From Nonlabens dokdonensis DSW-6 (lineage in GTDB: Bacteria > Bacteroidota > Bacteroidia > Flavobacteriales > Flavobacteriaceae): a DNA stretch of 64,000 nucleotides. Both the position numbers and the translations under genes were made by a program. The DNA lies in NCBI RefSeq assembly GCF_000332115.1, contig NC_020156.1:310001-374000 (forward strand), read 5' to 3'. The notes below the pieces were generated by a model. That model worked only from the letters and a program-made list of their open reading frames with translations, ran no database searches and had not been told where the DNA came from. This document shows positions 1 through 64,000 of the stretch, one piece after another (the stretch's first letter is position 1; the number at the start of each line of letters is the position of its first letter).

Positions 1-281
1 AAGCTTCATTTTCTATAAACAATATAACCCTTATCAGTGGAAATGAGAAAACGGTTGTTGAACAATTCAGCTTCATAAACTCTCAAACTATGAGTGGCCA
101 TAAGGTTACTGATTTTAATAAAAAGTTTGATAGAGGGATTTATGAATTTACCTTTAGAATTGATTCTGATATAAATTACCCTTTGGAAGAATTTATTAAT
201 ATTGATTACACCATCGATGGTAAAGAATACCATCTTAATAATCTAAATGTTAAAAAAGGTGGACAGTTCAATAAGAGGTAA
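1..281 (+). CDS. C-terminal part of an unknown protein (5' end outside window)
   Basis: The frame is open from the first bases of the window and ends at a TAA at 279-281, giving about 92 visible residues. The visible part is rich in alternating polar and hydrophobic residues (for example YEFTFRID and NIDYTIDG), which suggests a beta-rich, possibly extracytoplasmic domain. No family is recognised. A strong intrinsic terminator follows 30 bp downstream, which supports this being the real end of a gene. An internal ATG at 90 is unlikely to be the start because the frame stays open upstream of it. Confidence 0.6.
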   Translation, partial: ASFSINNITLISGNEKTVVEQFSFINSQTMSGHKVTDFNKKFDRGIYEFTFRIDSDINYPLEEFINIDYTIDGKEYHLNNLNVKKGGQFNKR

Positions 282-310
282 TTAATAATTGTATTAAAAC
301 TAAAACTTAG

Positions 311-343
311 GAGCTTCGTAATCTAATACGGAGCTCTTTTTTT
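311..343 (+). terminator. Rho-independent terminator after the first gene
   Basis: Arms GAGCTTCGTA (311-320) and TACGGAGCTC (327-336) pair with one G-T wobble around a 6-nt loop, followed by seven T residues (337-343). Confidence 0.85.
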
Positions 344-391
344 ATTGATTTTTTCTAATTGCTTGTATGAGATTATTAAAGTTCAATTAGA

Positions 392-415
392 ATTCCGCTT
401 TCGCGAAAGCGGAAT
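392..415. repeat. Dispersed palindrome copy 1 (intergenic)
   Basis: The core CGCTTTCGCGAAAGCG lies at 396-411 and extends to a 24-bp perfect palindrome with ATTC/GAAT flanks. It sits in the 248-bp gap between the first terminator and the flavoenzyme gene. Confidence 0.95.
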
Positions 416-529
416 ATTAAGAACCATTTTTTCAACTTATTATATAACGATATTTAAACTTAGAACTGAAACTAGAACACCTTCTTCTTGTAGTCAAACT
501 ATTGTATTTTTGATTTCTAATTTACTTTC

Positions 530-2080
530 ATGGAACAGATTTGGGAATTTCTTGTCGACATCGCTTGGTACTGGTATGTGCTAGCGTTTTTAATAGTCGT
601 TGCTCTTTATGATATTTTCAATAAGAAACACATCATTTTGCGCAACTTCCCAGTCGTGGGACACATACGTTACTGGCTAGAAAGTATAGGTCCAGAATTA
701 CGTCAATACATCGTTGCCAACAATGGAGAAGAACTTCCTTTTAATAGAATTGAGCGCGGCTGGATTTATGCCAGTGCAAAGAATGAAAATAATTACGAAG
801 GCTTTGGAACTGATCGAGATATTTACTCACACCAGTATATCTTTATTAATAATGCCATGATGCCATACAAAGTGGAGAAAGATCATGTCACTCAAAAAGA
901 ACCTGCTTTCCTTCCTTGTGCCAAAGTCATAGGCGCCTCAAAAAATAGAAAAAGACCCTTTAGACCAGCAAGTGTCATCAACATAAGCGCGATGAGTTAT
1001 GGTTCTCTAAGTGCTAAGGCTGTAGATGCCATGAACAATGGCGCAAAGCAAGTGCACGCTTATCACAATACTGGTGAAGGTGGATTATCTCCTTACCATA
1101 AACGCGGTGCAGATGTGGTTTTTCACATAGGTACAGGATACTTTGGAGTGCGTGATAAAGACGGAAGCTTCTCGATGGATATGCTTAAAAAACTAGTTCA
1201 AGAGCATCCGCAAGTGCGTGCGATCGAATTAAAATTATCTCAAGGAGCTAAACCTGGTAAAGGCGGCGTGCTGCCAGGTTCAAAAATCACAAAAGAAATT
1301 AGTGAGATACGCAATGTTCCTATGGGCGAAGATGTACTCTCTCCACCTACGCACAGCGCCTTTGAAGGAATTCAAGGTTTAGTAGATTTTGTAGAAGAAA
1401 TAGCACAAGAAACAGGTTTACCTACTGGAATTAAAGCTGCGATAGGAAAGTTAGAACAATGGGAAGAACTGGCAGACATTATGAAAACCACTGGCAAGGG
1501 ACCTGATTTTATAACAGTCGATGGTGGCGAAGGCGGAACAGGCGCAGCACCACCGAGTTTTGCAGACCATGTTTCTCTACCTTGGGTTTATGGGTTCAAA
1601 GATTTGTATCAAGTTTTTCAAAAGCGAGATCTAACCGAACATATTGTTTTTATTGCTTCTGGGAAATTAGGCTTTCCTGCAAAAGCTGCCATGGCATTCT
1701 CCATGGGAGCAGATGTTATTAATGTCGCTAGAGAAGCAATGATATCCATAGGTTGTATTCAAGCGCAAGCCTGTCATAATAATACCTGTCCTACCGGTAT
1801 CGCAACTCAAAATAAATGGCTGCAACGAGGCATAGTCGTTCCAGAAAAAGCAGGAAGACTCGCTAGCTACTTTAAAAAATTTAACAAAGAATTGCTAGAG
1901 ATTACGCACGCGGCTGGATACGAGCATCCATGTCAGTTTGATATGCGCGATGTAGATGTAAGCGTAGGCGATAGTAACATGACCCAAACGCTAGAACATA
2001 CGTATAAGTATCAAAAAACGCCTGTACCTTTTCAGGGAATGCAGGCCTTAAAGGATTGTGTGCATTTAGGAGGGAAATGA
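530..2080 (+). CDS. Membrane-anchored FMN-binding glutamate synthase-family protein
   Basis: A 516-residue protein matching the FMN-binding central domain of glutamate synthase (GltB/GltS family) but lacking the glutamine amidotransferase domain. One N-terminal transmembrane helix (about residues 12-30) anchors it. The glutamate-synthase [3Fe-4S] cysteine pattern C-x5-C-x4-C is complete: Cys409, Cys415 and Cys420, the last two in CHNNTCPTGIATQ. Glycine-rich FMN/substrate loops such as DGGEGGTGAAPP are present. Stand-alone proteins of this kind are widespread in bacteria and their true substrate is generally unproven, so a role in glutamate synthesis is only inferred from homology. The next gene follows after 70 bp and may be cotranscribed. 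Confidence 0.9.
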   Translation: MEQIWEFLVDIAWYWYVLAFLIVVALYDIFNKKHIILRNFPVVGHIRYWLESIGPELRQYIVANNGEELPFNRIERGWIYASAKNENNYEGFGTDRDIYSHQYIFINNAMMPYKVEKDHVTQKEPAFLPCAKVIGASKNRKRPFRPASVINISAMSYGSLSAKAVDAMNNGAKQVHAYHNTGEGGLSPYHKRGADVVFHIGTGYFGVRDKDGSFSMDMLKKLVQEHPQVRAIELKLSQGAKPGKGGVLPGSKITKEISEIRNVPMGEDVLSPPTHSAFEGIQGLVDFVEEIAQETGLPTGIKAAIGKLEQWEELADIMKTTGKGPDFITVDGGEGGTGAAPPSFADHVSLPWVYGFKDLYQVFQKRDLTEHIVFIASGKLGFPAKAAMAFSMGADVINVAREAMISIGCIQAQACHNNTCPTGIATQNKWLQRGIVVPEKAGRLASYFKKFNKELLEITHAAGYEHPCQFDMRDVDVSVGDSNMTQTLEHTYKYQKTPVPFQGMQALKDCVHLGGK

Positions 2081-2150
2081 ATTTAAAAATTGTTAGTCTG
2101 CGACAAAATATCAACTTATTTTTGAGCGTTTCAAAAACTAAACTATTACT

Positions 2151-2669
2151 ATGCAAGATGCCGTTTTTTCTTTGTTCCAAACCTTATTACCAGCTTTTCT
2201 AGTAGCTGTTATTGCCTTTTATTTTCTTTCTTCTTACATGAAAAATGAAGAAAGAAGAAGAAGATTTATAACCGTACGCGAGTCACAAGCAAAAACGCTC
2301 CCTACTCGCATGGCTGCTTATGAACGTCTGGTGCTTTTTCTAGAAAGAATTAAACCTGCCAGTCTGGTAGTGCGTACAAAGTCTGGAAAGATGAATAAAA
2401 CAGAATATGAGCAGAGTCTTATATCTGCCATAGAAGTTGAATTTGAGCACAATATTGCACAACAAGTTTATGTAAGTGAAGAATGCTGGAACATCATACG
2501 CGCAGCAAAAAACACAACTATTCAAAAAATACGTCAGGTATCTATGAGTGATAAAGTAACGACTGCTGACGGTTTAAGACAAGCTATCCTAAATGACTTA
2601 ATGGATAAAAGAGCTCCTAGCGCAACGGCAATAAGCTTTTTAAAGTCTGAAGTGAACGATTTATTTTAG
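2151..2669 (+). CDS. Conserved membrane-anchored protein of unknown function
   Basis: A 172-residue protein. Residues 9-29 form a hydrophobic helix, followed by a very basic stretch (KNEERRRRF), which predicts an N-in or hairpin-anchored protein with a cytosolic helical domain. The remainder is predicted mostly helical and mixed-charge. I recognise it only as a Bacteroidota-type conserved hypothetical. It runs in the same direction as the flavoenzyme gene 70 bp upstream and converges on the M1 peptidase gene. Confidence 0.75.
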   Translation: MQDAVFSLFQTLLPAFLVAVIAFYFLSSYMKNEERRRRFITVRESQAKTLPTRMAAYERLVLFLERIKPASLVVRTKSGKMNKTEYEQSLISAIEVEFEHNIAQQVYVSEECWNIIRAAKNTTIQKIRQVSMSDKVTTADGLRQAILNDLMDKRAPSATAISFLKSEVNDLF

Positions 2670-2717
2670 GAAGAAAAACCTGCTAAAAATAAATCCTTCT
2701 TCATAAGAGCACCTTTA

Positions 2718-4814
2718 CTAGTTGATTCCTAAAATCTTTTTCAACTTTTCTTGATTTATGGTATCAAAGCTATCCATGGATTGGTTAATGAAGAACTTTC
2801 CGTTTTCCTTTTTATATTGAGCCTTTAATATATCTCTAGCATTTTCATAAAAACGCCAGACGTGATGCAAACTAGCCTCCATTAAATCTTTATAATTTTG
2901 CTGACTCATAGCATTGAGATTTATAAGGTAATCAAAGGCAGCGGTTCTTATCTCTGTGCTGTATTTAGTACTGGAATAAGATTGTAAACGTATCAATAGT
3001 GGCTTCAATTCTTCGTTAGAATATCCGCTAGAGTTAAGTGCCAAAACTATCCATGACATATCTAGACTAGGATTGATCTCTTCCCATGATGCTCTAGCTT
3101 TTTCAAGTAAAGCACGTTTATCTTTTGCATCATTCCATAAAAGAAACAATGCCGACTCTCTAGTAACATATGAGGGATCATTTATTAAATTAGTAACTAA
3201 TTCCCTATTCTGATCGTTAAGCTCTTGTGTGCTTAACACAAACAACTGGTTGATCTCTAGATTATTTAAAGCAAGAGCTTTTTTTATTAAATCATACTTT
3301 CTAGGGTCATCGTGAATACTTAACTGCGCGACCATTTCCTTCACCATTTCTACCTCAATAGGATCTTGTAAAGTTTCTTTATAAGAATTATAGGACTCAT
3401 CAAAACTAGAAATACGCCTGGCAGATAATTGTAAATACTTTTCCATTTGAGCATCCTTTCTCAAAATACGCAAAGCTTCGGCTGTAGGGAAAGTCGTAGA
3501 GGTCAACCAAAATGTTTTAAAATTTGATAAATCTACCATTGAAATACGTTCTACAGCATCAAGAAAGTCTTCTGTAGTTACATTTTTATATTGATTACTC
3601 TTAAGGTATTCTTTGATACTAGCTCGTAAGTTATCTGTTCCTACTTCATCCTTTAAAGCGTGTAATGCCCAAGCACCATGCTGATAAAAAGTAAGTGAAT
3701 TTGCCTTAGGATCAAGAAGAGCTGTGCTTTTTCCGTTAGAAGATTGTTCATGTAAAGCCTCAGCATAATCAAATAGTTGCTTCTGGAAATAAAAATCTCC
3801 GTAGATATTTCTTTCCGCTAGTAATGCATAATAACTCGCAAATCCTTCATGCAACCAGTGGTGCTTGCTATCAGTTTCTGTCACTAGATTGCCAAACCAT
3901 TGATGCGCTAGTTCATGTGCATTAACATTTACATAACTGCGGTCATTTGCTCCCAAAGAATCTGCAAAAAACTGATCGTTAAATATGGTTGTACCAGTAT
4001 TTTCCATTCCCGAATACAAAAAGTCTTTTACAGGAATTTGCTTGTAATTTTGCCATGGATACGCCACTCCTATCTCGCTCTCTAGAAAATTAAAAATTTG
4101 CTTAGAGTATTTGTAAGTAGACGCTACTTTATCTTCTTGACCAGTGTAATAGTAAAATTCTAAAGGAGTACCTCCGTTACTACTGTCTCTTTTTACCTCA
4201 TAATCACCAGCCACAATCGCAACAAGATAACTGGACATAGGTTTTTTCATATCATAAGTCCAAGTCTTAAAATCACTGCTAGCCGCAACATCTTTTAAAG
4301 AACCATTTGCAATGACAGTTTTGTTTTGCGGTGCGGTGATTTTAAAATCCCAAACCATTTTGTCATTCATATCATCAATGCTTGGCAGCCAGTTACTCGT
4401 GTATTTACCTTGACCTTGCGTCCATACTTGCTCCCACTTTCGGTCGTTATCCTCATCAATATGGTACATTGCTTTAGAAGGAAAGCTGGTAAATGAGATT
4501 TTAATTTTTTTAGTCTCGCTTTCGCGAAAGCGAGATTCTACAACTAACTTCTCACCATCATAAATAGTCTTGACCTCTTTGCCGTTTATAGTCGCTTTGT
4601 AGTTGACTAAGTTTTTGGCATCTAGAAAAACAGAATTGGTATTTTTCAAAACGTCTAGTTCAAAGATTACTTCTCCAGAGACTTCGTTAGAAAAAGCATC
4701 GAGCTGAATTGCTGCTGAAGCCTTCTTAAAGTCAACAAATTCCAGCTGGCTCGTTGTGTTTTGAGAAAATCCTAAAGCGGATACAATTAATGCAATAAAA
4801 AAAGTCCATTTCAT
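2718..4814 (-). CDS. M1-family zinc metallopeptidase (aminopeptidase N-like), secreted
   Basis: A 698-residue gluzincin. It has an N-terminal signal peptide (about residues 1-18, FFIALIVSALGFSQ), an N-terminal beta saddle domain, then the catalytic domain with the substrate-binding GMEN motif (269-272) and the zinc site HELAH (300-304) with the third ligand Glu323 exactly 18 residues later. The C-terminal part is helical, HEAT-like. It would cleave N-terminal residues from peptides, probably in the periplasm or at the surface. Residues around 86-91 (SRFRES) are encoded by a copy of the dispersed palindrome at 4517-4532. The gene stands alone, convergent with the preceding gene. Confidence 0.95.
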   Translation of the reverse strand: MKWTFFIALIVSALGFSQNTTSQLEFVDFKKASAAIQLDAFSNEVSGEVIFELDVLKNTNSVFLDAKNLVNYKATINGKEVKTIYDGEKLVVESRFRESETKKIKISFTSFPSKAMYHIDEDNDRKWEQVWTQGQGKYTSNWLPSIDDMNDKMVWDFKITAPQNKTVIANGSLKDVAASSDFKTWTYDMKKPMSSYLVAIVAGDYEVKRDSSNGGTPLEFYYYTGQEDKVASTYKYSKQIFNFLESEIGVAYPWQNYKQIPVKDFLYSGMENTGTTIFNDQFFADSLGANDRSYVNVNAHELAHQWFGNLVTETDSKHHWLHEGFASYYALLAERNIYGDFYFQKQLFDYAEALHEQSSNGKSTALLDPKANSLTFYQHGAWALHALKDEVGTDNLRASIKEYLKSNQYKNVTTEDFLDAVERISMVDLSNFKTFWLTSTTFPTAEALRILRKDAQMEKYLQLSARRISSFDESYNSYKETLQDPIEVEMVKEMVAQLSIHDDPRKYDLIKKALALNNLEINQLFVLSTQELNDQNRELVTNLINDPSYVTRESALFLLWNDAKDKRALLEKARASWEEINPSLDMSWIVLALNSSGYSNEELKPLLIRLQSYSSTKYSTEIRTAAFDYLINLNAMSQQNYKDLMEASLHHVWRFYENARDILKAQYKKENGKFFINQSMDSFDTINQEKLKKILGIN
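4517..4532. repeat. Dispersed palindrome copy 2 (in M1 peptidase gene)
   Basis: Perfect CGCTTTCGCGAAAGCG inside the coding region, read as RFRES in the N-terminal beta domain of the peptidase. Flanks TCT/AGA extend the dyad. Confidence 0.95.
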
Positions 4815-4973
4815 AGAGGCGAAAAATACAAAAGATGTACCGTTTTTACTCGTTGTATAAAATGCTTAACTCTTATTAACTATTGCTTGCACGCAATCTT
4901 TTACATTTTTACAAAAGTCGCTCGACACAAAGAAGAGAAACCTTTATTTTCGTATTTCAAATAAGAGCCTACA

Positions 4974-5504
4974 TTGTACGAAAAAAACTTTCCTCATAAG
5001 CGATTTCAAATTACACTAGAATTTCTAGAAAAACATATTCCTAAGTCGGATAGGATCTTAGATTTAGGAGTAGCAAATCCGTTTTCTAGAATTATGAAAG
5101 ACGCTGGATATGACGTTAAAAATACCTCAGGAATTGACCTGGACGATGACGTGCATGAAATCGAGAGTTTTGATGGCGAGGTAGTTACCGCTTTTGAGAT
5201 ATTTGAACACCTTGTTTCTCCCTATACTTCTCTTAAGGCCATTCCATGTGGTAAATGCGTTATAAGCGTTCCTTTAAAGTTATGGTTTGCGAGTGCTTAT
5301 CGCAATAAAAACGACATCAGAGACCAGCATTATCATGAATTTGAACCGTGGCAGCTGGATTATGTATTAGAAAAAGCGGGCTGGAAAGTTGTAGATCGAG
5401 TGAAATTTACAAATCCTGTAAAAAAACTAGGAATACGTCCATTACTTAGAAATTTTACAGATCGTTATTATTTGGTGTATTGTGAACGGAATTCTAGCAA
5501 ATAG
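4974..5504 (+). CDS. Class I SAM-dependent methyltransferase-like protein
   Basis: A 176-residue protein. The SAM-binding loop is recognisable as ILDLGVANP, with the acidic strand-2 end SGIDLD and a motif-IV-like EIFEHL, as in UbiE/BioC-like methyltransferases. The glycine-rich loop is unusually poor (one Gly), so the assignment is to the fold rather than to an activity. The only available start is TTG at 4974, because an in-frame TAA lies at 4962-4964 and the next ATG is well inside the domain. The stop codon overlaps the GTG start of the glycosyltransferase by one base, so the two are probably translationally coupled and act in the same glycan or lipid pathway. Confidence 0.8.
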   Translation: MYEKNFPHKRFQITLEFLEKHIPKSDRILDLGVANPFSRIMKDAGYDVKNTSGIDLDDDVHEIESFDGEVVTAFEIFEHLVSPYTSLKAIPCGKCVISVPLKLWFASAYRNKNDIRDQHYHEFEPWQLDYVLEKAGWKVVDRVKFTNPVKKLGIRPLLRNFTDRYYLVYCERNSSK

Positions 5505-6367
5505 TGAAAATCGCAATCGTCATACCAGCTCATAATGAAGAACAGTATATACAACTTACTTTAGAAAGTCTTGTACAACAGTCTCATGGGCCAGCAAAAA
5601 TTATTGTAGTCGATGATAATTCAACAGACAGAACTCGTGAGATAGCATTATTCTATTCTAAAAAACTACCATTGCAAGTAGTTTCAACGACATCTAAAGC
5701 AATAAATATCCCTGGATCAAAGGTGATACAAGCGTTCAACTTGGGGCTTTCCCACATCAATATAGAAGATTACGACATCATCTGTAAATTTGATGCTGAT
5801 CTTATTTTTCCCAAAAATTATTTAGAGGTTTTGGTATCTCGCTTTCGCGAAAGCGAGACAATAGGAATGGTAGCTGGACATTGTACTATCGCTAAAAACG
5901 GGAAATGGGAAATTGAAAACCAGAACAATCCTGATCACATACGAGGTGCTTTAAAGGCATATAGAAAAGAATGTTTTAAACAAATAGGTGGTTTAAAAGC
6001 TTCCATAGGTTGGGACACCATTGATGAAATGCTCGCACGATTTTACGGTTGGCAAGTTATAACCGTTCCAGATTTACACGTAAAACATTTAAAACCTACT
6101 GGAGCAGCTTATAATTCAAAGTCTAAATACTTGCAGGGCGAGGCTTTCTTTAAAATGCGTTATGGATGGTGGCTCACTTTTATTACTGCGGCAAAAATGG
6201 CTTGGAATAAAAAGCAAATACAACTGTTGTACGATTATCTAAGAGGATACCAAATAGCAAAAAGTAAAAACCTTGCTCCGCTAGTGACAGAAGAGCAAGG
6301 TCATTATATTAGAAACTACCGTTGGAACGGTATTAAGTCTAAATTAGGTGTGAAGCCTAGAAGTTAA
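5504..6367 (+). CDS. Family 2 glycosyltransferase
   Basis: A 287-residue GT-A fold enzyme. The N-terminus IVIPAHNEEQYI and the VVDDNSTD motif are typical of GT2, the DxD-type metal site is FDADLIF, and a KHLKPTG segment follows the acceptor region. No transmembrane helices are evident, so it is probably cytosolic or peripheral. It starts with GTG at 5504, overlapping the methyltransferase stop (TAGTG). Its substrate cannot be read from the sequence. A palindrome copy at 5840-5855 encodes SRFRESET in the middle of the protein. The 3' end overlaps the convergent outer membrane protein gene by 11 bp. Confidence 0.92.
   Translation: MKIAIVIPAHNEEQYIQLTLESLVQQSHGPAKIIVVDDNSTDRTREIALFYSKKLPLQVVSTTSKAINIPGSKVIQAFNLGLSHINIEDYDIICKFDADLIFPKNYLEVLVSRFRESETIGMVAGHCTIAKNGKWEIENQNNPDHIRGALKAYRKECFKQIGGLKASIGWDTIDEMLARFYGWQVITVPDLHVKHLKPTGAAYNSKSKYLQGEAFFKMRYGWWLTFITAAKMAWNKKQIQLLYDYLRGYQIAKSKNLAPLVTEEQGHYIRNYRWNGIKSKLGVKPRS
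5840..5855. repeat. Dispersed palindrome copy 3 (in GT2 gene)
   Basis: Perfect CGCTTTCGCGAAAGCG with TCT/AGA flanks, read as RFRES, the same frame and nearly the same peptide as copy 2 although the host proteins are unrelated. Confidence 0.95.
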
Positions 6368-6848
6368 ACGCTAGTCCTAATGTAAAATTGAACTGATTAT
6401 ACAATTCTTCTGAAGGTGTTAAATCTTCTGTTTTATACTTCGCTAGTGGAAAAGCCGCTTCAGAAAAGATTCCAAAACCATCAGTAAAAAAATATCTTGC
6501 TCCTAAGTGACCACCAAAATTTTTGGTGCTAAAATGAAGTCCCGGATATACATCAAACATAGGATCTACATTGATTACGTCTCCTATATTAGCATTAAAT
6601 CGTAAATTTAACGTGGCTCTTTCATCAAAATCTGCATCGATATTATCATCGAGACCCAAGGCATAATTTACACCTAATCCTATAGAAAAGTTTTGTGCGA
6701 TTCCATAATCGTATGTTCCTTGAATACCAGTAGCTCCATCTTGAAAGTCTGCTCCTATTTGAACTTTTTGATCTCCTTTACCAGAATAAATTTGCGCATT
6801 TGCCGTCACACTACATATGATAGCTGCTATAAGTAATATTTTTTTCAT
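6357..6848 (-). CDS. Small outer-membrane beta-barrel protein (porin-like)
   Basis: A 163-residue protein with a cleavable signal peptide (MKKILLIAAIICSVTANA). It has alternating amphipathic strands and a terminal aromatic residue (LGLAFNF), the usual outer-membrane insertion signature. It resembles the small OmpX/OmpW-size barrels annotated in Bacteroidota as outer membrane beta-barrel proteins. No specific substrate can be inferred. It is transcribed alone from a good flavobacterial promoter at 6901-6873. Confidence 0.85.
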   Translation of the reverse strand: MKKILLIAAIICSVTANAQIYSGKGDQKVQIGADFQDGATGIQGTYDYGIAQNFSIGLGVNYALGLDDNIDADFDERATLNLRFNANIGDVINVDPMFDVYPGLHFSTKNFGGHLGARYFFTDGFGIFSEAAFPLAKYKTEDLTPSEELYNQFNFTLGLAFNF

Positions 6849-6872
6849 GTTTTAGTTTTTTAATTATCTATA

Positions 6873-6901
6873 CAAATATAAGATTATCAAGTGTAAAGCA
6901 A
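6873..6901 (-). promoter_or_regulatory. Flavobacterial promoter of the small OMP gene
   Basis: On the minus strand there is TATATTTG (6880-6873), matching the TAnnTTTG -7 consensus of Bacteroidota sigma-A, with TTG (6901-6899) 18 bp upstream as the -33 element. It lies 25 bp before the start codon. Confidence 0.7.
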
Positions 6902-7027
6902 GTTAATTGATTTCTCTCAAAACACTTTTTAGATATCATTTATAATTTATCATGAGAATTGTGATAGCATCCTAAAGAATTGAAAAGGCTTCAATCATTG
7001 GAAAATAATCTCTTTCTGAATTCTAGA

Positions 7028-8716
7028 TTAGTTTTTAAGCACTTCTTTAATAGGGTTTCCTGTGGCACCGTTAGGAAAACTAATACCTAACAAACTTGAA
7101 ATGGTAGGAGCTATATCAATAATTTCTGTACGCTGGTTACTTGATCCTTTTTGGATTCCGTTTCCGTAAAATAAAAGTGGGACGTGTGTATCATAGCTTT
7201 GAGAACTTCCATGGGTAGAACCTGTTTTAGAATAAGAAATCACCGCTGGTTCTAGTACATAAATGACGTCACCACTACGTTTATGATGAAAACCATTTTG
7301 TATAAGTTTTCCCGTGCCATCCTGCATAGCTCCTGCCATAAGTGCATTTCTCGTATACACTTTGTCAATATGCTTATAGTCGATGATGGTATATGCAATA
7401 AAATCTTCCACCGCAGCAGCATCTAAATTATTATCTACTAAAGTCTTACGATCTAGAAAAATCTGTCCGTTAGAGATATTTGAAATAAGATCTATTGCTC
7501 CATATTTTGATTGTAAATCGTTTTCCAATTGAGATTGAAAAGCAGATCTTTCAAAATAACCTGCGTTTATCTTATTGCTTTGAAGGTATGCGGGATTATT
7601 TACCGCTCCATGATCTGCAGTAAGGAAAACTGTATAATTATTCTTGCCTACTTCCTGATCTAAAGCTTTTAATAATCTTTCTATTTCTAAATCAAGTCTC
7701 AAATACGTATCTTCTATTTCGATGGAATTGACACCGTATTGATGACCTATATAATCTGTACTAGAAAAACTCACTGCAAGAAAGTCAGTGATATTATCCT
7801 TACCTAAAGCTTCCTTTTTTAAAGCCTCTATCGCAAAGTCTGCCACTATTGTATTTCCAAAAGGAGTTGCTTTTAAAAGATTGAAATTACCATTGCGTTG
7901 TCTCAGTAAATTTAAGTCATATGGAAAGGTTGCATTTTCTTTCCCTCTAGGCGGTTTTTCAAATTCATTTAGATCGTTACCACTAGCCACATAAGAGTTG
8001 ATAGGATAAAGGGTATTCCATGTTTTAAGGTAACTGTTTGCCTTTTTTGAAACATTGAAATCATTTACCCATTGCGGTAATGCGTCCATATAAAAAGTAC
8101 TAGAAATAAAATTACCTGCATCTCCACCTTCAAACCAGTAAGCAGCATCTGCAGCGTGCCCTGCAGGCAGTATCGCACCTCTATCTTTTATAGAGATACC
8201 TATCACTTTAGACCTTCCTTGAGTATGCAATTCTAATTGATCTGTAACTGTTGTGGTCAACATCCTGCGAGGCGACATTTTTCCATCGTCACTTTTTGAA
8301 CCTACACTTTCATAATCATTATCGCTAGCGTTGTAAATAACTTCTTCTTCAAACTTGTCGTACCAATTGTTACCTATAATCCCATGATTCATAGGAGATG
8401 TACCAGTATATATGGAGGCATGACCAGGCGCAGTGTAAGTAGGCACAAAATTATAATGGTTATTAGTAAGTTGATATCCATCGTTGATCAACCTATTGAA
8501 TCCGCCATTTGTGTACCTGCTAGAAAATCGTGTTAAATAGTCAAAACGCATTTGATCGACTACAATTCCTACGACTAATCTTGGTGCTTCTTCATTAGTT
8601 GACTCTTGTAAATCTGATATTTGTTCTGTTGCTGGTGTAGAATTTTGCTTTCGCGAAAGCGTGCTACAAGAAGTTAATAATACAAAAGACAGTATGAAGA
8701 GAAGACAATTTTTCAT
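7028..8716 (-). CDS. PafA-type alkaline phosphatase lipoprotein
   Basis: A 562-residue alkaline-phosphatase-superfamily enzyme. Residues 1-17 form a lipoprotein signal ending in LLTSC (Cys17). The metal ligand Asp54 is in GIVVDQMRFD and the probable Thr nucleophile, Thr95, is in YTAPGH. Asn116, Lys177 and Arg179 (SIKDRGA) fall at the spacings of the Elizabethkingia PafA active site (Thr79, Asn100, Lys162, Arg164), which predicts a phosphate monoesterase rather than a diesterase. It would release phosphate from organic phosphoesters outside the cytoplasm. A palindrome copy encodes TLSRKQ directly after the lipid-anchor cysteine, in the flexible tether. Confidence 0.92.
   Translation of the reverse strand: MKNCLLFILSFVLLTSCSTLSRKQNSTPATEQISDLQESTNEEAPRLVVGIVVDQMRFDYLTRFSSRYTNGGFNRLINDGYQLTNNHYNFVPTYTAPGHASIYTGTSPMNHGIIGNNWYDKFEEEVIYNASDNDYESVGSKSDDGKMSPRRMLTTTVTDQLELHTQGRSKVIGISIKDRGAILPAGHAADAAYWFEGGDAGNFISSTFYMDALPQWVNDFNVSKKANSYLKTWNTLYPINSYVASGNDLNEFEKPPRGKENATFPYDLNLLRQRNGNFNLLKATPFGNTIVADFAIEALKKEALGKDNITDFLAVSFSSTDYIGHQYGVNSIEIEDTYLRLDLEIERLLKALDQEVGKNNYTVFLTADHGAVNNPAYLQSNKINAGYFERSAFQSQLENDLQSKYGAIDLISNISNGQIFLDRKTLVDNNLDAAAVEDFIAYTIIDYKHIDKVYTRNALMAGAMQDGTGKLIQNGFHHKRSGDVIYVLEPAVISYSKTGSTHGSSQSYDTHVPLLFYGNGIQKGSSNQRTEIIDIAPTISSLLGISFPNGATGNPIKEVLKN
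8647..8660. repeat. Dispersed palindrome copy 4 (14-bp core, in pafA-like gene)
   Basis: Core GCTTTCGCGAAAGC, with one outer base pair broken, read as LSRK in the tether just behind the lipobox of the phosphatase. Confidence 0.9.
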
Positions 8717-8732
8717 CTATTAAAATTTGATG

Positions 8733-8760
8733 CAAAAGTAACCTAAGAAAAAAAGAACAA
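8733..8760 (-). promoter_or_regulatory. Promoter of the PafA-like phosphatase
   Basis: On the minus strand there is TACTTTTG (8740-8733), which fits TAnnTTTG, with TTG (8760-8758) 17 bp upstream. It lies about 16 bp before the start codon. Confidence 0.65.
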
Positions 8761-8813
8761 GTTTAAGAAAGCATTAAATTGTGTAGCATTTTTTTTATAT
8801 ACTTTTACCGTCA

Positions 8814-9551
8814 ATGAGATTTTTGAAACATATAGGTCGCTACATGATCATGCTCTTTGGAGTATTTAGAAGACCCACCAAAGCCATTGTGCTTAAAGAA
8901 TTGATTCTTAAAGAAATAGATGACTTAATTATAGGTTCTCTAGGGATCACCGCTTTTATCTCACTCTTTATGGGTGCGGTAGTGGCATTACAAACGGCGT
9001 TAAATCTAGATAACCCTTTAATTCCTAAATCTCTTATAGGATTTGCTACACGGCAATCGATTCTCTTAGAATTTGCTCCTACTTTTATTTCTGTTATTAT
9101 GGCTGGTAAAGTAGGTTCTTACATAACTTCTAGTATAGGCTCCATGAGAGTTACAGAGCAAATTGATGCTCTTGAGGTTATGGGCATAAATCCACTAAAT
9201 TATCTGGTATTTCCTAAAATCATTGCGCTACTGTTCTATCCGTTTTTGATAGCGATTATCATGTTTGTAGGTATATTAGGTGGTTATCTAGCTAGTGTTT
9301 ATGGTGGTTTAACCAGTTTTGAAGATTTTATAGTAGGCTTACAAGATAATTTCATTCCATGGCACGTCATGTATGCTTTTATAAAAACTATGGTTTTTGG
9401 AATACTTCTAGCAACGATACCTAGTTATCATGGATATTATATGGAAGGTGGCGCACTAGAAGTAGGAAAAGCGAGTACAACGAGTTTTGTATGGACTTGT
9501 GTTGCGATTATCATTGCAAATTATATTTTAACTCAACTATTACTAAGCTAA
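8814..9551 (+). CDS. MlaE-family ABC transporter permease
   Basis: A 245-residue polytopic membrane protein of the MlaE/Ttg2B permease family. It shows the conserved glutamate-rich turn (MRVTEQIDALEVMGINP) and the family motifs LEFAPT and YLVFPKI, and ends in a hydrophobic helix. With the ATPase encoded by the next gene it would form the inner-membrane part of a phospholipid or hydrophobic-molecule transporter between inner and outer membranes. An MlaD-type substrate-binding protein is not encoded in this window. Its TAA overlaps the ATG of the ATPase gene by one base (TAATG), showing tight coupling. Confidence 0.93.
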   Translation: MRFLKHIGRYMIMLFGVFRRPTKAIVLKELILKEIDDLIIGSLGITAFISLFMGAVVALQTALNLDNPLIPKSLIGFATRQSILLEFAPTFISVIMAGKVGSYITSSIGSMRVTEQIDALEVMGINPLNYLVFPKIIALLFYPFLIAIIMFVGILGGYLASVYGGLTSFEDFIVGLQDNFIPWHVMYAFIKTMVFGILLATIPSYHGYYMEGGALEVGKASTTSFVWTCVAIIIANYILTQLLLS

Positions 9552-10315
9552 TGATACAGGTAAATAACTTAAAGAAAAGCTTTAATGGTGAGGAAATCCT
9601 AAAAGGAATTACAGCCACTTTTGAGAAAGGTAAAACTAATATGATTATAGGTGCCAGTGGATCTGGTAAATCTGTTTTTTTGAAAAATATGTTAGGCCTA
9701 TTTGTTCCAGATGATGGTGAAATCGTCTATGATGGCGTTGCACTAAATGAGATGGAAATAGAAGAGAAAAGTAAATTGCGCACTGAAATGGGAATGTTAT
9801 TTCAGCACAGTGCCTTGTTTGACTCTTTGAATGTAGAAGAAAATATCATGTTTCCTTTACGTATGTTTAATAGGATGCGTAAAAAAGAAAGGCGTGAAAA
9901 AGCAAACGAAATTCTAGAACGAGTAAACCTCGTCAATTTAAATAAAAAGATGCCCAGCGAGATTTCTGGTGGGCAACAAAAACGCGTAGCCTTAGCACGT
10001 GCCATTGCAAATAATCCAAGATTTCTTTTTTGTGATGAGCCTAACTCTGGTCTAGATCCTAAAACAGCCACAGTTATTGATAATCTTATTCAAGAAATCA
10101 CTCATGAACGTAACATAACCACAGTTATCATATCACACGATATGAACTCGGTTATGGAAATAGGGGAAACAATTGTTTTCTTAAAAGACGGTAAACTTGC
10201 ATGGAAAGGAACAAATAACGAAATCTTTAAAACAGACAATGAAGCTGTAACTGATTTTGTTTACAGCTCTAATCTTTTCAAAAAAGTACGTATCGCACAA
10301 AATGAAGGATTCTAA
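9551..10315 (+). CDS. MlaF-like ABC transporter ATP-binding protein
   Basis: A 254-residue ABC ATPase. The Walker A is GASGSGKS (34-41), the signature SGGQQKR starts at about residue 139, Walker B ends FCDEPNSG with Asp162/Glu163, and the H-loop is IISHDM. The start is taken at ATG 9551, overlapping the permease stop, because the protein then begins MIQVNNLKKSF as is usual for the family. The frame is open to 9491 but that extension lies wholly inside the permease gene. It powers the MlaE-like permease. Confidence 0.94.
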   Translation: MIQVNNLKKSFNGEEILKGITATFEKGKTNMIIGASGSGKSVFLKNMLGLFVPDDGEIVYDGVALNEMEIEEKSKLRTEMGMLFQHSALFDSLNVEENIMFPLRMFNRMRKKERREKANEILERVNLVNLNKKMPSEISGGQQKRVALARAIANNPRFLFCDEPNSGLDPKTATVIDNLIQEITHERNITTVIISHDMNSVMEIGETIVFLKDGKLAWKGTNNEIFKTDNEAVTDFVYSSNLFKKVRIAQNEGF

Positions 10316-10340
10316 ATCCATCATCTTGGTCTAGAAAATT

Positions 10341-10865
10341 TTACTTACCACTTCCTTTAAACTGCTGGTCTTTGCTTGCAAAAAGCACATTAAACGTTGT
10401 AAGACTTCCATATATACGTGTGATGTACTGTTGCAGGTCGATTTTAAGTTGATCATCAAGATCATTAGAACTATTGATTTTTTGTTCCATTACTCTCAAG
10501 CGGTCTCGTAACATGACAATCTTATGCCAGAAAGTATTGATAGGAATTTCTTTATCAGCAAGATTAGAGTCTGCTGGTCTTAGGATCATAGTTCCATTTT
10601 TATATTTATCTGCAAGCGCAACTACTTGAGTCACATCGCTAAATCGTTCCAGAATCTCTCGCAAGGATTTTTCTACATCATAGAAACTTATGGTATCAAC
10701 ATCATCAACGCAAGCTTCAATAACTTCAAATTCTTCATCAAGCGGTATAGTTTCTAGCCCATCTTTTTGAAAAGTAACCCAATACATCTTTGCAGTAACA
10801 TTAGTTACTACTCCAAAACCATATTCTGGATGATTAATCCTTGATCCTATTCCTAATATTTTCAT
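10341..10865 (-). CDS. Conserved protein with a Tudor/KOW-like N-terminal motif
   Basis: A 174-residue protein. The N-terminus (about 5-45) carries G-x-R-I-x-HPEYGFGVV followed by a strand-rich stretch, resembling the small Tudor-like module at the C-terminus of UvrD/PcrA helicases that binds RNA polymerase. The remaining part is helical (about 60-165) with no recognised domain. It is cytosolic, as no signal or transmembrane segment is seen. Nucleic-acid or polymerase association is only an inference from the short motif. It is convergent with the ABC operon and has no obvious cotranscribed partner. Confidence 0.7.
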   Translation of the reverse strand: MKILGIGSRINHPEYGFGVVTNVTAKMYWVTFQKDGLETIPLDEEFEVIEACVDDVDTISFYDVEKSLREILERFSDVTQVVALADKYKNGTMILRPADSNLADKEIPINTFWHKIVMLRDRLRVMEQKINSSNDLDDQLKIDLQQYITRIYGSLTTFNVLFASKDQQFKGSGK

Positions 10866-10917
10866 CTTTATTCTAATTAATTGTTTTGTTTATTACCATT
10901 TTTTAATCTAAAATGGT

Positions 10918-10948
10918 CTTCGATAACTTTATGCTGAATATATCGAAG
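10918..10948. repeat. Inverted repeat, relic of the TCGA-rich intergenic repeat family
   Basis: Arms CTTCGATA (10918-10925) and TATCGAAG (10941-10948) are followed by TGCTCAGACTGACA, which resembles the ACTTCGATAAACTCAG...CGAACTG text found upstream of uvrA (14340-14480). It lies in the gap between two divergent genes. Confidence 0.55.
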
Positions 10949-11024
10949 TGCTCAGACTGACAAAGAAATTGCAGTAACAATGACATAAGTTTATCTTTGC
11001 CTAAAATCATAAATTTCCATCACA

Positions 11025-11735
11025 TTGAAAAAGATATTTCGTTTTTTATTAAAATTATTTTTGGGGCTTTTGGGCTTTCTTTTGGCAGCCTTTTTAATCT
11101 TAAAACTTATTTATAACGAAGATATTCCTCAAGGAACTTCAGGAAAACCGGCAGATGAATTGGCTTTCAAAATACTAGATGCTATCAATCATAAAGAGTT
11201 CACCGAGGCGCAAGAGATTCACTGGACTTTTAGAGGTGTAAACCGCTATGAATGGAAATTACAGCAAAACATGGTAGATGTGTACTGGGACGATTATCGC
11301 GTGTCTTACCAGACTCAGTATCCTAAAATCAGTATTGCTTTTAAGGATGGTGTGCGTCTAGAAAGAGGAAAAGAACGCGATGAAGCCGTAGCTTATGCCG
11401 CACAAAACTTTAATAATGATAGCTTTTGGGTTATTGCTCCACATAAAATAATGGATCCAGGCACGATTAGAGAATTGATCGAAGAAGATGGTAAACAAAA
11501 ACTTCTAGTTACTTACACTTCTGGTGGCTCCACTCCTGGTGATTCTTATTTATGGGAAGTAGATGAAAATTACCAACCTATCGCATTTAAAATGTGGGTG
11601 CAAATTATTCCATTAGACGGCATTGAGGCTAAATGGAGTGACTGGCAAATGACAGCTGGTGGGTTTCCGCTTTCGCGAAAGCGTACCTTTTTCGGACTTG
11701 AAATACCAGTTACAGACCTTGAAGTGATTCCCTAA
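11025..11735 (+). CDS. Membrane-anchored protein of unknown function
   Basis: A 236-residue protein with one N-terminal transmembrane helix (about 7-29) and a large extracytoplasmic domain (about 40-236) rich in Trp and Tyr. The start is TTG at 11025, since a TAA at 11010-11012 blocks any upstream start and no ATG precedes the hydrophobic helix. No family was recognised. A palindrome copy at 11668-11683 encodes FPLSRKRTFF close to the C-terminus. Its end overlaps the convergent DoxX-like gene by 26 bp. Confidence 0.75.
   Translation: MKKIFRFLLKLFLGLLGFLLAAFLILKLIYNEDIPQGTSGKPADELAFKILDAINHKEFTEAQEIHWTFRGVNRYEWKLQQNMVDVYWDDYRVSYQTQYPKISIAFKDGVRLERGKERDEAVAYAAQNFNNDSFWVIAPHKIMDPGTIRELIEEDGKQKLLVTYTSGGSTPGDSYLWEVDENYQPIAFKMWVQIIPLDGIEAKWSDWQMTAGGFPLSRKRTFFGLEIPVTDLEVIP
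11668..11683. repeat. Dispersed palindrome copy 5 (in unknown gene)
   Basis: Perfect CGCTTTCGCGAAAGCG read as LSRKR near the C-terminus of the unknown membrane-anchored protein. Confidence 0.95.
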
Positions 11736-12216
11736 TCTTTTGTTTTCTCTTTTTTATCTCTTGCAACCTTAATCGCTCTTCCTTGAATTTGAAGGCATTC
11801 CAAAGGTTATAATAGTCTGCTGAATATTTATTGTAATACAAACTGTAAAATAAACCTACCTTGAGAATGAGCGTATAACTGTGAACGAGCGCTGTTTCTG
11901 TATCTCCTAAATAATGAAAAAGTGAAGTAAAGAATACGCCTATTACAATCGCCCAAATCAGGCTTATTCTCGCGTACAAACCTAAAAGTATCATTAGAGC
12001 AATAAAAAATTCTACGAGTGGTACCAATGGTGTCAACTGAGCAAGAAATTCTAGCGGACTATCAGTAGGAATGTAGCCCATTGATAATTCTATAAAGGTT
12101 TCAAAATTGGCCAAATTGTATATAGCATGAACCAATAAATAGCTACCAAGCGCTACTCTAATCACGGCATATAAAAACGTTTTCCAGTTGTTCTTTGAAG
12201 AGTATAAATGTGACAT
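11710..12216 (-). CDS. DoxX-family membrane protein
   Basis: A 168-residue protein with four predicted transmembrane helices arranged as in the DoxX/DoxD family: LGSYLLVHAIYNL, then LVEFFIALMILLGLYARI, then WAIVIGVFFTSLFHY, then a last helix before a charged tail (about 130-168, KKRKQKIRE). The family is linked to quinone or sulfur redox chemistry and oxidative stress in other bacteria, but the function of short flavobacterial members is not established. It is transcribed alone. Confidence 0.8.
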   Translation of the reverse strand: MSHLYSSKNNWKTFLYAVIRVALGSYLLVHAIYNLANFETFIELSMGYIPTDSPLEFLAQLTPLVPLVEFFIALMILLGLYARISLIWAIVIGVFFTSLFHYLGDTETALVHSYTLILKVGLFYSLYYNKYSADYYNLWNAFKFKEERLRLQEIKKRKQKIRESLQGL

Positions 12217-12343
12217 AAGTTATAAGTTTAGTACAATAGTTACGTCTGCAAAAAAAGCAGAGATGTTAATAAAAAGTTAACCGCTTTGTTATTAGATAAT
12301 CTGTATTTTTTATCGGTTAAATAACCTAGAAACCCTTGATAAT

Positions 12344-12544
12344 TCAATCGTTTTCATCCAGTTGAAATATCTCTTCTACGTTTACTTTAAACAATCGAGC
12401 AATTTTTAAGGCAAGAACAGTAGATGGTACGTACCTGTTTTTCTCGATAGAACTAATGGTTTGCCTAGAAACACCTATTGCCTCAGAAAGATCTGCTTGA
12501 GTCATTTTATGAATGGCGCGTTGCACGTGGACGGTGTTTTTCAT
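12344..12544 (-). CDS. XRE-family small transcriptional regulator
   Basis: A 66-residue, single-domain helix-turn-helix protein of the Cro/CI (XRE) type. The DNA-binding helices are MTQADLSEAIGVS and RQTISSIEKNRYVPS (about 14-42), followed by the usual hydrophobic helix LALKIARLFKVNVEEIF. It is the last gene of a run of four minus-strand genes, and its ATG overlaps the stop of the upstream membrane-protein gene by one base (TAATG). Such compact regulators usually control their own operon. A candidate operator is the inverted repeat at 13951-13987. Confidence 0.93.
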   Translation of the reverse strand: MKNTVHVQRAIHKMTQADLSEAIGVSRQTISSIEKNRYVPSTVLALKIARLFKVNVEEIFQLDEND

Positions 12545-12978
12545 TACAATTCTTGTTTAAAACGCCAGTAATTGATCAAATACACGATTTGAAAGAAGAA
12601 AACACCTATCGCACCAAATCCATCAAAATAAGTAACCAATCCTACCTTCAATAAACTGCTAAAAAAGAAATTAATTAGTGGAATCAAAATGACAACTAAC
12701 ATACCCTGCATAAAAGCATAAGCCATAGCCTTGTGTCTCAAGTTTAATAAACGCTCATCAGGATATTTATCTTTACTCAAGATAAGTATTAAAAAGCCTA
12801 AAAGTACCAGATGACCTGTTACAGCAGCAACAATTTTATCATTCAGTATTCCTGTCTTGTCGTTTGTAAAAAACAAAACTACACCTACTAAAACAGGAAG
12901 GATCGAGAACCATTTCATATAATGAGGTAAAAGTAAAAAATTACCTTTCCTAACTTTTTCTAATTGTTTATCGTTCAT
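12544..12978 (-). CDS. Small four-helix membrane protein, paralogue A
   Basis: A 144-residue protein with about four transmembrane helices. A cytosolic loop between helices 2 and 3 carries SKDKYPDERLLNLRHKA, shared in form with the two upstream genes (S-K/R-DK-x-x-DER). A DER motif in the same context is seen in DUF2178-type membrane proteins encoded beside small XRE regulators. Both ends overlap their neighbours by one base, so it is certainly cotranscribed with the XRE gene. The function is unknown. Confidence 0.85.
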   Translation of the reverse strand: MNDKQLEKVRKGNFLLLPHYMKWFSILPVLVGVVLFFTNDKTGILNDKIVAAVTGHLVLLGFLILILSKDKYPDERLLNLRHKAMAYAFMQGMLVVILIPLINFFFSSLLKVGLVTYFDGFGAIGVFFFQIVYLINYWRFKQEL

Positions 12979-13436
12979 TACAAATCCCTCTTAAATATGT
13001 AAAAATAAATCAGATGAGCTATGTTAATGAAAATTATGAAAATTGGTAAACCATCGTAGATTCCGTTTTCATAATTTAAATCGGTAAAAAATAAATCGCT
13101 AAGCATTGTTATTAATGGTATGGTAACAAATAAAATGGCTACCCAACCCAGAGAAAAACTAAGTGACCGAAATCTTAAATTAGCTATTCGTTCATCTTCA
13201 AATTTATCTTTTGAAAATGAGATCATTATCAATCCTAAAAGAATACAACTGTAAAAGATTTTATTAAGAAGCGCGATTCTATCGAGCTCTGTCAGTAGGA
13301 TATGTAGGATTAGCATTGAGGAAAATCCTGCGATCGCTATGACTATTCCTATTATTTTACCGTAATACGGTAATAGAAAGAAAAAATGCTTTTCGTTTCT
13401 AAGCCTCCAAAAGGTTGATTTATTTTGCTGTGACAT
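12978..13436 (-). CDS. Small four-helix membrane protein, paralogue B
   Basis: A 152-residue protein with the same layout as its neighbours: a charged N-terminus, two helices, the loop SKDKFEDERIANLRFRS, two more helices and a short basic tail (FKRDL). The tail resembles that of paralogue C (FKRQL) and paralogue A (FKQEL). Its stop overlaps the ATG of paralogue A by one base. A gap of 64 bp separates it from paralogue C. Confidence 0.85.
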   Translation of the reverse strand: MSQQNKSTFWRLRNEKHFFFLLPYYGKIIGIVIAIAGFSSMLILHILLTELDRIALLNKIFYSCILLGLIMISFSKDKFEDERIANLRFRSLSFSLGWVAILFVTIPLITMLSDLFFTDLNYENGIYDGLPIFIIFINIAHLIYFYIFKRDL

Positions 13437-13500
13437 ATTTGATTATTTTAATTTTGAGATTTTAGGAATTTGAATTAATTATAAGAAAGAGATAGTTTTA

Positions 13501-13947
13501 TTATAACTGCCTTTTAAAAATCTTAAAATACATTAGATAATAAAACAAGTAAGAAGACATGATAAAAAAGAAACTTTGAAATTCCCATTCTAGAGATTTA
13601 CCTCTTAGACCATCCCGAAAGATCACGATAAAAGGCAATAGCAACAACATGGCAGATCCTAAAACAAATGCAAATGCAAACGCTCTATATCTTAATTGAT
13701 TGGTTCGTTCATCTTCATTTTTATCACGAGAAAGTACCAGTATAAATAAACCTATAAGAATCATATGCATCAGAAGGTCTTTGAAAAAAACTATGTCGTC
13801 GCCACCTTTATAAGCGGTTAACATTAGACCAAGTATTGCAAGGACTGCTATTCCTATCCCTATCCATTTAAAAGAAACGGGCAGCAGTGGAAAAACACCA
13901 CCTTTTCTCTCAAACTCACAAAACTTTTTTAAAGCTGAACTTTTCAT
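13501..13947 (-). CDS. Small four-helix membrane protein, paralogue C (first gene of operon)
   Basis: A 148-residue protein, the promoter-proximal member of the tandem family. The loop is SRDKNEDERTNQLRYRA and the C-terminus is IFKRQL. The N-terminal stretch before helix 1 (RKGGVFPLLPVSFKWIG) matches the position of RKGNFLLLPHYMKWFS in paralogue A, showing common descent. A promoter and an inverted repeat lie just upstream. Confidence 0.85.
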   Translation of the reverse strand: MKSSALKKFCEFERKGGVFPLLPVSFKWIGIGIAVLAILGLMLTAYKGGDDIVFFKDLLMHMILIGLFILVLSRDKNEDERTNQLRYRAFAFAFVLGSAMLLLLPFIVIFRDGLRGKSLEWEFQSFFFIMSSYLFYYLMYFKIFKRQL

Positions 13948-13950
13948 AAC

Positions 13951-13987
13951 GTAAAGTATTTTTATTATAATGACAAATATACTTTAC
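13951..13987 (-). promoter_or_regulatory. Inverted-repeat operator over the XRE-operon promoter
   Basis: Perfect 9-bp arms GTAAAGTAT (13951-13959) and ATACTTTAC (13979-13987) are separated by 19 bp. The minus-strand -7 element TATATTTG (13981-13974) overlaps the distal arm, and the proximal arm ends four bases before the start codon of paralogue C. A protein bound to both arms would cover the transcription start. The XRE protein of the same operon is the obvious candidate. Confidence 0.6.
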
Positions 13988-14085
13988 ATTTAGGAAAGTT
14001 TGCTTGTTTTTGTTATATTTTTTATAAAAATTGATTGATAAAGAAGGAAACACTTTTATTTAAAGACCTATTGGATTTAAAAAGT

Positions 14086-14163
14086 AAAAACTCCTTTCCT
14101 TAAAAAGGAAAGGTGGGCAAATTGGAGTTTACGGAAATTTGGTCGGAAAGGTTGAGAAGTCTT
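14086..14163. repeat. Left arm of the degenerate inverted repeat flanking uvrA
   Basis: The blocks AAAAACTCCTTTCCT (14086-14100), AAAGGTGGGCAAA (about 14109-14121) and TTGGTCGGAAAGGTTGA (14139-14155) recur in the same order, inverted, at 17964-18074 on the other side of uvrA. No open reading frame or transposase is associated. Confidence 0.75.
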
Positions 14164-14231
14164 CGATAGGATTCTTACAAAGAATATTGCTCTATATTCC
14201 TTCACCTCGATTAGTAAATCGTTCTCGACTC

Positions 14232-14338
14232 TCGCTCGAACTAGCACATCCGTTTGTTTTGTAAAGAATCAACTACTTATTCAACATCGAGCGAAAGTCG
14301 AGATGTGGTATAGCATCTCGATATAAAATCGTTCTCGA
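14232..14338. repeat. 107-bp direct repeat, unit 1
   Basis: The unit starts TCGCTCGAACTAGCACATCC, ends CGTTCTCGA, and is repeated at 14366-14472 with four or so substitutions and no indels (period 134). Within it, TCGAGATG and CATCTCGA form an 8-bp stem with an 8-nt loop. Confidence 0.9.
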
Positions 14339-14365
14339 TACTTCGATAAACTCAGCCCAGCGCTA

Positions 14366-14472
14366 TCGCTCGAACTAGCACATCCGTTTGTTTTAAAAAG
14401 AATCAACTACTTATGTAACATCGAGCGAAAGTCGAGATGTGGTATAGCATCTCGATATAAAACCGTTCTCGA
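14366..14472. repeat. 107-bp direct repeat, unit 2
   Basis: Second copy of the unit at 14232-14338, with the same hairpin (TCGAGATG/CATCTCGA). The 27 bp between the copies contain ACTTCGATAAACTCAG. The 650-bp stretch 13948-14598 holds only this duplication, the left inverted-repeat arm and the XRE-operon promoter. No gene is visible in it. Confidence 0.9.
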
Positions 14473-14598
14473 CTGCGCTCGAACTGACATATAACTTTGA
14501 TTTTATTTTTATTTGTGATTTTGATTTAAGTTTTTTAAGTAACCTTTAATTCTATTTCTAGTGCTTTAGAAGTAACTTCGCAGGATTGCAAAAATTCT

Positions 14599-17427
14599 AT
14601 GGCATATACTGACGAAATCATTGAAGTAAAAGGAGCGAGAGTCCACAATTTAAAGAACATTGATGTTAACATCCCACGTGAGAAATTAGTGGTGATCACC
14701 GGTCTTTCCGGTTCTGGAAAATCATCGCTTGCTTTTGATACCATTTATGCCGAAGGACAGCGTCGCTACATCGAGACTTTTAGCGCTTATGCGAGGCAGT
14801 TTTTGGGAGGTATGGAACGTCCAGATGTAGATAAAATTGACGGTCTTTCTCCAGTTATTGCCATTGAGCAGAAAACAACCAGTAAAAGTCCGCGTAGTAC
14901 GGTTGGGACAATTACCGAAATTTATGATTTCCTAAGGTTGCTCTACGCTCGTGCTAGCGATGCCTATTCTTACAATACAGGTAAGAAAATGGTGAGCTAC
15001 AGCGATGAGCAAATCCGTGATTTAATCATAGAAGAATATAAAGGACAGCGCATTAATATTCTAGCGCCAGTTGTGCGAGGAAGAAAAGGTCATTACCGAG
15101 AGCTTTTTGAACAAATTGCTAAACAAGGTTTCGTCAAAGTGCGTACTGATAATGTCATTGTAGATATCATGAAAGGTATGAAGCTGGACCGTTATAAAGT
15201 TCATGATATAGAGATCGTAATCGACCGTTTGCAAGTGGGCGATACTGAAGAAGACATCAAACGTCTAGACGAATCTATAAAAACGGCGATGTACCATGGT
15301 AACGATATCACGATGGTAGTTCCTCATGGAGAGAAAGAAGGTCGTTTTTTCTCTCGAACTTTGATGTGTCCAGAAACTGGAATTTCTTATCCAGAACCAG
15401 AGCCTAATAATTTTTCTTTCAATAGTCCTAAAGGCGCCTGCCCTAATTGTAACGGTATCGGTACTTTGTATCAAGTAAACGAAAACAAAATTATTCCAGA
15501 CCGCAGTCTCTCCATCACAAAAGGTGGACTTGCTCCCTATCCAGATAATAAAAAGAACTGGATCTTTAAACAACTGGAATTGATCGCTCAAAGATTTGAT
15601 TTCAAACTGACTGATCCACTGGAGAAAGTACCGGATGAAGCCATTCAAATGATTCTTTATGGCGGTAAAGAAAGTCTGGAAGTAGATAGCAAAAATCTAG
15701 GTGTAAAACGCAAATACAAAATTGATTTTGAAGGACTTGCTAATTTTATAGAACAAACCTACAATAATGCCGATAGCACAAGTCTAACCAGATGGGCAAA
15801 AGGCTTTATGGATAACGTCACTTGCCCAGTTTGTGAGGGATCGAGATTGCGCAAGGAATCTATGTACTTCCGTGTCAACGAGAAAAATATCCCTCAACTA
15901 GCTAACATGGATATCGCAGAGCTGGTAGAATGGTTTGAGGAGTTAAATGTCTCGCTTTCGCGAAAGCAACAACAAATAGCAACCGAATTATTAAAAGAAA
16001 TCAGAGAACGATTACAGTTTTTACTAGATGTAGGTCTGGACTATTTATCCATCAACCGAAGTGCCAAATCACTTTCTGGTGGAGAAGCACAGCGCATAAG
16101 ACTGGCAACACAAATAGGATCTCAGTTAGTAGGTGTTTTATACATTCTGGATGAACCTAGCATAGGATTGCACCAGCGCGATAATGAAAAACTGATTAAC
16201 TCGCTAGAATCACTCAGAGACACAGGAAACTCTGTAATCGTGGTCGAGCATGATAAAGATATGATCGAGCGAGCAGATCATGTGATTGATATAGGTCCAC
16301 GAGCAGGAAAATACGGTGGCGAAATCATCAGTGAAGGATCGCCTAAAGAGATTTTAAAACACGACACGCTTACTGCTCAATATTTGAATGGGAAACGTGA
16401 AATCGCAGTTCCTAAAAAGCGCCGCAAAGGAAACGGAAAGAAAATCTCGCTTAAAGGATGTACAGGAAATAACCTCAAAAATGTTTCTATCGATTTGCCT
16501 TTGGGTCAAATGATAGGAGTAACTGGTGTTTCTGGTAGTGGAAAATCTACTCTTATTAATGAGACGCTCTACCCTATTATGAATGCGCACTTTTTTAATG
16601 GTGTGAAAGTACCGATGCCGTATAAGAGCATCAAAGGATTGGATCATTGTGATAAGGTGATTGATATCAATCAAAGTCCTATAGGTAGAACACCTAGATC
16701 TAATCCTGCGACTTATACTAAAACCTTTGACGAAGTAAGATCGCTATTTGCTAAAACTCCAGAAGCATTGATACGTGGTTATAAGCCAGGTCGTTTTAGC
16801 TTTAATGTAACTGGTGGACGCTGTGAAACCTGCAAAGGTGGCGGACTAAGAGTTATAGAAATGAACTTCCTTCCAGATGTTTACGTGACTTGTGAAACTT
16901 GTCAAGGGAAACGATTTAATAGAGAAACGCTAGAAATACGTTACAAAGGAAAGTCGATAAGCGACGTGCTCAACATGACCATTAACGAGGCCACAGACTT
17001 TTTTGAACCTATTCCTAAGATTTATCGCAAATTAAAAACGATCAAAGACGTAGGTCTCGGTTACATTACTTTGGGACAACAATCCACTACACTATCTGGT
17101 GGAGAAGCACAACGTATCAAACTAGCCAGCGAGCTTTCTAAAAGAGATACTGGAAACACGTTTTACATCCTAGACGAACCAACCACAGGACTTCATTTTG
17201 AAGACGTACGTGTTCTTATGGATGTATTAAACAAACTAGTTGACAAAGGAAATACAGTGCTCGTCATAGAACACAACATGGACGTGATTAAAATATGCGA
17301 TTACCTCATCGATGTAGGTCCAGAAGGTGGCCGCGGTGGTGGTACTATAGTCGCCAAAGGAACTCCTGAACAAGTTGCTAAGCATAAAACGAGTCATACG
17401 GCGAGGTTTTTGAAGAAGGAACTTTAA
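14599..17427 (+). CDS. uvrA: UvrA, excinuclease ABC subunit A
   Basis: A 942-residue nucleotide-excision-repair damage-recognition ATPase. It has two ABC modules: Walker A motifs GLSGSGKSS (about residue 35) and GVSGSGKST (about 650), two SGGEAQR signatures (about 495 and 833), and two Walker B motifs (LDEPS, LDEPT). Zinc-binding pairs CPNC and CETCKGGG...CETCQG are intact. It forms a dimer that loads UvrB onto damaged DNA. Length and motifs are complete. A palindrome copy encodes SLSRKQQ at about residue 453, between the first zinc region and the first signature. It is transcribed alone, flanked by an inverted repeat. Confidence 0.98.
15954..15967. repeat. Dispersed palindrome copy 6 (14-bp core, in uvrA)
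   Basis: Core GCTTTCGCGAAAGC read as LSRK in a helical insertion of UvrA. The outer pair is lost on the right (CAACAA follows). Confidence 0.9.
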
Positions 17428-17490
17428 ATCAGTAGGCAGTTTTTTAGTAGGTAGGTGGCAGTAAGTTTTTCTCATTTTATAAATAACTAT

Positions 17491-17787
17491 TTAAACCATA
17501 TAATAGAAGTTGTTTGTTATGAATCCTATTGCAATAGTTATTGATAAGAATAACAAATTGTTAGATAATGATTCTCTTTTTCTTATCAGTTTTATTCCAA
17601 AGTAAATATTGATCGCACAAACGAGAATGTTTACAAATAATACCCAATCTGGGTACATAAATGCAAAAGCTATATTTGTAAAATGGTATTGGTAATAGAG
17701 GACAATCATGTGATAAGACCAAAAGACGGATACAGTAGTCTGAATGGATCCTAACATGATCTTAATTTTATCTTTCACGTTTTGCAT
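17491..17787 (-). CDS. Small membrane protein of unknown function
   Basis: A 98-residue protein with about three hydrophobic segments (roughly 20-45, 49-66 and 78-95) and a charged loop IRKRES. No family is recognised. Codon usage and a clean start (MQNVKDKIKIM) make it plausible, but there is no operon partner and the gene lies between uvrA and a repeat relic, so it could be a lineage-specific or decaying gene. Confidence 0.5.
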   Translation of the reverse strand: MQNVKDKIKIMLGSIQTTVSVFWSYHMIVLYYQYHFTNIAFAFMYPDWVLFVNILVCAINIYFGIKLIRKRESLSNNLLFLSITIAIGFITNNFYYMV

Positions 17788-17963
17788 TATTCTAATTGAT
17801 AAAATCTTCGTTTGAACGTTTCATGTTTATCTAAAGGTAATATTAATAATGAAGCGCTATATTTTAAAAATTTAAAACAATACTTATCAGGTGTTTAAAG
17901 TAACATTCTCTAACAAGGTTAGTAAGTTTTTACTCTAAATTCTAGCTTTTTAGAAAGTTTAAG

Positions 17964-18074
17964 CATCTTTCAACCTTTCCGACCAAAGCTCGCTATCGCT
18001 CACTTTGCCCACCTTTCATTATCCCAGTAATTTGCCTGAGCAAATTATCAGGGACTGAGGAAAGGAGTTTTTTT
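17964..18074. repeat. Right arm of the degenerate inverted repeat flanking uvrA
   Basis: The reverse complement reads AAAAAAACTCCTTTCCT, then AAAGGTGGGCAAAG, then TTTGGTCGGAAAGGTTGA, the same block order as 14086-14163. An additional internal segment is present here. The 305-bp gap 17788-18092 otherwise holds nothing recognisable. Confidence 0.75.
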
Positions 18075-18092
18075 AAGCATTTTGAACAAGAG

Positions 18093-19193
18093 TTACCCTT
18101 GCTTTTGCAAGGTTTGCTTTATGGCTTCAAAGGTTCCTTCCCAGTTGACGTCGCCGTATTTTTCTCCTAATCGTACGATGATTAAATTGTCTGATGGACT
18201 AACGTATATGAATTGTCCCAGAATCCCTTCGGCAATGAAATCGCCTGTTGTGTTGGGAATCCACCATTGGTATTGATAGCCCCATCGACTTCCATTTAAC
18301 GTATCAATTTTAGTAGAGTTTTTTACCCAATCTTTAGAAACAAGTTGTTTCCCGTTCCAGTTACCTTCGTTAAGGTACAAACGACCAAATTTTGCAAAAT
18401 CAATCGCTCTCGCATTTAAACAGCAAAAGGTCTTTTCAATACCATTCTTCTTTTTATCAATGCTCCAGGAAGCATCGTATTCCATTCCAACTTCTTTCCA
18501 TAATTTCTCTTCTAAGTATTGAGAAATGGTTTTCTCTTTCAAAACACGATCTAAGATAAGTCCTAACAATTGCGTGTTACCGCTTACATATTCAGTTCTC
18601 TCGCCAGGTTCTCTTTTTAAATCCAGTTTTAAACTGGACTTTTCTAGTCGTCTTCCATAGTAGAAAGTTGCTGCATCACCAAAGGGATTGTAATAGCTTT
18701 CATTAAAATCTAACCCAGATGTCATTTGTAGCAAATTCTCCACGGTTACCTCATCAAATCCGTTTTCTTTAAGCTCTGGAAGGTACTTAGTTACAGGATC
18801 ATCTACCGAGCCAATTAAACCTTCTTCTAAAGCGCAACCTATCAAGAATGAGGTAAATGATTTTGCCATAGAAAAAGAAGCCACAATAGATGCTCGATCA
18901 TAATCATTAAAATAGTTCTCGTATTTGATCGTGTCATTTTGAATGACTAAAAAAGCTACTGTTTTGTGTTTTTCAAGATAGTCTTCAAAGCTGCTGCCAT
19001 CTTTTAATTTGACAACCAGTGGTTGTTCCACCTCTTTTTTAAAATAGAAAACATCAGTAGTATCATTTTTAATCTCTCGTTTAGGAAAGATTTTATGATC
19101 GGTAATGTTTGCAAAATTATAATAGGCAAATCGTCCTATTTTGCAGGAAGATGCGGTAATAACAACTAGTAGAAGGAGAACTATTTTTTTCAT
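18093..19193 (-). CDS. Serine hydrolase lipoprotein (beta-lactamase class C / family VIII esterase fold)
   Basis: A 366-residue protein. The signal ends in a lipobox (ITASSC, Cys17). The catalytic Ser108-x-x-Lys111 is in FSMAKSFTS and the tyrosine motif is Tyr202-x-Ser204 (EYVSGN), as in penicillin-binding-protein-like esterases and class C beta-lactamases. The C-terminal part YQYQWWIPN...GQFIYVSP is typical of this group. The natural substrate is unknown and real beta-lactamase activity is not implied. The gene is transcribed alone. Confidence 0.88.
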   Translation of the reverse strand: MKKIVLLLLVVITASSCKIGRFAYYNFANITDHKIFPKREIKNDTTDVFYFKKEVEQPLVVKLKDGSSFEDYLEKHKTVAFLVIQNDTIKYENYFNDYDRASIVASFSMAKSFTSFLIGCALEEGLIGSVDDPVTKYLPELKENGFDEVTVENLLQMTSGLDFNESYYNPFGDAATFYYGRRLEKSSLKLDLKREPGERTEYVSGNTQLLGLILDRVLKEKTISQYLEEKLWKEVGMEYDASWSIDKKKNGIEKTFCCLNARAIDFAKFGRLYLNEGNWNGKQLVSKDWVKNSTKIDTLNGSRWGYQYQWWIPNTTGDFIAEGILGQFIYVSPSDNLIIVRLGEKYGDVNWEGTFEAIKQTLQKQG

Positions 19194-19346
19194 CGGTTAG
19201 AAACTTTAGCTTACTAAAATACAGTTTTTAGTAAAGCAATAAAAGTACTTATCACAACCATGACAGCTCCTAATTTATATTTGAAATGATCCAAGAACAA
19301 TCAAATACCTCAGAAGACAGCTCAATCAATGTACTTTTTTTTATTC

Positions 19347-19362
19347 CGCTTTCGCGAAAGCG
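19347..19362. repeat. Dispersed palindrome copy 7 (intergenic)
   Basis: Perfect CGCTTTCGCGAAAGCG with left flank ATTC, in the 318-bp gap between the serine hydrolase and the TonB-plug gene. The rest of that gap holds only the duplicated terminator segment. Confidence 0.95.
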
Positions 19363-19375
19363 AAAACTTGAACCA

Positions 19376-19440
19376 GCATCAAACTCTTAAATCCATCCAT
19401 AAAAAAATCCTCCATCGAGAAGATGGAGGATGTACAATTA
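19376..19440. repeat. 65-bp direct repeat containing a terminator, copy 1
   Basis: Starts GCATCAAACTCTTAAATCC and is repeated at 22100-22164 with four or so differences. It contains the hairpin listed as the terminator of the TonB-plug gene. Confidence 0.9.
19401..19431 (-). terminator. Terminator of the TonB-plug gene
   Basis: ATCCTCCATC (19407-19416) and GATGGAGGAT (19422-19431) form a perfect 10-bp stem with a 5-nt loop. On the minus strand it is followed by a run of T residues (complement of 19401-19407). Confidence 0.88.
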
Positions 19441-19511
19441 AAAGTAGAATAGTATCTAAGCAAACTAGCCTTTTCTATAGATTGACTTTTATGTGAAAAC
19501 GTAGTTCTCTA

Positions 19512-21911
19512 CTAAGGATACTGTGATACACCTAAGTTTTTAGAATCTATTGTTATTTGCTGGCTCAATAGCTGGTTGTTATTGAGAACTCCTTCTAGAT
19601 AGATCGTGAACGGCGTCAATGGCTTCTTAATTTTTATAGTATAATTACCTTGATCGTCTGGAGTAACCTGAGCTTTCCAGTCTAGAGTCCCATATTTTAA
19701 ATAAAAATCGCTGTTGTAATTAGCATACTTAGGAGTGTAAAAAGACTTTTGCGAGGTAAAACGCAATGGTGGAGTATAACTTACACCTACTTTTTTATCC
19801 TTACTACCGTCATCTATTCTAAAAGGTCCCGTATAAATTCTTATAGCACCACCAGAGGTTCTAAAAGCTGATCCTGGCTGCGTACCTAACCCAGTTTGAT
19901 TAATTTCTACGTAATCTACTTCGCTCATAAAAATAAATCTTGAAGGAATACTATAACCAAAAAACGCATCATCTATAAATATAGCCATTACATCTCGAGT
20001 ACGAGACTTAAAGGTGAGATCCCTATTTCCTTCAACTCTTATACCGCTTTGTGCTCTTATATAATCTTCAAGCATGAAGTACATTTTTCTATCTGAGCTA
20101 GTCAAAACTTTTACTTCTCCAAATCTTCCTTTACTTAATTCTTCAGCTCGTGTAAGCGCTTCTTCTCTTTCGGTAACGATCACTATCTCGTCTAGATTCT
20201 GTACGCCTTCAATAGGTTGATTTAAAATAAAATCATATGCTTCCACCTGAGGTATTTCCTCAAATTTTGTATTTAATGCAACTGTTTCTGTATTGAAAAC
20301 AGGAAACTCACTAGGGTAACTTTCTATATTTAATTTGGGTTTTCTAAATTTTTGATTTTTCAAGATATCTGTAATAAAAAGACTGTCTTGATCTTCTACG
20401 TATACATTTTCTAACCAAAAAGAATCCTTGGTGTCATCATAATCTAAAATAAGATGGGATTGTTCATTAGGAAGATCTACATAAAATCCATCCAGCCTTT
20501 TATTTTTATCAGATTTCAATGTCGCTTTAACAGTAAGACCATTTTCTGCTAGATGATAAGACTCCTTAATTTTAAATTTATTAAACCAGTTATAACTTCT
20601 CCATCCTTGAGTAAGCATTAAATTATCCAGATCGTATCGTTTTTTCCCATCTACATCAGTAAAATAATAGGATGCGTTTTCAATCGAACCTTTTAAATAA
20701 GATTGTAAATAATTTTGAGAAACAATTGATTGATGTTTGTTATAAGATAAAGTTTGAACTGGTAAGATACTCGCACTTATGCTACCTAAGCTTGATGCTT
20801 TTGAGGACTTCCCTTTAAAACTTATTTGAATAGAATCTGCTGTTTGCGATACTGCCACATCGTCAAATGCATGCTTTTCAAATCCTACAGAATTGAAAAT
20901 GATACGCTCAGAGATAGGCTCTTTTAAATCATCAAACAGAGTAACTACATTTATCCCAGAAGGTAAAGTACTCAAGTCAAATGAAAAAAGCTGCTTACCT
21001 TCTTTCCTGAAAATAACGTCTGATAAAAGAATTCCTCTATCGTTGTGTACAGCAATTTGATACTTTTTATTTTTCACTTGTTTGTTAGTAGCCTCATTGA
21101 GTAAAACATTTACAAATAAATTTTTACTATCTGTCGCACAAGAAAGAACGGTTCCCAGAGGTTCAATTGTTATTTCTAACGGCACCTTGTAGTCTTCATC
21201 TTTATAGGAATAAGTAGCATAATAATTAGTAGATATACTAGGTTTCAAGTAAAAACGACCTATTCCAACTTGATTAGTACTGAAATTTGAAATAAAATTG
21301 TTCTCCCGATCATAGATTTTTCCTTTTAAATTGCCTATCCCATGACCGGTGTTGTCCTTTGCAATTATTCCTACAGCGTTTACCACTTCATCAACGAACT
21401 TACCACCTTCAGGTAGAAATTGAATATCTAAATCGGTAGCTGTAATTTCTTCTCTAATTACTTTTTCTAATTTTGGGTCTATAATTCTTATATGTTCTGA
21501 GTAATGATTTTGAGCATCAAAATTACGCATCCAGTTAGTATATGCTTTTATTACATAAGATCCTGAAGTAAAAGTACTATCCAACTCTATAACATTAGAA
21601 GCTGTGCCATTACGTAGACCTAATAATTGTTGCGATAAAACATCTCCAGACTTATTTTCAAGGGTAACATATAAATTGCTTGATATAGCAGACGGATTTT
21701 TAGACAGTTTATCTAGCACATATGCTGTAAAAGCAATCTGTTCTCCTTTAATATAAGTAGATTTATTAAGATGCAAATAAGCCACTTCCTGAGGAATATT
21801 ATTAAACGTAGTATACGTTTTAGAAAGTACATCATCATTTTCATTTTGAGCGGAAAGACTCCAACAACACAACAGTAAAAAGCACAGTAAAAAGGAATGT
21901 AGCAACTTCAT
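19512..21911 (-). CDS. Secreted MG2-like / TonB-plug domain protein
   Basis: A 799-residue exported protein (signal peptide ending WSLSAQ). The N-terminal domain (about 35-140) has HLNKSTYIKGEQIAFTAYV, the pattern of the alpha-2-macroglobulin MG2-type beta domain. The C-terminal third (about 600-710) carries a TonB-receptor plug-like segment (AQSGIRVEG...IFIDDAFFG...VDYVEI...GGAIRIYT) without the outer-membrane barrel. Proteins of this layout are common in Bacteroidota and not functionally characterised. A link to outer-membrane transport or surface proteins is an inference. It is a single-gene unit with its own terminator. Confidence 0.8.
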   Translation of the reverse strand: MKLLHSFLLCFLLLCCWSLSAQNENDDVLSKTYTTFNNIPQEVAYLHLNKSTYIKGEQIAFTAYVLDKLSKNPSAISSNLYVTLENKSGDVLSQQLLGLRNGTASNVIELDSTFTSGSYVIKAYTNWMRNFDAQNHYSEHIRIIDPKLEKVIREEITATDLDIQFLPEGGKFVDEVVNAVGIIAKDNTGHGIGNLKGKIYDRENNFISNFSTNQVGIGRFYLKPSISTNYYATYSYKDEDYKVPLEITIEPLGTVLSCATDSKNLFVNVLLNEATNKQVKNKKYQIAVHNDRGILLSDVIFRKEGKQLFSFDLSTLPSGINVVTLFDDLKEPISERIIFNSVGFEKHAFDDVAVSQTADSIQISFKGKSSKASSLGSISASILPVQTLSYNKHQSIVSQNYLQSYLKGSIENASYYFTDVDGKKRYDLDNLMLTQGWRSYNWFNKFKIKESYHLAENGLTVKATLKSDKNKRLDGFYVDLPNEQSHLILDYDDTKDSFWLENVYVEDQDSLFITDILKNQKFRKPKLNIESYPSEFPVFNTETVALNTKFEEIPQVEAYDFILNQPIEGVQNLDEIVIVTEREEALTRAEELSKGRFGEVKVLTSSDRKMYFMLEDYIRAQSGIRVEGNRDLTFKSRTRDVMAIFIDDAFFGYSIPSRFIFMSEVDYVEINQTGLGTQPGSAFRTSGGAIRIYTGPFRIDDGSKDKKVGVSYTPPLRFTSQKSFYTPKYANYNSDFYLKYGTLDWKAQVTPDDQGNYTIKIKKPLTPFTIYLEGVLNNNQLLSQQITIDSKNLGVSQYP

Positions 21912-22099
21912 AATCTTAATTTTAAAGAATAAACTTCAATTGATTTCCTTATAAAGATATTACTCAAACTTCAATTCGTTCTATCATTTAACTTTTATTT
22001 GACATGAATTCAATTACAAAACTATCGATTACTTAATTAGAAGTCAGCCTTTTACTAAAATCACTTTTTCAGATTCAAAAAAACTATCAAAGTCTACAC

Positions 22100-22164
22100 G
22101 CATCAAACTCTTAAATCCATCCATAAAAAAATCCTCCATCGAAATGATGGAGGATGTATAATTA
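22100..22164. repeat. 65-bp direct repeat containing a terminator, copy 2
   Basis: Copy of 19376-19440 on the other side of the TonB-plug gene, in the same orientation. The two copies terminate two different minus-strand genes. Confidence 0.9.
22125..22155 (-). terminator. Terminator of typA
   Basis: ATCCTCCATC (22131-22140) pairs with GATGGAGGAT (22146-22155) around a 5-nt loop. The T-run is on the minus strand, 24 bp after the typA stop. Confidence 0.88.
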
Positions 22165-22178
22165 TCTAAGAAAAGAGA

Positions 22179-23984
22179 TTATGAAAGCTCTTTTGCTCTG
22201 CGTTTACGTTCGTTTTCATCTAAGAAGATTTTACGTAATCTTAAATGATTAGGAGTTACCTCTACGTACTCATCTTTCTGAATGTATTCTAAAGCTTCTT
22301 CTAGTGTGAACTTTACTGGCGGAGCAATTTTTACTTTATCGTCGTTACCGGCACTACGCACGTTAGAAAGTTTCTTTGTTTTAGTAAGGTTAATCGCTAG
22401 ATCATCTGGTCTAGAGTTCTCTCCTACTACCTGACCACCGTAAATCTCTTCACCTGGGTGAATAAAGAATTTACCACGATCTTGTAATTTATCCATAGAA
22501 TAAGGAATAGAAGTTCCCTTTTCCATAGAAATCATAGAACCATTAATACGTCCTGCGATCTCACCTTTGTAAGGTTCAAAACCTACAAAACGGTGGTTCA
22601 TAATCGCCTCACCAGCTGTAGCAGTGATCAATTGATTACGTAAACCTATGATACCACGAGATGGCATTTTAAATTCTATGACCATACGATCACCTTTAGG
22701 CGTCATACTCGTCATTTCTCCTTTTCTCAAAGTAACCATTTCTACAGCCTTACCACTTACATTTTCTGGCAAGTCAATAGTAAGCTCTTCAACAGGCTCA
22801 CATTTAACACCATCGATTTCTTTGATAATTACTTGTGGCTGTCCTATCTGTAATTCATAACCTTCACGACGCATCGTTTCAATCAATACAGAAAGGTGCA
22901 ATACTCCACGACCAAAAACCATGAATTTATCTGCAGCATCGGTATCGTGTACTTGTAGTGCTAGGTTTTTTTCTAATTCTTTAGTAAGACGATCTTTGAT
23001 GTGACGTGATGTTACAAACTTTCCATCCTTACCAAAGAAAGGAGAATCGTTAATGGTAAACAACATACTCATCGTAGGCTCATCGATAGCAATGGTTTCC
23101 ATCGCTTCTGGATTTTCAAAATCGGCAACACTGTCACCTATTTCAAAACCTTCTAGTCCTACAATCGCACAAATATCACCAGCCATTACTTCTTGAGCTT
23201 TGGCTTTTCCCATTCCATCAAAGACATAAACTTCTTTGACTTTGGTTTTTGTAATAGAACCGTCACGCTTACATAAAGAAACGTTTTGACCTTCTTTTAT
23301 AGAACCTCTCTTAATACGACCTATTGCAATACGTCCCGTATAATTAGAGAAATCTAAAGATGTAATTAATAATTGAGTTGTTCCTTCTTCCACTTTAGGA
23401 GCAGGAACATGCTCGATCACCATATCAAGAAGCGGCTCGATGTCAGTCGTTTCATTCTTCCAGTCTTCGCTCATCCAGTTGTTTTTGGCACTACCATAAA
23501 CAGTTGGAAAATCTAGTTGCCATTCTTCAGCACCTAGTTCAAACATTAAATCAAAAACAGATTCATGTACTTCATCTGGAGTACAGTTTTCTTTATCTAC
23601 TTTATTGACAACCACACAAGGTTTTAAACCTAAGTCGATTGCTTTTTGTAGTACAAAACGCGTTTGTGGCATAGGACCTTCAAAGGCATCTACAAGAAGT
23701 AGTACACCGTCTGCCATGTTAAGAACACGTTCTACTTCACCACCAAAATCGGCGTGACCAGGAGTGTCAATGATATTGATTTTTGTTCCTTTATACATTA
23801 CCGATACGTTCTTTGCAAGAATAGTAATCCCACGTTCCCGTTCAATATCGTTGTTATCAAGAATTAAATCTCCGGTAGCTTCATTCTCACGGAAGGTTTC
23901 ACAATGGTGTAAAATCTTATCTACTAACGTAGTCTTACCGTGGTCTACGTGAGCAATAATCGCGATGTTTCTAATATCTTTCAT
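22179..23984 (-). CDS. typA: TypA/BipA ribosome-associated GTPase
   Basis: A 601-residue translational GTPase. The G1 motif is AHVDHGKTT (about 11-19), G3 is [10 protein letters not shown], and G4 is VNKVDK, followed by the EF-G-like domains III and V and the BipA-specific C-terminal region ([18 protein letters not shown]). It binds ribosomes and helps 50S assembly and stress adaptation. It is full length. A minus-strand TACTTTTG at 24017-24010 is the likely -7 element. Confidence 0.97.
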
Positions 23985-24009
23985 AAAAAATAATGCTTCT
24001 AAGCGGCTG

Positions 24010-24017
24010 CAAAAGTA
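24010..24017 (-). promoter_or_regulatory. -7 element upstream of typA
   Basis: Minus-strand TACTTTTG fits TAnnTTTG and lies 25 bp before the typA start. No clear TTG -33 element was seen. Confidence 0.5.
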
Positions 24018-24082
24018 GTCTTATTTATTGGTTTTTAATTCATTGGTTGCGTTAAATGATGGTTATGAGTTATGTGTTGTCA

Positions 24083-24150
24083 GTCGTTGAGTTAGTGAGT
24101 CTGTGAGTTGATGAGGTTGTGAGTCGTTGAGATCGTGAGTTTTTGAGTTA
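24083..24150. repeat. Short-period degenerate G/T-rich array
   Basis: Successive 7- to 9-bp units ending in TGAG or TGAGT (GTTGAGT, TAGTGAGT, CTGTGAGT and so on), about eight copies. It lies in the 401-bp gap between typA and the next gene (23985-24385), which otherwise contains only a palindrome copy and the typA promoter. Confidence 0.75.
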
Positions 24151-24209
24151 TTTGTTCTCATTAAGAGATCTTCAAATGTGGTGCTTTATTAATGATATCA
24201 TAACTATTC

Positions 24210-24225
24210 CGCTTTCGCGAAAGCG
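24210..24225. repeat. Dispersed palindrome copy 8 (intergenic)
   Basis: Perfect CGCTTTCGCGAAAGCG with the frequent flanks ATTC on the left and AG on the right. Confidence 0.95.
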
Positions 24226-24385
24226 AGCCAATTAACAAGCAGATTGATCATAATGCAACCTTCTAAAAAAGTGGTTTCCTTTTGTTTTTGAAAATGGTAA
24301 GGAGTATTTTTAAGAAGACAACTTTTTCACCTGCTTGATAATTATTGTTTTAAAAAAACGTTATCAAACTATAAATAAATCGTAT

Positions 24386-25624
24386 ATGAAAAAAATAAAT
24401 CTATTAATACTCTCCTATTTCTTTTCTCTGTTTTGCATGAGTCAAAGTGGTGAATTTGAAATACAGAAAAACGGGCTCATTTATGATGAATCTACCATGA
24501 ACAGCTTAAGTAATGTAGTAGATTCACTCAATTTGGAATTTAAATTGTGCGATAGTAATAAACTTTTTACTTCAAAATATCAGGCGATAGGTCATAAATT
24601 AGAACTTAAAAAGAACGATATTAAAAGTGCCAAAAAAGACCTTGAAAACAACATAAGTCTTGAAAAGTTTCTAAAAAAATATCCTGGAACAAAACTTACT
24701 AAAAATATTCTTATCGTACAGTTCAAATACAAGGACTATGAGGAGAATGACGTAATGCAATTCACTGAAATACGTTTAGATAATGATTATGGTTTAGAAT
24801 TTAGATTTGATGAAAACCTGAACAAATACAATCCAAAGAATCTAGGAAATTGGATATTCAAGTATTCTGCAAAATCATCGTATTCTGACGAATATATAGA
24901 TGCCTTTTACTTGCCAAATAAGATGGAAAGTAAAAAAATACCATTATACTACTCTAAAATGATAGGCTATGCAGATTGTTTAATCGATACAACTTCTACA
25001 AAATTTAAGAAAGATCTAGAAAGTGGTTGGGTTGAAATACCCCAAAACTGGAAAAGTCTACCTTCTACTAAACAAGCAGAATTACTCAACAAATTGAGAA
25101 GTACAAGAGTAGTAGGAAGTTGCAGTCAAGACAGCAGCCCTAGAAGACATGCTATTAACATTGCGATGCTATCTGCCCAGACTCAAAACTGGGAAGTGTT
25201 CCTCAAAGCACATCTAGATGTCATGAACGACAGGTTTGAAAGAATAAGTGATGGTAGCTATGCCTGGGCGGGAAGGAAAACCTATCTCAAAGAGTTAGAA
25301 GAGTTACATATCGATGTTTTGGATTTAATAATCGGGATTTCTTTAAGAATGGAAGACCCTGCAATAAACCACTATTATGGTAGTATAAGAAGAATCGGAA
25401 GGGCATTAACAGAAACAAATAACAAATCTAGAGTAGAACAGCAATTATTTTCGATTTTAACCGACACCGAATTAGATATTTACAATAGGGTTTTAGGATT
25501 TTATATTATTAACAACTATTATCACAATTTAGAAGACAAAAACGAAAAATTACGATTTCAAACTAAACTTGAAGAAGCAGTAAAGTCTTTACCTAAAGAG
25601 TTGTATTCTCAAATAGAATTTTAG
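24386..25624 (+). CDS. Secreted protein of unknown function
   Basis: A 412-residue protein. The start is taken at ATG 24386 because it begins a normal signal peptide (MKKINLLILSYFFSLFCMSQ). The frame is open to 24335 but that extension is not signal-like and starts with TTG. The mature part is charged and predicted mixed alpha/beta, with a helical C-terminal half (about 230-410) that includes STRVVGSCSQDSSPRR. No known domain was recognised. It is a single gene with no terminator or partner visible. Confidence 0.75.
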   Translation: MKKINLLILSYFFSLFCMSQSGEFEIQKNGLIYDESTMNSLSNVVDSLNLEFKLCDSNKLFTSKYQAIGHKLELKKNDIKSAKKDLENNISLEKFLKKYPGTKLTKNILIVQFKYKDYEENDVMQFTEIRLDNDYGLEFRFDENLNKYNPKNLGNWIFKYSAKSSYSDEYIDAFYLPNKMESKKIPLYYSKMIGYADCLIDTTSTKFKKDLESGWVEIPQNWKSLPSTKQAELLNKLRSTRVVGSCSQDSSPRRHAINIAMLSAQTQNWEVFLKAHLDVMNDRFERISDGSYAWAGRKTYLKELEELHIDVLDLIIGISLRMEDPAINHYYGSIRRIGRALTETNNKSRVEQQLFSILTDTELDIYNRVLGFYIINNYYHNLEDKNEKLRFQTKLEEAVKSLPKELYSQIEF

Positions 25625-25755
25625 ATTCTTTTTGTTTTTAAATTATTCTTTTACAACTTCCTTTAAGGGTAATGGTATCACATTAATATATTGATTATCA
25701 GTTATAAATGTTGAAAAAAAATAAATAAGATTATTTTAAAAGAGCTCTATTTACA

Positions 25756-26256
25756 ATGATTCTAGCATTTGACACTTTTTATTTTAACGATAAGGCAAGA
25801 ACCATTGCTATACAGTTTGATGATTGGGAAGACGAAGAAGAAACCCTAGTCCATGAAGAATTGTATACAGGTATACAGGAGTATGTACCTGGAGCATTCT
25901 ACAAAAGAGAATTACCTTGTATTTTAGATCTACTTAAAAAAATAAACCTTCAAGATTGTGAGGCCATAATAATAGATGGTTTTGTTATTTTAGACGATCA
26001 GGATAAATTAGGTTTAGGCGGCTATTTATATGAAAGCTTGGACAAGCAAATTCCGTTGATTGGAGTAGGCAAAAACAACTTTGTACCCATAAAACATAAC
26101 AAAAGACTGGTCTACAGAGGTGAGAGTAAAAAACCACTTTATATTACCGCTTTGGGAATTGATTTAGATGTAGCAGCAGATTTTATTCATAAAATGCACG
26201 GAGATTATCGCATGCCTGATTTACTTAAAAAAGCAGATTCTTTAGGGAGACATTAG
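25756..26256 (+). CDS. Minimal endonuclease V homologue
   Basis: A 166-residue protein, shorter than typical bacterial endonuclease V (about 220). The family landmarks are present in order: Asp6 in LAFDTFYF, YVPGAFYKRE with Glu52, IIDGF with Asp74, GLGGYL, and IGVGK with Lys106, corresponding to the E. coli residues Asp35, Glu89, Asp110 and Lys139. The HPR element after the DG motif and the later conserved SxGH are missing (DGFVILDD; ALGID). The family cleaves next to deoxyinosine in DNA or inosine in RNA. The metal site appears retained, so activity is possible but the specificity may differ. Confidence 0.82.
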   Translation: MILAFDTFYFNDKARTIAIQFDDWEDEEETLVHEELYTGIQEYVPGAFYKRELPCILDLLKKINLQDCEAIIIDGFVILDDQDKLGLGGYLYESLDKQIPLIGVGKNNFVPIKHNKRLVYRGESKKPLYITALGIDLDVAADFIHKMHGDYRMPDLLKKADSLGRH

Positions 26257-26299
26257 TAAGCACTGCTTATATACTGATTGAATAGAACCTTTGTTAGTT

Positions 26300-26316
26300 C
26301 CGCTTTCGCAAAAGCT
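26300..26316. repeat. Decayed palindrome copy (intergenic)
   Basis: CCGCTTTCGCAAAAGCT differs from the palindrome consensus at the centre and last base, and is preceded by the usual GTT context. It is interpreted as a degenerating copy. Confidence 0.6.
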
Positions 26317-26415
26317 AAACTTGTACAAAACACTTGTAATTAAAGAAGCTGAAATAAATTCTCTATGTATTTTTACTTACTTTTAAATAAACTCAAAAAA
26401 TAAAGTAACAAGATT

Positions 26416-26613
26416 ATGAGCAAATTAGCTTTCAGAATACTTGCATTTTTCTTTGGAGCCGGATCTTTAGGTGCAGTTTCTGAATCGTACAGAATCATGA
26501 CGTCGTCTACTCCTGATATTGCATCACAAAGAGCCTATTTAACAGTGATGTCTGTCACGATGCTACTTTTGTTTATTTATTTAACCCAATACTTCTGGAA
26601 AAAAAGTAAATAA
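26416..26613 (+). CDS. Small two-helix membrane protein
   Basis: A 65-residue protein with a helix at about 7-25 (ILAFFFGAGSLGAVS) and one at about 42-60 (VMSVTMLLLFIYLTQYF), ending in a basic tail (WKKSK). No family is recognised. The clean start, the short basic C-terminus and a plus-strand neighbour of similar type 140 bp downstream support it being real. Confidence 0.6.
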   Translation: MSKLAFRILAFFFGAGSLGAVSESYRIMTSSTPDIASQRAYLTVMSVTMLLLFIYLTQYFWKKSK

Positions 26614-26754
26614 TCAATCATTAGATACATTTATTTACTAGATCATGTAGAAGTGATTCTTAACGAACTATAGTTAGTTTAACAAGTATCATTGTACTCT
26701 ATTAAGGCACAATTCCTTATTTTACAATAAGTATAAAACCTCAACAACGATCCC

Positions 26755-27012
26755 ATGAACAAAAAAGCCACAAAACACTACAAAAGATGGAAATATCAAG
26801 CGCCAGCAGGATTAGTTCTTATAGGAGCAGGAATAAGTTGTATTACAGATGCAGCTTTTTACAGATATGATGGCGCTGAATGGTGGCAATGGATAGGTTA
26901 TGGCACCATAGCATTAGTAATTTTTAATACCGGATTAAGTCTCTTTGTAGATGCAGCACTACACAGAATGCGCTATGAACAAGCAGATCAAGAGCTGGAA
27001 AAACTTAAATAA
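26755..27012 (+). CDS. Small two-helix membrane protein
   Basis: An 85-residue protein. After a basic start (MNKKATKHYKRWKYQ) it has helices at about 15-35 and 44-66, then a charged helical tail (RYEQADQELEKLK). The layout suggests a positive-inside hairpin. No known family is recognised. Confidence 0.65.
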   Translation: MNKKATKHYKRWKYQAPAGLVLIGAGISCITDAAFYRYDGAEWWQWIGYGTIALVIFNTGLSLFVDAALHRMRYEQADQELEKLK

Positions 27013-27258
27013 TTTTTAGGGTAACGCAGCAACTTTTGAGTTGTTAAAAAGAAAATGAGTTATTCATCTCACGTCTAGTCGAAATAGAAATGACCTTTTA
27101 CAATCATAAAATTAATTAAAGAGTTACAAATGGAGCTGTGTAACTGTGAAAATCATCCCAAAGCTGTTATGATTCAACTTCTTAACGACTATTTTTAAGT
27201 AATCGATGTAAGAGACAATAACATTCTTAGGTTTACTCTTGCTAGAATCAACCAACAG

Positions 27259-28173
27259 ATGACCAAAATAACTAAGCTTATACCTATTCTTTTTGACAGA
27301 TTTCTCTCTGAGAAAACCAGGAAAAAAACCGAAAGAATAATTCTTTTTATTGCATTGGTTAGTTTTTTCATACACCTAGCCGTAATTTATTTGATCGATT
27401 TTAACTTGCTGCCTTTTTCTCAAGATTTAGAATTATTAAAGAATCCTATATCGGCCATATACACGCCATTTTCTTTTATTTTAATTTATGAGGTGTATCT
27501 CTTAATTTACTATTTACCTAAATCTTTTACTACATACATCATTAAACAGTATGAGATCATCACTCTTATAATTATCCGTAAATTATTTAAAGATTTATCT
27601 GCTTTAGAGTTAACGTCTAACTGGTTTGAAATTAAAGGCGATTTGCAATTTACTTATGACATCGTCGCATCTTTGCTGTTATTCTTTTTGATTTATCTGT
27701 TTCAAAAACAAGGTAAACGTAAAATTGAGCTTCAGGATACGGCTCCTTCTTCCATAGACCGATTTGTAAAAAAGAAAAAAACAATCGCTGTGATTTTAGT
27801 GCCATTATTCTTTTTTATGGCGTTGTATACATTGATTAATTGGTCATTAGAAATTTCCTTTTCTACCAATGAATTGCCACCACTAGACACGATTAACAAC
27901 CTATTTTTTGATGAGTTTTTTACTATTTTGATTTTAGTAGATGTGGTATTATTACTCATTTCGTTTTTCTACACCCATGAATTTCATAAAACCATAAGGA
28001 ATTCAGGATTTATTATTTCTACCATCCTGATAAGAATTTCCTTTGGAGTCAGTGGACTAATAAGTACTATTTTGATAGTAGTAGCTGTCCTATTCGGTCT
28101 TGCGATCATTAGCATACATAATCAATATGAGCTACAAAAATTGCCCGATGACTTTAACAAAGAAGGTGATTGA
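27259..28173 (+). CDS. Polytopic membrane protein of unknown function
   Basis: A 304-residue protein with about seven transmembrane helices, grouped as four in the first 150 residues, then a basic loop (KKKKT, about 170) and three more. There is a long cytosolic or periplasmic stretch around residues 110-130. No transporter motif or enzyme signature is visible. An antisense frame overlaps its beginning but has no supporting features. Confidence 0.65.
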   Translation: MTKITKLIPILFDRFLSEKTRKKTERIILFIALVSFFIHLAVIYLIDFNLLPFSQDLELLKNPISAIYTPFSFILIYEVYLLIYYLPKSFTTYIIKQYEIITLIIIRKLFKDLSALELTSNWFEIKGDLQFTYDIVASLLLFFLIYLFQKQGKRKIELQDTAPSSIDRFVKKKKTIAVILVPLFFFMALYTLINWSLEISFSTNELPPLDTINNLFFDEFFTILILVDVVLLLISFFYTHEFHKTIRNSGFIISTILIRISFGVSGLISTILIVVAVLFGLAIISIHNQYELQKLPDDFNKEGD

Positions 28174-28270
28174 TACTACTGCCATCTCTTAGGTTACATT
28201 TCAAAACCAATTGTGGTTAAGGTGCTTTCTTATTCCAATTTTCATAAGTAGCTAGAACGTTATCTTATTC

Positions 28271-28286
28271 CGCTTTCGCGAAAGCG
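28271..28286. repeat. Dispersed palindrome copy 9 (intergenic)
   Basis: Perfect CGCTTTCGCGAAAGCG flanked by ATTC and AGA, 158 bp upstream of the FKBP gene. Confidence 0.95.
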
Positions 28287-28372
28287 AGAAAACAAAACAA
28301 CCCTACAATTCATCATTAAGCCACCTAAGTTGTTAAGTCTTTCTTAATATAGAGGATTAAAGCCGTCTCAAT

Positions 28373-28402
28373 TTTGTTAGGTATTTGTAAATCATACCTT
28401 TG
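28373..28402 (+). promoter_or_regulatory. Promoter of the FKBP isomerase gene
   Basis: TTTG (28373-28376) and TACCTTTG (28395-28402, a TAnnTTTG match) are spaced 18 bp apart. The -7 element ends 26 bp before the ATG. Confidence 0.75.
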
Positions 28403-28428
28403 CAGCCGATACAAAAAATATCAATTTT

Positions 28429-28860
28429 ATGAGTCAAGTGAAAGCAAATGACACTGTAAAAGTGCATTACACAGGAAAATTAAAAGCAAACGGACAAGTT
28501 TTTGACACGAGCGCCGAAAGAGAGCCACTAGAAGCTCAATTAGGTCAAGGTGCATTGATACCAGGTTTTGAAAAAGGTCTTGTGGACATGAAAGTGAACG
28601 AGAAAAAGACAATAGAAATACCTAAAGAAGAAGCTTATGGTGAGGTGATGAAAGAACTTTTTCACAAAGTTCCTAAAGACCAATTGCCAGGTGAGATCAA
28701 ACCAGAGGTAGGAATGGGACTTATGGCTCAAAATCCTGATGGAACTGAACGCCAGTTAAGAGTAGCCCAAGTGGAAGATGACCATATTATCGTAGATGCA
28801 AATCACCCTCTAGCGGGACAAGATTTAGTATTTGAACTAGAAGTAGTAGGAATTAACTAG
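28429..28860 (+). CDS. FKBP-type peptidyl-prolyl isomerase (SlyD-like)
   Basis: A 143-residue cytosolic protein. The N-terminal FKBP core is VKVHYTGKLKANGQVFDTS, then PLEAQLGQGALIPGFEKGL. An insert-in-flap domain (about 70-125, KEEAYGEVMKELFHKVPKDQ) is present, as in SlyD, followed by a return to the FKBP fold (GQDLVFELEVVGI). The metal-binding His-rich tail of E. coli SlyD is absent. It catalyses prolyl isomerisation and acts as a chaperone. It has its own promoter and a perfect terminator, so it is monocistronic. Confidence 0.95.
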   Translation: MSQVKANDTVKVHYTGKLKANGQVFDTSAEREPLEAQLGQGALIPGFEKGLVDMKVNEKKTIEIPKEEAYGEVMKELFHKVPKDQLPGEIKPEVGMGLMAQNPDGTERQLRVAQVEDDHIIVDANHPLAGQDLVFELEVVGIN

Positions 28861-28885
28861 TTCCTTTTCTTCTCTAGAAAATGAT

Positions 28886-28920
28886 AAAAGCCCATTGCAA
28901 CAATTGCAATGGGCTTTTCT
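28886..28920 (+). terminator. Terminator of the FKBP gene
   Basis: AAAAGCCCATTGCAA (28886-28900) and TTGCAATGGGCTTTT (28904-28918) form a perfect 15-bp stem with a 3-nt loop. It could work in both directions. Confidence 0.93.
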
Positions 28921-29045
28921 TATGCTTTCAAATTAACGACAACGTCAGAATATGCGTTAGGAATAGAAATTCTTAACCTGTAGCTAAAGAAGATTCTTTA
29001 ATGATTTCTATGAGAATTCTATTTTGTTTTCAATTGAAAATAATT

Positions 29046-29082
29046 TTAAAAAAAAAGCTGGCTTTTTAAAAAGCCAGCTTTT
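29046..29082 (-). terminator. Terminator of the proteorhodopsin gene
   Basis: AAAAGCTGGC (29053-29062) and GCCAGCTTTT (29073-29082) form a perfect stem. On the minus strand a long T-run follows (complement of 29048-29056). It lies 20 bp past the rhodopsin stop. Confidence 0.92.
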
Positions 29083-29102
29083 ACTATTTAGATTATAAAC
29101 TC

Positions 29103-29864
29103 TTAAGCTTCAACTTTTTTTGAAGACGTAACAGCTAGACTATAAATAACTAGACCAAATCCAATTTTGTTGATTGCATCACCAATGTTGTAAACTACGT
29201 CCATTGCTTCTTGTGCTGCTTTAGGATCTTCAACTAGTTGTAAACCGAATAATCCACCTTCAGTACCAAGGATATATCCTAATGGATAGATGGCCCATCC
29301 TACTAGTACAAACCAACATAAGATGTTGTGCGCTTTAAGAACTGCTCCACCTGCTGATGTAGCGAGTTTCTTTGCCTCACCGAACCATATCATGTATACT
29401 ATAATGAAGTAAGCGATTCCTGAAACAAGACCCCAAACCCATTGCATGGTAGGATTTCCTAATGCGATTACTTCTCCAAAGTAACCTGTTACTAGCATTA
29501 CTACAGACCAGAAAATTAATTTCCACATCAGTCCTAGTTTTGCACCAGCTACTTTAAGGATTAAATAGAATTCCACACACATTAACGGTACTGTTAAAGT
29601 CCAGTCTACATATCTGAAGAAAGTTGGAGAGCTATCTGTTGCAGCATAATAATCTCTCATGTAAAAATAATGCACCGCTGCTATGAAAGTAATTAGTCCA
29701 GAGACTAATACAGAGGTACGCCATTTGTTGTCAAACTGACTCAATGACAAAAAGAAAAAAGCACTTGCAGCCATCATGGCCATGCTCCCGATGAAAAATG
29801 TAAAACCTACATAATCATCTGTGGCCATTTTAGCCACTTCAAGTGTTGAAAGTAAAAAGTTCAT
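29103..29864 (-). CDS. Proteorhodopsin, light-driven proton pump
   Basis: A 253-residue seven-helix rhodopsin. The proton-pump triad Asp87, Thr91 and Glu98 (RYVDWTLTVPLMCVE) corresponds to the D97/T101/E108 pattern of gamma-proteobacterial proteorhodopsin. His65, which partners the acceptor, is retained, and Lys233 (DAINKIGFG) is the retinal Schiff-base lysine. The spectral-tuning position, equivalent to residue 105, is Met95, as usual in green-absorbing flavobacterial pumps. It exports protons in the light to build proton-motive force. The gene is divergent from blh, which supplies its retinal, and is followed by a strong terminator. Confidence 0.98.
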   Translation of the reverse strand: MNFLLSTLEVAKMATDDYVGFTFFIGSMAMMAASAFFFLSLSQFDNKWRTSVLVSGLITFIAAVHYFYMRDYYAATDSSPTFFRYVDWTLTVPLMCVEFYLILKVAGAKLGLMWKLIFWSVVMLVTGYFGEVIALGNPTMQWVWGLVSGIAYFIIVYMIWFGEAKKLATSAGGAVLKAHNILCWFVLVGWAIYPLGYILGTEGGLFGLQLVEDPKAAQEAMDVVYNIGDAINKIGFGLVIYSLAVTSSKKVEA

Positions 29865-29878
29865 AATTTAAGTTTTTA

Positions 29879-29942
29879 TGTTTAAGTAAAGATACGAAAG
29901 ATTAAACATAATTGTTTAACTTTGAAGTGTTAATATTAAACA
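29879..29942. promoter_or_regulatory. Dyad-symmetric four-half-site operator between proteorhodopsin and blh
   Basis: TGTTTAA at 29879-29885 and 29913-29919, and its complement TTAAACA at 29902-29908 and 29936-29942, give spacing 16-4-16, perfectly symmetrical about 29910.5. A blh-directed -7 element, TAACTTTG (29917-29924), overlaps one inner half-site. A rhodopsin-directed near-match, TATCTTTA (29894-29887), lies between the outer and inner half-sites of its side. This arrangement suggests one regulator controlling both genes. Confidence 0.65.
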
Positions 29943-29948
29943 AAAAAT

Positions 29949-30830
29949 ATGTCTAGGAAATTTCAGTTATATAACCTTATTATGGTACTGAGTTTTTTCT
30001 TTTTATGGATATCCTTTCAAATACCTGAAGCAATGGAGTTTGCATTAGGCTATTTTTTAATTCTTACGATAGGTGTAGGACATGGCGCAAACGATTTAAA
30101 GATTTATTTCAATGCTAGAAAATTAAACTTAAAGAAGACTTTATTATTTCTAGGGCTTTATTCTTTAATAGTTCTTGCAGGTACTGGTTTATTTTTTATC
30201 GTCCCAGAATTTATTTTAACGCTGTTTATAGTGATCAGTGGTTACCATTTTGGACAAGAGCACTTTGAAAAATATGAAATTAAAACCACCTGGTATTACA
30301 ACTTATTTGTAAGTGCTTACGGCTTAATGATTATACTTACCTTATTATACATTCATGCTCAAGAAAGTCTACTTATCATAAATGATCTACTAGGTAGCAA
30401 TCTAGAAGTAGAAGTATTGCTCTATCCATTGATAGCTTCGGTGGTGGTATTATTGCTGTGTTTCTTAAAATTCAGGCAGCAGTTTCAGTTAAAAGAGGTG
30501 CTGAAAGAACTGTTTTACCTACTCCTAATATTTACGGTTTTCTCAACCTCAAACCTTATTTGGGGTTTTGCTATATATTTTATTTTATGGCACAGTGTAC
30601 CTTCCATCTACAATCAAATTTGCTATCTGGAAGGAACAGTAAATTCAAATACCATAAAGACCTATATTAAGGACTCGCTACTTTATTGGATAGCTGCCCT
30701 TTTTTTTCTAGGTGTGTTATACTATTTCCTTAGCGACTATACCAGTCTATTCCTCAGTATCATCATCGCTTTTTTAGGCGGTATTACTTTTCCTCACGTA
30801 GTAGTTATGCATCAATTAAATAGCAAGTAG
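29949..30830 (+). CDS. blh: Brp/Blh-family beta-carotene 15,15'-dioxygenase
   Basis: A 293-residue membrane protein with about eight helices. It has the four histidine motifs expected for the iron site of Brp/Blh enzymes: GHGANDLKIYF, GYHFGQEHFEKYE, LWHSVPS and FPHVVVMHQ. The family cleaves beta-carotene into two retinal molecules, the chromophore of proteorhodopsin. The divergent position next to the rhodopsin gene with a shared 84-bp control region supports this. Beta-carotene synthesis genes are not in this window. Confidence 0.96.
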   Translation: MSRKFQLYNLIMVLSFFFLWISFQIPEAMEFALGYFLILTIGVGHGANDLKIYFNARKLNLKKTLLFLGLYSLIVLAGTGLFFIVPEFILTLFIVISGYHFGQEHFEKYEIKTTWYYNLFVSAYGLMIILTLLYIHAQESLLIINDLLGSNLEVEVLLYPLIASVVVLLLCFLKFRQQFQLKEVLKELFYLLLIFTVFSTSNLIWGFAIYFILWHSVPSIYNQICYLEGTVNSNTIKTYIKDSLLYWIAALFFLGVLYYFLSDYTSLFLSIIIAFLGGITFPHVVVMHQLNSK

Positions 30831-30891
30831 ACCTTAAGTTTAGATAAATTTTGCAGTACTTAGTACAATGTATTAAGGTTTATTTTGTTCT

Positions 30892-30907
30892 CGCTTTCGC
30901 GAAAGCG
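30892..30907. repeat. Dispersed palindrome copy 10 (intergenic)
   Basis: Perfect CGCTTTCGCGAAAGCG between the 3' ends of blh and the usp gene. The flanks are TTCT and GAAC, the reverse orientation of the common ATTC/AGA context. Confidence 0.95.
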
Positions 30908-30937
30908 GAACCATTAAAAAGATTATGCTGCCCTTTG

Positions 30938-31789
30938 TTAATTGCGTAAATCGTGCATAACAAACAGTGGCAATTCACTCAACATGCCAAGATCTTGAAC
31001 TAATGGTTTATTAAAAATAGTGGAGAAGAAACTGTGCTTTCTATTCACAAAAGCAATCATATCGCTATCATTTTTACTTACAAATTTTCTAATACCATCT
31101 GCAACATGAGAGCTCTCCACTTCTTGAAAAGTAAACGAGGCTCCTTCTAGACATTCCTTAAGAAGTTCTTTATTTTCCTTTTGGTTTAAAGAGAGGTTCT
31201 CTTTTGAAGAAACATGTAAAACACAAATATTAGCGGCTTGTAAAACGGCAAGTTCTACAAGGTGATTGAGTTCCTTTCTCTTATAATGAGTTTTAAAGCT
31301 TGTAGGAAATATAATTTGTTTGATACTCACCTCTTCTGCATCATAAGGGACTCCTACTATGGGACATACTCGTAGATTCTCCATAGTATTTATAGTATTA
31401 CTTCCTAGCACCGTAGCTCTGTAATTACTAGCACCTTTTGTTCCCATAATTACTAACTCTATGTCACGCTTTTCAACAATAGTTTTCATAGCGCTCAAAA
31501 GATCATCTTGCAGTGAAACTGTTGTAAAGCTGTGTTTCTCATTATTGAAGGTAGATTGAATTTTTTCTAATACTTCTTCTAATCCTTTTGCAGATTTTGT
31601 TTTTTCGTTTTGAAAGGAAAGCTCATCTGCTTTTGCAGCAACTAGATCCTTTTTACTAGGTACGGAGCTACTATAGGTATTTAATATATGGAAGTCGCAT
31701 TCTTTATTTTTATAAAGTTTTAAAGCGTATTGAATAGCATTCCATGCATTAAGAGAAAAATCAGTAGGAATTAATATTTTACTTTTCAT
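30938..31789 (-). CDS. Universal stress protein, tandem UspA domains
   Basis: A 283-residue protein with two Usp folds (about 1-145 and 150-283). The first has the ATP-binding pattern G-x2-G-x9-G-S (GTKGASNYRATVLGS). The second domain lacks it (FVNRKHSFFSTIFNKP), so only one nucleotide site is likely. Usp proteins help survival under starvation or energy stress. It lies 45 bp after a paralogous gene in the same direction, so the two are probably one transcript. Confidence 0.9.
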   Translation of the reverse strand: MKSKILIPTDFSLNAWNAIQYALKLYKNKECDFHILNTYSSSVPSKKDLVAAKADELSFQNEKTKSAKGLEEVLEKIQSTFNNEKHSFTTVSLQDDLLSAMKTIVEKRDIELVIMGTKGASNYRATVLGSNTINTMENLRVCPIVGVPYDAEEVSIKQIIFPTSFKTHYKRKELNHLVELAVLQAANICVLHVSSKENLSLNQKENKELLKECLEGASFTFQEVESSHVADGIRKFVSKNDSDMIAFVNRKHSFFSTIFNKPLVQDLGMLSELPLFVMHDLRN

Positions 31790-31834
31790 TTGCGTATGAT
31801 GTATTATAATTAAGAATTTTGTTCCTTTTATCCA

Positions 31835-32689
31835 TTACGCCGATTGATCTGGCGGCAAAATTAAAAATGGAACTTTAGAGTGATGTACAATTTTTTGAAC
31901 AACAGGTTTAAACATAAGGTTTTCAAAAAAGTTATGCTTGTTGCGCACTAATACCACCATGTCTATCTCATGAGTAGACTCATATCCTTTAATTGCCTCA
32001 AGAACATCTCTGCTTTCTAAAATATGGGTTAAGTGATGGTCGTTTTCAAAATACTCATCTAGTGAGTCTTTGTTTCCCTTTTGCTGTGATGTTAATGCCT
32101 GACCTTTATATACGTTTAAAAATATGAGCTCAGGAGAATAGTTATTTGAAATATCTTGTAATAATGGCAATCCATTTTGATACTTATTAATATTGTAATC
32201 TGTAGTAAATAGTATTTTATTAGGATCTTTAAAGACGCTACCTGCTGGTACGCCTATCACTGGTGTTTTTGCGGCTTTAATTACTTGCATAGTTTGGGAA
32301 CCAATAAAAACTTCGGTCAATCCAGATGCTCCATTTGTTCCCATAATTATCACATCGATATCATTCTCAACTACTATCTCTTCTATTTCTAGACTTAATA
32401 AATTAAATGAAGATCGTCCTTCAAAAGTATGCAAGGAATTAGCATACGTCGTAGACATTTGCTTAATGATCTCTTGAACTTTAGTCTCAGATTTTTCTTG
32501 AAATAATTGACCCAAATTCATGTCTAGTTCTGGATTATTTCCATAAGTCGTTGCGGTAAAAACGGCAACTGGTTGATAGGTGTTGAGTATTATAAACGTA
32601 CAATGTTGCTTCTTAAAAAGCTGTACTGCGTATGCAACAGCATTTATAGATGTTTCTGAAAAATCGGTAGGTAAAAGAATTGTTTTCAT
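31835..32689 (-). CDS. Universal stress protein, tandem UspA domains
   Basis: A 284-residue paralogue of the next gene, with the first Usp domain ATP motif GTNGASGLTEVFIGS and a degenerate second domain (LVRNKHNFFENLMFKP). The start is set at ATG 32689 (MKTILLPTDFS), because the frame upstream of it offers only a TTG three codons earlier and the family starts exactly here. It is the first gene of the two-gene usp unit. Confidence 0.9.
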   Translation of the reverse strand: MKTILLPTDFSETSINAVAYAVQLFKKQHCTFIILNTYQPVAVFTATTYGNNPELDMNLGQLFQEKSETKVQEIIKQMSTTYANSLHTFEGRSSFNLLSLEIEEIVVENDIDVIIMGTNGASGLTEVFIGSQTMQVIKAAKTPVIGVPAGSVFKDPNKILFTTDYNINKYQNGLPLLQDISNNYSPELIFLNVYKGQALTSQQKGNKDSLDEYFENDHHLTHILESRDVLEAIKGYESTHEIDMVVLVRNKHNFFENLMFKPVVQKIVHHSKVPFLILPPDQSA

Positions 32690-33030
32690 AAGAATCAAAT
32701 TTTAAAATTAGAACAGCTTTATCGATATAAAGTCCTAGAATTTCAGCTTGTGAAAATTGAAAAAGAAATGTCAAGCTCTCCTATTAATTTTTATTTAAAG
32801 TAAATTTAAAACATCTAAAAATCAGAAACGATGACATTTATCACTGTCAAATGATTCCTAACTAAAAACAGCTCCTTAGAAAATCTTTAAGTAGACTATA
32901 TTGGCCTCAAAAGATCAAATTGAAAATTACATCATGACTTAAATCGTTAAATTATAAATTCATTAAAACTGTCATTATGATGACCTAGTCTCATGGAATA
33001 TCCATTGTCACTAGAAACCAATTGAAAACC
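32690..33030. other. AT-rich intergenic region between usp and ffh
   Basis: About 340 bp with no gene or strong hairpin. The only structure seen is TGACA (32832-32836) and TGTCA (32845-32849) spaced by 8 bp, a weak Crp/Fnr-like dyad. The ffh promoter follows. Confidence 0.5.
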
Positions 33031-33061
33031 TTGAAGGTAAAGAGGTATAATAGTATCTTTG
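33031..33061 (+). promoter_or_regulatory. Promoter of ffh
   Basis: TTG (33031-33033) and TATCTTTG (33054-33061) separated by 20 bp match the Bacteroidota -33/-7 consensus. The ATG follows 26 bp later. Confidence 0.8.
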
Positions 33062-33087
33062 CATTCTTCAAAAAATGAGTAAAAAAT

Positions 33088-34416
33088 ATGTTTGATAATT
33101 TAACTGACAAACTCGATAAAGCTATGCACGTCCTTAAGGGACATGGAAGCATTACCGAAGTTAACGTTGCAGATACTCTTAAAGAAATACGTCGTGCCTT
33201 AGTTGATGCTGACGTCAACTATAAAATAGCTAAAGAGTTTACTTCTCGAGCTAAAGAAAAAGCCCTAGGTCAAGGTGTACTTACTACATTAAAACCAGGA
33301 CAATTACTCACTAAAATTGTAAAAGATGAGCTTACTGAGCTCATGGGTGGTGATGCTATAGGATTAAACCTCAGTGGAAATCCTACGGTCATTTTAATGT
33401 CTGGACTTCAAGGATCTGGTAAAACAACTTTTTCTGGAAAGCTTGCAAATTTTTTGAAGAACAAAAAAAGTAAAAAACCACTTCTTGTTGCTTGTGACAT
33501 TTATCGTCCAGCGGCAATAGATCAATTACACGTTGTAGGAGAAAGCGTAGGCGTAGAAGTATTTTCTAATCGTGAAGAGAAAAACCCAGTTAAAATATCT
33601 GAAGCTGCAATTGCTTATGCCAAAGCAAACGGTTTTAATGCAGTAATCATAGATACTGCTGGTCGTCTGGCTGTAGATGAGCAAATGATGACCGAGATAG
33701 CAGATGTTCATGCTGCTATAAAACCTCAAGAAACACTATTTGTCGTGGATGCGATGACCGGTCAAGATGCGGTAAACACTGCAAAAGCTTTTAATGATCG
33801 TCTTAACTTTGACGGTGTTGTACTTACTAAATTAGACGGTGATACACGCGGTGGTGCTGCCCTATCGATTAAAACAGTAGTTAATAAACCTATTAAGTTT
33901 ATAGGTACCGGTGAGAAAATGGAAGCTCTGGATGTTTTCTATCCAGAACGTATGGCAGATCGTATCCTAGGAATGGGAGACGTTGTCTCACTTGTGGAAC
34001 GCGCACAAGAGCAGTACGACGAGGAAGAGGCTCGTAAATTGAGTAAGAAAATTGCCAAAAATCAATTTGGCTTTGATGATTTCCTTTCTCAAATCCAGCA
34101 AATCAAGAAGATGGGTAATATGAAAGATCTTATGGGTATGATTCCTGGTGCAGGAAAAATGCTTAAAGATGTTGATATAGATGATGATGCTTTTAAAGGA
34201 ATAGAAGCTATTATACACTCCATGACTGTTGAGGAGCGCACAAAACCACAAGTTATAAACGGTTCTCGTAAAAAACGTATTGCAAAAGGTAGCGGTACAA
34301 CAGTAACAGAAGTAAATCAATTACTGAAGCAATTTGACCAGATGAGTAAAATGATGAAGATGATGCAAGGTGGTAAAGGAAAAGCAATGATGAACGCCTT
34401 AGGGAAAATGCGTTAG
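33088..34416 (+). CDS. ffh: Signal recognition particle protein Ffh (SRP54)
   Basis: A 442-residue GTPase. N domain helices are at 1-90 (MFDNLTDKLDKAMHVLKG), then the G domain with the P-loop GLQGSGKTT (about 107-115), DTAGRLAVDEQMM (G3), TKLDGDTRGGAALS (G4) and GTGEKMEALDVF. The methionine-rich M domain (about 295-442, QFGFDDFLSQIQQIKKMGNM, then KMMKMMQGGKGKAMM) binds the signal peptide and 4.5S RNA. It targets membrane proteins to the translocon. It is complete in length, monocistronic, with clear promoter and terminator. The 4.5S RNA gene is not in this window. Confidence 0.98.
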   Translation: MFDNLTDKLDKAMHVLKGHGSITEVNVADTLKEIRRALVDADVNYKIAKEFTSRAKEKALGQGVLTTLKPGQLLTKIVKDELTELMGGDAIGLNLSGNPTVILMSGLQGSGKTTFSGKLANFLKNKKSKKPLLVACDIYRPAAIDQLHVVGESVGVEVFSNREEKNPVKISEAAIAYAKANGFNAVIIDTAGRLAVDEQMMTEIADVHAAIKPQETLFVVDAMTGQDAVNTAKAFNDRLNFDGVVLTKLDGDTRGGAALSIKTVVNKPIKFIGTGEKMEALDVFYPERMADRILGMGDVVSLVERAQEQYDEEEARKLSKKIAKNQFGFDDFLSQIQQIKKMGNMKDLMGMIPGAGKMLKDVDIDDDAFKGIEAIIHSMTVEERTKPQVINGSRKKRIAKGSGTTVTEVNQLLKQFDQMSKMMKMMQGGKGKAMMNALGKMR

Positions 34417-34449
34417 GACTAAACATAGACTTTAATAGTAATATTTCGC

Positions 34450-34485
34450 AAACTCCATAGCTCTTAGCTGTGGAGTTTTTTTTTT
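34450..34485 (+). terminator. Terminator of ffh
   Basis: AAACTCCATAGC (34450-34461) pairs with GCTGTGGAGTTT (34467-34478) with one wobble and a short loop, followed by about nine T residues. Confidence 0.9.
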
Positions 34486-34604
34486 ATGAATCTATTTACG
34501 CAATCGCTATCGTTAACAAGTAGGTTATAATTGTGACGAGATAATCTTTTATTTGTCCTCTTTAAGTTTGATTTTTACAATTCTATTCACCTCAATCTTC
34601 GATT

Positions 34605-35492
34605 ATGACTATTCTAGACGGAAAAAAGACCAGTAACGACATTAAGAACGAGATCACAGAAATCGTTCAAGAAATGAAAAATAAAGGTGAAAAAGTACCT
34701 CATCTAGCAGCGGTTATAGTTGGGAATGATGGTGCAAGTCTCACTTATGTAGGCTCTAAAGTACGCGCCTGTGAGCGTGTAGGTTTTGAAAGCACGATGG
34801 TGCGCATGCCTAATACAACGAGCGAGACCGAGTTGTTACGAGAAATTGAAAAGCTCAATGATAATCCAGAAATTGATGGCTTCATCGTTCAGTTACCACT
34901 ACCTAAACAAATAGATACTCAAAAAGTATTGATGGCAGTGGATCCTGATAAAGATGTAGATGGCTTCCATCCTACTAACTTTGGTAGAATGGCTTTAGAC
35001 ATGAGTACTTTTATTCCTGCTACACCATTTGGAATTTTGGAATTAATGGACCGCTACGGAGTAGAAACCCAAGGAAAACACACTGTAGTTATAGGTAGAT
35101 CGCATATTGTAGGAAGACCTATGAGTATATTAATGGGAAGAAAAGGTTTTCCAGGGAACTCCACCGTAACACTTACTCATAGTCATACTAAGAATATTAC
35201 ACAAATCACTTCTCAAGCAGATATTATTATCACAGCGTTAGGCGTTCCAGGATTCCTTAAGGCCGAAATGGTGAAAGACGATGCTGTCATTATAGACGTA
35301 GGTATTACAAGAGTTCCAGATGACTCAAGAGAGAGAGGCTATTACATTACCGGCGATGTCGATTTTGAAAACGTTTCTAAAAAAGCAAGCTATATTACTC
35401 CAGTTCCTGGAGGCGTAGGTCCTATGACGATCGCAATGTTACTTAAAAACACATTATTAGCAAGAGAGAGACATAGAGCCGCAGATCGATAA
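34605..35492 (+). CDS. folD: FolD, methylenetetrahydrofolate dehydrogenase/cyclohydrolase
   Basis: A 295-residue bifunctional enzyme of one-carbon metabolism that converts 5,10-methylene-THF to 10-formyl-THF with NADP+. The catalytic YVGSK motif (about 48-52) has its lysine, the PLPKQID loop and DVDGFHPTNFGRM are present, and the Rossmann part has VVIGRSHIVGRPM and ends TPVPGGVGPMTIAML. Length and motifs are normal. It is monocistronic, 188 bp after ffh. Confidence 0.97.
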   Translation: MTILDGKKTSNDIKNEITEIVQEMKNKGEKVPHLAAVIVGNDGASLTYVGSKVRACERVGFESTMVRMPNTTSETELLREIEKLNDNPEIDGFIVQLPLPKQIDTQKVLMAVDPDKDVDGFHPTNFGRMALDMSTFIPATPFGILELMDRYGVETQGKHTVVIGRSHIVGRPMSILMGRKGFPGNSTVTLTHSHTKNITQITSQADIIITALGVPGFLKAEMVKDDAVIIDVGITRVPDDSRERGYYITGDVDFENVSKKASYITPVPGGVGPMTIAMLLKNTLLARERHRAADR

Positions 35493-35508
35493 AATAGTTT
35501 TATAATTC

Positions 35509-35524
35509 CGCTTTCGCGAAAGCG
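35509..35524. repeat. Dispersed palindrome copy 11 (intergenic)
   Basis: Perfect CGCTTTCGCGAAAGCG flanked by ATTC and AGA, 17 bp after the folD stop codon. Confidence 0.95.
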
Positions 35525-35721
35525 AGACCAACATAAAAAGCCTAGTCATTTTCTTATTTATTAAGTTATTTAAGATTTGTTGATAATTTAAAAAGATGTC
35601 CATTAAGGATTAAATATAATTTATCGGTAAATAGTGTTATTTGACCTAACTTAATTAAAATTCTATTTTACTAAATGCATTTTAAGAATCGAAGTGTATT
35701 TTTGAACTAAATAGCCAAATA

Positions 35722-36255
35722 ATGAAAAAGTCCATTTATTTATTTATCGCTTTATCGTTTTGTTTTTTAAGTACAAACGCTCAAAAAGAAGAATCCTATC
35801 AATCTTTGATGATGGAGTACTTTGAAGTAAGTGGCATCAATACAGAGTATGAAGCCGCTTACGATGGAATGGTAAAAATGTTGCAAGACGCTTATCAAAC
35901 ACAAGAAGTGCCCACTGAAACATGGCAAAAAATTTACGACGGAAAAAGTGCTTCGGTAGCAAAGTTTAAAGGGATTCTAGCTTCCGAATACCGAAGCATT
36001 TTTGAAGATAAAGAAGACATACGTAATTTAATAAATTTTTATCGCTCTTCAACAGGAGTTCAATATAAAAAAGACCGTTCTGGAATGACTAAAGGTCAAC
36101 AAGCAGAACTAACTGCCTTTAAAAACTCCAACACTGGCAAGAAATTATTCAATAGAGTTGATCAAATTAATAAGGCAAAAGAAAGTTCTAGTATTTACTG
36201 GTCGCGTGAATTAATGTGTAATGTTACTACTCTGCTTAAAACACAGGGCTATTAG
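35722..36255 (+). CDS. Secreted DUF2059-like protein
   Basis: A 177-residue exported protein with signal peptide (IALSFCFLSTNAQ). The helical mature region contains a stretch (about 95-120, FEDKEDIRNLINFYRSSTG) like the DUF2059 core, where a helix pair ends in phi-YxxxxG. The family is of unknown function and found in many Gram-negative genomes. It carries Cys167 (LMCNV). The next gene starts 29 bp downstream. Confidence 0.72.
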   Translation: MKKSIYLFIALSFCFLSTNAQKEESYQSLMMEYFEVSGINTEYEAAYDGMVKMLQDAYQTQEVPTETWQKIYDGKSASVAKFKGILASEYRSIFEDKEDIRNLINFYRSSTGVQYKKDRSGMTKGQQAELTAFKNSNTGKKLFNRVDQINKAKESSSIYWSRELMCNVTTLLKTQGY

Positions 36256-36284
36256 AGCTCTATGCATATGCCTAGCTGTAATTA

Positions 36285-36779
36285 ATGGAAGAGTTTTTAG
36301 ATCAGCTGCCGCAGCTAGCCCAACAAAAAAAGAAAGAAAACACAGCATTCTTTAAAAAGTTACGCAAAAAAAAGCCAAAAGGCCTCGACAACGAAGTACA
36401 ACAAATACATAATGAGGTTTTTGATGAAGTGGACTGCCTGACTTGTGCTAATTGCTGTAAAACAACAGGACCTCTTTTTACCACTAACGACATCAACAGA
36501 ATTGCCAAACACTTTAAAATGAAACCTGGTAATTTTATCGATCAATTTTTAAGAATTGATGAAGATCAAGATTATGTTTTACAGCAAACGCCATGTCATT
36601 TTTTAGGAACAGATAATTATTGTTCTATTTATGAAGTAAGACCTAAAGCTTGCAGGGAATATCCACACACAGATAGAAAAAAGATTTATCAAATAGGAAC
36701 TATTACTGTGAAGAATACCGCTATTTGTCCTGCAGCTTACAAGATAGTAGAGCGTATGAAAGAAAAATTACCGTTATAA
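36285..36779 (+). CDS. YkgJ-family cysteine-cluster protein
   Basis: A 164-residue cytosolic protein. It has the metal-binding cluster C51LTC54ANCC (with Cys57 and Cys58) and a second group C-x8-C and AC-REYPH near residues 105-125, the pattern of the YkgJ/UPF0153 Zn- or Fe-chelating family. The N-terminal 40 residues are basic and helical. Its role is unknown. It lies 29 bp after the DUF2059-like gene, possibly in one transcript. Confidence 0.9.
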   Translation: MEEFLDQLPQLAQQKKKENTAFFKKLRKKKPKGLDNEVQQIHNEVFDEVDCLTCANCCKTTGPLFTTNDINRIAKHFKMKPGNFIDQFLRIDEDQDYVLQQTPCHFLGTDNYCSIYEVRPKACREYPHTDRKKIYQIGTITVKNTAICPAAYKIVERMKEKLPL

Positions 36780-36957
36780 TTAAGGAACAGCAGCTTCAAG
36801 AATAAGCTTATTATCGATACTTAAAAATGGAAAAAACATCTTAGCAAAGTCTTAAAACTATATTTTTCCTACATAAATACTGTTAGATTCCTTTAAAATA
36901 TAGCTAACTTTTGTTAAACTTTATCGTACTTCACAACTCATCTACTATATTTGAGTA

Positions 36958-37437
36958 ATGAAAAAACTGTTAATCTTTCTTACAATAATCATTTTAATCA
37001 CATCTTGTGACAACAGACCTATATCTAAGGTAGAAAAAATGGGGCAAGAAGGATTACGACAAACAGTTCAACCAAGCAAAGAGAAAATTAAAGTTATTAA
37101 TTTCTGGGCAACATGGTGCGCACCTTGCGTAGAAGAACTTCCTCATTTTGAAGATTTAGGTTCTAGATATCAAGATAAAATTGAAGTTATTTTGATTTCT
37201 CTTGACGAAGCACAGAAAATAGATACGGCAGTTCAACCTTTTTTAGAAGAAAATAAAATTAAATCTACCGTACTACTATTAGATGATCCGTACGCAGCCG
37301 AATGGATTCCTGTAGTAGATGAACATTGGGACGGCGCGATTCCAGTGACTCTGATCGTATCAAAAGACAAAAAGCAATTCTACAATAAAGCACTTACCCA
37401 AGAACAGTTGGAAGATGCCATAAACACTTTCTTATGA
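36958..37437 (+). CDS. TlpA-like thioredoxin lipoprotein
   Basis: A 159-residue protein with a lipoprotein signal (LITSC, Cys17) and a thioredoxin fold whose active site is WCAPC (Cys54, Cys57) followed by VEEL. A cis-Pro-containing loop (AIPVTLIV) is present. It would reduce or exchange disulfides at the periplasmic face. Its last four bases (ATGA, 37434-37437) are the start of the next thioredoxin-like gene, so the pair is translationally coupled. Confidence 0.92.
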   Translation: MKKLLIFLTIIILITSCDNRPISKVEKMGQEGLRQTVQPSKEKIKVINFWATWCAPCVEELPHFEDLGSRYQDKIEVILISLDEAQKIDTAVQPFLEENKIKSTVLLLDDPYAAEWIPVVDEHWDGAIPVTLIVSKDKKQFYNKALTQEQLEDAINTFL

Positions 37438-38132
37438 AAACATTGAAAATATTAGTTACCATCCTTGTAGGAGCTCTTACAATAGCATTTTTATCAGGCA
37501 TGTTAAAAAGCTCAGAACGTGATAACTTGTTTGCTGAAAAACCTATTCCTAATCAAGAGCAAGTGGATAGACAAGAAGCGCGTGAATTGAATGCTGTTAA
37601 AGGTTATGAAATAGGTGATACCGCAACTGATTTTTCCTTAAAGAATGTGGATAATTCTATAGTTTCTTTAAAAGACTATGAAGATGCAAAAGGCTTTATT
37701 ATCATCTTTACTTGTAATCATTGTCCATACAGCGTTGCATACGAAGATCGAATTATAGCAATTGATAAAAAATATAAAAATTTAGGTTATCCTGTGATTG
37801 CCATCAATCCTAATAATCCTAAAGAATATCCTACAGACAGTTTTGAGGCTATGAAGGTTAGAGCAAAAGAAAAAGGGTTTACATTTCCATATTTGATGGA
37901 TACAGGCCAGAAAATTTATCCTCAATATGGAGCAACAAAAACGCCTCATGTATTTTTATTGCAAAAAGAAGGTGAAGAGAACGTGGTTAAATATATAGGA
38001 GCTATTGATGACAACTATCAAGATGCAAGTGCGGTTAAAAATAAATTCCTTGAAAATGCCGTTCAATCACTTATTAGCGGAGAGACTATTAAAGTAAAAA
38101 CATCACCAGCAATAGGGTGCAGAATAAAATAA
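37434..38132 (+). CDS. AhpC/TSA-type thioredoxin-fold protein, membrane anchored
   Basis: A 232-residue protein with an N-terminal hydrophobic anchor (about 5-22) and a redoxin domain (about 60-200). The active-site motif is FTCNHCPYS (Cys94, Cys97), the cis-Pro loop is KTPHVFLL, and a further cysteine lies in IGCRIK at the end. The CNHCPY form is common in Bacteroidota thiol-disulfide proteins. It is coupled to the TlpA-like gene by a 4-bp overlap, and together they form an electron-relay module. Confidence 0.9.
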   Translation: MKTLKILVTILVGALTIAFLSGMLKSSERDNLFAEKPIPNQEQVDRQEARELNAVKGYEIGDTATDFSLKNVDNSIVSLKDYEDAKGFIIIFTCNHCPYSVAYEDRIIAIDKKYKNLGYPVIAINPNNPKEYPTDSFEAMKVRAKEKGFTFPYLMDTGQKIYPQYGATKTPHVFLLQKEGEENVVKYIGAIDDNYQDASAVKNKFLENAVQSLISGETIKVKTSPAIGCRIK

Positions 38133-38157
38133 ACCTACTATAATTATTTTCTATTGC

Positions 38158-38185
38158 AGCTCATGATCTACTCATGGGCTTTTTA
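38158..38185 (+). terminator. Probable terminator after the thioredoxin pair
   Basis: AGCTCATGA (38158-38166) pairs with TCATGGGCT (38172-38180) with one wobble, followed by TTTTTA. Confidence 0.65.
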
Positions 38186-38231
38186 TATTTACTGCCATTT
38201 TTAAATTGTATTTTTGTTGAAAATTCATAAA

Positions 38232-39647
38232 ATGATCCTAGAACAATATTATACAAAATGTCTTGCTCAAGGAACCTATTATATTGCCTCAAATGGTGAA
38301 GCTGCAATCATCGATCCCTTAAGAGAAGTACAACCTTATATCGATCGTGCTGCAAAAGACGGCGTGCAGATTAAATATATATTCCTTACTCATTTCCATG
38401 CAGACTTCGTTTCAGGTCATGTAGACCTTGCTGACAAGACTGGAGCAACCATAGTTATAGGTCCTAATGCTGTTACTAGTTACGCTTTCGCGAAAGCGGA
38501 ACACCTACAAACTTTTTCCATAGGAGACATCTCATTACAATTACTGCATACTCCTGGACATACCATGGAATCTTCCTGCTACCTTCTTAGAGATGAAGAT
38601 GGCAAAGAACAAGCAATATTTACCGGCGATACCTTATTTATAGGTGACGTAGGAAGACCTGATCTTGCAGTAAAATCAGATTTGAGTACAGAGGATCTAG
38701 CTGGTCACTTATTTGATTCATTAAGAAATGAAATCATGCCTTTACCAGATCACATTACTGTTTATCCAGCACATGGCGCGGGAAGCGCTTGTGGAAAAAA
38801 CATGAGTAAAGAAACTAGCGATTCTTTAGGCAATCAGAAAAAAACAAACTATGCTTTAAATCCTGATCTTACCAAAGAAGATTTCATTAAAGAAGTAACT
38901 ACTGGAATTGCTCCACCACCAGCCTATTTTCCTAAAAATGTATGGATGAATAAAGGAGTGAATTCGAGCATAGACGAAGTTATTTCTAGAGGAAATACTC
39001 CTTTAAAACTAGAAGCTTTTAAGGCTCTTGCAAACGATCCAGAATTTTTAGTATTAGATGTAAGATCTCCTCAAGAATATACTGCTGGTGCAGTTCCTGG
39101 ATCATTATTTATAGGTCTCGATGGACAGTTTGCTCCATGGGTAGGAAGCTTGATTCAAGATATTGATCAAAAAATCATACTCGTTACTCCACAAGGTCGA
39201 GAAGAAGAAACAGTTACAAGACTAGCACGTGTAGGGTATGATAACGCACAAGGTTACTTAACTGGTGGCTTTGAAACTTGGGCAAATACTGGCTCTGAAG
39301 TTTCTACTATAAAAAATGTGACTGCTCAAGAGTTTATAGACGGGCTAGAAGATGAATCTATTGAAAATCCAATTGACGCTCGTAAACCTGGAGAATATGA
39401 AGCTGGACATTTGTGCAGCGTACCATTACATACACTTGATTCAGTACACGAAGAGGTAAATCAACTAGATGCTGATAAAACCTATCACATTTATTGTGGT
39501 GGTGGCTATCGATCGGTTATTTATGCTAGCATTGCTCAAGCAAATGGCATTAATAACGTTGTTAACGTAGAAGGCGGCTATGCTGCAATTAAAAAAACAG
39601 ATTTAAAGAACCAAAAAATAGTTGCTACCAGCAGCTGTTCCTTATAA
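38232..39647 (+). CDS. Persulfide dioxygenase-type MBL protein fused to two rhodanese domains
   Basis: A 471-residue protein. The N-terminal metallo-beta-lactamase domain (1-240) has the metal motif HFHAD with His54, His56 and Asp58, then His63, HTPGHT and FTGDTLF, as in ETHE1-type persulfide dioxygenases. Rhodanese domain 1 (about 265-355) has lost its catalytic cysteine (Thr319 in TPQGRE), whereas domain 2 (about 370-465) keeps it (Cys422 in YCGGGYRS). The start is taken at ATG 38232, since the upstream extension uses TTG. It would oxidise glutathione or low-molecular-weight persulfides to sulfite and handle the sulfane sulfur. A palindrome copy encodes YAFAKAEH. Confidence 0.92.
   Translation: MILEQYYTKCLAQGTYYIASNGEAAIIDPLREVQPYIDRAAKDGVQIKYIFLTHFHADFVSGHVDLADKTGATIVIGPNAVTSYAFAKAEHLQTFSIGDISLQLLHTPGHTMESSCYLLRDEDGKEQAIFTGDTLFIGDVGRPDLAVKSDLSTEDLAGHLFDSLRNEIMPLPDHITVYPAHGAGSACGKNMSKETSDSLGNQKKTNYALNPDLTKEDFIKEVTTGIAPPPAYFPKNVWMNKGVNSSIDEVISRGNTPLKLEAFKALANDPEFLVLDVRSPQEYTAGAVPGSLFIGLDGQFAPWVGSLIQDIDQKIILVTPQGREEETVTRLARVGYDNAQGYLTGGFETWANTGSEVSTIKNVTAQEFIDGLEDESIENPIDARKPGEYEAGHLCSVPLHTLDSVHEEVNQLDADKTYHIYCGGGYRSVIYASIAQANGINNVVNVEGGYAAIKKTDLKNQKIVATSSCSL
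38483..38498. repeat. Dispersed palindrome copy 12 (in MBL-rhodanese gene)
   Basis: Perfect CGCTTTCGCGAAAGCG read in the third frame, AFAKA, at about residues 85-90 of the MBL domain. Confidence 0.95.
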
Positions 39648-39655
39648 TTTATATT

Positions 39656-39976
39656 ATGACAGATCTTAGTAACCAAGAGTGGAAAGAAAAAACTGCTGCT
39701 GATTCAAATTATATTATAATTGATGTGCGAACTGATGAAGAAGTAAGCGAAGGTATTATCCCAGGTGCACTGCATTATGATATTTTCAAGCCTCAAGAGT
39801 TTATGAACGCTATGAATGATATGGATGCAGAAAAGAATTACTACGTGTACTGTCGTGCAGGAAGTCGTAGCTCTCAAGCATGTCAAGTGATGGAATCCTT
39901 AGGCTTGAAAAACACCTACAATCTTTCAGGAGGTTTTAGCAATTGGGATGGTGACACTTCAAATCTGGACAAGTGA
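39656..39976 (+). CDS. Single-domain rhodanese
   Basis: A 106-residue cytosolic rhodanese. The active-site loop is YCRAGSRSS with Cys66, the N-terminal strand IIDVRTDEEV and the C-terminal GGFSNW are standard. It transfers sulfane sulfur to nucleophiles. It starts 8 bp after the MBL-rhodanese gene and its last bases overlap the GTG of the next gene by four bases (GTGA), so all are one operon. Confidence 0.94.
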   Translation: MTDLSNQEWKEKTAADSNYIIIDVRTDEEVSEGIIPGALHYDIFKPQEFMNAMNDMDAEKNYYVYCRAGSRSSQACQVMESLGLKNTYNLSGGFSNWDGDTSNLDK

Positions 39977-40374
39977 AACAGGCAACCAATTTCTTTTTAG
40001 GGTTATTATTTATGACTTTGCTTAACAGTTGCTTTACTGATAATGCAGGTGTCATAAATGTAGTGTCAGTAGAAGAAGCGGCAGAACTCATGGACCTCAA
40101 CGAGGTTAAGGTGATTGATGTACGTAGTGAGATTCAATACAGCAGTAAGCACATTAACAAGGCGATCAACATAGAGGTAGAAAATGATGACCTCAATGCG
40201 ATCCTTGATGAAATGGATAAAAATGAACCATTACTCGTTTATTGTAACAAAGGTGGTCAAAGTGAACGTTGCGCCAAAGTACTGCAAGAAAAAGGGTTCA
40301 AGCTTATTTATGACTTAGACGGTGGTATTGCAAAGTGGGAAGAAAGTGGTAGAGAAGTAATTGTTAAAAATTAA
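39973..40374 (+). CDS. Rhodanese-domain lipoprotein
   Basis: A 133-residue protein starting with GTG at 39973, overlapping the previous stop. The signal ends LLNSC (Cys20), so the rhodanese domain (about 30-130) is on the outer side of a membrane. The loop is YCNKGGQSE with Cys91 retained, followed by DLDGGIAKW. It complements the cytosolic rhodanese encoded just before it. KdsA begins 12 bp downstream. Confidence 0.93.
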   Translation: MKQATNFFLGLLFMTLLNSCFTDNAGVINVVSVEEAAELMDLNEVKVIDVRSEIQYSSKHINKAINIEVENDDLNAILDEMDKNEPLLVYCNKGGQSERCAKVLQEKGFKLIYDLDGGIAKWEESGREVIVKN

Positions 40375-40386
40375 AAACAGCATTTT

Positions 40387-41205
40387 ATGCAGCTTGATCA
40401 AATAGCAAAATTAAAAAATACAGATTCAGATAATTTCTTTTTACTTGCTGGTCCTTGCGCCATAGAAGGAGAAGACATGGCGATGAGAATTGCAGAGCAA
40501 GTAGTGAGAATTACATCAGATTTGAGAATCCCATATGTATTTAAAGGAAGTTTCAAAAAAGCAAATCGCAGTCGCATTGATAGTTTTACTGGTATAGGCG
40601 ATCTGGAAGCACTTAAAATATTACGCAAAGTATCTGAAACTTTTGATATTCCTACGGTAACTGATATTCATGAAGTAAGTGACGCTGCAATGGCTGCTGA
40701 ATATGTGGATGTTTTACAGATTCCAGCCTTTCTTGTTAGACAAACAGACCTTGTAGTTGCTGCAGCTGAAACTGGCAAAGTTGTCAATCTCAAAAAAGGA
40801 CAGTTCATGTCCCCTGAAGCGATGCAACATGCCGTACAAAAGGTAAAAGATTCTGGAAGCGACAAAGCATGGATCACCGATCGTGGTACGATGTTCGGAT
40901 ATCAAGATATGATTGTAGACTTTAGAGGAATTCCTACTATGAGACAGTTTGCCCCTACTGTTTTAGATGTTACACATAGTCTACAACAACCTAATCAATC
41001 TAGCGGCGTTACTGGTGGAAGACCAGAAATGATTGAAACCATTGCAAGAGCGGGAATAGTAAATCAAGTAGACGGTTTATTTATTGAAACGCACTTTGAT
41101 CCTGCAAATGCAAAAAGTGATGGTGCAAATATGTTAGACTTACAGCACCTAGAAGGTTTACTAACTAGATTAGTGGCTATTAGAAAAACGGTTCAATCGT
41201 TTTAA
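40387..41205 (+). CDS. kdsA: KdsA, 3-deoxy-8-phosphooctulonate synthase
   Basis: A 272-residue enzyme condensing phosphoenolpyruvate and arabinose-5-phosphate to Kdo-8-phosphate for lipopolysaccharide. Motifs FLLAGPCAIEGED with Cys24, YVFKGSFKKANRSR, VTDIHE and the C-terminal DPANAKSDG are present. A cysteine at position 24, rather than the Asn of E. coli KdsA, marks the metal-dependent class. It directly follows the rhodanese genes and is followed by a strong terminator, so it appears to end that operon, a linkage without obvious biochemical logic. Confidence 0.96.
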   Translation: MQLDQIAKLKNTDSDNFFLLAGPCAIEGEDMAMRIAEQVVRITSDLRIPYVFKGSFKKANRSRIDSFTGIGDLEALKILRKVSETFDIPTVTDIHEVSDAAMAAEYVDVLQIPAFLVRQTDLVVAAAETGKVVNLKKGQFMSPEAMQHAVQKVKDSGSDKAWITDRGTMFGYQDMIVDFRGIPTMRQFAPTVLDVTHSLQQPNQSSGVTGGRPEMIETIARAGIVNQVDGLFIETHFDPANAKSDGANMLDLQHLEGLLTRLVAIRKTVQSF

Positions 41206-41300
41206 ACCTTAATAGTCCATAATAAGAGTATTTTGAAAGATAAAATAGATATTTAAAATTGCTAGAAACTATTTTGGGTTTCAAAATAATACGTCTTAAG

Positions 41301-41340
41301 ATAGGTTTCAGGTATTAAAACTTGAAACCTATTTATTTTT
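41301..41340 (+). terminator. Terminator after kdsA
   Basis: ATAGGTTTCA (41301-41310) and TGAAACCTAT (41323-41332) form a perfect 10-bp stem with a 12-nt loop, followed by TTATTTTT. Confidence 0.8.
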
Positions 41341-41391
41341 AATACATTTAAACCTTTTATATTTAAGATAGTCTTAACAAAAAGGATCCTT

Positions 41392-42570
41392 ATGAATTAC
41401 AGAGTTTATCTTCTAGCTTTAATAATAGGTGCTATCATTTCTTGCGATACCTCTGAGGAGTCAGGAGATTACATCCCTACAGACCAAGCGATTCTAGAAA
41501 GTGCTTTTGGAACAAATATAGATCTTACCCAAAGTATCGATTATCGCAATACAAGCGTTCCCACATATATAAGATTCTCAAATACCGGAAATGCGATAGA
41601 AAATGAAAAAGCCGTTTTAGGGCGTATTTTATTTTATGATAAACAATTATCTGTAGATAATTCTATATCATGTGCTAGCTGCCATAAACAAGAAAACGCT
41701 TTTAGCGATACGGCAGTTGCCAGTTTAGGTGTTAACGGACTGACGGGAAGACACAGTATGAGGTTGATAAATACTGGTTATAGAACTGGCACTAATTTTT
41801 TCTGGAATGAAAGAGTAAACTCTTTAAGTGCTCAGGTTACTCAACCTATAAGAGATCATATAGAAATGGGATTTAGTGGTACAAATGGAGCACCTAGCTT
41901 TAATGATTTACTATTGAAACTATCAGCAATCGATTATTATCAAGTAATGTTTAATTACGTTTATGAAGATCAAGCTATAACCGAAGAACGACTGCAAGAG
42001 TGCTTATCTCAATTTGTGTTGAGCATACAATCATTTGACTCCAAGTATGATGAAGGACTTTCAATGACTGGAAATCCTGGACCACCATTTCCTAACTACA
42101 ATATGTCGGAGAATAGAGGTAAATTTTTATTCACCACAGGTCCCCAAAATGGAGGCGCCGGTTGCGTGAGCTGTCATGCTCCACCAGAATTTGCAATTAA
42201 AGATGATATTCACAATAATGGAGTTATAGCAACTATTGCAGATCCTAATGTTTTTGATCACAACAACACCAGATCGCCTTCACTTAGAGACTTAGAAAAT
42301 CCCGATGGCAATCTTAATGGACCTCTTATGCATAACGGCTCGTTTTCATCATTACTGGCTATGATCGATCATTACGATAATATTGATATTACAAATCAGC
42401 AGTTGCTTGATCCACTTTTATTTGATGGAAGAGGTTCAAACGGTCTAGTGGGACAAAATTTAAACCTGTCAGATAATGATAAACAAGCCCTGGCAAATTT
42501 CTTGAGAACACTAACAGGAAACGATGTTTATACTAATGTCAAATGGAGTAATCCATTTGTAAATCAATAA
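41392..42570 (+). CDS. Di-haem cytochrome c peroxidase lipoprotein
   Basis: A 392-residue MauG/CcpA-family protein. The signal ends IISC (Cys18), a lipid anchor. Two covalent haem motifs are present, CASCH (94-98) and CVSCH (258-262). Conserved flanking text such as FWNERVNSL and EMGFSG matches the bacterial peroxidase family. It would reduce hydrogen peroxide with electrons from small cytochromes at the periplasmic side. It is convergent with the GH25 gene with no gap. Confidence 0.93.
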   Translation: MNYRVYLLALIIGAIISCDTSEESGDYIPTDQAILESAFGTNIDLTQSIDYRNTSVPTYIRFSNTGNAIENEKAVLGRILFYDKQLSVDNSISCASCHKQENAFSDTAVASLGVNGLTGRHSMRLINTGYRTGTNFFWNERVNSLSAQVTQPIRDHIEMGFSGTNGAPSFNDLLLKLSAIDYYQVMFNYVYEDQAITEERLQECLSQFVLSIQSFDSKYDEGLSMTGNPGPPFPNYNMSENRGKFLFTTGPQNGGAGCVSCHAPPEFAIKDDIHNNGVIATIADPNVFDHNNTRSPSLRDLENPDGNLNGPLMHNGSFSSLLAMIDHYDNIDITNQQLLDPLLFDGRGSNGLVGQNLNLSDNDKQALANFLRTLTGNDVYTNVKWSNPFVNQ

Positions 42571-43326
42571 TTAAGGAACAAACAGCTTGTTAAAATTAGC
42601 CTGAGAATCTTTATATACATTTCCATCGACTAGAGTCTGAATACCGTTAACTGGCATACGATCTGTAAATTGCCAAAAGCTCCAAGAGATCCTTGGAGAT
42701 TTTACCTTATTATAATTTGCAATCCAGATTCGAGGATAATTTTTAAAGTATATATCTGGCATTAAAACATCTCTGTAAAAAGCTTCTCCACTATAAATAA
42801 TGGGTTTTACATTATAATGTGCTTCTATAATTCGTATCCAGTTTTTAAGACCTTTTCTTAGCGACTTTTTGTTTTGTACATCTGAAATGTCTTCGATGTC
42901 AAGGACTGGCGGTAAATCACCTTTTTTAAGATCTACTTGTTTTATAAAAACTGCAGCTTGCTTTGCACTATTCACATTACTCCAGTAATAATGATATGCG
43001 CCTAGTTTAAAGTTCTGGTTTCTAGCTTTTTTCCAGTTTTCTTGATATTTGGTATCATTCTCAATTCCTACAGATGCTCGCATGAAGATAAAATCAATGG
43101 TTTTGGCAGGATTAGGATGAGATAAATCCTTCCACTCTATTTCTCCTTGGTGTTGAGAAATATCAATTCCTTGAACCTCAAATTTGGAAATACGATCATG
43201 AAGGTAAGAATTAGAAGGCTGTTTTCTCGATCTTTTAAACGAGTAACGTTCTACTAGAACTACAGCACAAATCATGACCAATGCCGATATGAATAGGCTA
43301 ACGATTATCCATCTTTGCCTATTCAT
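42571..43326 (-). CDS. GH25 family lysozyme, membrane anchored
   Basis: A 251-residue protein with an N-terminal membrane helix (about 6-25) and a GH25 muramidase domain. The catalytic set is Asp55 (GIDISQHQG) with Asp143 and Glu145 in PPVLDIED, and the Trp- and Tyr-rich strands (YHYYWSN, SFWQFTD) are typical. It cleaves the beta-1,4 bond between MurNAc and GlcNAc in peptidoglycan. Its start overlaps the stop of the DUF1801 gene by four bases (ATGA). Confidence 0.92.
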   Translation of the reverse strand: MNRQRWIIVSLFISALVMICAVVLVERYSFKRSRKQPSNSYLHDRISKFEVQGIDISQHQGEIEWKDLSHPNPAKTIDFIFMRASVGIENDTKYQENWKKARNQNFKLGAYHYYWSNVNSAKQAAVFIKQVDLKKGDLPPVLDIEDISDVQNKKSLRKGLKNWIRIIEAHYNVKPIIYSGEAFYRDVLMPDIYFKNYPRIWIANYNKVKSPRISWSFWQFTDRMPVNGIQTLVDGNVYKDSQANFNKLFVP

Positions 43327-43688
43327 TTTTTCATCTTAGATTTACGTAAGAGCATTAATTCTTCCAGTGTTTCTATTAAAATCTCGTCATCTATATCATC
43401 TACAGTTTTAAAACGCAACGACCGGAGCATTTTTCTACCTTCACCTGCGACAAGAGCCTGATGTTTATTACTCAACTCAATAGCATGTGTCATTCCTAAG
43501 TCTACAAAAGTCTTGCGGTAATTTAAAAAGCAAAACATCGTTTTATCTCCTATATAATAAAAAGGCAACGACCATTTGTACTTCAACTGTAACTCTGGAA
43601 AATGCGCTTCTATAACTACTTGTAAATGAAGCATTATAGATCGATAGGGCTCAGGCGCATTATCAATATATTCTAGAGCTGGATTCAT
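43323..43688 (-). CDS. DUF1801-domain protein
   Basis: A 121-residue cytosolic protein matching the DUF1801/YdhG-like fold: YIDNAPEPYRSIMLHLQ, LQLKYKWSLPFYY, MFCFLNYRKTFVDLGM. No enzymatic role is known for the family. Its stop overlaps the start of the lysozyme gene, so the two share a transcript, although no functional link is evident. Confidence 0.85.
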   Translation of the reverse strand: MNPALEYIDNAPEPYRSIMLHLQVVIEAHFPELQLKYKWSLPFYYIGDKTMFCFLNYRKTFVDLGMTHAIELSNKHQALVAGEGRKMLRSLRFKTVDDIDDEILIETLEELMLLRKSKMKK

Positions 43689-43819
43689 GAAGTAAAGCTA
43701 TGTATTTTTTCCGCTTTCTATTTGCTAAAATAGAAGTTTATGCTGAATTTAATTCAGTACCTAAGCGTAACAAAAATAATTATGAAACGTCCTATCTTGT
43801 AACCTCAAAACCTCAAACT

Positions 43820-46800
43820 ATGAAACACTTACTTATTATAACTGTTTTCCTATCTGGAATGATAGCCAGCAGTCAAGGAACTCAACTTTTGAGACAGCCT
43901 ACTATTCACAAGGATCAAGTGGTTTTCTCTTATGCTAACGATTTATGGCAAGCCAGCACTAATGGTGGAAATGCCAAAAGACTTACGAGCAACATAGGTG
44001 GTGAAATGTCACCTCAATTCTCACCAGATGGAAAAATGATTGCTTTTACTGCAGAATACGATGGAAACTTTGACGTTTATGTTATTCCTGCTAGCGGTGG
44101 TGAACCAGAGCGTATGACTTTTCATCCTAGTGGAGACTTTGTCCAAGGATGGACTCCAGATAACAAGATTATTTTTAGATCTAATCGAGCCTCAAAACCT
44201 ACTCAATCTAATCATTTATATACCATAGGTGTAAATGAACATTTTCCTAATCAAATAGAAATAGGTAGAGCTGCCTTTGGAAATATATCTCAAGATGGAA
44301 AGCACATAGCCTATACTCCTATTACGTCCTGGGATGCAGAGTGGCGCAACTACCGCGGTGGACAAGCCTTACCTATCTGGATTGTAAATTTAAAAACCAA
44401 AGAATTGCAAACGACTCCGCAATTAGATCAAGAGCGTCATCTCTCACCAGTATGGCATAATGATATGGTTTATTACATCTCAGAGCGAGATTACACCAGT
44501 AATATCTGGTCTTACAATCCTAAGACTAAAACCGAAAAACAAATAACATTTCATAAAATCTTTGATGTCAAAAATATTGACACAGACCATAATAATATCG
44601 TTTATGAACAAGGTGGTTATTTACATCTATTAAATCCTTCTACTGGTGCTACTAATAAAATCATCATCAACGTTCAAGCCGATTATAATTTTGCAAGAGA
44701 ACGCTGGAACGAGGTGAGCGCTTGGAATCTTACTAATCCCAACGTGTCACCTAACGGTAAACGTGTCTTATTTGAGCATAGAGGAGAAATTTTTACTGTT
44801 CCTAAAGATAACGGCACCTGGCGCAATATTTCTAACTCCACTGCCGCTGCAGAGCGCAGTCCTATCTGGTCTCCTAAAGGTGATCAAATAGCATGGTTTT
44901 CTGATGAGAGCGGTGAATATCAAGTAATCATTACAGATCAATACGGAGAAAACAAAAAGAGCATCGCTATAGATAATCCTACATTTTTCTTCACTCCAGA
45001 CTGGTCACCAGACGGGAAATACTTAAGTTTTACTGATACCGATTTTAATGCGTATGTGTTAGATATCGCTACAGGAAAAGCTCAAATCATAGCAACTGAT
45101 AATTTTGCACATCCTAATAGAACTTTAAATCCGGTATGGTCACCAGACAGTAAATGGGTGGCCTACAGTAAACAGTTGAAAAGTCATTTCAAAGCCATAT
45201 TTGTTTATAACGTAGAAACTAAAAAGACCATCCAAATCACCGATCCTATTGCAGACTCTATTAGTCCTGTATGGGATGAATCTGGTGATTATATTTATAC
45301 ACTTTCTAGTACCGATTATGGGCTCACCTCAGGATGGTTAGATATGAGTTCTATGGACAAAACAGTGAATAGATCGCTCTATGCTGTTGTTCTAGCCAGT
45401 GATGGAAAAGCTCCTCATTTACCAGAGACTGATGAAGAGGCTATTAAAAAAGAAGATGCCGATAAAAAGGAAGAAAAGAAAGATGATAAAAAAGACGCTG
45501 AAGATGCAGCCGTTACCATTGATGAAGAAGGAATTTTTGAAAGAATCATCCCGATGCAGTTGCCTACTAGAAATTATCCTGCACTTGCAAAAGGACCATC
45601 TGGAACTGTTTTTATCGCAGAAGCTATACCTAATGAGAACGGTTTAAAGGTTCATAAGTACAATGTAAAAGAACAAGAAGCTAAGGAATTTGCAAGTGGA
45701 GTCAACTCTATGGTTTCTTCTTACGATGGGAATCATTTACTATTATTTAAATCAGGAAGCTGGAGTTTGAACGATGCCAAAAAACCAACTGCAGGAAAAG
45801 AAACTCTAGATACTTCAATGAAAGTAAAGGTGAATCCGCAAGAGGAGTATGCTCAAATCTTCAAGGAAGGATGGCGCTACATGAGAGACTTTTTATATGT
45901 AGATAATACTCATGGCGCTCCTTGGGATCAAGTTTATGAATGGTATGCACCGTGGATAAAGCACGTACGTCATCGTGTAGACCTCAATTATGTAGTCGAT
46001 ATCATGAGCGGAGAAATCGCAATAGGTCACTCCTACGTTTCTGGTGGTGATTTTCCAGATACTAATCGTGTTCCTGTAGGATTGCTAGGTGCCGATTTAT
46101 CTATTAACAAAGGAATGTATCAAATCGATAAAATATATACGGGAGAAACCTGGAATCCAGTGATTACTGGCCCGCTTTCCTTACCTGGAATAAATGTAAA
46201 AGAAGGAGATTATATTCACAGTATTAATGGTGCCGCTTTAAGCGAAAACGTAAATCCATACCAGCTTTTAGAGCAAACTGCAAATCGTACTATTAGACTT
46301 ACTGTAAGTAGCACAGGCAAAGAAAAAGATGCTCATACGGTTATTATAAAACCAGTACGAAGTGAGCGCCGCTTGAGAAATGTAGAATGGATTGAAGATA
46401 ACAGGCGTCGCGTGGATCAACTCTCTGGTGGCAAACTTGCCTATGTTTATGTCCCAAATACTGGTGGTGGTGGATTTGAATCATTCAATAGGTATTACTT
46501 TTCACAACAAGATAAAAAAGGTGTCATTATCGATGAGCGCAACAATGGAGGTGGCTCTGCTGCAGATTATATGATCGACATCATGAACAGAGAGCCTATG
46601 GGATACTTTAACAGCAAGGCAAATGATAATAGGCCATGGACTACTCCTATGGCAGGGATTTTTGGACCTAAAGTAATGATCATCAATGAGCGTGCAGGAT
46701 CTGGTGGAGATTTACTACCCTACATGTTTAAGCAACAAGATATAGGTCCTATAGTAGGAACTAGAACTTGGGGTGGACTTGTAGGAACATGGGACACGCC

Positions 46801-47065
46801 TCCATTTGTAGATGGTGGTAGAATGGTAGCTCCTAGAGGTGGATTCTTTGATCTAGATGGAAATTGGGCTGTAGAAGGTGAAGGTGTCGCTCCAGATATA
46901 GAAGTAATTCAAGACCCTAAAAGTATCGTTGCTGGCAACGACCCACAATTAGAAACCGCTGTTCAAGAAGCGCTACGTTTATTACCGTCTCAAGAATTTG
47001 AAATGAAACCAGAACCTAAAGCTCCTGTAAGATGGAAAAAAGCTGACGGCTGGAATAAAAAGTAA
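43820..47065 (+). CDS. Tricorn-type S41 protease
   Basis: A 1081-residue exported protease. The start at ATG 43820 is chosen because it opens a signal peptide (MKHLLIITVFLSGMIASSQ), while the frame extends 40 codons further up into non-signal sequence. The N-terminal beta-propeller repeats (about 30-530) contain SPDG and DGKxIAF elements of the PD40 family, and an acidic-basic linker lies near 560-580 (EEAIKKEDADKKEEKK). A PDZ domain (about 790-880) and the TSPc core with GSGGD (Ser in NERAGSGGDL) complete it. It probably digests peptides in the periplasm. Confidence 0.93.
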   Translation: MKHLLIITVFLSGMIASSQGTQLLRQPTIHKDQVVFSYANDLWQASTNGGNAKRLTSNIGGEMSPQFSPDGKMIAFTAEYDGNFDVYVIPASGGEPERMTFHPSGDFVQGWTPDNKIIFRSNRASKPTQSNHLYTIGVNEHFPNQIEIGRAAFGNISQDGKHIAYTPITSWDAEWRNYRGGQALPIWIVNLKTKELQTTPQLDQERHLSPVWHNDMVYYISERDYTSNIWSYNPKTKTEKQITFHKIFDVKNIDTDHNNIVYEQGGYLHLLNPSTGATNKIIINVQADYNFARERWNEVSAWNLTNPNVSPNGKRVLFEHRGEIFTVPKDNGTWRNISNSTAAAERSPIWSPKGDQIAWFSDESGEYQVIITDQYGENKKSIAIDNPTFFFTPDWSPDGKYLSFTDTDFNAYVLDIATGKAQIIATDNFAHPNRTLNPVWSPDSKWVAYSKQLKSHFKAIFVYNVETKKTIQITDPIADSISPVWDESGDYIYTLSSTDYGLTSGWLDMSSMDKTVNRSLYAVVLASDGKAPHLPETDEEAIKKEDADKKEEKKDDKKDAEDAAVTIDEEGIFERIIPMQLPTRNYPALAKGPSGTVFIAEAIPNENGLKVHKYNVKEQEAKEFASGVNSMVSSYDGNHLLLFKSGSWSLNDAKKPTAGKETLDTSMKVKVNPQEEYAQIFKEGWRYMRDFLYVDNTHGAPWDQVYEWYAPWIKHVRHRVDLNYVVDIMSGEIAIGHSYVSGGDFPDTNRVPVGLLGADLSINKGMYQIDKIYTGETWNPVITGPLSLPGINVKEGDYIHSINGAALSENVNPYQLLEQTANRTIRLTVSSTGKEKDAHTVIIKPVRSERRLRNVEWIEDNRRRVDQLSGGKLAYVYVPNTGGGGFESFNRYYFSQQDKKGVIIDERNNGGGSAADYMIDIMNREPMGYFNSKANDNRPWTTPMAGIFGPKVMIINERAGSGGDLLPYMFKQQDIGPIVGTRTWGGLVGTWDTPPFVDGGRMVAPRGGFFDLDGNWAVEGEGVAPDIEVIQDPKSIVAGNDPQLETAVQEALRLLPSQEFEMKPEPKAPVRWKKADGWNKK

Positions 47066-47102
47066 TCACAATTAAGGCAATTAGTTAGCCTACCAATTAT
47101 TC

Positions 47103-47153
47103 AACCTATCAAGAATTAAGATCTATTAAATCTTTCTTGATAGGTTTTTTTGT
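47103..47153 (+). terminator. Terminator of the Tricorn-like gene
   Basis: AACCTATCAAGAA (47103-47115) and TTCTTGATAGGTT (47134-47146) form a perfect 13-bp stem with an 18-nt loop and a T-run. Confidence 0.88.
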
Positions 47154-47158
47154 GGTTC

Positions 47159-47174
47159 CGCTTTCGCGAAAGCG
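47159..47174. repeat. Dispersed palindrome copy 13 (intergenic)
   Basis: Perfect CGCTTTCGCGAAAGCG flanked by GTTC and AGA, just after the terminator of the Tricorn-like gene. Confidence 0.95.
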
Positions 47175-47220
47175 AGAACCTTATCATCACCTCTTCACTA
47201 TAAAAATTATAGAGAAAATA

Positions 47221-47263
47221 TTGTGGAATCCATAATTTTAGTTTTACTTTGTAATTCAAAGTA
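47221..47263 (+). promoter_or_regulatory. Promoter with TACTTTG-N5-CAAAGTA operator (site 1)
   Basis: Perfect 7-bp arms TACTTTG (47245-47251) and CAAAGTA (47257-47263) are separated by 5 bp and followed by CTTTAAA. A -33 TTG (47221-47223) and TTACTTTG (47244-47251), a near -7 match, are spaced 20 bp apart, so binding would block the promoter of the membrane-protein/regulator pair. Confidence 0.65.
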
Positions 47264-47271
47264 CTTTAAAT

Positions 47272-47907
47272 ATGACTAACGATAAATATCTAGAAGACAT
47301 AAAGGAGATTAAATCTCTTATGAATAAATCGACTCGATTTATTTCTTTATCTGGAATGAGTGGTATTATGGCTGGTGTTTATGCCTTAATAGGAAGTGTA
47401 ATAGGTCATTTTATTATTCAAAATGCTTATGAAAAAGGTTATAGAGATACTGTAAACACCTTATTTGAAACTCCATGGGCACAAAATCCTTCCTTGCAAA
47501 TAGTTGCTGTTGCCACTGGCGTAATGTTTATGGCAGTAATTACCGCATTTTTTCTAACGCGATCCAAAGCAAAAAAATACAAACAAAAAGTTTGGACCAA
47601 GCAATCCTTAAGATTGATCGCAAATTTTATGGCTCCTTTGAGCATAGGCGCAGTATTTACATTGGTTTTACTTCAGTATAATTTACTAGGTCTCGTTGCT
47701 CCAGCGATGTTAGTTTTTTACGGTTTGGCGTGTATGAATGCAGCACAGTTTACTTTAGGAACTGTAAAGTACCTAGGCTTGAGTTGTGCTATTCTAGGAC
47801 TTATCAATACCCAATTTATAGGTTATGGTTTGTACTTTTGGGCAGCAGGTTTTGGATTGTGCCATATCATATATGGAGCTGTAATGTATTATAAATATGA
47901 TAGGTAA
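47272..47907 (+). CDS. Polytopic membrane protein linked to a winged-helix regulator
   Basis: A 211-residue protein with about six transmembrane helices after a charged N-terminal helix (YLEDIKEIKSLM), which is typical of a conserved Bacteroidota membrane protein of unknown function. It starts nine bases after the operator and is followed after 39 bp by the regulator gene. Such pairs are often controlled by the regulator itself. Confidence 0.8.
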   Translation: MTNDKYLEDIKEIKSLMNKSTRFISLSGMSGIMAGVYALIGSVIGHFIIQNAYEKGYRDTVNTLFETPWAQNPSLQIVAVATGVMFMAVITAFFLTRSKAKKYKQKVWTKQSLRLIANFMAPLSIGAVFTLVLLQYNLLGLVAPAMLVFYGLACMNAAQFTLGTVKYLGLSCAILGLINTQFIGYGLYFWAAGFGLCHIIYGAVMYYKYDR

Positions 47908-47946
47908 TTAGAAAGTTCCTCAATAAAATCACCTGATAAAAAATTA

Positions 47947-48237
47947 ATGAGTCTCATCAACAAGTTAAATAAAGCATTTGATCACCGCATACGACTAGGC
48001 ATTATGTCTGTGCTCGTGGTAAACGATCATGCCGATTTTAAAGAGCTCAAAGAATTACTAGATGTTACGGATGGTAATCTAGCCAGTCATGCCAAAGCTT
48101 TAGAAAAAGAGAATTACATACGAGTAGAAAAAAGCTTTATAGGTCGTAAACCTAATACGAAGTACATTGCTACCGATGTAGGTAAACTAGAATTTAAAAA
48201 ACATATTGAAGCACTAGAAAAACTTATCGGTGGATGA
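47947..48237 (+). CDS. Winged-helix transcriptional regulator
   Basis: A 96-residue MarR/ArsR-like winged-helix protein of the HTH_34 type. Residues DHRIRLGIMSVLV and DFKELKELLDVTDGNLASHAKALEKENYI form the HTH, and the wing is FIGRKPNTKYIATDVGK. It has no ligand-binding extension. Two identical operator-like dyads, one in front of its operon (47245) and one in front of or within the start of the next gene (48399), suggest it controls both. Confidence 0.93.
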   Translation: MSLINKLNKAFDHRIRLGIMSVLVVNDHADFKELKELLDVTDGNLASHAKALEKENYIRVEKSFIGRKPNTKYIATDVGKLEFKKHIEALEKLIGG

Positions 48238-48256
48238 TGAAACTGAAATTGAAATG

Positions 48257-48333
48257 AATAATGAATAATGATTAATGATTAATGATTAATGATTAATGAT
48301 TAATAATTAATAAAAAATGAAAAATGAAAAATG
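48257..48333. repeat. Heptamer tandem array
   Basis: Eleven consecutive 7-bp units in unbroken phase: AATAATG twice, ATTAATG four times, ATTAATA twice and AAAAATG three times. It sits between the regulator gene and the Coq4-like gene. A possible ATG start (48324) lies inside it. Confidence 0.9.
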
Positions 48334-48374
48334 AAACACTCATACCACATACCTCATATCTCATACCTAAAACT

Positions 48375-48887
48375 ATGAAAACATTTTTTTTACCTATTTA
48401 CTTTGAAATACAAAGTACTTTAAAAACGTTAAGAGAGGTTTTTGTATACCACTCCTTTGAATTGGCTAGTAAGATTTATGTCAAATTTAAAACTGGACCG
48501 TCGTGGCAAGTAAATACGCAGCAACTATTGTCTTATCCTACAGAAAGTCTAGGATACCATCTTGGGTGTTTTTTACTCCAGCACAAATTTGAACCACAAC
48601 CTCGATGCGAGGATCATGATGTATTTCATGTATTAACAGATTATAAAATTGATACTGCTCAAGAAATAGCCATGCAATACTGGTTATGGGGCAATGGCAA
48701 ACGCAGTCCTTTTGTGCTACTTGCTATGCTGGTAGGTGTAATTTTTTATATAGATCAATACATACTTTTTATAGAAGCTTTCTCTAGTGGTTATAACTCC
48801 ACAGGTATTCACCATCTAGACTTTAAGCAGCACCTCTACTCTCCTATTTCCATATTTAAATCAACTCTTATAACTTCAAATATTTAA
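48375..48887 (+). CDS. Coq4-like protein
   Basis: A 170-residue protein if started at ATG 48375. A longer start at 48324 falls inside the heptamer array. It contains the exact Coq4 signature HDxxH-x11-E: His81, Asp82, His85 and Glu97 (EDHDVFHVLTDYKIDTAQE), followed by a hydrophobic helix (about 113-130). In eukaryotes Coq4 acts in ubiquinone synthesis. Bacteroidota make menaquinone, so the role here is unknown. The second TACTTTG operator lies over its first codons (48399-48417), so the true start could also be further downstream. Confidence 0.75.
   Translation: MKTFFLPIYFEIQSTLKTLREVFVYHSFELASKIYVKFKTGPSWQVNTQQLLSYPTESLGYHLGCFLLQHKFEPQPRCEDHDVFHVLTDYKIDTAQEIAMQYWLWGNGKRSPFVLLAMLVGVIFYIDQYILFIEAFSSGYNSTGIHHLDFKQHLYSPISIFKSTLITSNI
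48399..48417 (+). promoter_or_regulatory. TACTTTG-N5-CAAAGTA operator (site 2)
   Basis: TACTTTG (48399-48405) and CAAAGTA (48411-48417), with the same arms, the same 5-bp spacing and the same following CTTTAAA as site 1 at 47245. Confidence 0.65.
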
Positions 48888-48898
48888 AATATTTCAAC

Positions 48899-50275
48899 AT
48901 GTCACAAAAAGGAATCATCCACTGGATCAAATACTCTGTAACTGCTAGACTTATAACGATCAGCATTCTCACCTTGTTGTTGTTAATACCTCTATTATTT
49001 GTTCAATATTTAATATCAGAAAGAGCTGATCGTAAAGAACAAGTCATAAGGGAAATAAATAGTAAATGGGGTGAAGAAGTAATACTTCAAGGACCAATTC
49101 TTGAACTGCCTTACAAGGTTATCAAAACACATAAAAACATAGAAGAGAAAACTCAAAAAACCTATATTACAACTAGTGAAGAAGAGAGAGTTGCTTATTT
49201 TTTACCTAATGAATTGAATTATGATATCAGCGCCTCGGTAACTTCTAAAAGCTACAGTATTTATGAAAGTGCCGTTTATCAAAGTGATATCAAAACCAAC
49301 GGTAATTTTAAACTTCCTGACTTTAAAAGTAAAGATATCGATCCGGAAAGTATTGTTTGGGAAAAAGCAAAATTCATTTTTAAAACGACTAATTTGAAAG
49401 GTATTAAAAACACTCTTCAATTTGAGTTTAATGATGCTGCTTATGTTATGTCACCAGCAACTGCCATTTCTACTACTAATAATTATAGAAGTAATTCATC
49501 TCAAAATTTTACTTTAAAGACTCCTTATTTAAATCTTACAAATCAATCGTTTAATGATGGCTCTTTAGACTTTTCTCTTTTCCTAAAAATAAATGGTAGT
49601 GAACAACTACAAGTTGTTCCCTTAGGAAGCATTACTAATCTAAAAATGAAATCAAATTGGGCAGACCCTAGTTTTTCAGGAGCGTTTTTACCTGAAGAAA
49701 ATGGCACTAAGGAAATAACAGATTCTGGCTTTGAAGCAGAATGGCAAGTATTTAAAGTGAACAGACAGTTTGGACAATCTTTTACCGCTGGTTTTCCCAG
49801 TCTAAATCACCAAGCTATGGGCGTAGATTTTTTAATACCAGCCGATCAATATCAACAAACAGAGCGCACTGCTAAATATGGTTTTTTAGTCATAGCTCTA
49901 ACTTTCATTATTTTCTTCTTCATTCAAACCATTACTAAAAAGCATATTCATTCTATTCAATATGTTATGATAGGCGTCGCATTAGTTATATTCTATACGC
50001 TGTTACTTTCCATATCTGAACATCTCAATTTTAATCTGGCATATTTAATCGGTGCAATAAGTGTAATAGGATTGATTAGTATTTACTCCTACTCCATACT
50101 CAAGAACAAGAAATTTTCCTTGCTCATATTAGGATCTCTTACCGCACTGTATTCATTCATTTATGCCACCACACAATTAGAAGACTTCGCTTTACTAGCT
50201 GGCAGTGTAGGCTTATTCATAATCCTTTCTATTATTATGATTGTATCTAATAAAATAGACTGGTCTAACTCTTAA
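48899..50275 (+). CDS. creD: CreD-family inner membrane protein
   Basis: A 458-residue protein. One N-terminal helix (about 13-35, RLITISILTLLLLIPLLFV) is followed by a large periplasmic domain (about 40-315) that begins with ERADRKEQVIREINSKWG and LQGPILELPYK, typical of CreD, and then five or six C-terminal helices. In E. coli creD responds to the CreBC system and affects the envelope. No creBC genes are present here. It follows the Coq4-like gene by 11 bp and precedes the DUF4153 gene by 11 bp. Confidence 0.93.
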   Translation: MSQKGIIHWIKYSVTARLITISILTLLLLIPLLFVQYLISERADRKEQVIREINSKWGEEVILQGPILELPYKVIKTHKNIEEKTQKTYITTSEEERVAYFLPNELNYDISASVTSKSYSIYESAVYQSDIKTNGNFKLPDFKSKDIDPESIVWEKAKFIFKTTNLKGIKNTLQFEFNDAAYVMSPATAISTTNNYRSNSSQNFTLKTPYLNLTNQSFNDGSLDFSLFLKINGSEQLQVVPLGSITNLKMKSNWADPSFSGAFLPEENGTKEITDSGFEAEWQVFKVNRQFGQSFTAGFPSLNHQAMGVDFLIPADQYQQTERTAKYGFLVIALTFIIFFFIQTITKKHIHSIQYVMIGVALVIFYTLLLSISEHLNFNLAYLIGAISVIGLISIYSYSILKNKKFSLLILGSLTALYSFIYATTQLEDFALLAGSVGLFIILSIIMIVSNKIDWSNS

Positions 50276-50286
50276 AACTTATCACC

Positions 50287-51714
50287 ATGAAAAAAACCAT
50301 AATTATTATCACCGGAGGAATCGTTTTTTCCACTCTTTTTTACTCCCAAAATCTAGGAATAAACGCTTTACTATATAGTCTGTTCTTGATTATTACTCTT
50401 TTTATAAATCACAAAACATTACTTTTTGAGAAAACCATTATTCTGAGCGGTTTTGCAATGCTAGCAAGTGCTACAGCCATTTGTGCTCATGGATCGGACT
50501 GGAGTATTTTTATGTACTTTTTGAGTACATTTCTATTTCTAGGATACATAGCTAGCTCTCAAAGTAGTATTTACGTGAGCTGGCTCAACGGTATTTACAC
50601 CAGTTTATTCGGTGTATTTCATTCCCTATTTTATCAGGTAGAAAAAGAAAAAAAGCCAGAAAATGCAGAAAAAATTGACATAGGTCAGGTAATTAAATTA
50701 GTGATTATTCCAGTGGTATTGATCGTTGTTTTTACACTTCTCTACAGTTCTTCAAACCCTATATTTAATGATGTCCTAGAAGCTATAGACTTTTCATTTA
50801 TTGATGTTTTTTGGTTGTTTACTGCTGCAATAGGTTCTTTAATAATGGCAAATATTGAAAAACCACAACCTATTCAAGAGCTTACTAAAAAAGACCAAGA
50901 AACACCTAATGAACTACTACCCAAATCACTAAATGATTTACAACTTAAAACAGTTCAAAATGAATCTCAAATAGGCTTTATTTCCATTCTTTGTTTGAAT
51001 TTGCTGCTCGTATTTGTTTTAATTACAGAGGTACTTTTCTTGACCAACTTAAATACCACTCAAGCCAGTGTGCTGTCTCAAGCGGTGCACCAAGGAGTTT
51101 ATGCCTCTATTGCGAGTATCGTTATTGCTATAGGAATAATCGCCTTCATATATCGAGGCGATGTCAATTTTCTTAAAAACAATCAAAACTTAAGAGCGCT
51201 TACTTACATCTGGATCATTTTAAACGCATTACTAGTAGCGAGTATTTTTACTAAAAACTACCTCTATATTGATGAACACGGACTTACACATAAACGTATA
51301 GGCGTGATAGTTTACTTGTTCTTGACAATTGCAGGATTAATCACTACCTATCTCAAAGTAAATCACCGACTCAACTTTGTTTATTTGATACGACGCAATC
51401 TAGTAATAAGCTACACTACTCTTGCAGTTTATGGTTTGATCAACTGGTCTGCTATTATTACCGAGCATAATATCGTGGAAGAAAAAGTATCAAGAGTTTA
51501 TTTAGAAAGCTTGCTACCACAAAATGCGCTGGTTTTAAAAGAGTATAACCTTTATGATGATTACAAACTACAAACCAAAAGCAATATCTACTACTACGAT
51601 CACTATAACGAGCAAGAATTCATAAATCGCAATTGGCAAGAATTCAATTGGATCGCTCACCAACTAAAACAAACCAATGAAAACATTTCTAAAGAGACTG
51701 CAGCCGCAAAATAG
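50287..51714 (+). CDS. DUF4153/DUF4173-type membrane protein
   Basis: A 475-residue polytopic protein. About nine helices are interrupted by a charged loop (about 200-220, LTKKDQETPNELLPK), and the protein ends in a soluble segment (about 425-475) beginning around YLYIDEHGLTHKR. This matches the DUF4153-family description and is often found near CreD genes in Bacteroidota. Its 3' end overlaps the next gene by 38 bp. Confidence 0.85.
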   Translation: MKKTIIIITGGIVFSTLFYSQNLGINALLYSLFLIITLFINHKTLLFEKTIILSGFAMLASATAICAHGSDWSIFMYFLSTFLFLGYIASSQSSIYVSWLNGIYTSLFGVFHSLFYQVEKEKKPENAEKIDIGQVIKLVIIPVVLIVVFTLLYSSSNPIFNDVLEAIDFSFIDVFWLFTAAIGSLIMANIEKPQPIQELTKKDQETPNELLPKSLNDLQLKTVQNESQIGFISILCLNLLLVFVLITEVLFLTNLNTTQASVLSQAVHQGVYASIASIVIAIGIIAFIYRGDVNFLKNNQNLRALTYIWIILNALLVASIFTKNYLYIDEHGLTHKRIGVIVYLFLTIAGLITTYLKVNHRLNFVYLIRRNLVISYTTLAVYGLINWSAIITEHNIVEEKVSRVYLESLLPQNALVLKEYNLYDDYKLQTKSNIYYYDHYNEQEFINRNWQEFNWIAHQLKQTNENISKETAAAK

Positions 51715-51970
51715 AGTAGCTATTCAGCTTGCATTTATATTCTTTGCCGCAGGGTCAATTGCATGTTTATTGTTATTTATTACAGGAGAGAAAATATTTC
51801 AAGCTGGAAGCATAGGTGTATTTATAATAGCGTTAATCACTAATGCGATGATGTTTTTGATTGTCTTACTCAACTATGTTTTAGGGTTTGTATCACATAA
51901 AGAAGCTTTATTTACCCTTTATGTCATTGTACTCAGCGTTTCTCTTTCACTCTTGCTACTTTTTATATAA
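51677..51970 (+). CDS. Small three-helix membrane protein
   Basis: A 97-residue protein with helices at about 12-33, 41-64 and 72-96. It starts at ATG 51677 inside the end of the previous gene in another reading frame, which suggests translational coupling. No family is recognised. It belongs to the run of membrane-protein genes beginning at 48899. Confidence 0.7.
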   Translation: MKTFLKRLQPQNRVAIQLAFIFFAAGSIACLLLFITGEKIFQAGSIGVFIIALITNAMMFLIVLLNYVLGFVSHKEALFTLYVIVLSVSLSLLLLFI

Positions 51971-52019
51971 GCTATAATTTGACAATTCATAATTCAAAAA
52001 ACATCATTAAAATCACCTT

Positions 52020-52697
52020 ATGAAAACATTATTTTTACATCGATTCCACGAGTTAAAACAAGTCTCTGTCTTGACTCTTTTATGCATTTGCTTGCTTGGG
52101 CTACGAATGAAAATCACACATGATTTTTTCATGTTGTTTTTAATTTGGAATCTTTTCCTAGCATTTATTCCCTATGTGATGGTAGTTCGTTTACGCTTTC
52201 GCGAAAGCGTATCCAAAACCAACCTCATACTTACTTTTATAGTTTGGCTAGCCTTCCTACCCAATGCTCCTTATTTAGTTACAGATTTGATTCATATTAG
52301 GCATGCAAGTGCTAGCTGGATCGTTTATGAATCACTTCTTATTTTAAGCTTCAGTACGACCGGATTATTTTTAGGATTTTTAAGTCTCAGAGATATGACG
52401 CAACTATTAAGTGAAAAAGGATGGTTGTCCAGCATAAAACAGAAGGCTCTATTTCAAAATATCGTCTTAATTCTATGCGGTTATGGCATCTATTTAGGAA
52501 GAGTTTTAAGATGGAATACATGGGACATCATTCAGCACCCAGAAAAATTATTTAAGGATATGGTAGATCTTTTTTTACATCCTTTTTCAAATCAAGAAGC
52601 CTGGCTCATGATAAGCAGTATGAGCTTTTTCCTTATGGTCACTTTTAATCTATTTAAAAATTATAATGAACCTACCAAAATTACATCGCAAGCCTAA
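52020..52697 (+). CDS. DUF1361 membrane protein, paralogue 1
   Basis: A 225-residue protein with about five transmembrane helices. Conserved features include LIWNLFLAFIPY, LPNAPYLVTDLIHI, YLGRVLRWNTWDI and the C-terminal helix. It aligns along its whole length with the gene at 53239. A palindrome copy at 52194-52209 encodes RFRES in the loop after helix 2, at the position where the paralogue has RFKKD. Its end overlaps the DUF2809 gene by 32 bp. Confidence 0.9.
   Translation: MKTLFLHRFHELKQVSVLTLLCICLLGLRMKITHDFFMLFLIWNLFLAFIPYVMVVRLRFRESVSKTNLILTFIVWLAFLPNAPYLVTDLIHIRHASASWIVYESLLILSFSTTGLFLGFLSLRDMTQLLSEKGWLSSIKQKALFQNIVLILCGYGIYLGRVLRWNTWDIIQHPEKLFKDMVDLFLHPFSNQEAWLMISSMSFFLMVTFNLFKNYNEPTKITSQA
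52194..52209. repeat. Dispersed palindrome copy 14 (in DUF1361 paralogue 1)
   Basis: Perfect CGCTTTCGCGAAAGCG read as RFRES. The paralogue has GCGCTTTAAAAAGG at the aligned position, with no length difference. Confidence 0.95.
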
Positions 52698-53067
52698 AAA
52701 AGTATATATAATCGCAGCCTTGACCTTGTTTGTGATTGAAGTGTTAATAGAACAATATGCTCACGATGATTTTATAAGACCTTATCTAGGAGATTTTTTT
52801 GTGGTTATTTTAATTTATTCAGTTGTAATGTCGGTTAGTAATTTCAAGGTTTTGAGCGTTGCAATAGCAACCTTGCTTTTTAGTTACGCCATTGAAATAG
52901 CTCAATATGCACAGGTAGTCTCTCTACTAGGATTAGAAGATTACAAAATAGCAAGAATAATTATAGGCACGAGTTTTTCCTGGTGGGATATGTTGATGTA
53001 TACTTTGGGGATTTTATTTGTTTTAATTATAGAAAAAATGATTGCAAAATTAAATTTCTTTAAATAA
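52666..53067 (+). CDS. DUF2809 membrane protein
   Basis: A 133-residue protein with about four helices and the family-like patterns YLGDFFVVILIYS, YAIEIAQYAQVVSLLGL and SFSWWDMLMYTLGI. The family is of unknown function. It overlaps the DUF1361 gene by 32 bp and is sandwiched between the two DUF1361 paralogues, an arrangement that suggests a shared role in the envelope. Confidence 0.88.
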   Translation: MNLPKLHRKPKKVYIIAALTLFVIEVLIEQYAHDDFIRPYLGDFFVVILIYSVVMSVSNFKVLSVAIATLLFSYAIEIAQYAQVVSLLGLEDYKIARIIIGTSFSWWDMLMYTLGILFVLIIEKMIAKLNFFK

Positions 53068-53184
53068 CAGTCCTGAGAGTCTATTCTTCCATTGTTAGTA
53101 TTTGATTCATTGTTGAACCGTGAAAGCTATAACCTTTATTTCTAGTCTTTTATAAAACAATAGGTGAAAATGGTTTCATTATGC

Positions 53185-53211
53185 TTTGATTTTTAATTTC
53201 TACTATATTTG
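53185..53211 (+). promoter_or_regulatory. Possible promoter of DUF1361 paralogue 2
   Basis: TTTG (53185-53188) and TATATTTG (53204-53211, a consensus -7) are separated by 15 bp, shorter than usual. The -7 element covers the alternative TTG start at 53209, which supports the ATG at 53239 instead. Confidence 0.5.
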
Positions 53212-53238
53212 TTTGACATACAAAACTCTAAAAGTGTA

Positions 53239-53919
53239 ATGCTTAATTTTTTTAATAAATATAAAGAGATAAGAAGTGTGATGACACTTACACTAATGAG
53301 CATTTTATTACTTATTGTGAGATTAGAAGTTTACTATACTTTCGCGTTAGTTTATCTTATTTGGAATTTATTCCTTGCTTTTATACCATATCTATTGGTT
53401 GCCCGGTTGCGCTTTAAAAAGGATATCACAAACTTTAATATCATACTTTCAGGGATTATCTGGATTACTTTTCTTCCCAATGCTCCTTATTTACTAACAG
53501 ATTTAATACATATTAAAACAGCACTAAAGAGCTGGATCGTTCTTGAATCATTAATGATTTTAAGTTTCTCCATCACAGGAGTTTATTTAGGCTTTATCAG
53601 TATGTATGATATGGTAACCATTTTAATAAAAAAAGGCTGGTTGAAAAATAAATATTGGGTTGCTATATTTGAAAATGGTATCTGGATTTTGTGTGCATGT
53701 GGTGTTTATTTAGGTAGGCATTTAAGATGGAATAGCTGGGATCTACTTCACAGCCCAAATAAAATTTTTTTAGACCTATTTTACCTATTTAAAGACGTCC
53801 ACAAAAATCAAAATGCTTGGATAATGGTTGTAAGTTTGAGTACATTTTTAATAGTGATTTACGCATTATTCAAATCGTTTTTCTCGCTTCCAATAGTGAT
53901 TTATAAAAGAAAAGTATGA
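53239..53919 (+). CDS. DUF1361 membrane protein, paralogue 2
   Basis: A 226-residue protein with the same five-helix layout as the gene at 52020 and the shared motifs LIWNLFLAFIPY, FLPNAPYLLTDLIHI and YLGRHLRWNSWDL. The start at ATG 53239 is chosen because it matches the paralogue's N-terminus in length and because the upstream TTG lies within a promoter-like motif. It diverged from its paralogue by substitution rather than insertion. Confidence 0.88.
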   Translation: MLNFFNKYKEIRSVMTLTLMSILLLIVRLEVYYTFALVYLIWNLFLAFIPYLLVARLRFKKDITNFNIILSGIIWITFLPNAPYLLTDLIHIKTALKSWIVLESLMILSFSITGVYLGFISMYDMVTILIKKGWLKNKYWVAIFENGIWILCACGVYLGRHLRWNSWDLLHSPNKIFLDLFYLFKDVHKNQNAWIMVVSLSTFLIVIYALFKSFFSLPIVIYKRKV

Positions 53920-53962
53920 TTAATGTTTAAATATCGTTTTTACAGAAGCATGCAAAACAGAT

Positions 53963-56900
53963 TTACCTTTTCAGTGCGAAATGTCCTTTAAAGCTTCTTC
54001 CATCAGTTAATTCAACGAGGTACCAGTAATCGCTAGATGGCATTGGGTTACCATTGTAAGTTCCATCCCATCCTGGTCCTGTGGCACTTATTTGTTTTAG
54101 TAATTTACCATAGCGGTCAAAGATGTAGATGCTCGCATCTGGGATCTCACTTACAGCGATTACTTGCCATGTGTCGTGGTAACCATCTTGATTAGGTGTA
54201 AAATATGGTGGTCCGCCTATAATTACTGCATCCATAGAAACTGTTCCACAACCGTTTTTATCTCTTACGTAGATCGTGTAGAATCCTGGATAAAGATTTG
54301 TAAATCTCTGGCTGTCTTGATACACAAAATTATCAAGTGAAAATTCATAATCACCGCTTCCTGTTACAATCGCAGTAAGAGTATTAGTATTTACTTCAAA
54401 CTGTCCTACGTCTATACGTTCTATTACCGCCACATCAGATTCTACTACTGTGATTGTTGCAGTACTATCACAACCATCGCTATTAGTAACGGTTACAGTA
54501 TAATCATCACCTGAAGAAACATCTATAGTTTGTGTCATCTCTCCAGTGGACCATAGGTAGCTAGAATATCCTGGTCCAGCATCAATTGTTTCTGGTACTC
54601 CAGCACAAATGGTGTAAGGTCCTTGATTTGCAATCGTAGGTCTTGCAAAGACTTCTATTCTAAAGGTAGAGACATCATAACAATCTTGATTTGAAGCGTT
54701 TTCAATTCTTGCATAAATAGTTTGTGCTCTACTCACATTTGTGTATGGAAAACTTAATGCTCCGGTATCATTATCCGCATCTGTCTGGCTGGTGTGATAA
54801 GTCACATTGAAATCTGCTGTACTTTGACCATTGTAAATGGAAGCATCTTGTGATGTAAAGTCAAATTCTTCAAAACCATCGTTGCTGATATCGTCACATC
54901 CTACTAAGTCTATCGCTGTACCAGCAGTAGGTTGCTCGCTTACTGTTAATGTAAAGCTGGTAGTATCTGCACAAACTGGATTTGCAACAGCTTCTATTCT
55001 TACAAAAATAGTTTCTGGAGTAGTTGTGCTACTTGCATAAGCAGTATCGTTAGCTATTTGATCTGTACCCATTCCTGTTTGAGCACCATTCAAGCTAGTA
55101 TGGTAAGTAATATTAAAGTCTGTAGGGTTTTGACTGTCTAACACTTCACTATTTGCCATAGTAAGATCAAATATTTCAGAACCGTCATTTCCAGGATCAT
55201 CACAAGTAATCATATCTTGAACAGCATTTGCTGTAGGCGTAGGACTGATCACAAATCGGAATGTCGTTGTAGTGTAACAAGTATCGTTATCTGCATTATC
55301 AATTCTAGCAAAAATATTAGGCGTTGCGCTGGTTACCGTATAAGGGCTAGCAAGTGGCGATGCGTTGTTATCAGCATCAGTTTGAGTAGCGTGATAAGTT
55401 ACATTAAAACTAGGATTAGTCTGCCCGTCTAGAATAGTCATGTCAAACTGAGATAAATCTACATTTTCTGTTCCATCATTAGAAGGATCATCACAAACGA
55501 TAATATCAGTAGGAGTTCCTGCTCTAGGTAATGGATCTACAAAAATGTCAAACATCTCTGTATCATAACAACTGCTGTTGGAATTGGTTTCTATTCTTAC
55601 AAAAAGAGTAGTGGAACCACTGTTGTAAATGGTAGGTAGTGGAGTTGCTCCTCCGGCACTTCCTAAGTCAGCATCTGCTTGTGAGGTGAAGTATTCAATG
55701 GTGAAGTTTGCAGGGTTTTGCCCAAATAAAACAGCTGCATTTCTCGTACTTAAGTCAAAATCTTCTAAACCATCATTAGTACTATCGTCACAAATTCTGT
55801 ATTCAGCAACAGAATTTGCAACCGCTTGCTCGTTAAGAACAATGTTTATAGGAGTAGTGCTGGCACAAGTTTCATTATCACTGTTGTCTATTCTTGCAAA
55901 AATGGTAGTTGTACCTGTTGTAATAGTAAAAGGACTGGTCAATTCTGGAGTACCATTATCAGCATCAGTTTGATTTGCATGGTAAGAAACTACAAAATTA
56001 GGAGACGTCTGGCCGTTAAGCACGTCAGCATCAAATTGCGATAAGGTTATATCTTCAGTTCCATCGTTAGACATATCATCACAAATAACAAGATCAGCTG
56101 GAGCTGTGGCTAGCGGTAGATCGTCTACAATAATGTCGAAAAAGGTGGTGTCAAAACAATCTGTGTTAGCAATATTTTCAATACGCACATACATGGTTTG
56201 TCCACCACTACTGTACATATTGCTTACAGGTGTTGCTCCGCCTACGCTTCCTTGATCAGCTTCTGCTTGAGTTGTGAAATATTCAATATTAAAGTCGGCT
56301 GGAACTTGACCTAGCAATACTTCTGGAATTCTAGAAACCAAATCAAATACCTCTGAATTGTTATTTGAAATATCATCACATAAGCGGTAAGTCGCTACTG
56401 GGTTTGCTACTGGCTGAGTAGAGACACATAACTCAAAATCTGTAGTATTGTAACAACTAGAACTGGTCACAGACTCTATTCTAGAATAGATACGTTCACA
56501 AATTGCAGTGTTAGAAAAGTTTTGAGGTAAAGGATTTGTCGCAGCATCGGCATCGATCTGAGAAGCATAATAAGATACAGTAAATAAAGTGGGATCTTGA
56601 GTTCCTATAACTGCAGCGTCCAATTGCAAAAGGTCATAAGTTATGATACCATCATTAGAAGCATCATCACAAACATTAAAATCTGCAACAGTATTTGCCG
56701 TAGGCTGTGATCCTACGGAGATCGTAAAATCTTCTTGTATGACATCACCACAACTGTTAGTAATATCTATATTGTAAGTTGTTGTAGTCGATGGACTAAA
56801 GGTGGGATTAGGGATATTAGGATTGCTAACTCCTGTAGCTGGCGTCCATAAATAACTGGAGGCACCATTTATCGTGGCATCTACATTTGATACCGTGTCA

Positions 56901-57655
56901 CCTATACAAATTGCTGTATCATCTATAACTCCCAAATCATTTGCAAACGATATATAATCAAAACAAACACGCTGAAGATTTGCAGCGCCACCAGTAGAAC
57001 CGGTGAACCCAAAATAGGAAAAAGTACTTCCTCCAAAAACTTGATTGATTAAATCTCCCGTGTAAGTTAATCTTAAGTCGCAATCAAAATAGATACTCAT
57101 AGTTTGTGCTGTACCATCCCATTCAATACGAACGGCATGCTCCACGCCATCTTCTACATTATTTGAAGTAGGAGATGCTACAATAGGGCCTGCAAGATTT
57201 TGACTCATACTATGATCATTTATACCTGCAGATACCATTGCGATATGATCAAAAAATGGATCTGAAAGATCAGTATTTTGCCATGTATCAAATTCAATAG
57301 CAAAAGAATTAGTAATACCTTCATAACCCATTCCACCACCTAAATTACCAATTACAGGATTGGGAGAATTTTTCATTACAAAGGTGAGTCCATCAGCACC
57401 GTTAGCATCATTTGTCCCTAGAAATATTCTAAATTCTATTATAAAATTAAGACGCATATTGATGCGATCGGGAGACCAAATCGCACCAGATTGTCCATTC
57501 AAATTTGGAGTAATTTGATAACAATCATTACCTACAGAAGATGCGTTTCCTATTAAACTAGGATTGAACTGCGCTTGTAAAAAAAAGCTACATAACATTA
57601 TAAAGCTTAGGATGCTATAAAATCTAATACTGTTACAAAGTTGTGTAGTCATCAT
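53963..57655 (-). CDS. Giant T9SS-secreted lectin-repeat protein (type B sorting domain)
   Basis: A 1230-residue secreted protein. It has a signal peptide (ending FFLQAQ) and an L-type lectin-like domain (about 30-235, with IEFDTW and DHIAMVSAG) that likely binds glycans. About seven tandem repeats of roughly 95 residues (about 315-1005) follow, each starting with CDD-SNDG and containing YHxxQTDAD and IFARI-N-x-x-N-x-x-C. An Ig-like domain and a C-terminal type B T9SS sorting domain (TPNQDGYHDTWQV, IYIFDRYGKLLK, ending in FALKR) complete it. It is probably a surface adhesin. The cysteines suggest one disulfide per repeat. Confidence 0.92.
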   Translation of the reverse strand: MMTTQLCNSIRFYSILSFIMLCSFFLQAQFNPSLIGNASSVGNDCYQITPNLNGQSGAIWSPDRINMRLNFIIEFRIFLGTNDANGADGLTFVMKNSPNPVIGNLGGGMGYEGITNSFAIEFDTWQNTDLSDPFFDHIAMVSAGINDHSMSQNLAGPIVASPTSNNVEDGVEHAVRIEWDGTAQTMSIYFDCDLRLTYTGDLINQVFGGSTFSYFGFTGSTGGAANLQRVCFDYISFANDLGVIDDTAICIGDTVSNVDATINGASSYLWTPATGVSNPNIPNPTFSPSTTTTYNIDITNSCGDVIQEDFTISVGSQPTANTVADFNVCDDASNDGIITYDLLQLDAAVIGTQDPTLFTVSYYASQIDADAATNPLPQNFSNTAICERIYSRIESVTSSSCYNTTDFELCVSTQPVANPVATYRLCDDISNNNSEVFDLVSRIPEVLLGQVPADFNIEYFTTQAEADQGSVGGATPVSNMYSSGGQTMYVRIENIANTDCFDTTFFDIIVDDLPLATAPADLVICDDMSNDGTEDITLSQFDADVLNGQTSPNFVVSYHANQTDADNGTPELTSPFTITTGTTTIFARIDNSDNETCASTTPINIVLNEQAVANSVAEYRICDDSTNDGLEDFDLSTRNAAVLFGQNPANFTIEYFTSQADADLGSAGGATPLPTIYNSGSTTLFVRIETNSNSSCYDTEMFDIFVDPLPRAGTPTDIIVCDDPSNDGTENVDLSQFDMTILDGQTNPSFNVTYHATQTDADNNASPLASPYTVTSATPNIFARIDNADNDTCYTTTTFRFVISPTPTANAVQDMITCDDPGNDGSEIFDLTMANSEVLDSQNPTDFNITYHTSLNGAQTGMGTDQIANDTAYASSTTTPETIFVRIEAVANPVCADTTSFTLTVSEQPTAGTAIDLVGCDDISNDGFEEFDFTSQDASIYNGQSTADFNVTYHTSQTDADNDTGALSFPYTNVSRAQTIYARIENASNQDCYDVSTFRIEVFARPTIANQGPYTICAGVPETIDAGPGYSSYLWSTGEMTQTIDVSSGDDYTVTVTNSDGCDSTATITVVESDVAVIERIDVGQFEVNTNTLTAIVTGSGDYEFSLDNFVYQDSQRFTNLYPGFYTIYVRDKNGCGTVSMDAVIIGGPPYFTPNQDGYHDTWQVIAVSEIPDASIYIFDRYGKLLKQISATGPGWDGTYNGNPMPSSDYWYLVELTDGRSFKGHFALKR

Positions 57656-57663
57656 TTACTTAT

Positions 57664-58899
57664 CTAGTTTTCTGACGATTCTTCTGAATAGACAAAGTCA
57701 TTCAAGTAAGCAAATCTTTCAGTTAGCTTGCCTTCGCTTGTGGTCATTTTTGCTCTTTCTAATACTCCGTTTCTATCACCATTAAAAAAAGCAGGAATCA
57801 CATGTTTTTCAAACATTTCTCCAAAACCTTCACTAGCATCTTTGGGTAATTCACAAGGCAAATTATCTACTGCCATAACCGTAATGGAGCCTGGAGTCTT
57901 GAAAGGGACCTCGTTTTCGCCTTGAGCGTCATAACCATATAAAGGATCTTTAATTGTACTAGGTCTCAAAGTAGATGCTATAGGTCCATCGATATCACAG
58001 CTTACATCTGCAACAAGGTCAATCTTAAAATCAGATTGTTTTGCATCTTCTCTGGTAAAAAGATAGGGTGCGCCATTCCCGTAAAAGTGACCTGTAATAA
58101 GCATGTCAGTAACCTGAGCATATTTCATAAAGTCACTAACTAGTAATTCTGGATTATTATAGCATTCGGTTTTTGTAGGTCGGTAACCGTCTTTACGTGT
58201 GTAATAATGTTGCACATCAAGAATCGTAAAGGTGGTTTGTTTATTTTGAAAGTGGCCTAGTTGCAAGTATTCTTTAGGCTTTAATTGTTTGATTTCTAGA
58301 GTATCAAGTATTTCTTTAATTCCACCAGCGACTTTGCCATTCCCTGTCATTACTATATGAATAGGTGGCAATTTATCTTTGATTTGCTTTAATTCCTGCT
58401 GTAATGCTTCATAATCTGGAAGACGCTCCACTTTAGGTAAATTAAAAATATCGTCCCTCAAACCTAGCGCTCTAAATCCATTGTAAGCACCTACAATACC
58501 AGCATACCTACCAAAACCTATTAATCGCGCACCATTTTTTCTAACTATGGTTTCATGATCATACAATTCAATTTTCTTGTCTAGAATCGCTCTAAGCAGT
58601 TCTTTATTATAAGGTTGTTTTTTTATAGTATGAGAAAAGAAAAAGTATTTCTTTTTTGGAATCAAAGCGTCTATAGGAACTTCTTTCACGCCTATCATCA
58701 CGTCAGCACTTGAAACGTCATCTGTAACCGTTATCCCATGAGAAGTATATTGCTCGTCTGAAAAAATTCTGATAGGTGAAGATTCTGCTATGAATTCCGC
58801 TTTCGCGAAAGCGAGATTCAAACGGTTCAATTGCTCTGGAGTAAAAACCACTCTCCTATCTGGCGGATTCTTTCTCTCTCTAATAATGGCAAACTTCAT
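57664..58899 (-). CDS. Saccharopine/alanine dehydrogenase-like NAD(P)-binding enzyme
   Basis: A 411-residue protein with the N-terminal AlaDh/PNT-type fold (FAIIRERKNPPDRRVVFTPEQ) and a central nucleotide-binding segment (IHIVMTGNGKVAGGIKEIL). The closest recognised description is lysine-forming saccharopine dehydrogenase (LYS1-like), which uses NAD+. Flavobacteria carry such genes although they make lysine by the diaminopimelate route, so the substrate is unproven. A palindrome copy encodes LAFAKAEF at about residues 29-36. The gene is adjacent to the lectin-repeat gene but probably unrelated. Confidence 0.82.
   Translation of the reverse strand: MKFAIIRERKNPPDRRVVFTPEQLNRLNLAFAKAEFIAESSPIRIFSDEQYTSHGITVTDDVSSADVMIGVKEVPIDALIPKKKYFFFSHTIKKQPYNKELLRAILDKKIELYDHETIVRKNGARLIGFGRYAGIVGAYNGFRALGLRDDIFNLPKVERLPDYEALQQELKQIKDKLPPIHIVMTGNGKVAGGIKEILDTLEIKQLKPKEYLQLGHFQNKQTTFTILDVQHYYTRKDGYRPTKTECYNNPELLVSDFMKYAQVTDMLITGHFYGNGAPYLFTREDAKQSDFKIDLVADVSCDIDGPIASTLRPSTIKDPLYGYDAQGENEVPFKTPGSITVMAVDNLPCELPKDASEGFGEMFEKHVIPAFFNGDRNGVLERAKMTTSEGKLTERFAYLNDFVYSEESSEN
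58798..58813. repeat. Dispersed palindrome copy 15 (in saccharopine-dehydrogenase-like gene)
   Basis: Perfect CGCTTTCGCGAAAGCG flanked by ATTC and AGA, read as AFAKA in the N-terminal domain. Confidence 0.95.
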
Positions 58900-59022
58900 A
58901 GTCGTATTTTAATCTAGCAATATAATAAAAATGAGGTGTTCTTAGAATATCAATACCTGCCGAATTATTATAAGTTGTCTTATATTTCATTTTGCTAGCA
59001 ATAATTAAAAATTATTAAAACC

Positions 59023-59931
59023 ATGATAAGATATTTAAGAGAATACAGTCAGATCGCAATTGGGATCTTTCTTGCGAGTATAGGCCTTAAAGCTTTTTTA
59101 TTACCAAACAACTTTCTGGACGGTGGCGTCACTGGAATAGCCATATTATTAAGTTTAAAAACAGGATGGGATATTTCTATACTGTTAGTATTATTAAGTA
59201 TTCCGTTTATTATCGTGGGAATATTTACGGTATCTAAGAGAATTGTAATCAAATCTATTGTGGCGATTGCATTACTCGCACTTTCTATAAGTATAGAAAC
59301 CTTTCCTATTATTACTGAAGATAAATTACTGATTTCGATTTTTGGCGGTATGTTTCTGGGTGCAGGAATAGGCGTAACTATACGCAACGGAGCAGTACTA
59401 GATGGATCTGAGCTTTTAGGGCTTTTTGTTTTCAACAAATATGGAATAAGTATAGGGAAAACCATTATTGCCTTTAATGTGGTGCTATTTTGCATTACTG
59501 CCTACGTCGTTTCGGTAGAAATAGCCATGTACTCTATTCTTGCTTATCTAGTTACCGCAAAAGTGATTGATTTATTTATTCAAGGTCTAGAAAATTTTAT
59601 AGGACTTACCATTGTTTCTCAAAAGTCTAAAGAAATTACAGACGCTATTGCATTTGAATTAGGTGTCGGGATGACGATTTACAAAGGCGCCAGCGGTTAT
59701 GGAAGTAGTGGTGTAAATAAAGAAATCAATATTATACAAACTATTGTAAACCGTATAGACATTAATAAAACGCTAAATCTTGTTGAAGAGATAGATCCTA
59801 AAGCTTTTGTGATTGAATTTGATGTGAACAAAGTACGTGGTGGCGTTTTGAAAAGATATTTAACTAAAGGATCCAGTGCCTCTTTGCCTAAAGATTTAAT
59901 AAAAAACAAGCTTTCCACAGAAGACAATTAA
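59023..59931 (+). CDS. YitT-family membrane protein (DUF2179)
   Basis: A 302-residue protein with five to six N-terminal helices (about 10-185; LPNNFLDGGVTGIAILL is the family hallmark) and a C-terminal soluble DUF2179 domain (about 200-300; TIYKGASGYGSSGVNKEI). The family is membrane-bound and of unknown function, though often called a transporter-like protein. It is monocistronic, 264 bp before the tmRNA gene. Confidence 0.93.
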   Translation: MIRYLREYSQIAIGIFLASIGLKAFLLPNNFLDGGVTGIAILLSLKTGWDISILLVLLSIPFIIVGIFTVSKRIVIKSIVAIALLALSISIETFPIITEDKLLISIFGGMFLGAGIGVTIRNGAVLDGSELLGLFVFNKYGISIGKTIIAFNVVLFCITAYVVSVEIAMYSILAYLVTAKVIDLFIQGLENFIGLTIVSQKSKEITDAIAFELGVGMTIYKGASGYGSSGVNKEINIIQTIVNRIDINKTLNLVEEIDPKAFVIEFDVNKVRGGVLKRYLTKGSSASLPKDLIKNKLSTEDN

Positions 59932-60195
59932 TTTATGGGAATAATCGTAAATGAGTAGGGAATTGACATCATTTAAAAAGCTAGAAATATGCTATTGCTT
60001 TCTCTATAGTTAGAACTAGAATCTTTATTTATTTGAAATGTTTAGACTACTGTTTCCAGTTTAAAGAACTGGAAAATTTACTTTTAGAATTGGCATAGTT
60101 TTTACACTACCATCCTAGATAGATGATTATATTTGCTGTCCTTATTTAGATAGATAATCTGATATAAGCAATTTTCAGTTTACTGAAGAAAAAAT

Positions 60196-60594
60196 GGGGT
60201 CGACTGGTTTTGACAGCGAGACCGACTTGATTGTAAGCATGTAGAGCGCTGGGACATAGCTCTTAAATATCATGATTCACACTTTTTTAAACGGCGAGAA
60301 TAACTACGCCCTAGCAGCATAATCTGAATTATAGTAAGATGTGCCTCGGCTCGTAAGACGAGCATGCAGGAAGTTCCTCAAAGGCCTTGGTTTACGGCAC
60401 TTGATTTAGGGACTTCGTAAAAGTAAACCTATCCTCAATAGGGCTTTGATGTTGAGGAGAAACTTAATTGAAGACAAGCGTTGCTTTGGTAGTTTCTAAC
60501 CGGTGTAACGACTGAAACTAAATGGAAACTAAACATGTAGAAAGCGATGAATTCGCTCGTTTGGACGAGAGTTCGATTCTCTCCGACTCCACCA
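60196..60594 (+). ncRNA. ssrA: tmRNA (ssrA)
   Basis: A 399-nt gene. The 5' end GGGGTCG (60196-60202) pairs with CGACTCC (60584-60590) to form the tRNA-like acceptor stem, followed by the encoded ACCA (60591-60594). The T-arm is GAGAGTTCGATTCTCTC. The tag reading frame GGC GAG AAT AAC TAC GCC CTA GCA GCA TAA (60293-60322) encodes GENNYALAA, the characteristic Bacteroidota degradation tag. It rescues stalled ribosomes with SmpB and marks proteins for proteolysis. It is a complete, normal-looking gene. Confidence 0.98.
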
Positions 60595-60602
60595 CTTAAT
60601 TC

Positions 60603-60637
60603 AAACCTCTTTAGATCAATGATTTAAAGAGGTTTTT
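60603..60637 (+). terminator. Terminator of tmRNA
   Basis: AAACCTCTTTA (60603-60613) and TAAAGAGGTTT (60625-60635) form an 11-bp perfect stem, with TTTT following. Confidence 0.9.
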
Positions 60638-60790
60638 ACTTTTCTTCAAAATTCATCAAAGAGTTATTATTCATTGAGTTATAGGTTCGAACTCTTATGG
60701 TTACGAAATTAAACACTTAAAGCTCAAATTCTTTGACCATAATGAAGCTTATTAAATAAAATTAAATGCTTTTAATATTGGAGTTACCTT

Positions 60791-60804
60791 GCTTTCGCGA
60801 AAGC
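60791..60804. repeat. Dispersed palindrome copy 16 (14-bp core, intergenic)
   Basis: Core GCTTTCGCGAAAGC in the 331-bp gap between the tmRNA terminator and the PL6 gene. Nothing else was recognised in that gap. Confidence 0.92.
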
Positions 60805-60968
60805 GAAACTAAAAAGATATAACTTCTCACTAACAGTATTAAATGAAAAAAATAGAGTTTTTATTAGTACTTTGAGGCGTGTCTAGTACAATTTTCTACT
60901 TGATTAAGTACTCAAATGCACCTAACTAAAGTGTTTTACTTTATATCTTCATGACCTTAAACTCACCC

Positions 60969-63260
60969 ATGAAAAAAACATTCTTAATCATTTTTACTTT
61001 AGCGATATTTGGTTGTAATAACCAAAATGAAACAGATTCGTTATTGGTCTCAAACATAAATGAATTGCAAGAGGCTATTACTAACTCAGAACCTGGAGAC
61101 GTAATCACAATGAAGAATGGTGTATGGAATAATTCTCAAATAAAATTCCATGCTACAGGTACTCAAAATCGACCTATAACTTTAAGAGCAGAAACGCCAG
61201 GCGAGGTAACCATCGAAGGTGAGTCGGTTTTAAAAATAAGTGGAGAACACTTAATTGTTAAAGATCTTTATTTCAAAAACGGTTATACTCCAGATGAAGC
61301 TGTAATTATTTTTAGAAACAGTCCTGATTCTATTGCCTACAATTGCCGTGTTACAAGAACAGTAATAGAAGAATTCACGCAACTCGATAGACATAGAAAG
61401 GATCATTGGGTAGAATTTTATGGACGTAATAATGAGATGGATCATTGTTATATCGCTGGAAAATCCAACGAAGGCCCTACAATAAAGGTGTATTTAAATG
61501 ACAACCGTCATATTAATAATTATCATAAGATTCATGATAATCACTTCGGTCCTCGACCTAGAAAAGGTGGCCCAAAAGCCGAAACGATGCAGCTAGGCGC
61601 CAGTACCACTTCCATGACTCCATCATATACGCAAGTAACCAATAACTTATTTGAAAAATGTAATGGTGAGGTGGAAGTTATTTCTAGTAAGTCAAATTTT
61701 AACAACTTTAGCAACAATGTGTTTCTAGAAAGTGAAGGATCTGTAGTGACACGACATGGAAATTATGCTAACATCAGCGGGAATATGTTTCTTGCAAATG
61801 ATAATCCGTACGTAGGTGGAATACGTGTCATAAATACTGGTCATTGGGTTACCAACAATTATTTCTTTGGATTAAAAGGTCAAGAATTCCGTGCGGCACT
61901 TGCTGTGATGAATGGTATTCCTAAATCTCCCTTAAATAGATATAATCAAGTGACAGATGCAGTAATTGCGCACAATAGTTGGATCAATTGCGAGCAACCT
62001 ATTCATTTCTCAGTAGGTGTCAACTTAGATCAAGCTGAAGTGTTGCCTCCGTCAGAAATAAGGTCTGCTCGTCCTAAAAGAGTGATTTTTGCTAACAACT
62101 TTGTGTATAATGACAAGTTCATGTCCTACCCTATAAAAGCCTATGATAAAATAGATGGAATCAAATTCAAGAGTAACTTGATGGTTAGTAATCAAACCAT
62201 GGACTCTGATCGTAATGATTTTAAATTACAATCTGTTTCTGAATTCATAGGCGATGAAATGTTTTTTGCTCCAGAATATGACGGTGAACTTTACAAAGGC
62301 TTTGATTTTGAAACCATTGATCAAGACATATTTGGCCATGCTAGAAATGAAGATCAAAATCATGTAGGTGCTATTATTCCGCCGATAGACCCTACTGTGG
62401 CAAAAGTAGATTTTGCTAAATACGGCGCATCATGGTTTACTCCTTATCAAGGGAATCAAGATATTAAAACGCACAACGTTTCTAATTCTGGTGAGTTAAT
62501 CGCTGCTATTGAAAAAGCAAACTCTGAGGATGTCATTACGCTTAATCCTGGTAATTACCTTATCGACAAAACTATAAATCTATCTAAAGAATTAACTGTA
62601 AATAGTGCAAGTGAGAAGGCTACTATTCAGTTTAATGCTTTAAAGTTAGGGTTTTTAATACACCCTAAAGGAATTCTACATTTAGAAAATTTGAATATAG
62701 TAGGAACACCAGAACAAGATTTATTCAATACTCTAGACGAGAACATGTCTATGGCTTATGGAATTCATATGAATGATGTGAGTGTTTCTAATTTTAAATC
62801 GGTTATCGATGCTTCAAAAAGCTCTTTTGCAGATGAAATTATAATCAGTAATTCTCAATTTGATAATTGTAAGAATGGTTTTTTACTAGATAAAGAAACA
62901 GACGATAAAGGAGATTATAATGTAGAATTCTTAACGATTACAAATTCAACTTTTGATAATATATCCAATGAAGTAATAGACTTTTACCGCGGTGGTTATG
63001 ACGAATCTACCATAGGTGGAGTGCTTCATTTTGAAGAAAATATTGTTACAAATTGTGGCGCATTAGATACTGACGAAATCCTTATCAACACTCGTGGTAT
63101 TATCAATGTCACCATGAAAGGCAATCAATTCAAGAACAACAAAACTAAACTCACAGCAGTACTTTGGGGTGCAAAAGGACAAGAACCTGTAAATAATACC
63201 ATCGTGAATTCTGGAAAGATTAAAGTGGTAGAGAATCTGGAGTTGAAGTTGGTTTACTAA
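60969..63260 (+). CDS. PL6-family polysaccharide lyase lipoprotein (alginate lyase-like)
   Basis: A 763-residue protein started at ATG 60969, because this opens a lipoprotein signal ending IFGC (Cys16). An upstream in-frame start at 60951 adds only six residues ahead of it. The N-terminal half is a right-handed parallel beta-helix with the PL6/chondroitinase-B catalytic pair Lys241 (VISSKSN) and Arg262 (VTRHGNY), spaced 21 residues as in alginate lyase AlyGC. The C-terminal half (about 490-763) is a second beta-helix-like domain, as in two-domain PL6 enzymes. It would cleave alginate at the cell surface. No other alginate genes are visible here. Confidence 0.93.
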   Translation: MKKTFLIIFTLAIFGCNNQNETDSLLVSNINELQEAITNSEPGDVITMKNGVWNNSQIKFHATGTQNRPITLRAETPGEVTIEGESVLKISGEHLIVKDLYFKNGYTPDEAVIIFRNSPDSIAYNCRVTRTVIEEFTQLDRHRKDHWVEFYGRNNEMDHCYIAGKSNEGPTIKVYLNDNRHINNYHKIHDNHFGPRPRKGGPKAETMQLGASTTSMTPSYTQVTNNLFEKCNGEVEVISSKSNFNNFSNNVFLESEGSVVTRHGNYANISGNMFLANDNPYVGGIRVINTGHWVTNNYFFGLKGQEFRAALAVMNGIPKSPLNRYNQVTDAVIAHNSWINCEQPIHFSVGVNLDQAEVLPPSEIRSARPKRVIFANNFVYNDKFMSYPIKAYDKIDGIKFKSNLMVSNQTMDSDRNDFKLQSVSEFIGDEMFFAPEYDGELYKGFDFETIDQDIFGHARNEDQNHVGAIIPPIDPTVAKVDFAKYGASWFTPYQGNQDIKTHNVSNSGELIAAIEKANSEDVITLNPGNYLIDKTINLSKELTVNSASEKATIQFNALKLGFLIHPKGILHLENLNIVGTPEQDLFNTLDENMSMAYGIHMNDVSVSNFKSVIDASKSSFADEIIISNSQFDNCKNGFLLDKETDDKGDYNVEFLTITNSTFDNISNEVIDFYRGGYDESTIGGVLHFEENIVTNCGALDTDEILINTRGIINVTMKGNQFKNNKTKLTAVLWGAKGQEPVNNTIVNSGKIKVVENLELKLVY

Positions 63261-63286
63261 CGAACAGGTTCAAGATCGTTTCACTG

Positions 63287-63337
63287 CAAGATTCAAGAGA
63301 CAAGGGAGACAAGGGACAAGAGTCAAGAGACAAGAAA
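63287..63337. repeat. Heptamer-like purine array
   Basis: Seven CAAGNNN units (CAAGATT, CAAGAGA, CAAGGGA, then a 2-bp GA, CAAGGGA, CAAGAGT, CAAGAGA, CAAGAAA), in the intergenic region after the PL6 gene. Confidence 0.85.
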
Positions 63338-63423
63338 TCTCACAGCACGCATTCCGACTTTAGTTATAGATTCCGCATCAAGTGTGGAAATTCATGCTAC
63401 AAAACACCCTTTGCCTATCGGTG

Positions 63424-63503
63424 TTTCCCTCAAGGGAAAGCCAAAATAACAAGCTAGGGCAATAAAATAAAATTAGAGAGAAAAATATCATCTTCCCTTG
63501 AGG
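63424..63503. repeat. Complex of inverted repeats between PL6 and SDR genes
   Basis: TTTCCCT (63424-63430) and AGGGAAA (63433-63439) form a near-perfect palindrome, and TTCCCTTGAGG (63493-63503) is an inverted partial copy of the same text. An outer ACACC...GGTGT stem precedes it (about 63404-63424). The 360-bp gap 63261-63620 has no gene. Confidence 0.6.
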
Positions 63504-63570
63504 CCTGGCTGCCGAATGGCATGGGAAGACAGGAGATGCATGTTTTTTATTTCAAAGACGCACAAACGAA

Positions 63571-63600
63571 AAAATCCCTGATCTCACGATCAGGGATTTT
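63571..63600 (-). terminator. Terminator of the SDR gene
   Basis: AAAATCCCTGATC (63571-63583) and GATCAGGGATTTT (63588-63600) form a perfect 13-bp stem with a 4-nt loop. On the minus strand a T-run follows, about 20 bp after the SDR stop. Confidence 0.9.
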
Positions 63601-63620
63601 AAGTAGTTTGTGAATAAGAA

Positions 63621-64000
63621 TTAGATACCTAATGCTTGTCCACCACCTATCTGAATAGTCTCTGCAGTGATGAATGATGCATCTTTACTCGCGAGAAAAG
63701 AAACAACACCACTTACATCTTCTGGTTGACCTAGACGACCTAATAAGATATTATTTGCCCAAGAAGCAAACACTTCTGGCTTCGTATCTTTAATTTGCTG
63801 GTGAAAAGGAGTATCAATAGTTCCAGGAGAAACTGCGTTTACTCTTATTCCATATTCTGCAAGATCTTTTGCAAGAGCTCTTGTAATTGCATGTACTCCA
63901 GCTTTAGAAGTTCCATAAATACCAGCACCTGGTCCACCAGCATTCCATGCTGCGTTAGATGTATAGTTGATAATTGAAGGATGCTCTCCATTTTTAAGGA
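63621..64000 (-). CDS. Short-chain dehydrogenase/reductase, C-terminal part (5' end outside window)
   Basis: About 126 residues of an SDR protein read on the minus strand, ending with TAA at 63623-63621. The catalytic Tyr-x3-Lys is in IYGTSKAG, the typical RVNAVSPGTIDTPF segment follows, and the C-terminus is AETIQIGGGQALGI. The cofactor loop and the catalytic Ser region lie beyond the window edge or at it. The substrate is unknown. It is terminated by the hairpin at 63571. Confidence 0.92.
   Translation of the reverse strand, partial: LKNGEHPSIINYTSNAAWNAGGPGAGIYGTSKAGVHAITRALAKDLAEYGIRVNAVSPGTIDTPFHQQIKDTKPEVFASWANNILLGRLGQPEDVSGVVSFLASKDASFITAETIQIGGGQALGI

Follow-up and report, generated by a model that had tools for sequence, protein, structure and literature searches.

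A conserved, inverted 30-bp dyad at flavobacterial proteorhodopsin–blh promoters, probably read by a CarH/LitR-type MerR-B12 protein

How the proteorhodopsin pump and the enzyme that makes its retinal might be brought under common control is the question raised by a stretch of 64,000 nucleotides from Nonlabens dokdonensis DSW-6 (hereafter the window), in which the two genes diverge from one short intergenic region. The proteorhodopsin gene (29103..29864, minus strand) is an open reading frame of 253 aa that matches Pfam Bac_rhodopsin at 2e-40 and gave no match in an NCBIfam scan. The reading frame of blh (29949..30830, plus strand) encodes a beta-carotene 15,15'-dioxygenase of 293 aa, which matches NCBIfam TIGR03753 above its cut-off as well as Pfam BCD; the start codons of the two genes, at 29864 on the minus strand and 29949 on the plus strand, lie 84 bp apart. 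In Dokdonia, proteorhodopsin is reportedly raised by light. A literature search covering titles and the beginnings of abstracts, mostly outside the subscription journals, listed no paper that names the regulator or the operator of these two genes in Bacteroidota; an earlier description elsewhere is possible.

A sequence-only reading of the window had described this region as a perfectly symmetric operator of four half-sites with the −7 elements falling among them, and the positions and sequence bear out this arrangement. TGTTTAA stands at 29879-29885 on the plus strand, 29902-29908 on the minus, 29913-29919 on the plus and 29936-29942 on the minus strand, with gaps of 16, 4 and 16 bp and exact dyad symmetry about a centre at 29910.5. 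The heptamer is found 19 times in the whole window, fewer than the 28.7 expected from shuffles, so it is the arrangement that is special and not the heptamer. The half-sites form two exact matches to TGTTTAA-N16-TTAAACA, an element without strand, of which dyad A (29879..29908) lies over the proteorhodopsin promoter and dyad B (29913..29942) over the blh promoter. The −7 consensus of this phylum is TAnnTTTG, and each dyad holds a −7-like box: TATCTTTA (29894-29887, minus strand), which starts at offset 14 of dyad A and departs from the consensus in its last base, and TAACTTTG (29917-29924, plus strand), which overlaps the left half-site of dyad B.

The same reading stood or fell with the conservation of the half-sites and their spacing in relatives, and both are clearly conserved. 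Blh loci were gathered from named genomes (64) and from a draw of 299 family genomes, 70 of which matched (30 + 40), making 134 in all; 128 of these had a usable divergent proteorhodopsin–blh region (the exceptions being L051, L069, L100, L163, L182 and L183), and 122 of the regions were distinct. An N16 dyad is present in exact form in 52 of the 122, with at most one mismatch in 86 and with at most two in 98, against means of 0.03, 0.4 and 4.3 in 40 dinucleotide shuffles of the region set. No other spacing between 6 and 30 gives more than 9 of the 122 regions with at most one mismatch.

What is conserved, then, is one 30-bp dyad per promoter, each far beyond chance, and the four-part symmetry is partly incidental. 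A second dyad (at most two mismatches in each) occurs in 53 of the 122 distinct regions, and the linker between the paired dyads varies: it is 4 in seven regions, 5 in four, 10-11 in three and 13-16 in 35, and the dyads overlap in the remaining four. Because of this variation the 16-4-16 layout is only one recurrent variant, seen in 7 of the 53 with up to two mismatches per dyad, namely at the Nonlabens loci L020, L021, L084 and L085 and at three others (L094, L150 and L161), and the idea of a single four-half-site operator as the conserved unit was rejected. The half-sites of the original proposal are therefore conserved, while its unit shrinks to the 30-bp dyad. Linkers of 4-5 and 13-16 are suggestive of helix-turn phasing between paired dyads, which we do not claim, as three regions have 10-11. 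The position of the −7 box also recurs: in 48 of 98 first dyads read on the proteorhodopsin strand, a TAnnTTTG box begins at offset 14, next to the dyad's centre, and at sites with a gene on one side only it starts at offset 15 in 15 of 48; the box offset of dyad B is rare (2 of 54 later dyads).

The reading had also proposed a search for other occurrences of the dyad, and this was run in 60 genomes of the window's family, each at least 95% complete. Exact N16 dyads number 186, in 50 of the genomes, compared with 2 at N15 and 16 at N17, and the exact pattern reversed gave 7 as a backwards control. The window's own genome has the exact 30-bp dyad at four places, two of them being those between proteorhodopsin and blh. 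With at most one mismatch it has 14 places against 7 for the backwards pattern, so that its one-mismatch sites elsewhere are not all meaningful, and in some genomes such sites show no excess (10 against 10 backwards in G002). Since the backwards control comes this near to the pattern at one mismatch, exact sites alone were used genome-wide. The context of 74 of the 186 exact sites, in 70 loci from 19 genomes, was studied; 73 of the 74 lie outside open reading frames of at least 80 aa, and for 70 there is a gene within 300 bp that points away from the dyad.

These facing genes outline a candidate regulon, with families assigned from one representative per cluster. Counted by site, the 74 dyads face fasciclin genes in 18 cases, crtI in 13, a TetR_C_23 regulator in 12, mnmA (named by eye) in 8, a 142-aa protein without a Pfam match in 8, HSP90 in 5 and GLPGLI in 3, besides others, and the fasciclin, crtI, TetR_C_23, GLPGLI and 142-aa/DUF2805 operon genes together account for 54 of them. 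Often crtI is followed by a phytoene synthase gene, the TetR gene by ABC1 and the 142-aa gene by DUF2805. Among the 70 loci, similarity to the photolyase/cryptochrome family was found in 5 (two queries of this family match each other's genes and were counted as one), to folE in 9 and to flavin reductase in 8. The dyad is thus not special to the rhodopsin locus and is part of a wider regulon.

Within the genome that the window comes from, dyads with at most one mismatch lie upstream of the following genes: 8 bp from the TTG that was taken to start a MerR-B12 gene in the crtI operon, 35 bp from folE, 1 bp from a flavin reductase gene that is followed by a DASH cryptochrome, 18 bp from GLPGLI, 47 bp from a fasciclin gene, and 121 bp from a run of three genes, the third of which belongs to the photolyase family. 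The last of these sites also lies 79 bp before a divergent gene. The dyad accordingly precedes crt, photolyase/cryptochrome and the regulator's own gene, the combination by which a LitR/CarH-type regulon can be recognised. Four further one-mismatch sites, at 2690892, 3110817, 291575 and 1098531 (L011, L013, L015 and L014), fall outside the clear regulon and may be due to chance, given that the backwards control yields 7. The match at L014 is inside the coding sequence of a second rhodopsin-like gene (named by eye; G000:C1:1098224), and since no dyad with up to two mismatches was found in the 250 bp before this gene, it may be outside the dyad regulon. At L005 (genome positions 32236-32336), two one-mismatch dyads stand side by side between two fasciclin genes.

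The MerR-B12 gene lies directly before crtI (G000:C1:2618677-2619588, minus strand) and encodes 303 aa, with an N-terminal MerR_1 domain (PF13411) and a C-terminal B12-binding_2 domain (PF02607), both above the Pfam cut-offs. Compared by sequence with solved structures, the protein matches 3whp ('probable transcriptional regulator') first and Thermus CarH (5c8d) second, and CarH entries lead the fold matches of its predicted model (mean pLDDT 86) at an identity of about 20%. It scores 69.1 bits against the NCBIfam CarH equivalog NF052513, for which the cut-off is 400, and is therefore a relative of that equivalog and not a member. In the 30 best-scoring loci of 242 matching genomes, the own genome included, the B12-photoreceptor motifs Wx9EH and ExHxxG are kept without exception. 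The gene is common in the window's flavobacterial family and is present in other families of the class.

At the start of the MerR-B12 gene itself the dyad takes the form TGTTTAA-N17-TGAACA, which has the same 30-bp geometry as TGTTTAA-N16-TTAAACA; it is found with at most one mismatch in 29 of these 30 loci and with at most two in all 30. In 26 of the 30 the right half-site includes an in-frame start codon, while at L114-L116 and L128 a gap of 8-20 bp separates the end of the dyad from the MerR-B12 start. A similar closeness is seen at crtI-facing sites, 12 of 13 of which have the dyad ending 0-3 bp before the called crtI start (e.g. L217, L227, L236, L244 and L267). With the −7 box inside the dyad and the dyad at or near the start codon, the crtI and MerR-B12 messages may be nearly leaderless.

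Of 26 diverged MerR-B12 copies in 23 chosen genomes (15 of other families and 8 of the window's family), 16 have a dyad (N16 or N17, at most one mismatch) within 250 bp. A search of the 23 copies that could be translated failed to find ExHxxG in 9 of them and Wx9EH in 2. The presumed recognition helix reads RKWE instead of RIWE in five diverged copies, and the half-site nearby is TTAGACA in four of these five; TTAGACA also occurs near two RIWE copies (G025 and G404), so that the pairing, noticed post hoc, is a weak hint. The TTAGACA half-sites near the four RKWE copies have a spacing of 17 in three cases. MerR-B12 lies near fasciclin genes in five RKWE copies and in G025 (L338 and L341-L345 together).

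Dyad and MerR-B12 gene also travel together between genomes, although shared ancestry means that all of the following p-values overstate independence. Of 59 family genomes (G299 was left out), 47 have a MerR-B12 match at E<=1e-50, a cut-off chosen after the E-values had been seen; 46 of these 47 carry exact dyads, as do 3 of the 12 others (Fisher 1.7e-7). If any MerR match at E<=1e-10 is accepted, exact dyads are carried by 49 of 54 genomes with a match and by 0 of 5 without (Fisher 5e-5). Exceptions are G025, which has four exact dyads and only a diverged MerR copy, G028, with one exact dyad, and G020, in which a close MerR copy is accompanied by one-mismatch dyads (13 against 2 backwards) and by none that is exact. 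A hand count over 148 genomes of the phylum gave exact dyads in 25 of the 31 genomes that match the protein at E<=1e-20 and in 2 of the 117 that do not (Fisher 2e-20). At the proteorhodopsin–blh region, for which 66 of 70 Blh genomes were entered and N16 or N17 dyads with up to two mismatches accepted, 45 of the 54 genomes that have a MerR match carry the dyad, as do 5 of the 12 that have none (Fisher 0.006). Dyad loss without a MerR match is therefore partial (7 of 12 against 9 of 54 despite MerR), and some of the five genomes that keep the dyad without a match are incomplete.

Among the closest described counterparts of this protein are the CarH proteins of Thermus thermophilus, Bacillus megaterium and Myxococcus, MerR repressors of carotenoid genes that bind adenosylcobalamin, block the promoter in the dark and are released by light (PMC8156234, PMC9304148). 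The MerR-B12 protein resembles them in its domain order, in Wx9EH and ExHxxG, in its best fold match, in the adjoining crtI and in an operator placed over the promoter, and differs in its identity of only about a fifth, its sub-threshold NCBIfam score and a regulon that includes proteorhodopsin and blh. The repeats bound by CarH have the consensus TnnACA, and the Thermus and Bacillus proteins bind three or four 11-bp direct repeats in tandem (PMC9304148, PMC8156234). TTAAACA contains TAAACA, which fits this consensus, as does the TGAACA at the MerR start; unlike the direct repeats, the half-sites of the dyad are inverted, 16 bp apart and 30 bp overall, and no two or three tandem 11-bp TnnACA repeats were found in any of the 122 proteorhodopsin–blh regions.

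Closer in form is the inverted, palindromic promoter site of class II LitR, T(G/A)TACA-N12-TGTA(C/T)A, described for PplR1 of Pseudomonas putida and PmlR of P. mendocina, the light-inducible genes of which include those for photolyase and the cryptochrome-like CryB, folE and the regulator's own gene (PMC9758184). That set is much like the present one as far as the available text describes it, whereas half-site and spacer differ from TGTTTAA-N16-TTAAACA, a LOV protein serves as the light sensor, and rhodopsin genes are not named among the targets in the part of the paper at hand (PMC9758184). In the flavobacterium Chryseobacterium lacus light raises the crt genes, and its authors speculated that a gene beside crtB acts like CarA/LitR (PMC7064467); the portion of that paper available describes neither an operator nor a tested regulator. 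A MerR-family gene comes first in the crt cluster of Nonlabens (PMC11855829), and the text of a cobalamin photoreceptor mining study (PMC11796333) contains none of the terms Bacteroid, Flavobacter or rhodopsin.

From the dyad's distribution, its half-sites and the genes it precedes, we consider it highly probable that a CarH/LitR-type MerR-B12 protein reads the dyad before a set of genes regulated together, probably by light; the additional step in which B12 and light govern that protein is argued by analogy with its relatives, and we think it somewhat more credible than otherwise. Each 30-bp dyad would be the operator of a repressor which would occupy the two half-sites, TGTTTAA and TTAAACA, in the dark, probably in an adenosylcobalamin-bound form, and would shut the promoter by lying over the −7 box between its ends; the position of the box suggests such repression by occlusion, and fits repression without proving it. 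The genes shut off would be proteorhodopsin, blh, crtI-crtB, photolyase/cryptochrome, folE, the fasciclin genes and MerR-B12's own gene, and light, by breaking the B12 cofactor, would release their promoters. The suggestion that one regulator acts on both the pump and its retinal gene is supported in this form by the conserved dyad over each promoter, with the qualification that such a regulator would serve a wider regulon and not this locus specifically.

The origin of the dyads in chance, or as byproducts of promoter boxes in AT-rich DNA, has next to no probability and was rejected on the spacing, backwards and shuffle controls: the half-sites are indeed AT-rich and TGTTTAA is common, yet 186 exact N16 dyads stand beside 2 at N15 and 16 at N17 in the same genomes, and shuffles of the 122 regions average 0.4 where 86 are observed. 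The TetR_C_23 regulator, as the reader of the dyad with MerR-crtI merely as a target, has more to be said for it, as 12 of the 74 exact dyads face its gene, in 9 of the 12 at 28-33 bp upstream, and a dyad before its own gene (the TetR_C_23-ABC1 operon) is the look expected of autoregulation. Against this, all 7 genomes that have a strong MerR match and lack TetR carry dyads, compared with just 2 of the 6 that have TetR without a strong MerR match, one of these two (G007) having a diverged, crtI-linked MerR beside an exact dyad; across the 59 genomes TetR and dyad are weakly associated (41 of 46 against 8 of 13, Fisher 0.03), and the half-site matches the CarH consensus. Genome co-occurrence thus disfavours TetR_C_23, which we rate as very improbable in this role.

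Another regulator of the light or oxidative-stress response could bind the dyads while the MerR-B12 gene only travels with the regulon. Co-occurrence does differ from binding, and in Thermus a CRP/FNR protein acts together with LitR; that several families of the class have the dyad beside the MerR-B12 gene itself, and, weakly, the post hoc match between RKWE copies and TTAGACA half-sites (4 of 5), make such a regulator improbable. It is unlikely to a lesser degree that, in a variant of the favoured explanation, a CarH-like protein reads the dyad and is released by a partner instead of by its own light sensing. Release of this kind is known in the family, by the LOV protein for class II LitR of Pseudomonas and by CarS for CarA of Myxococcus, in the accounts available; the palindromic class II site is closer in form to the dyad than are the CarH direct repeats, and 9 of 23 diverged copies have no recognisable ExHxxG. 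The 30 of 30 closer copies with both B12-photoreceptor motifs speak for light sensing by the MerR-B12 protein itself.

The dyad is thus real and general in the window's family, and is best explained as a CarH/LitR-type operator. What is new is its geometry, a wide inverted 30-bp dyad, together with the place of proteorhodopsin in the candidate regulon, in which pump, chromophore, carotenoids and photorepair are outlined together. Regulator and operator form a testable pair for the light control of flavobacterial proteorhodopsin. If the proposal holds, light could switch on the pump and retinal genes through a B12-type light-sensing repressor, and, B12 being the cofactor, the supply of this vitamin would tune the light control of phototrophy; on balance we favour the view that a B12-dependent photoreceptor repressor with a wide inverted operator ties proteorhodopsin-based phototrophy, the making of retinal and carotenoids, and photorepair to light and B12 supply. 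The CarH/LitR family would then gain an operator geometry useful for structural work and optogenetics.

Two minor observations concern the window itself. When it is compared with the Nonlabens dokdonensis genome of the locus set (L020), proteorhodopsin matches at 99% and Blh at just 80%, which is uneven for neighbouring genes. The palindrome CGCTTTCGCGAAAGCG is present in 13 copies in the 64 kb (between window positions 396 and 58813) and in none of 100 shuffles; it is a REP-like repeat, one copy of which lies downstream of blh, at 30892-30907.
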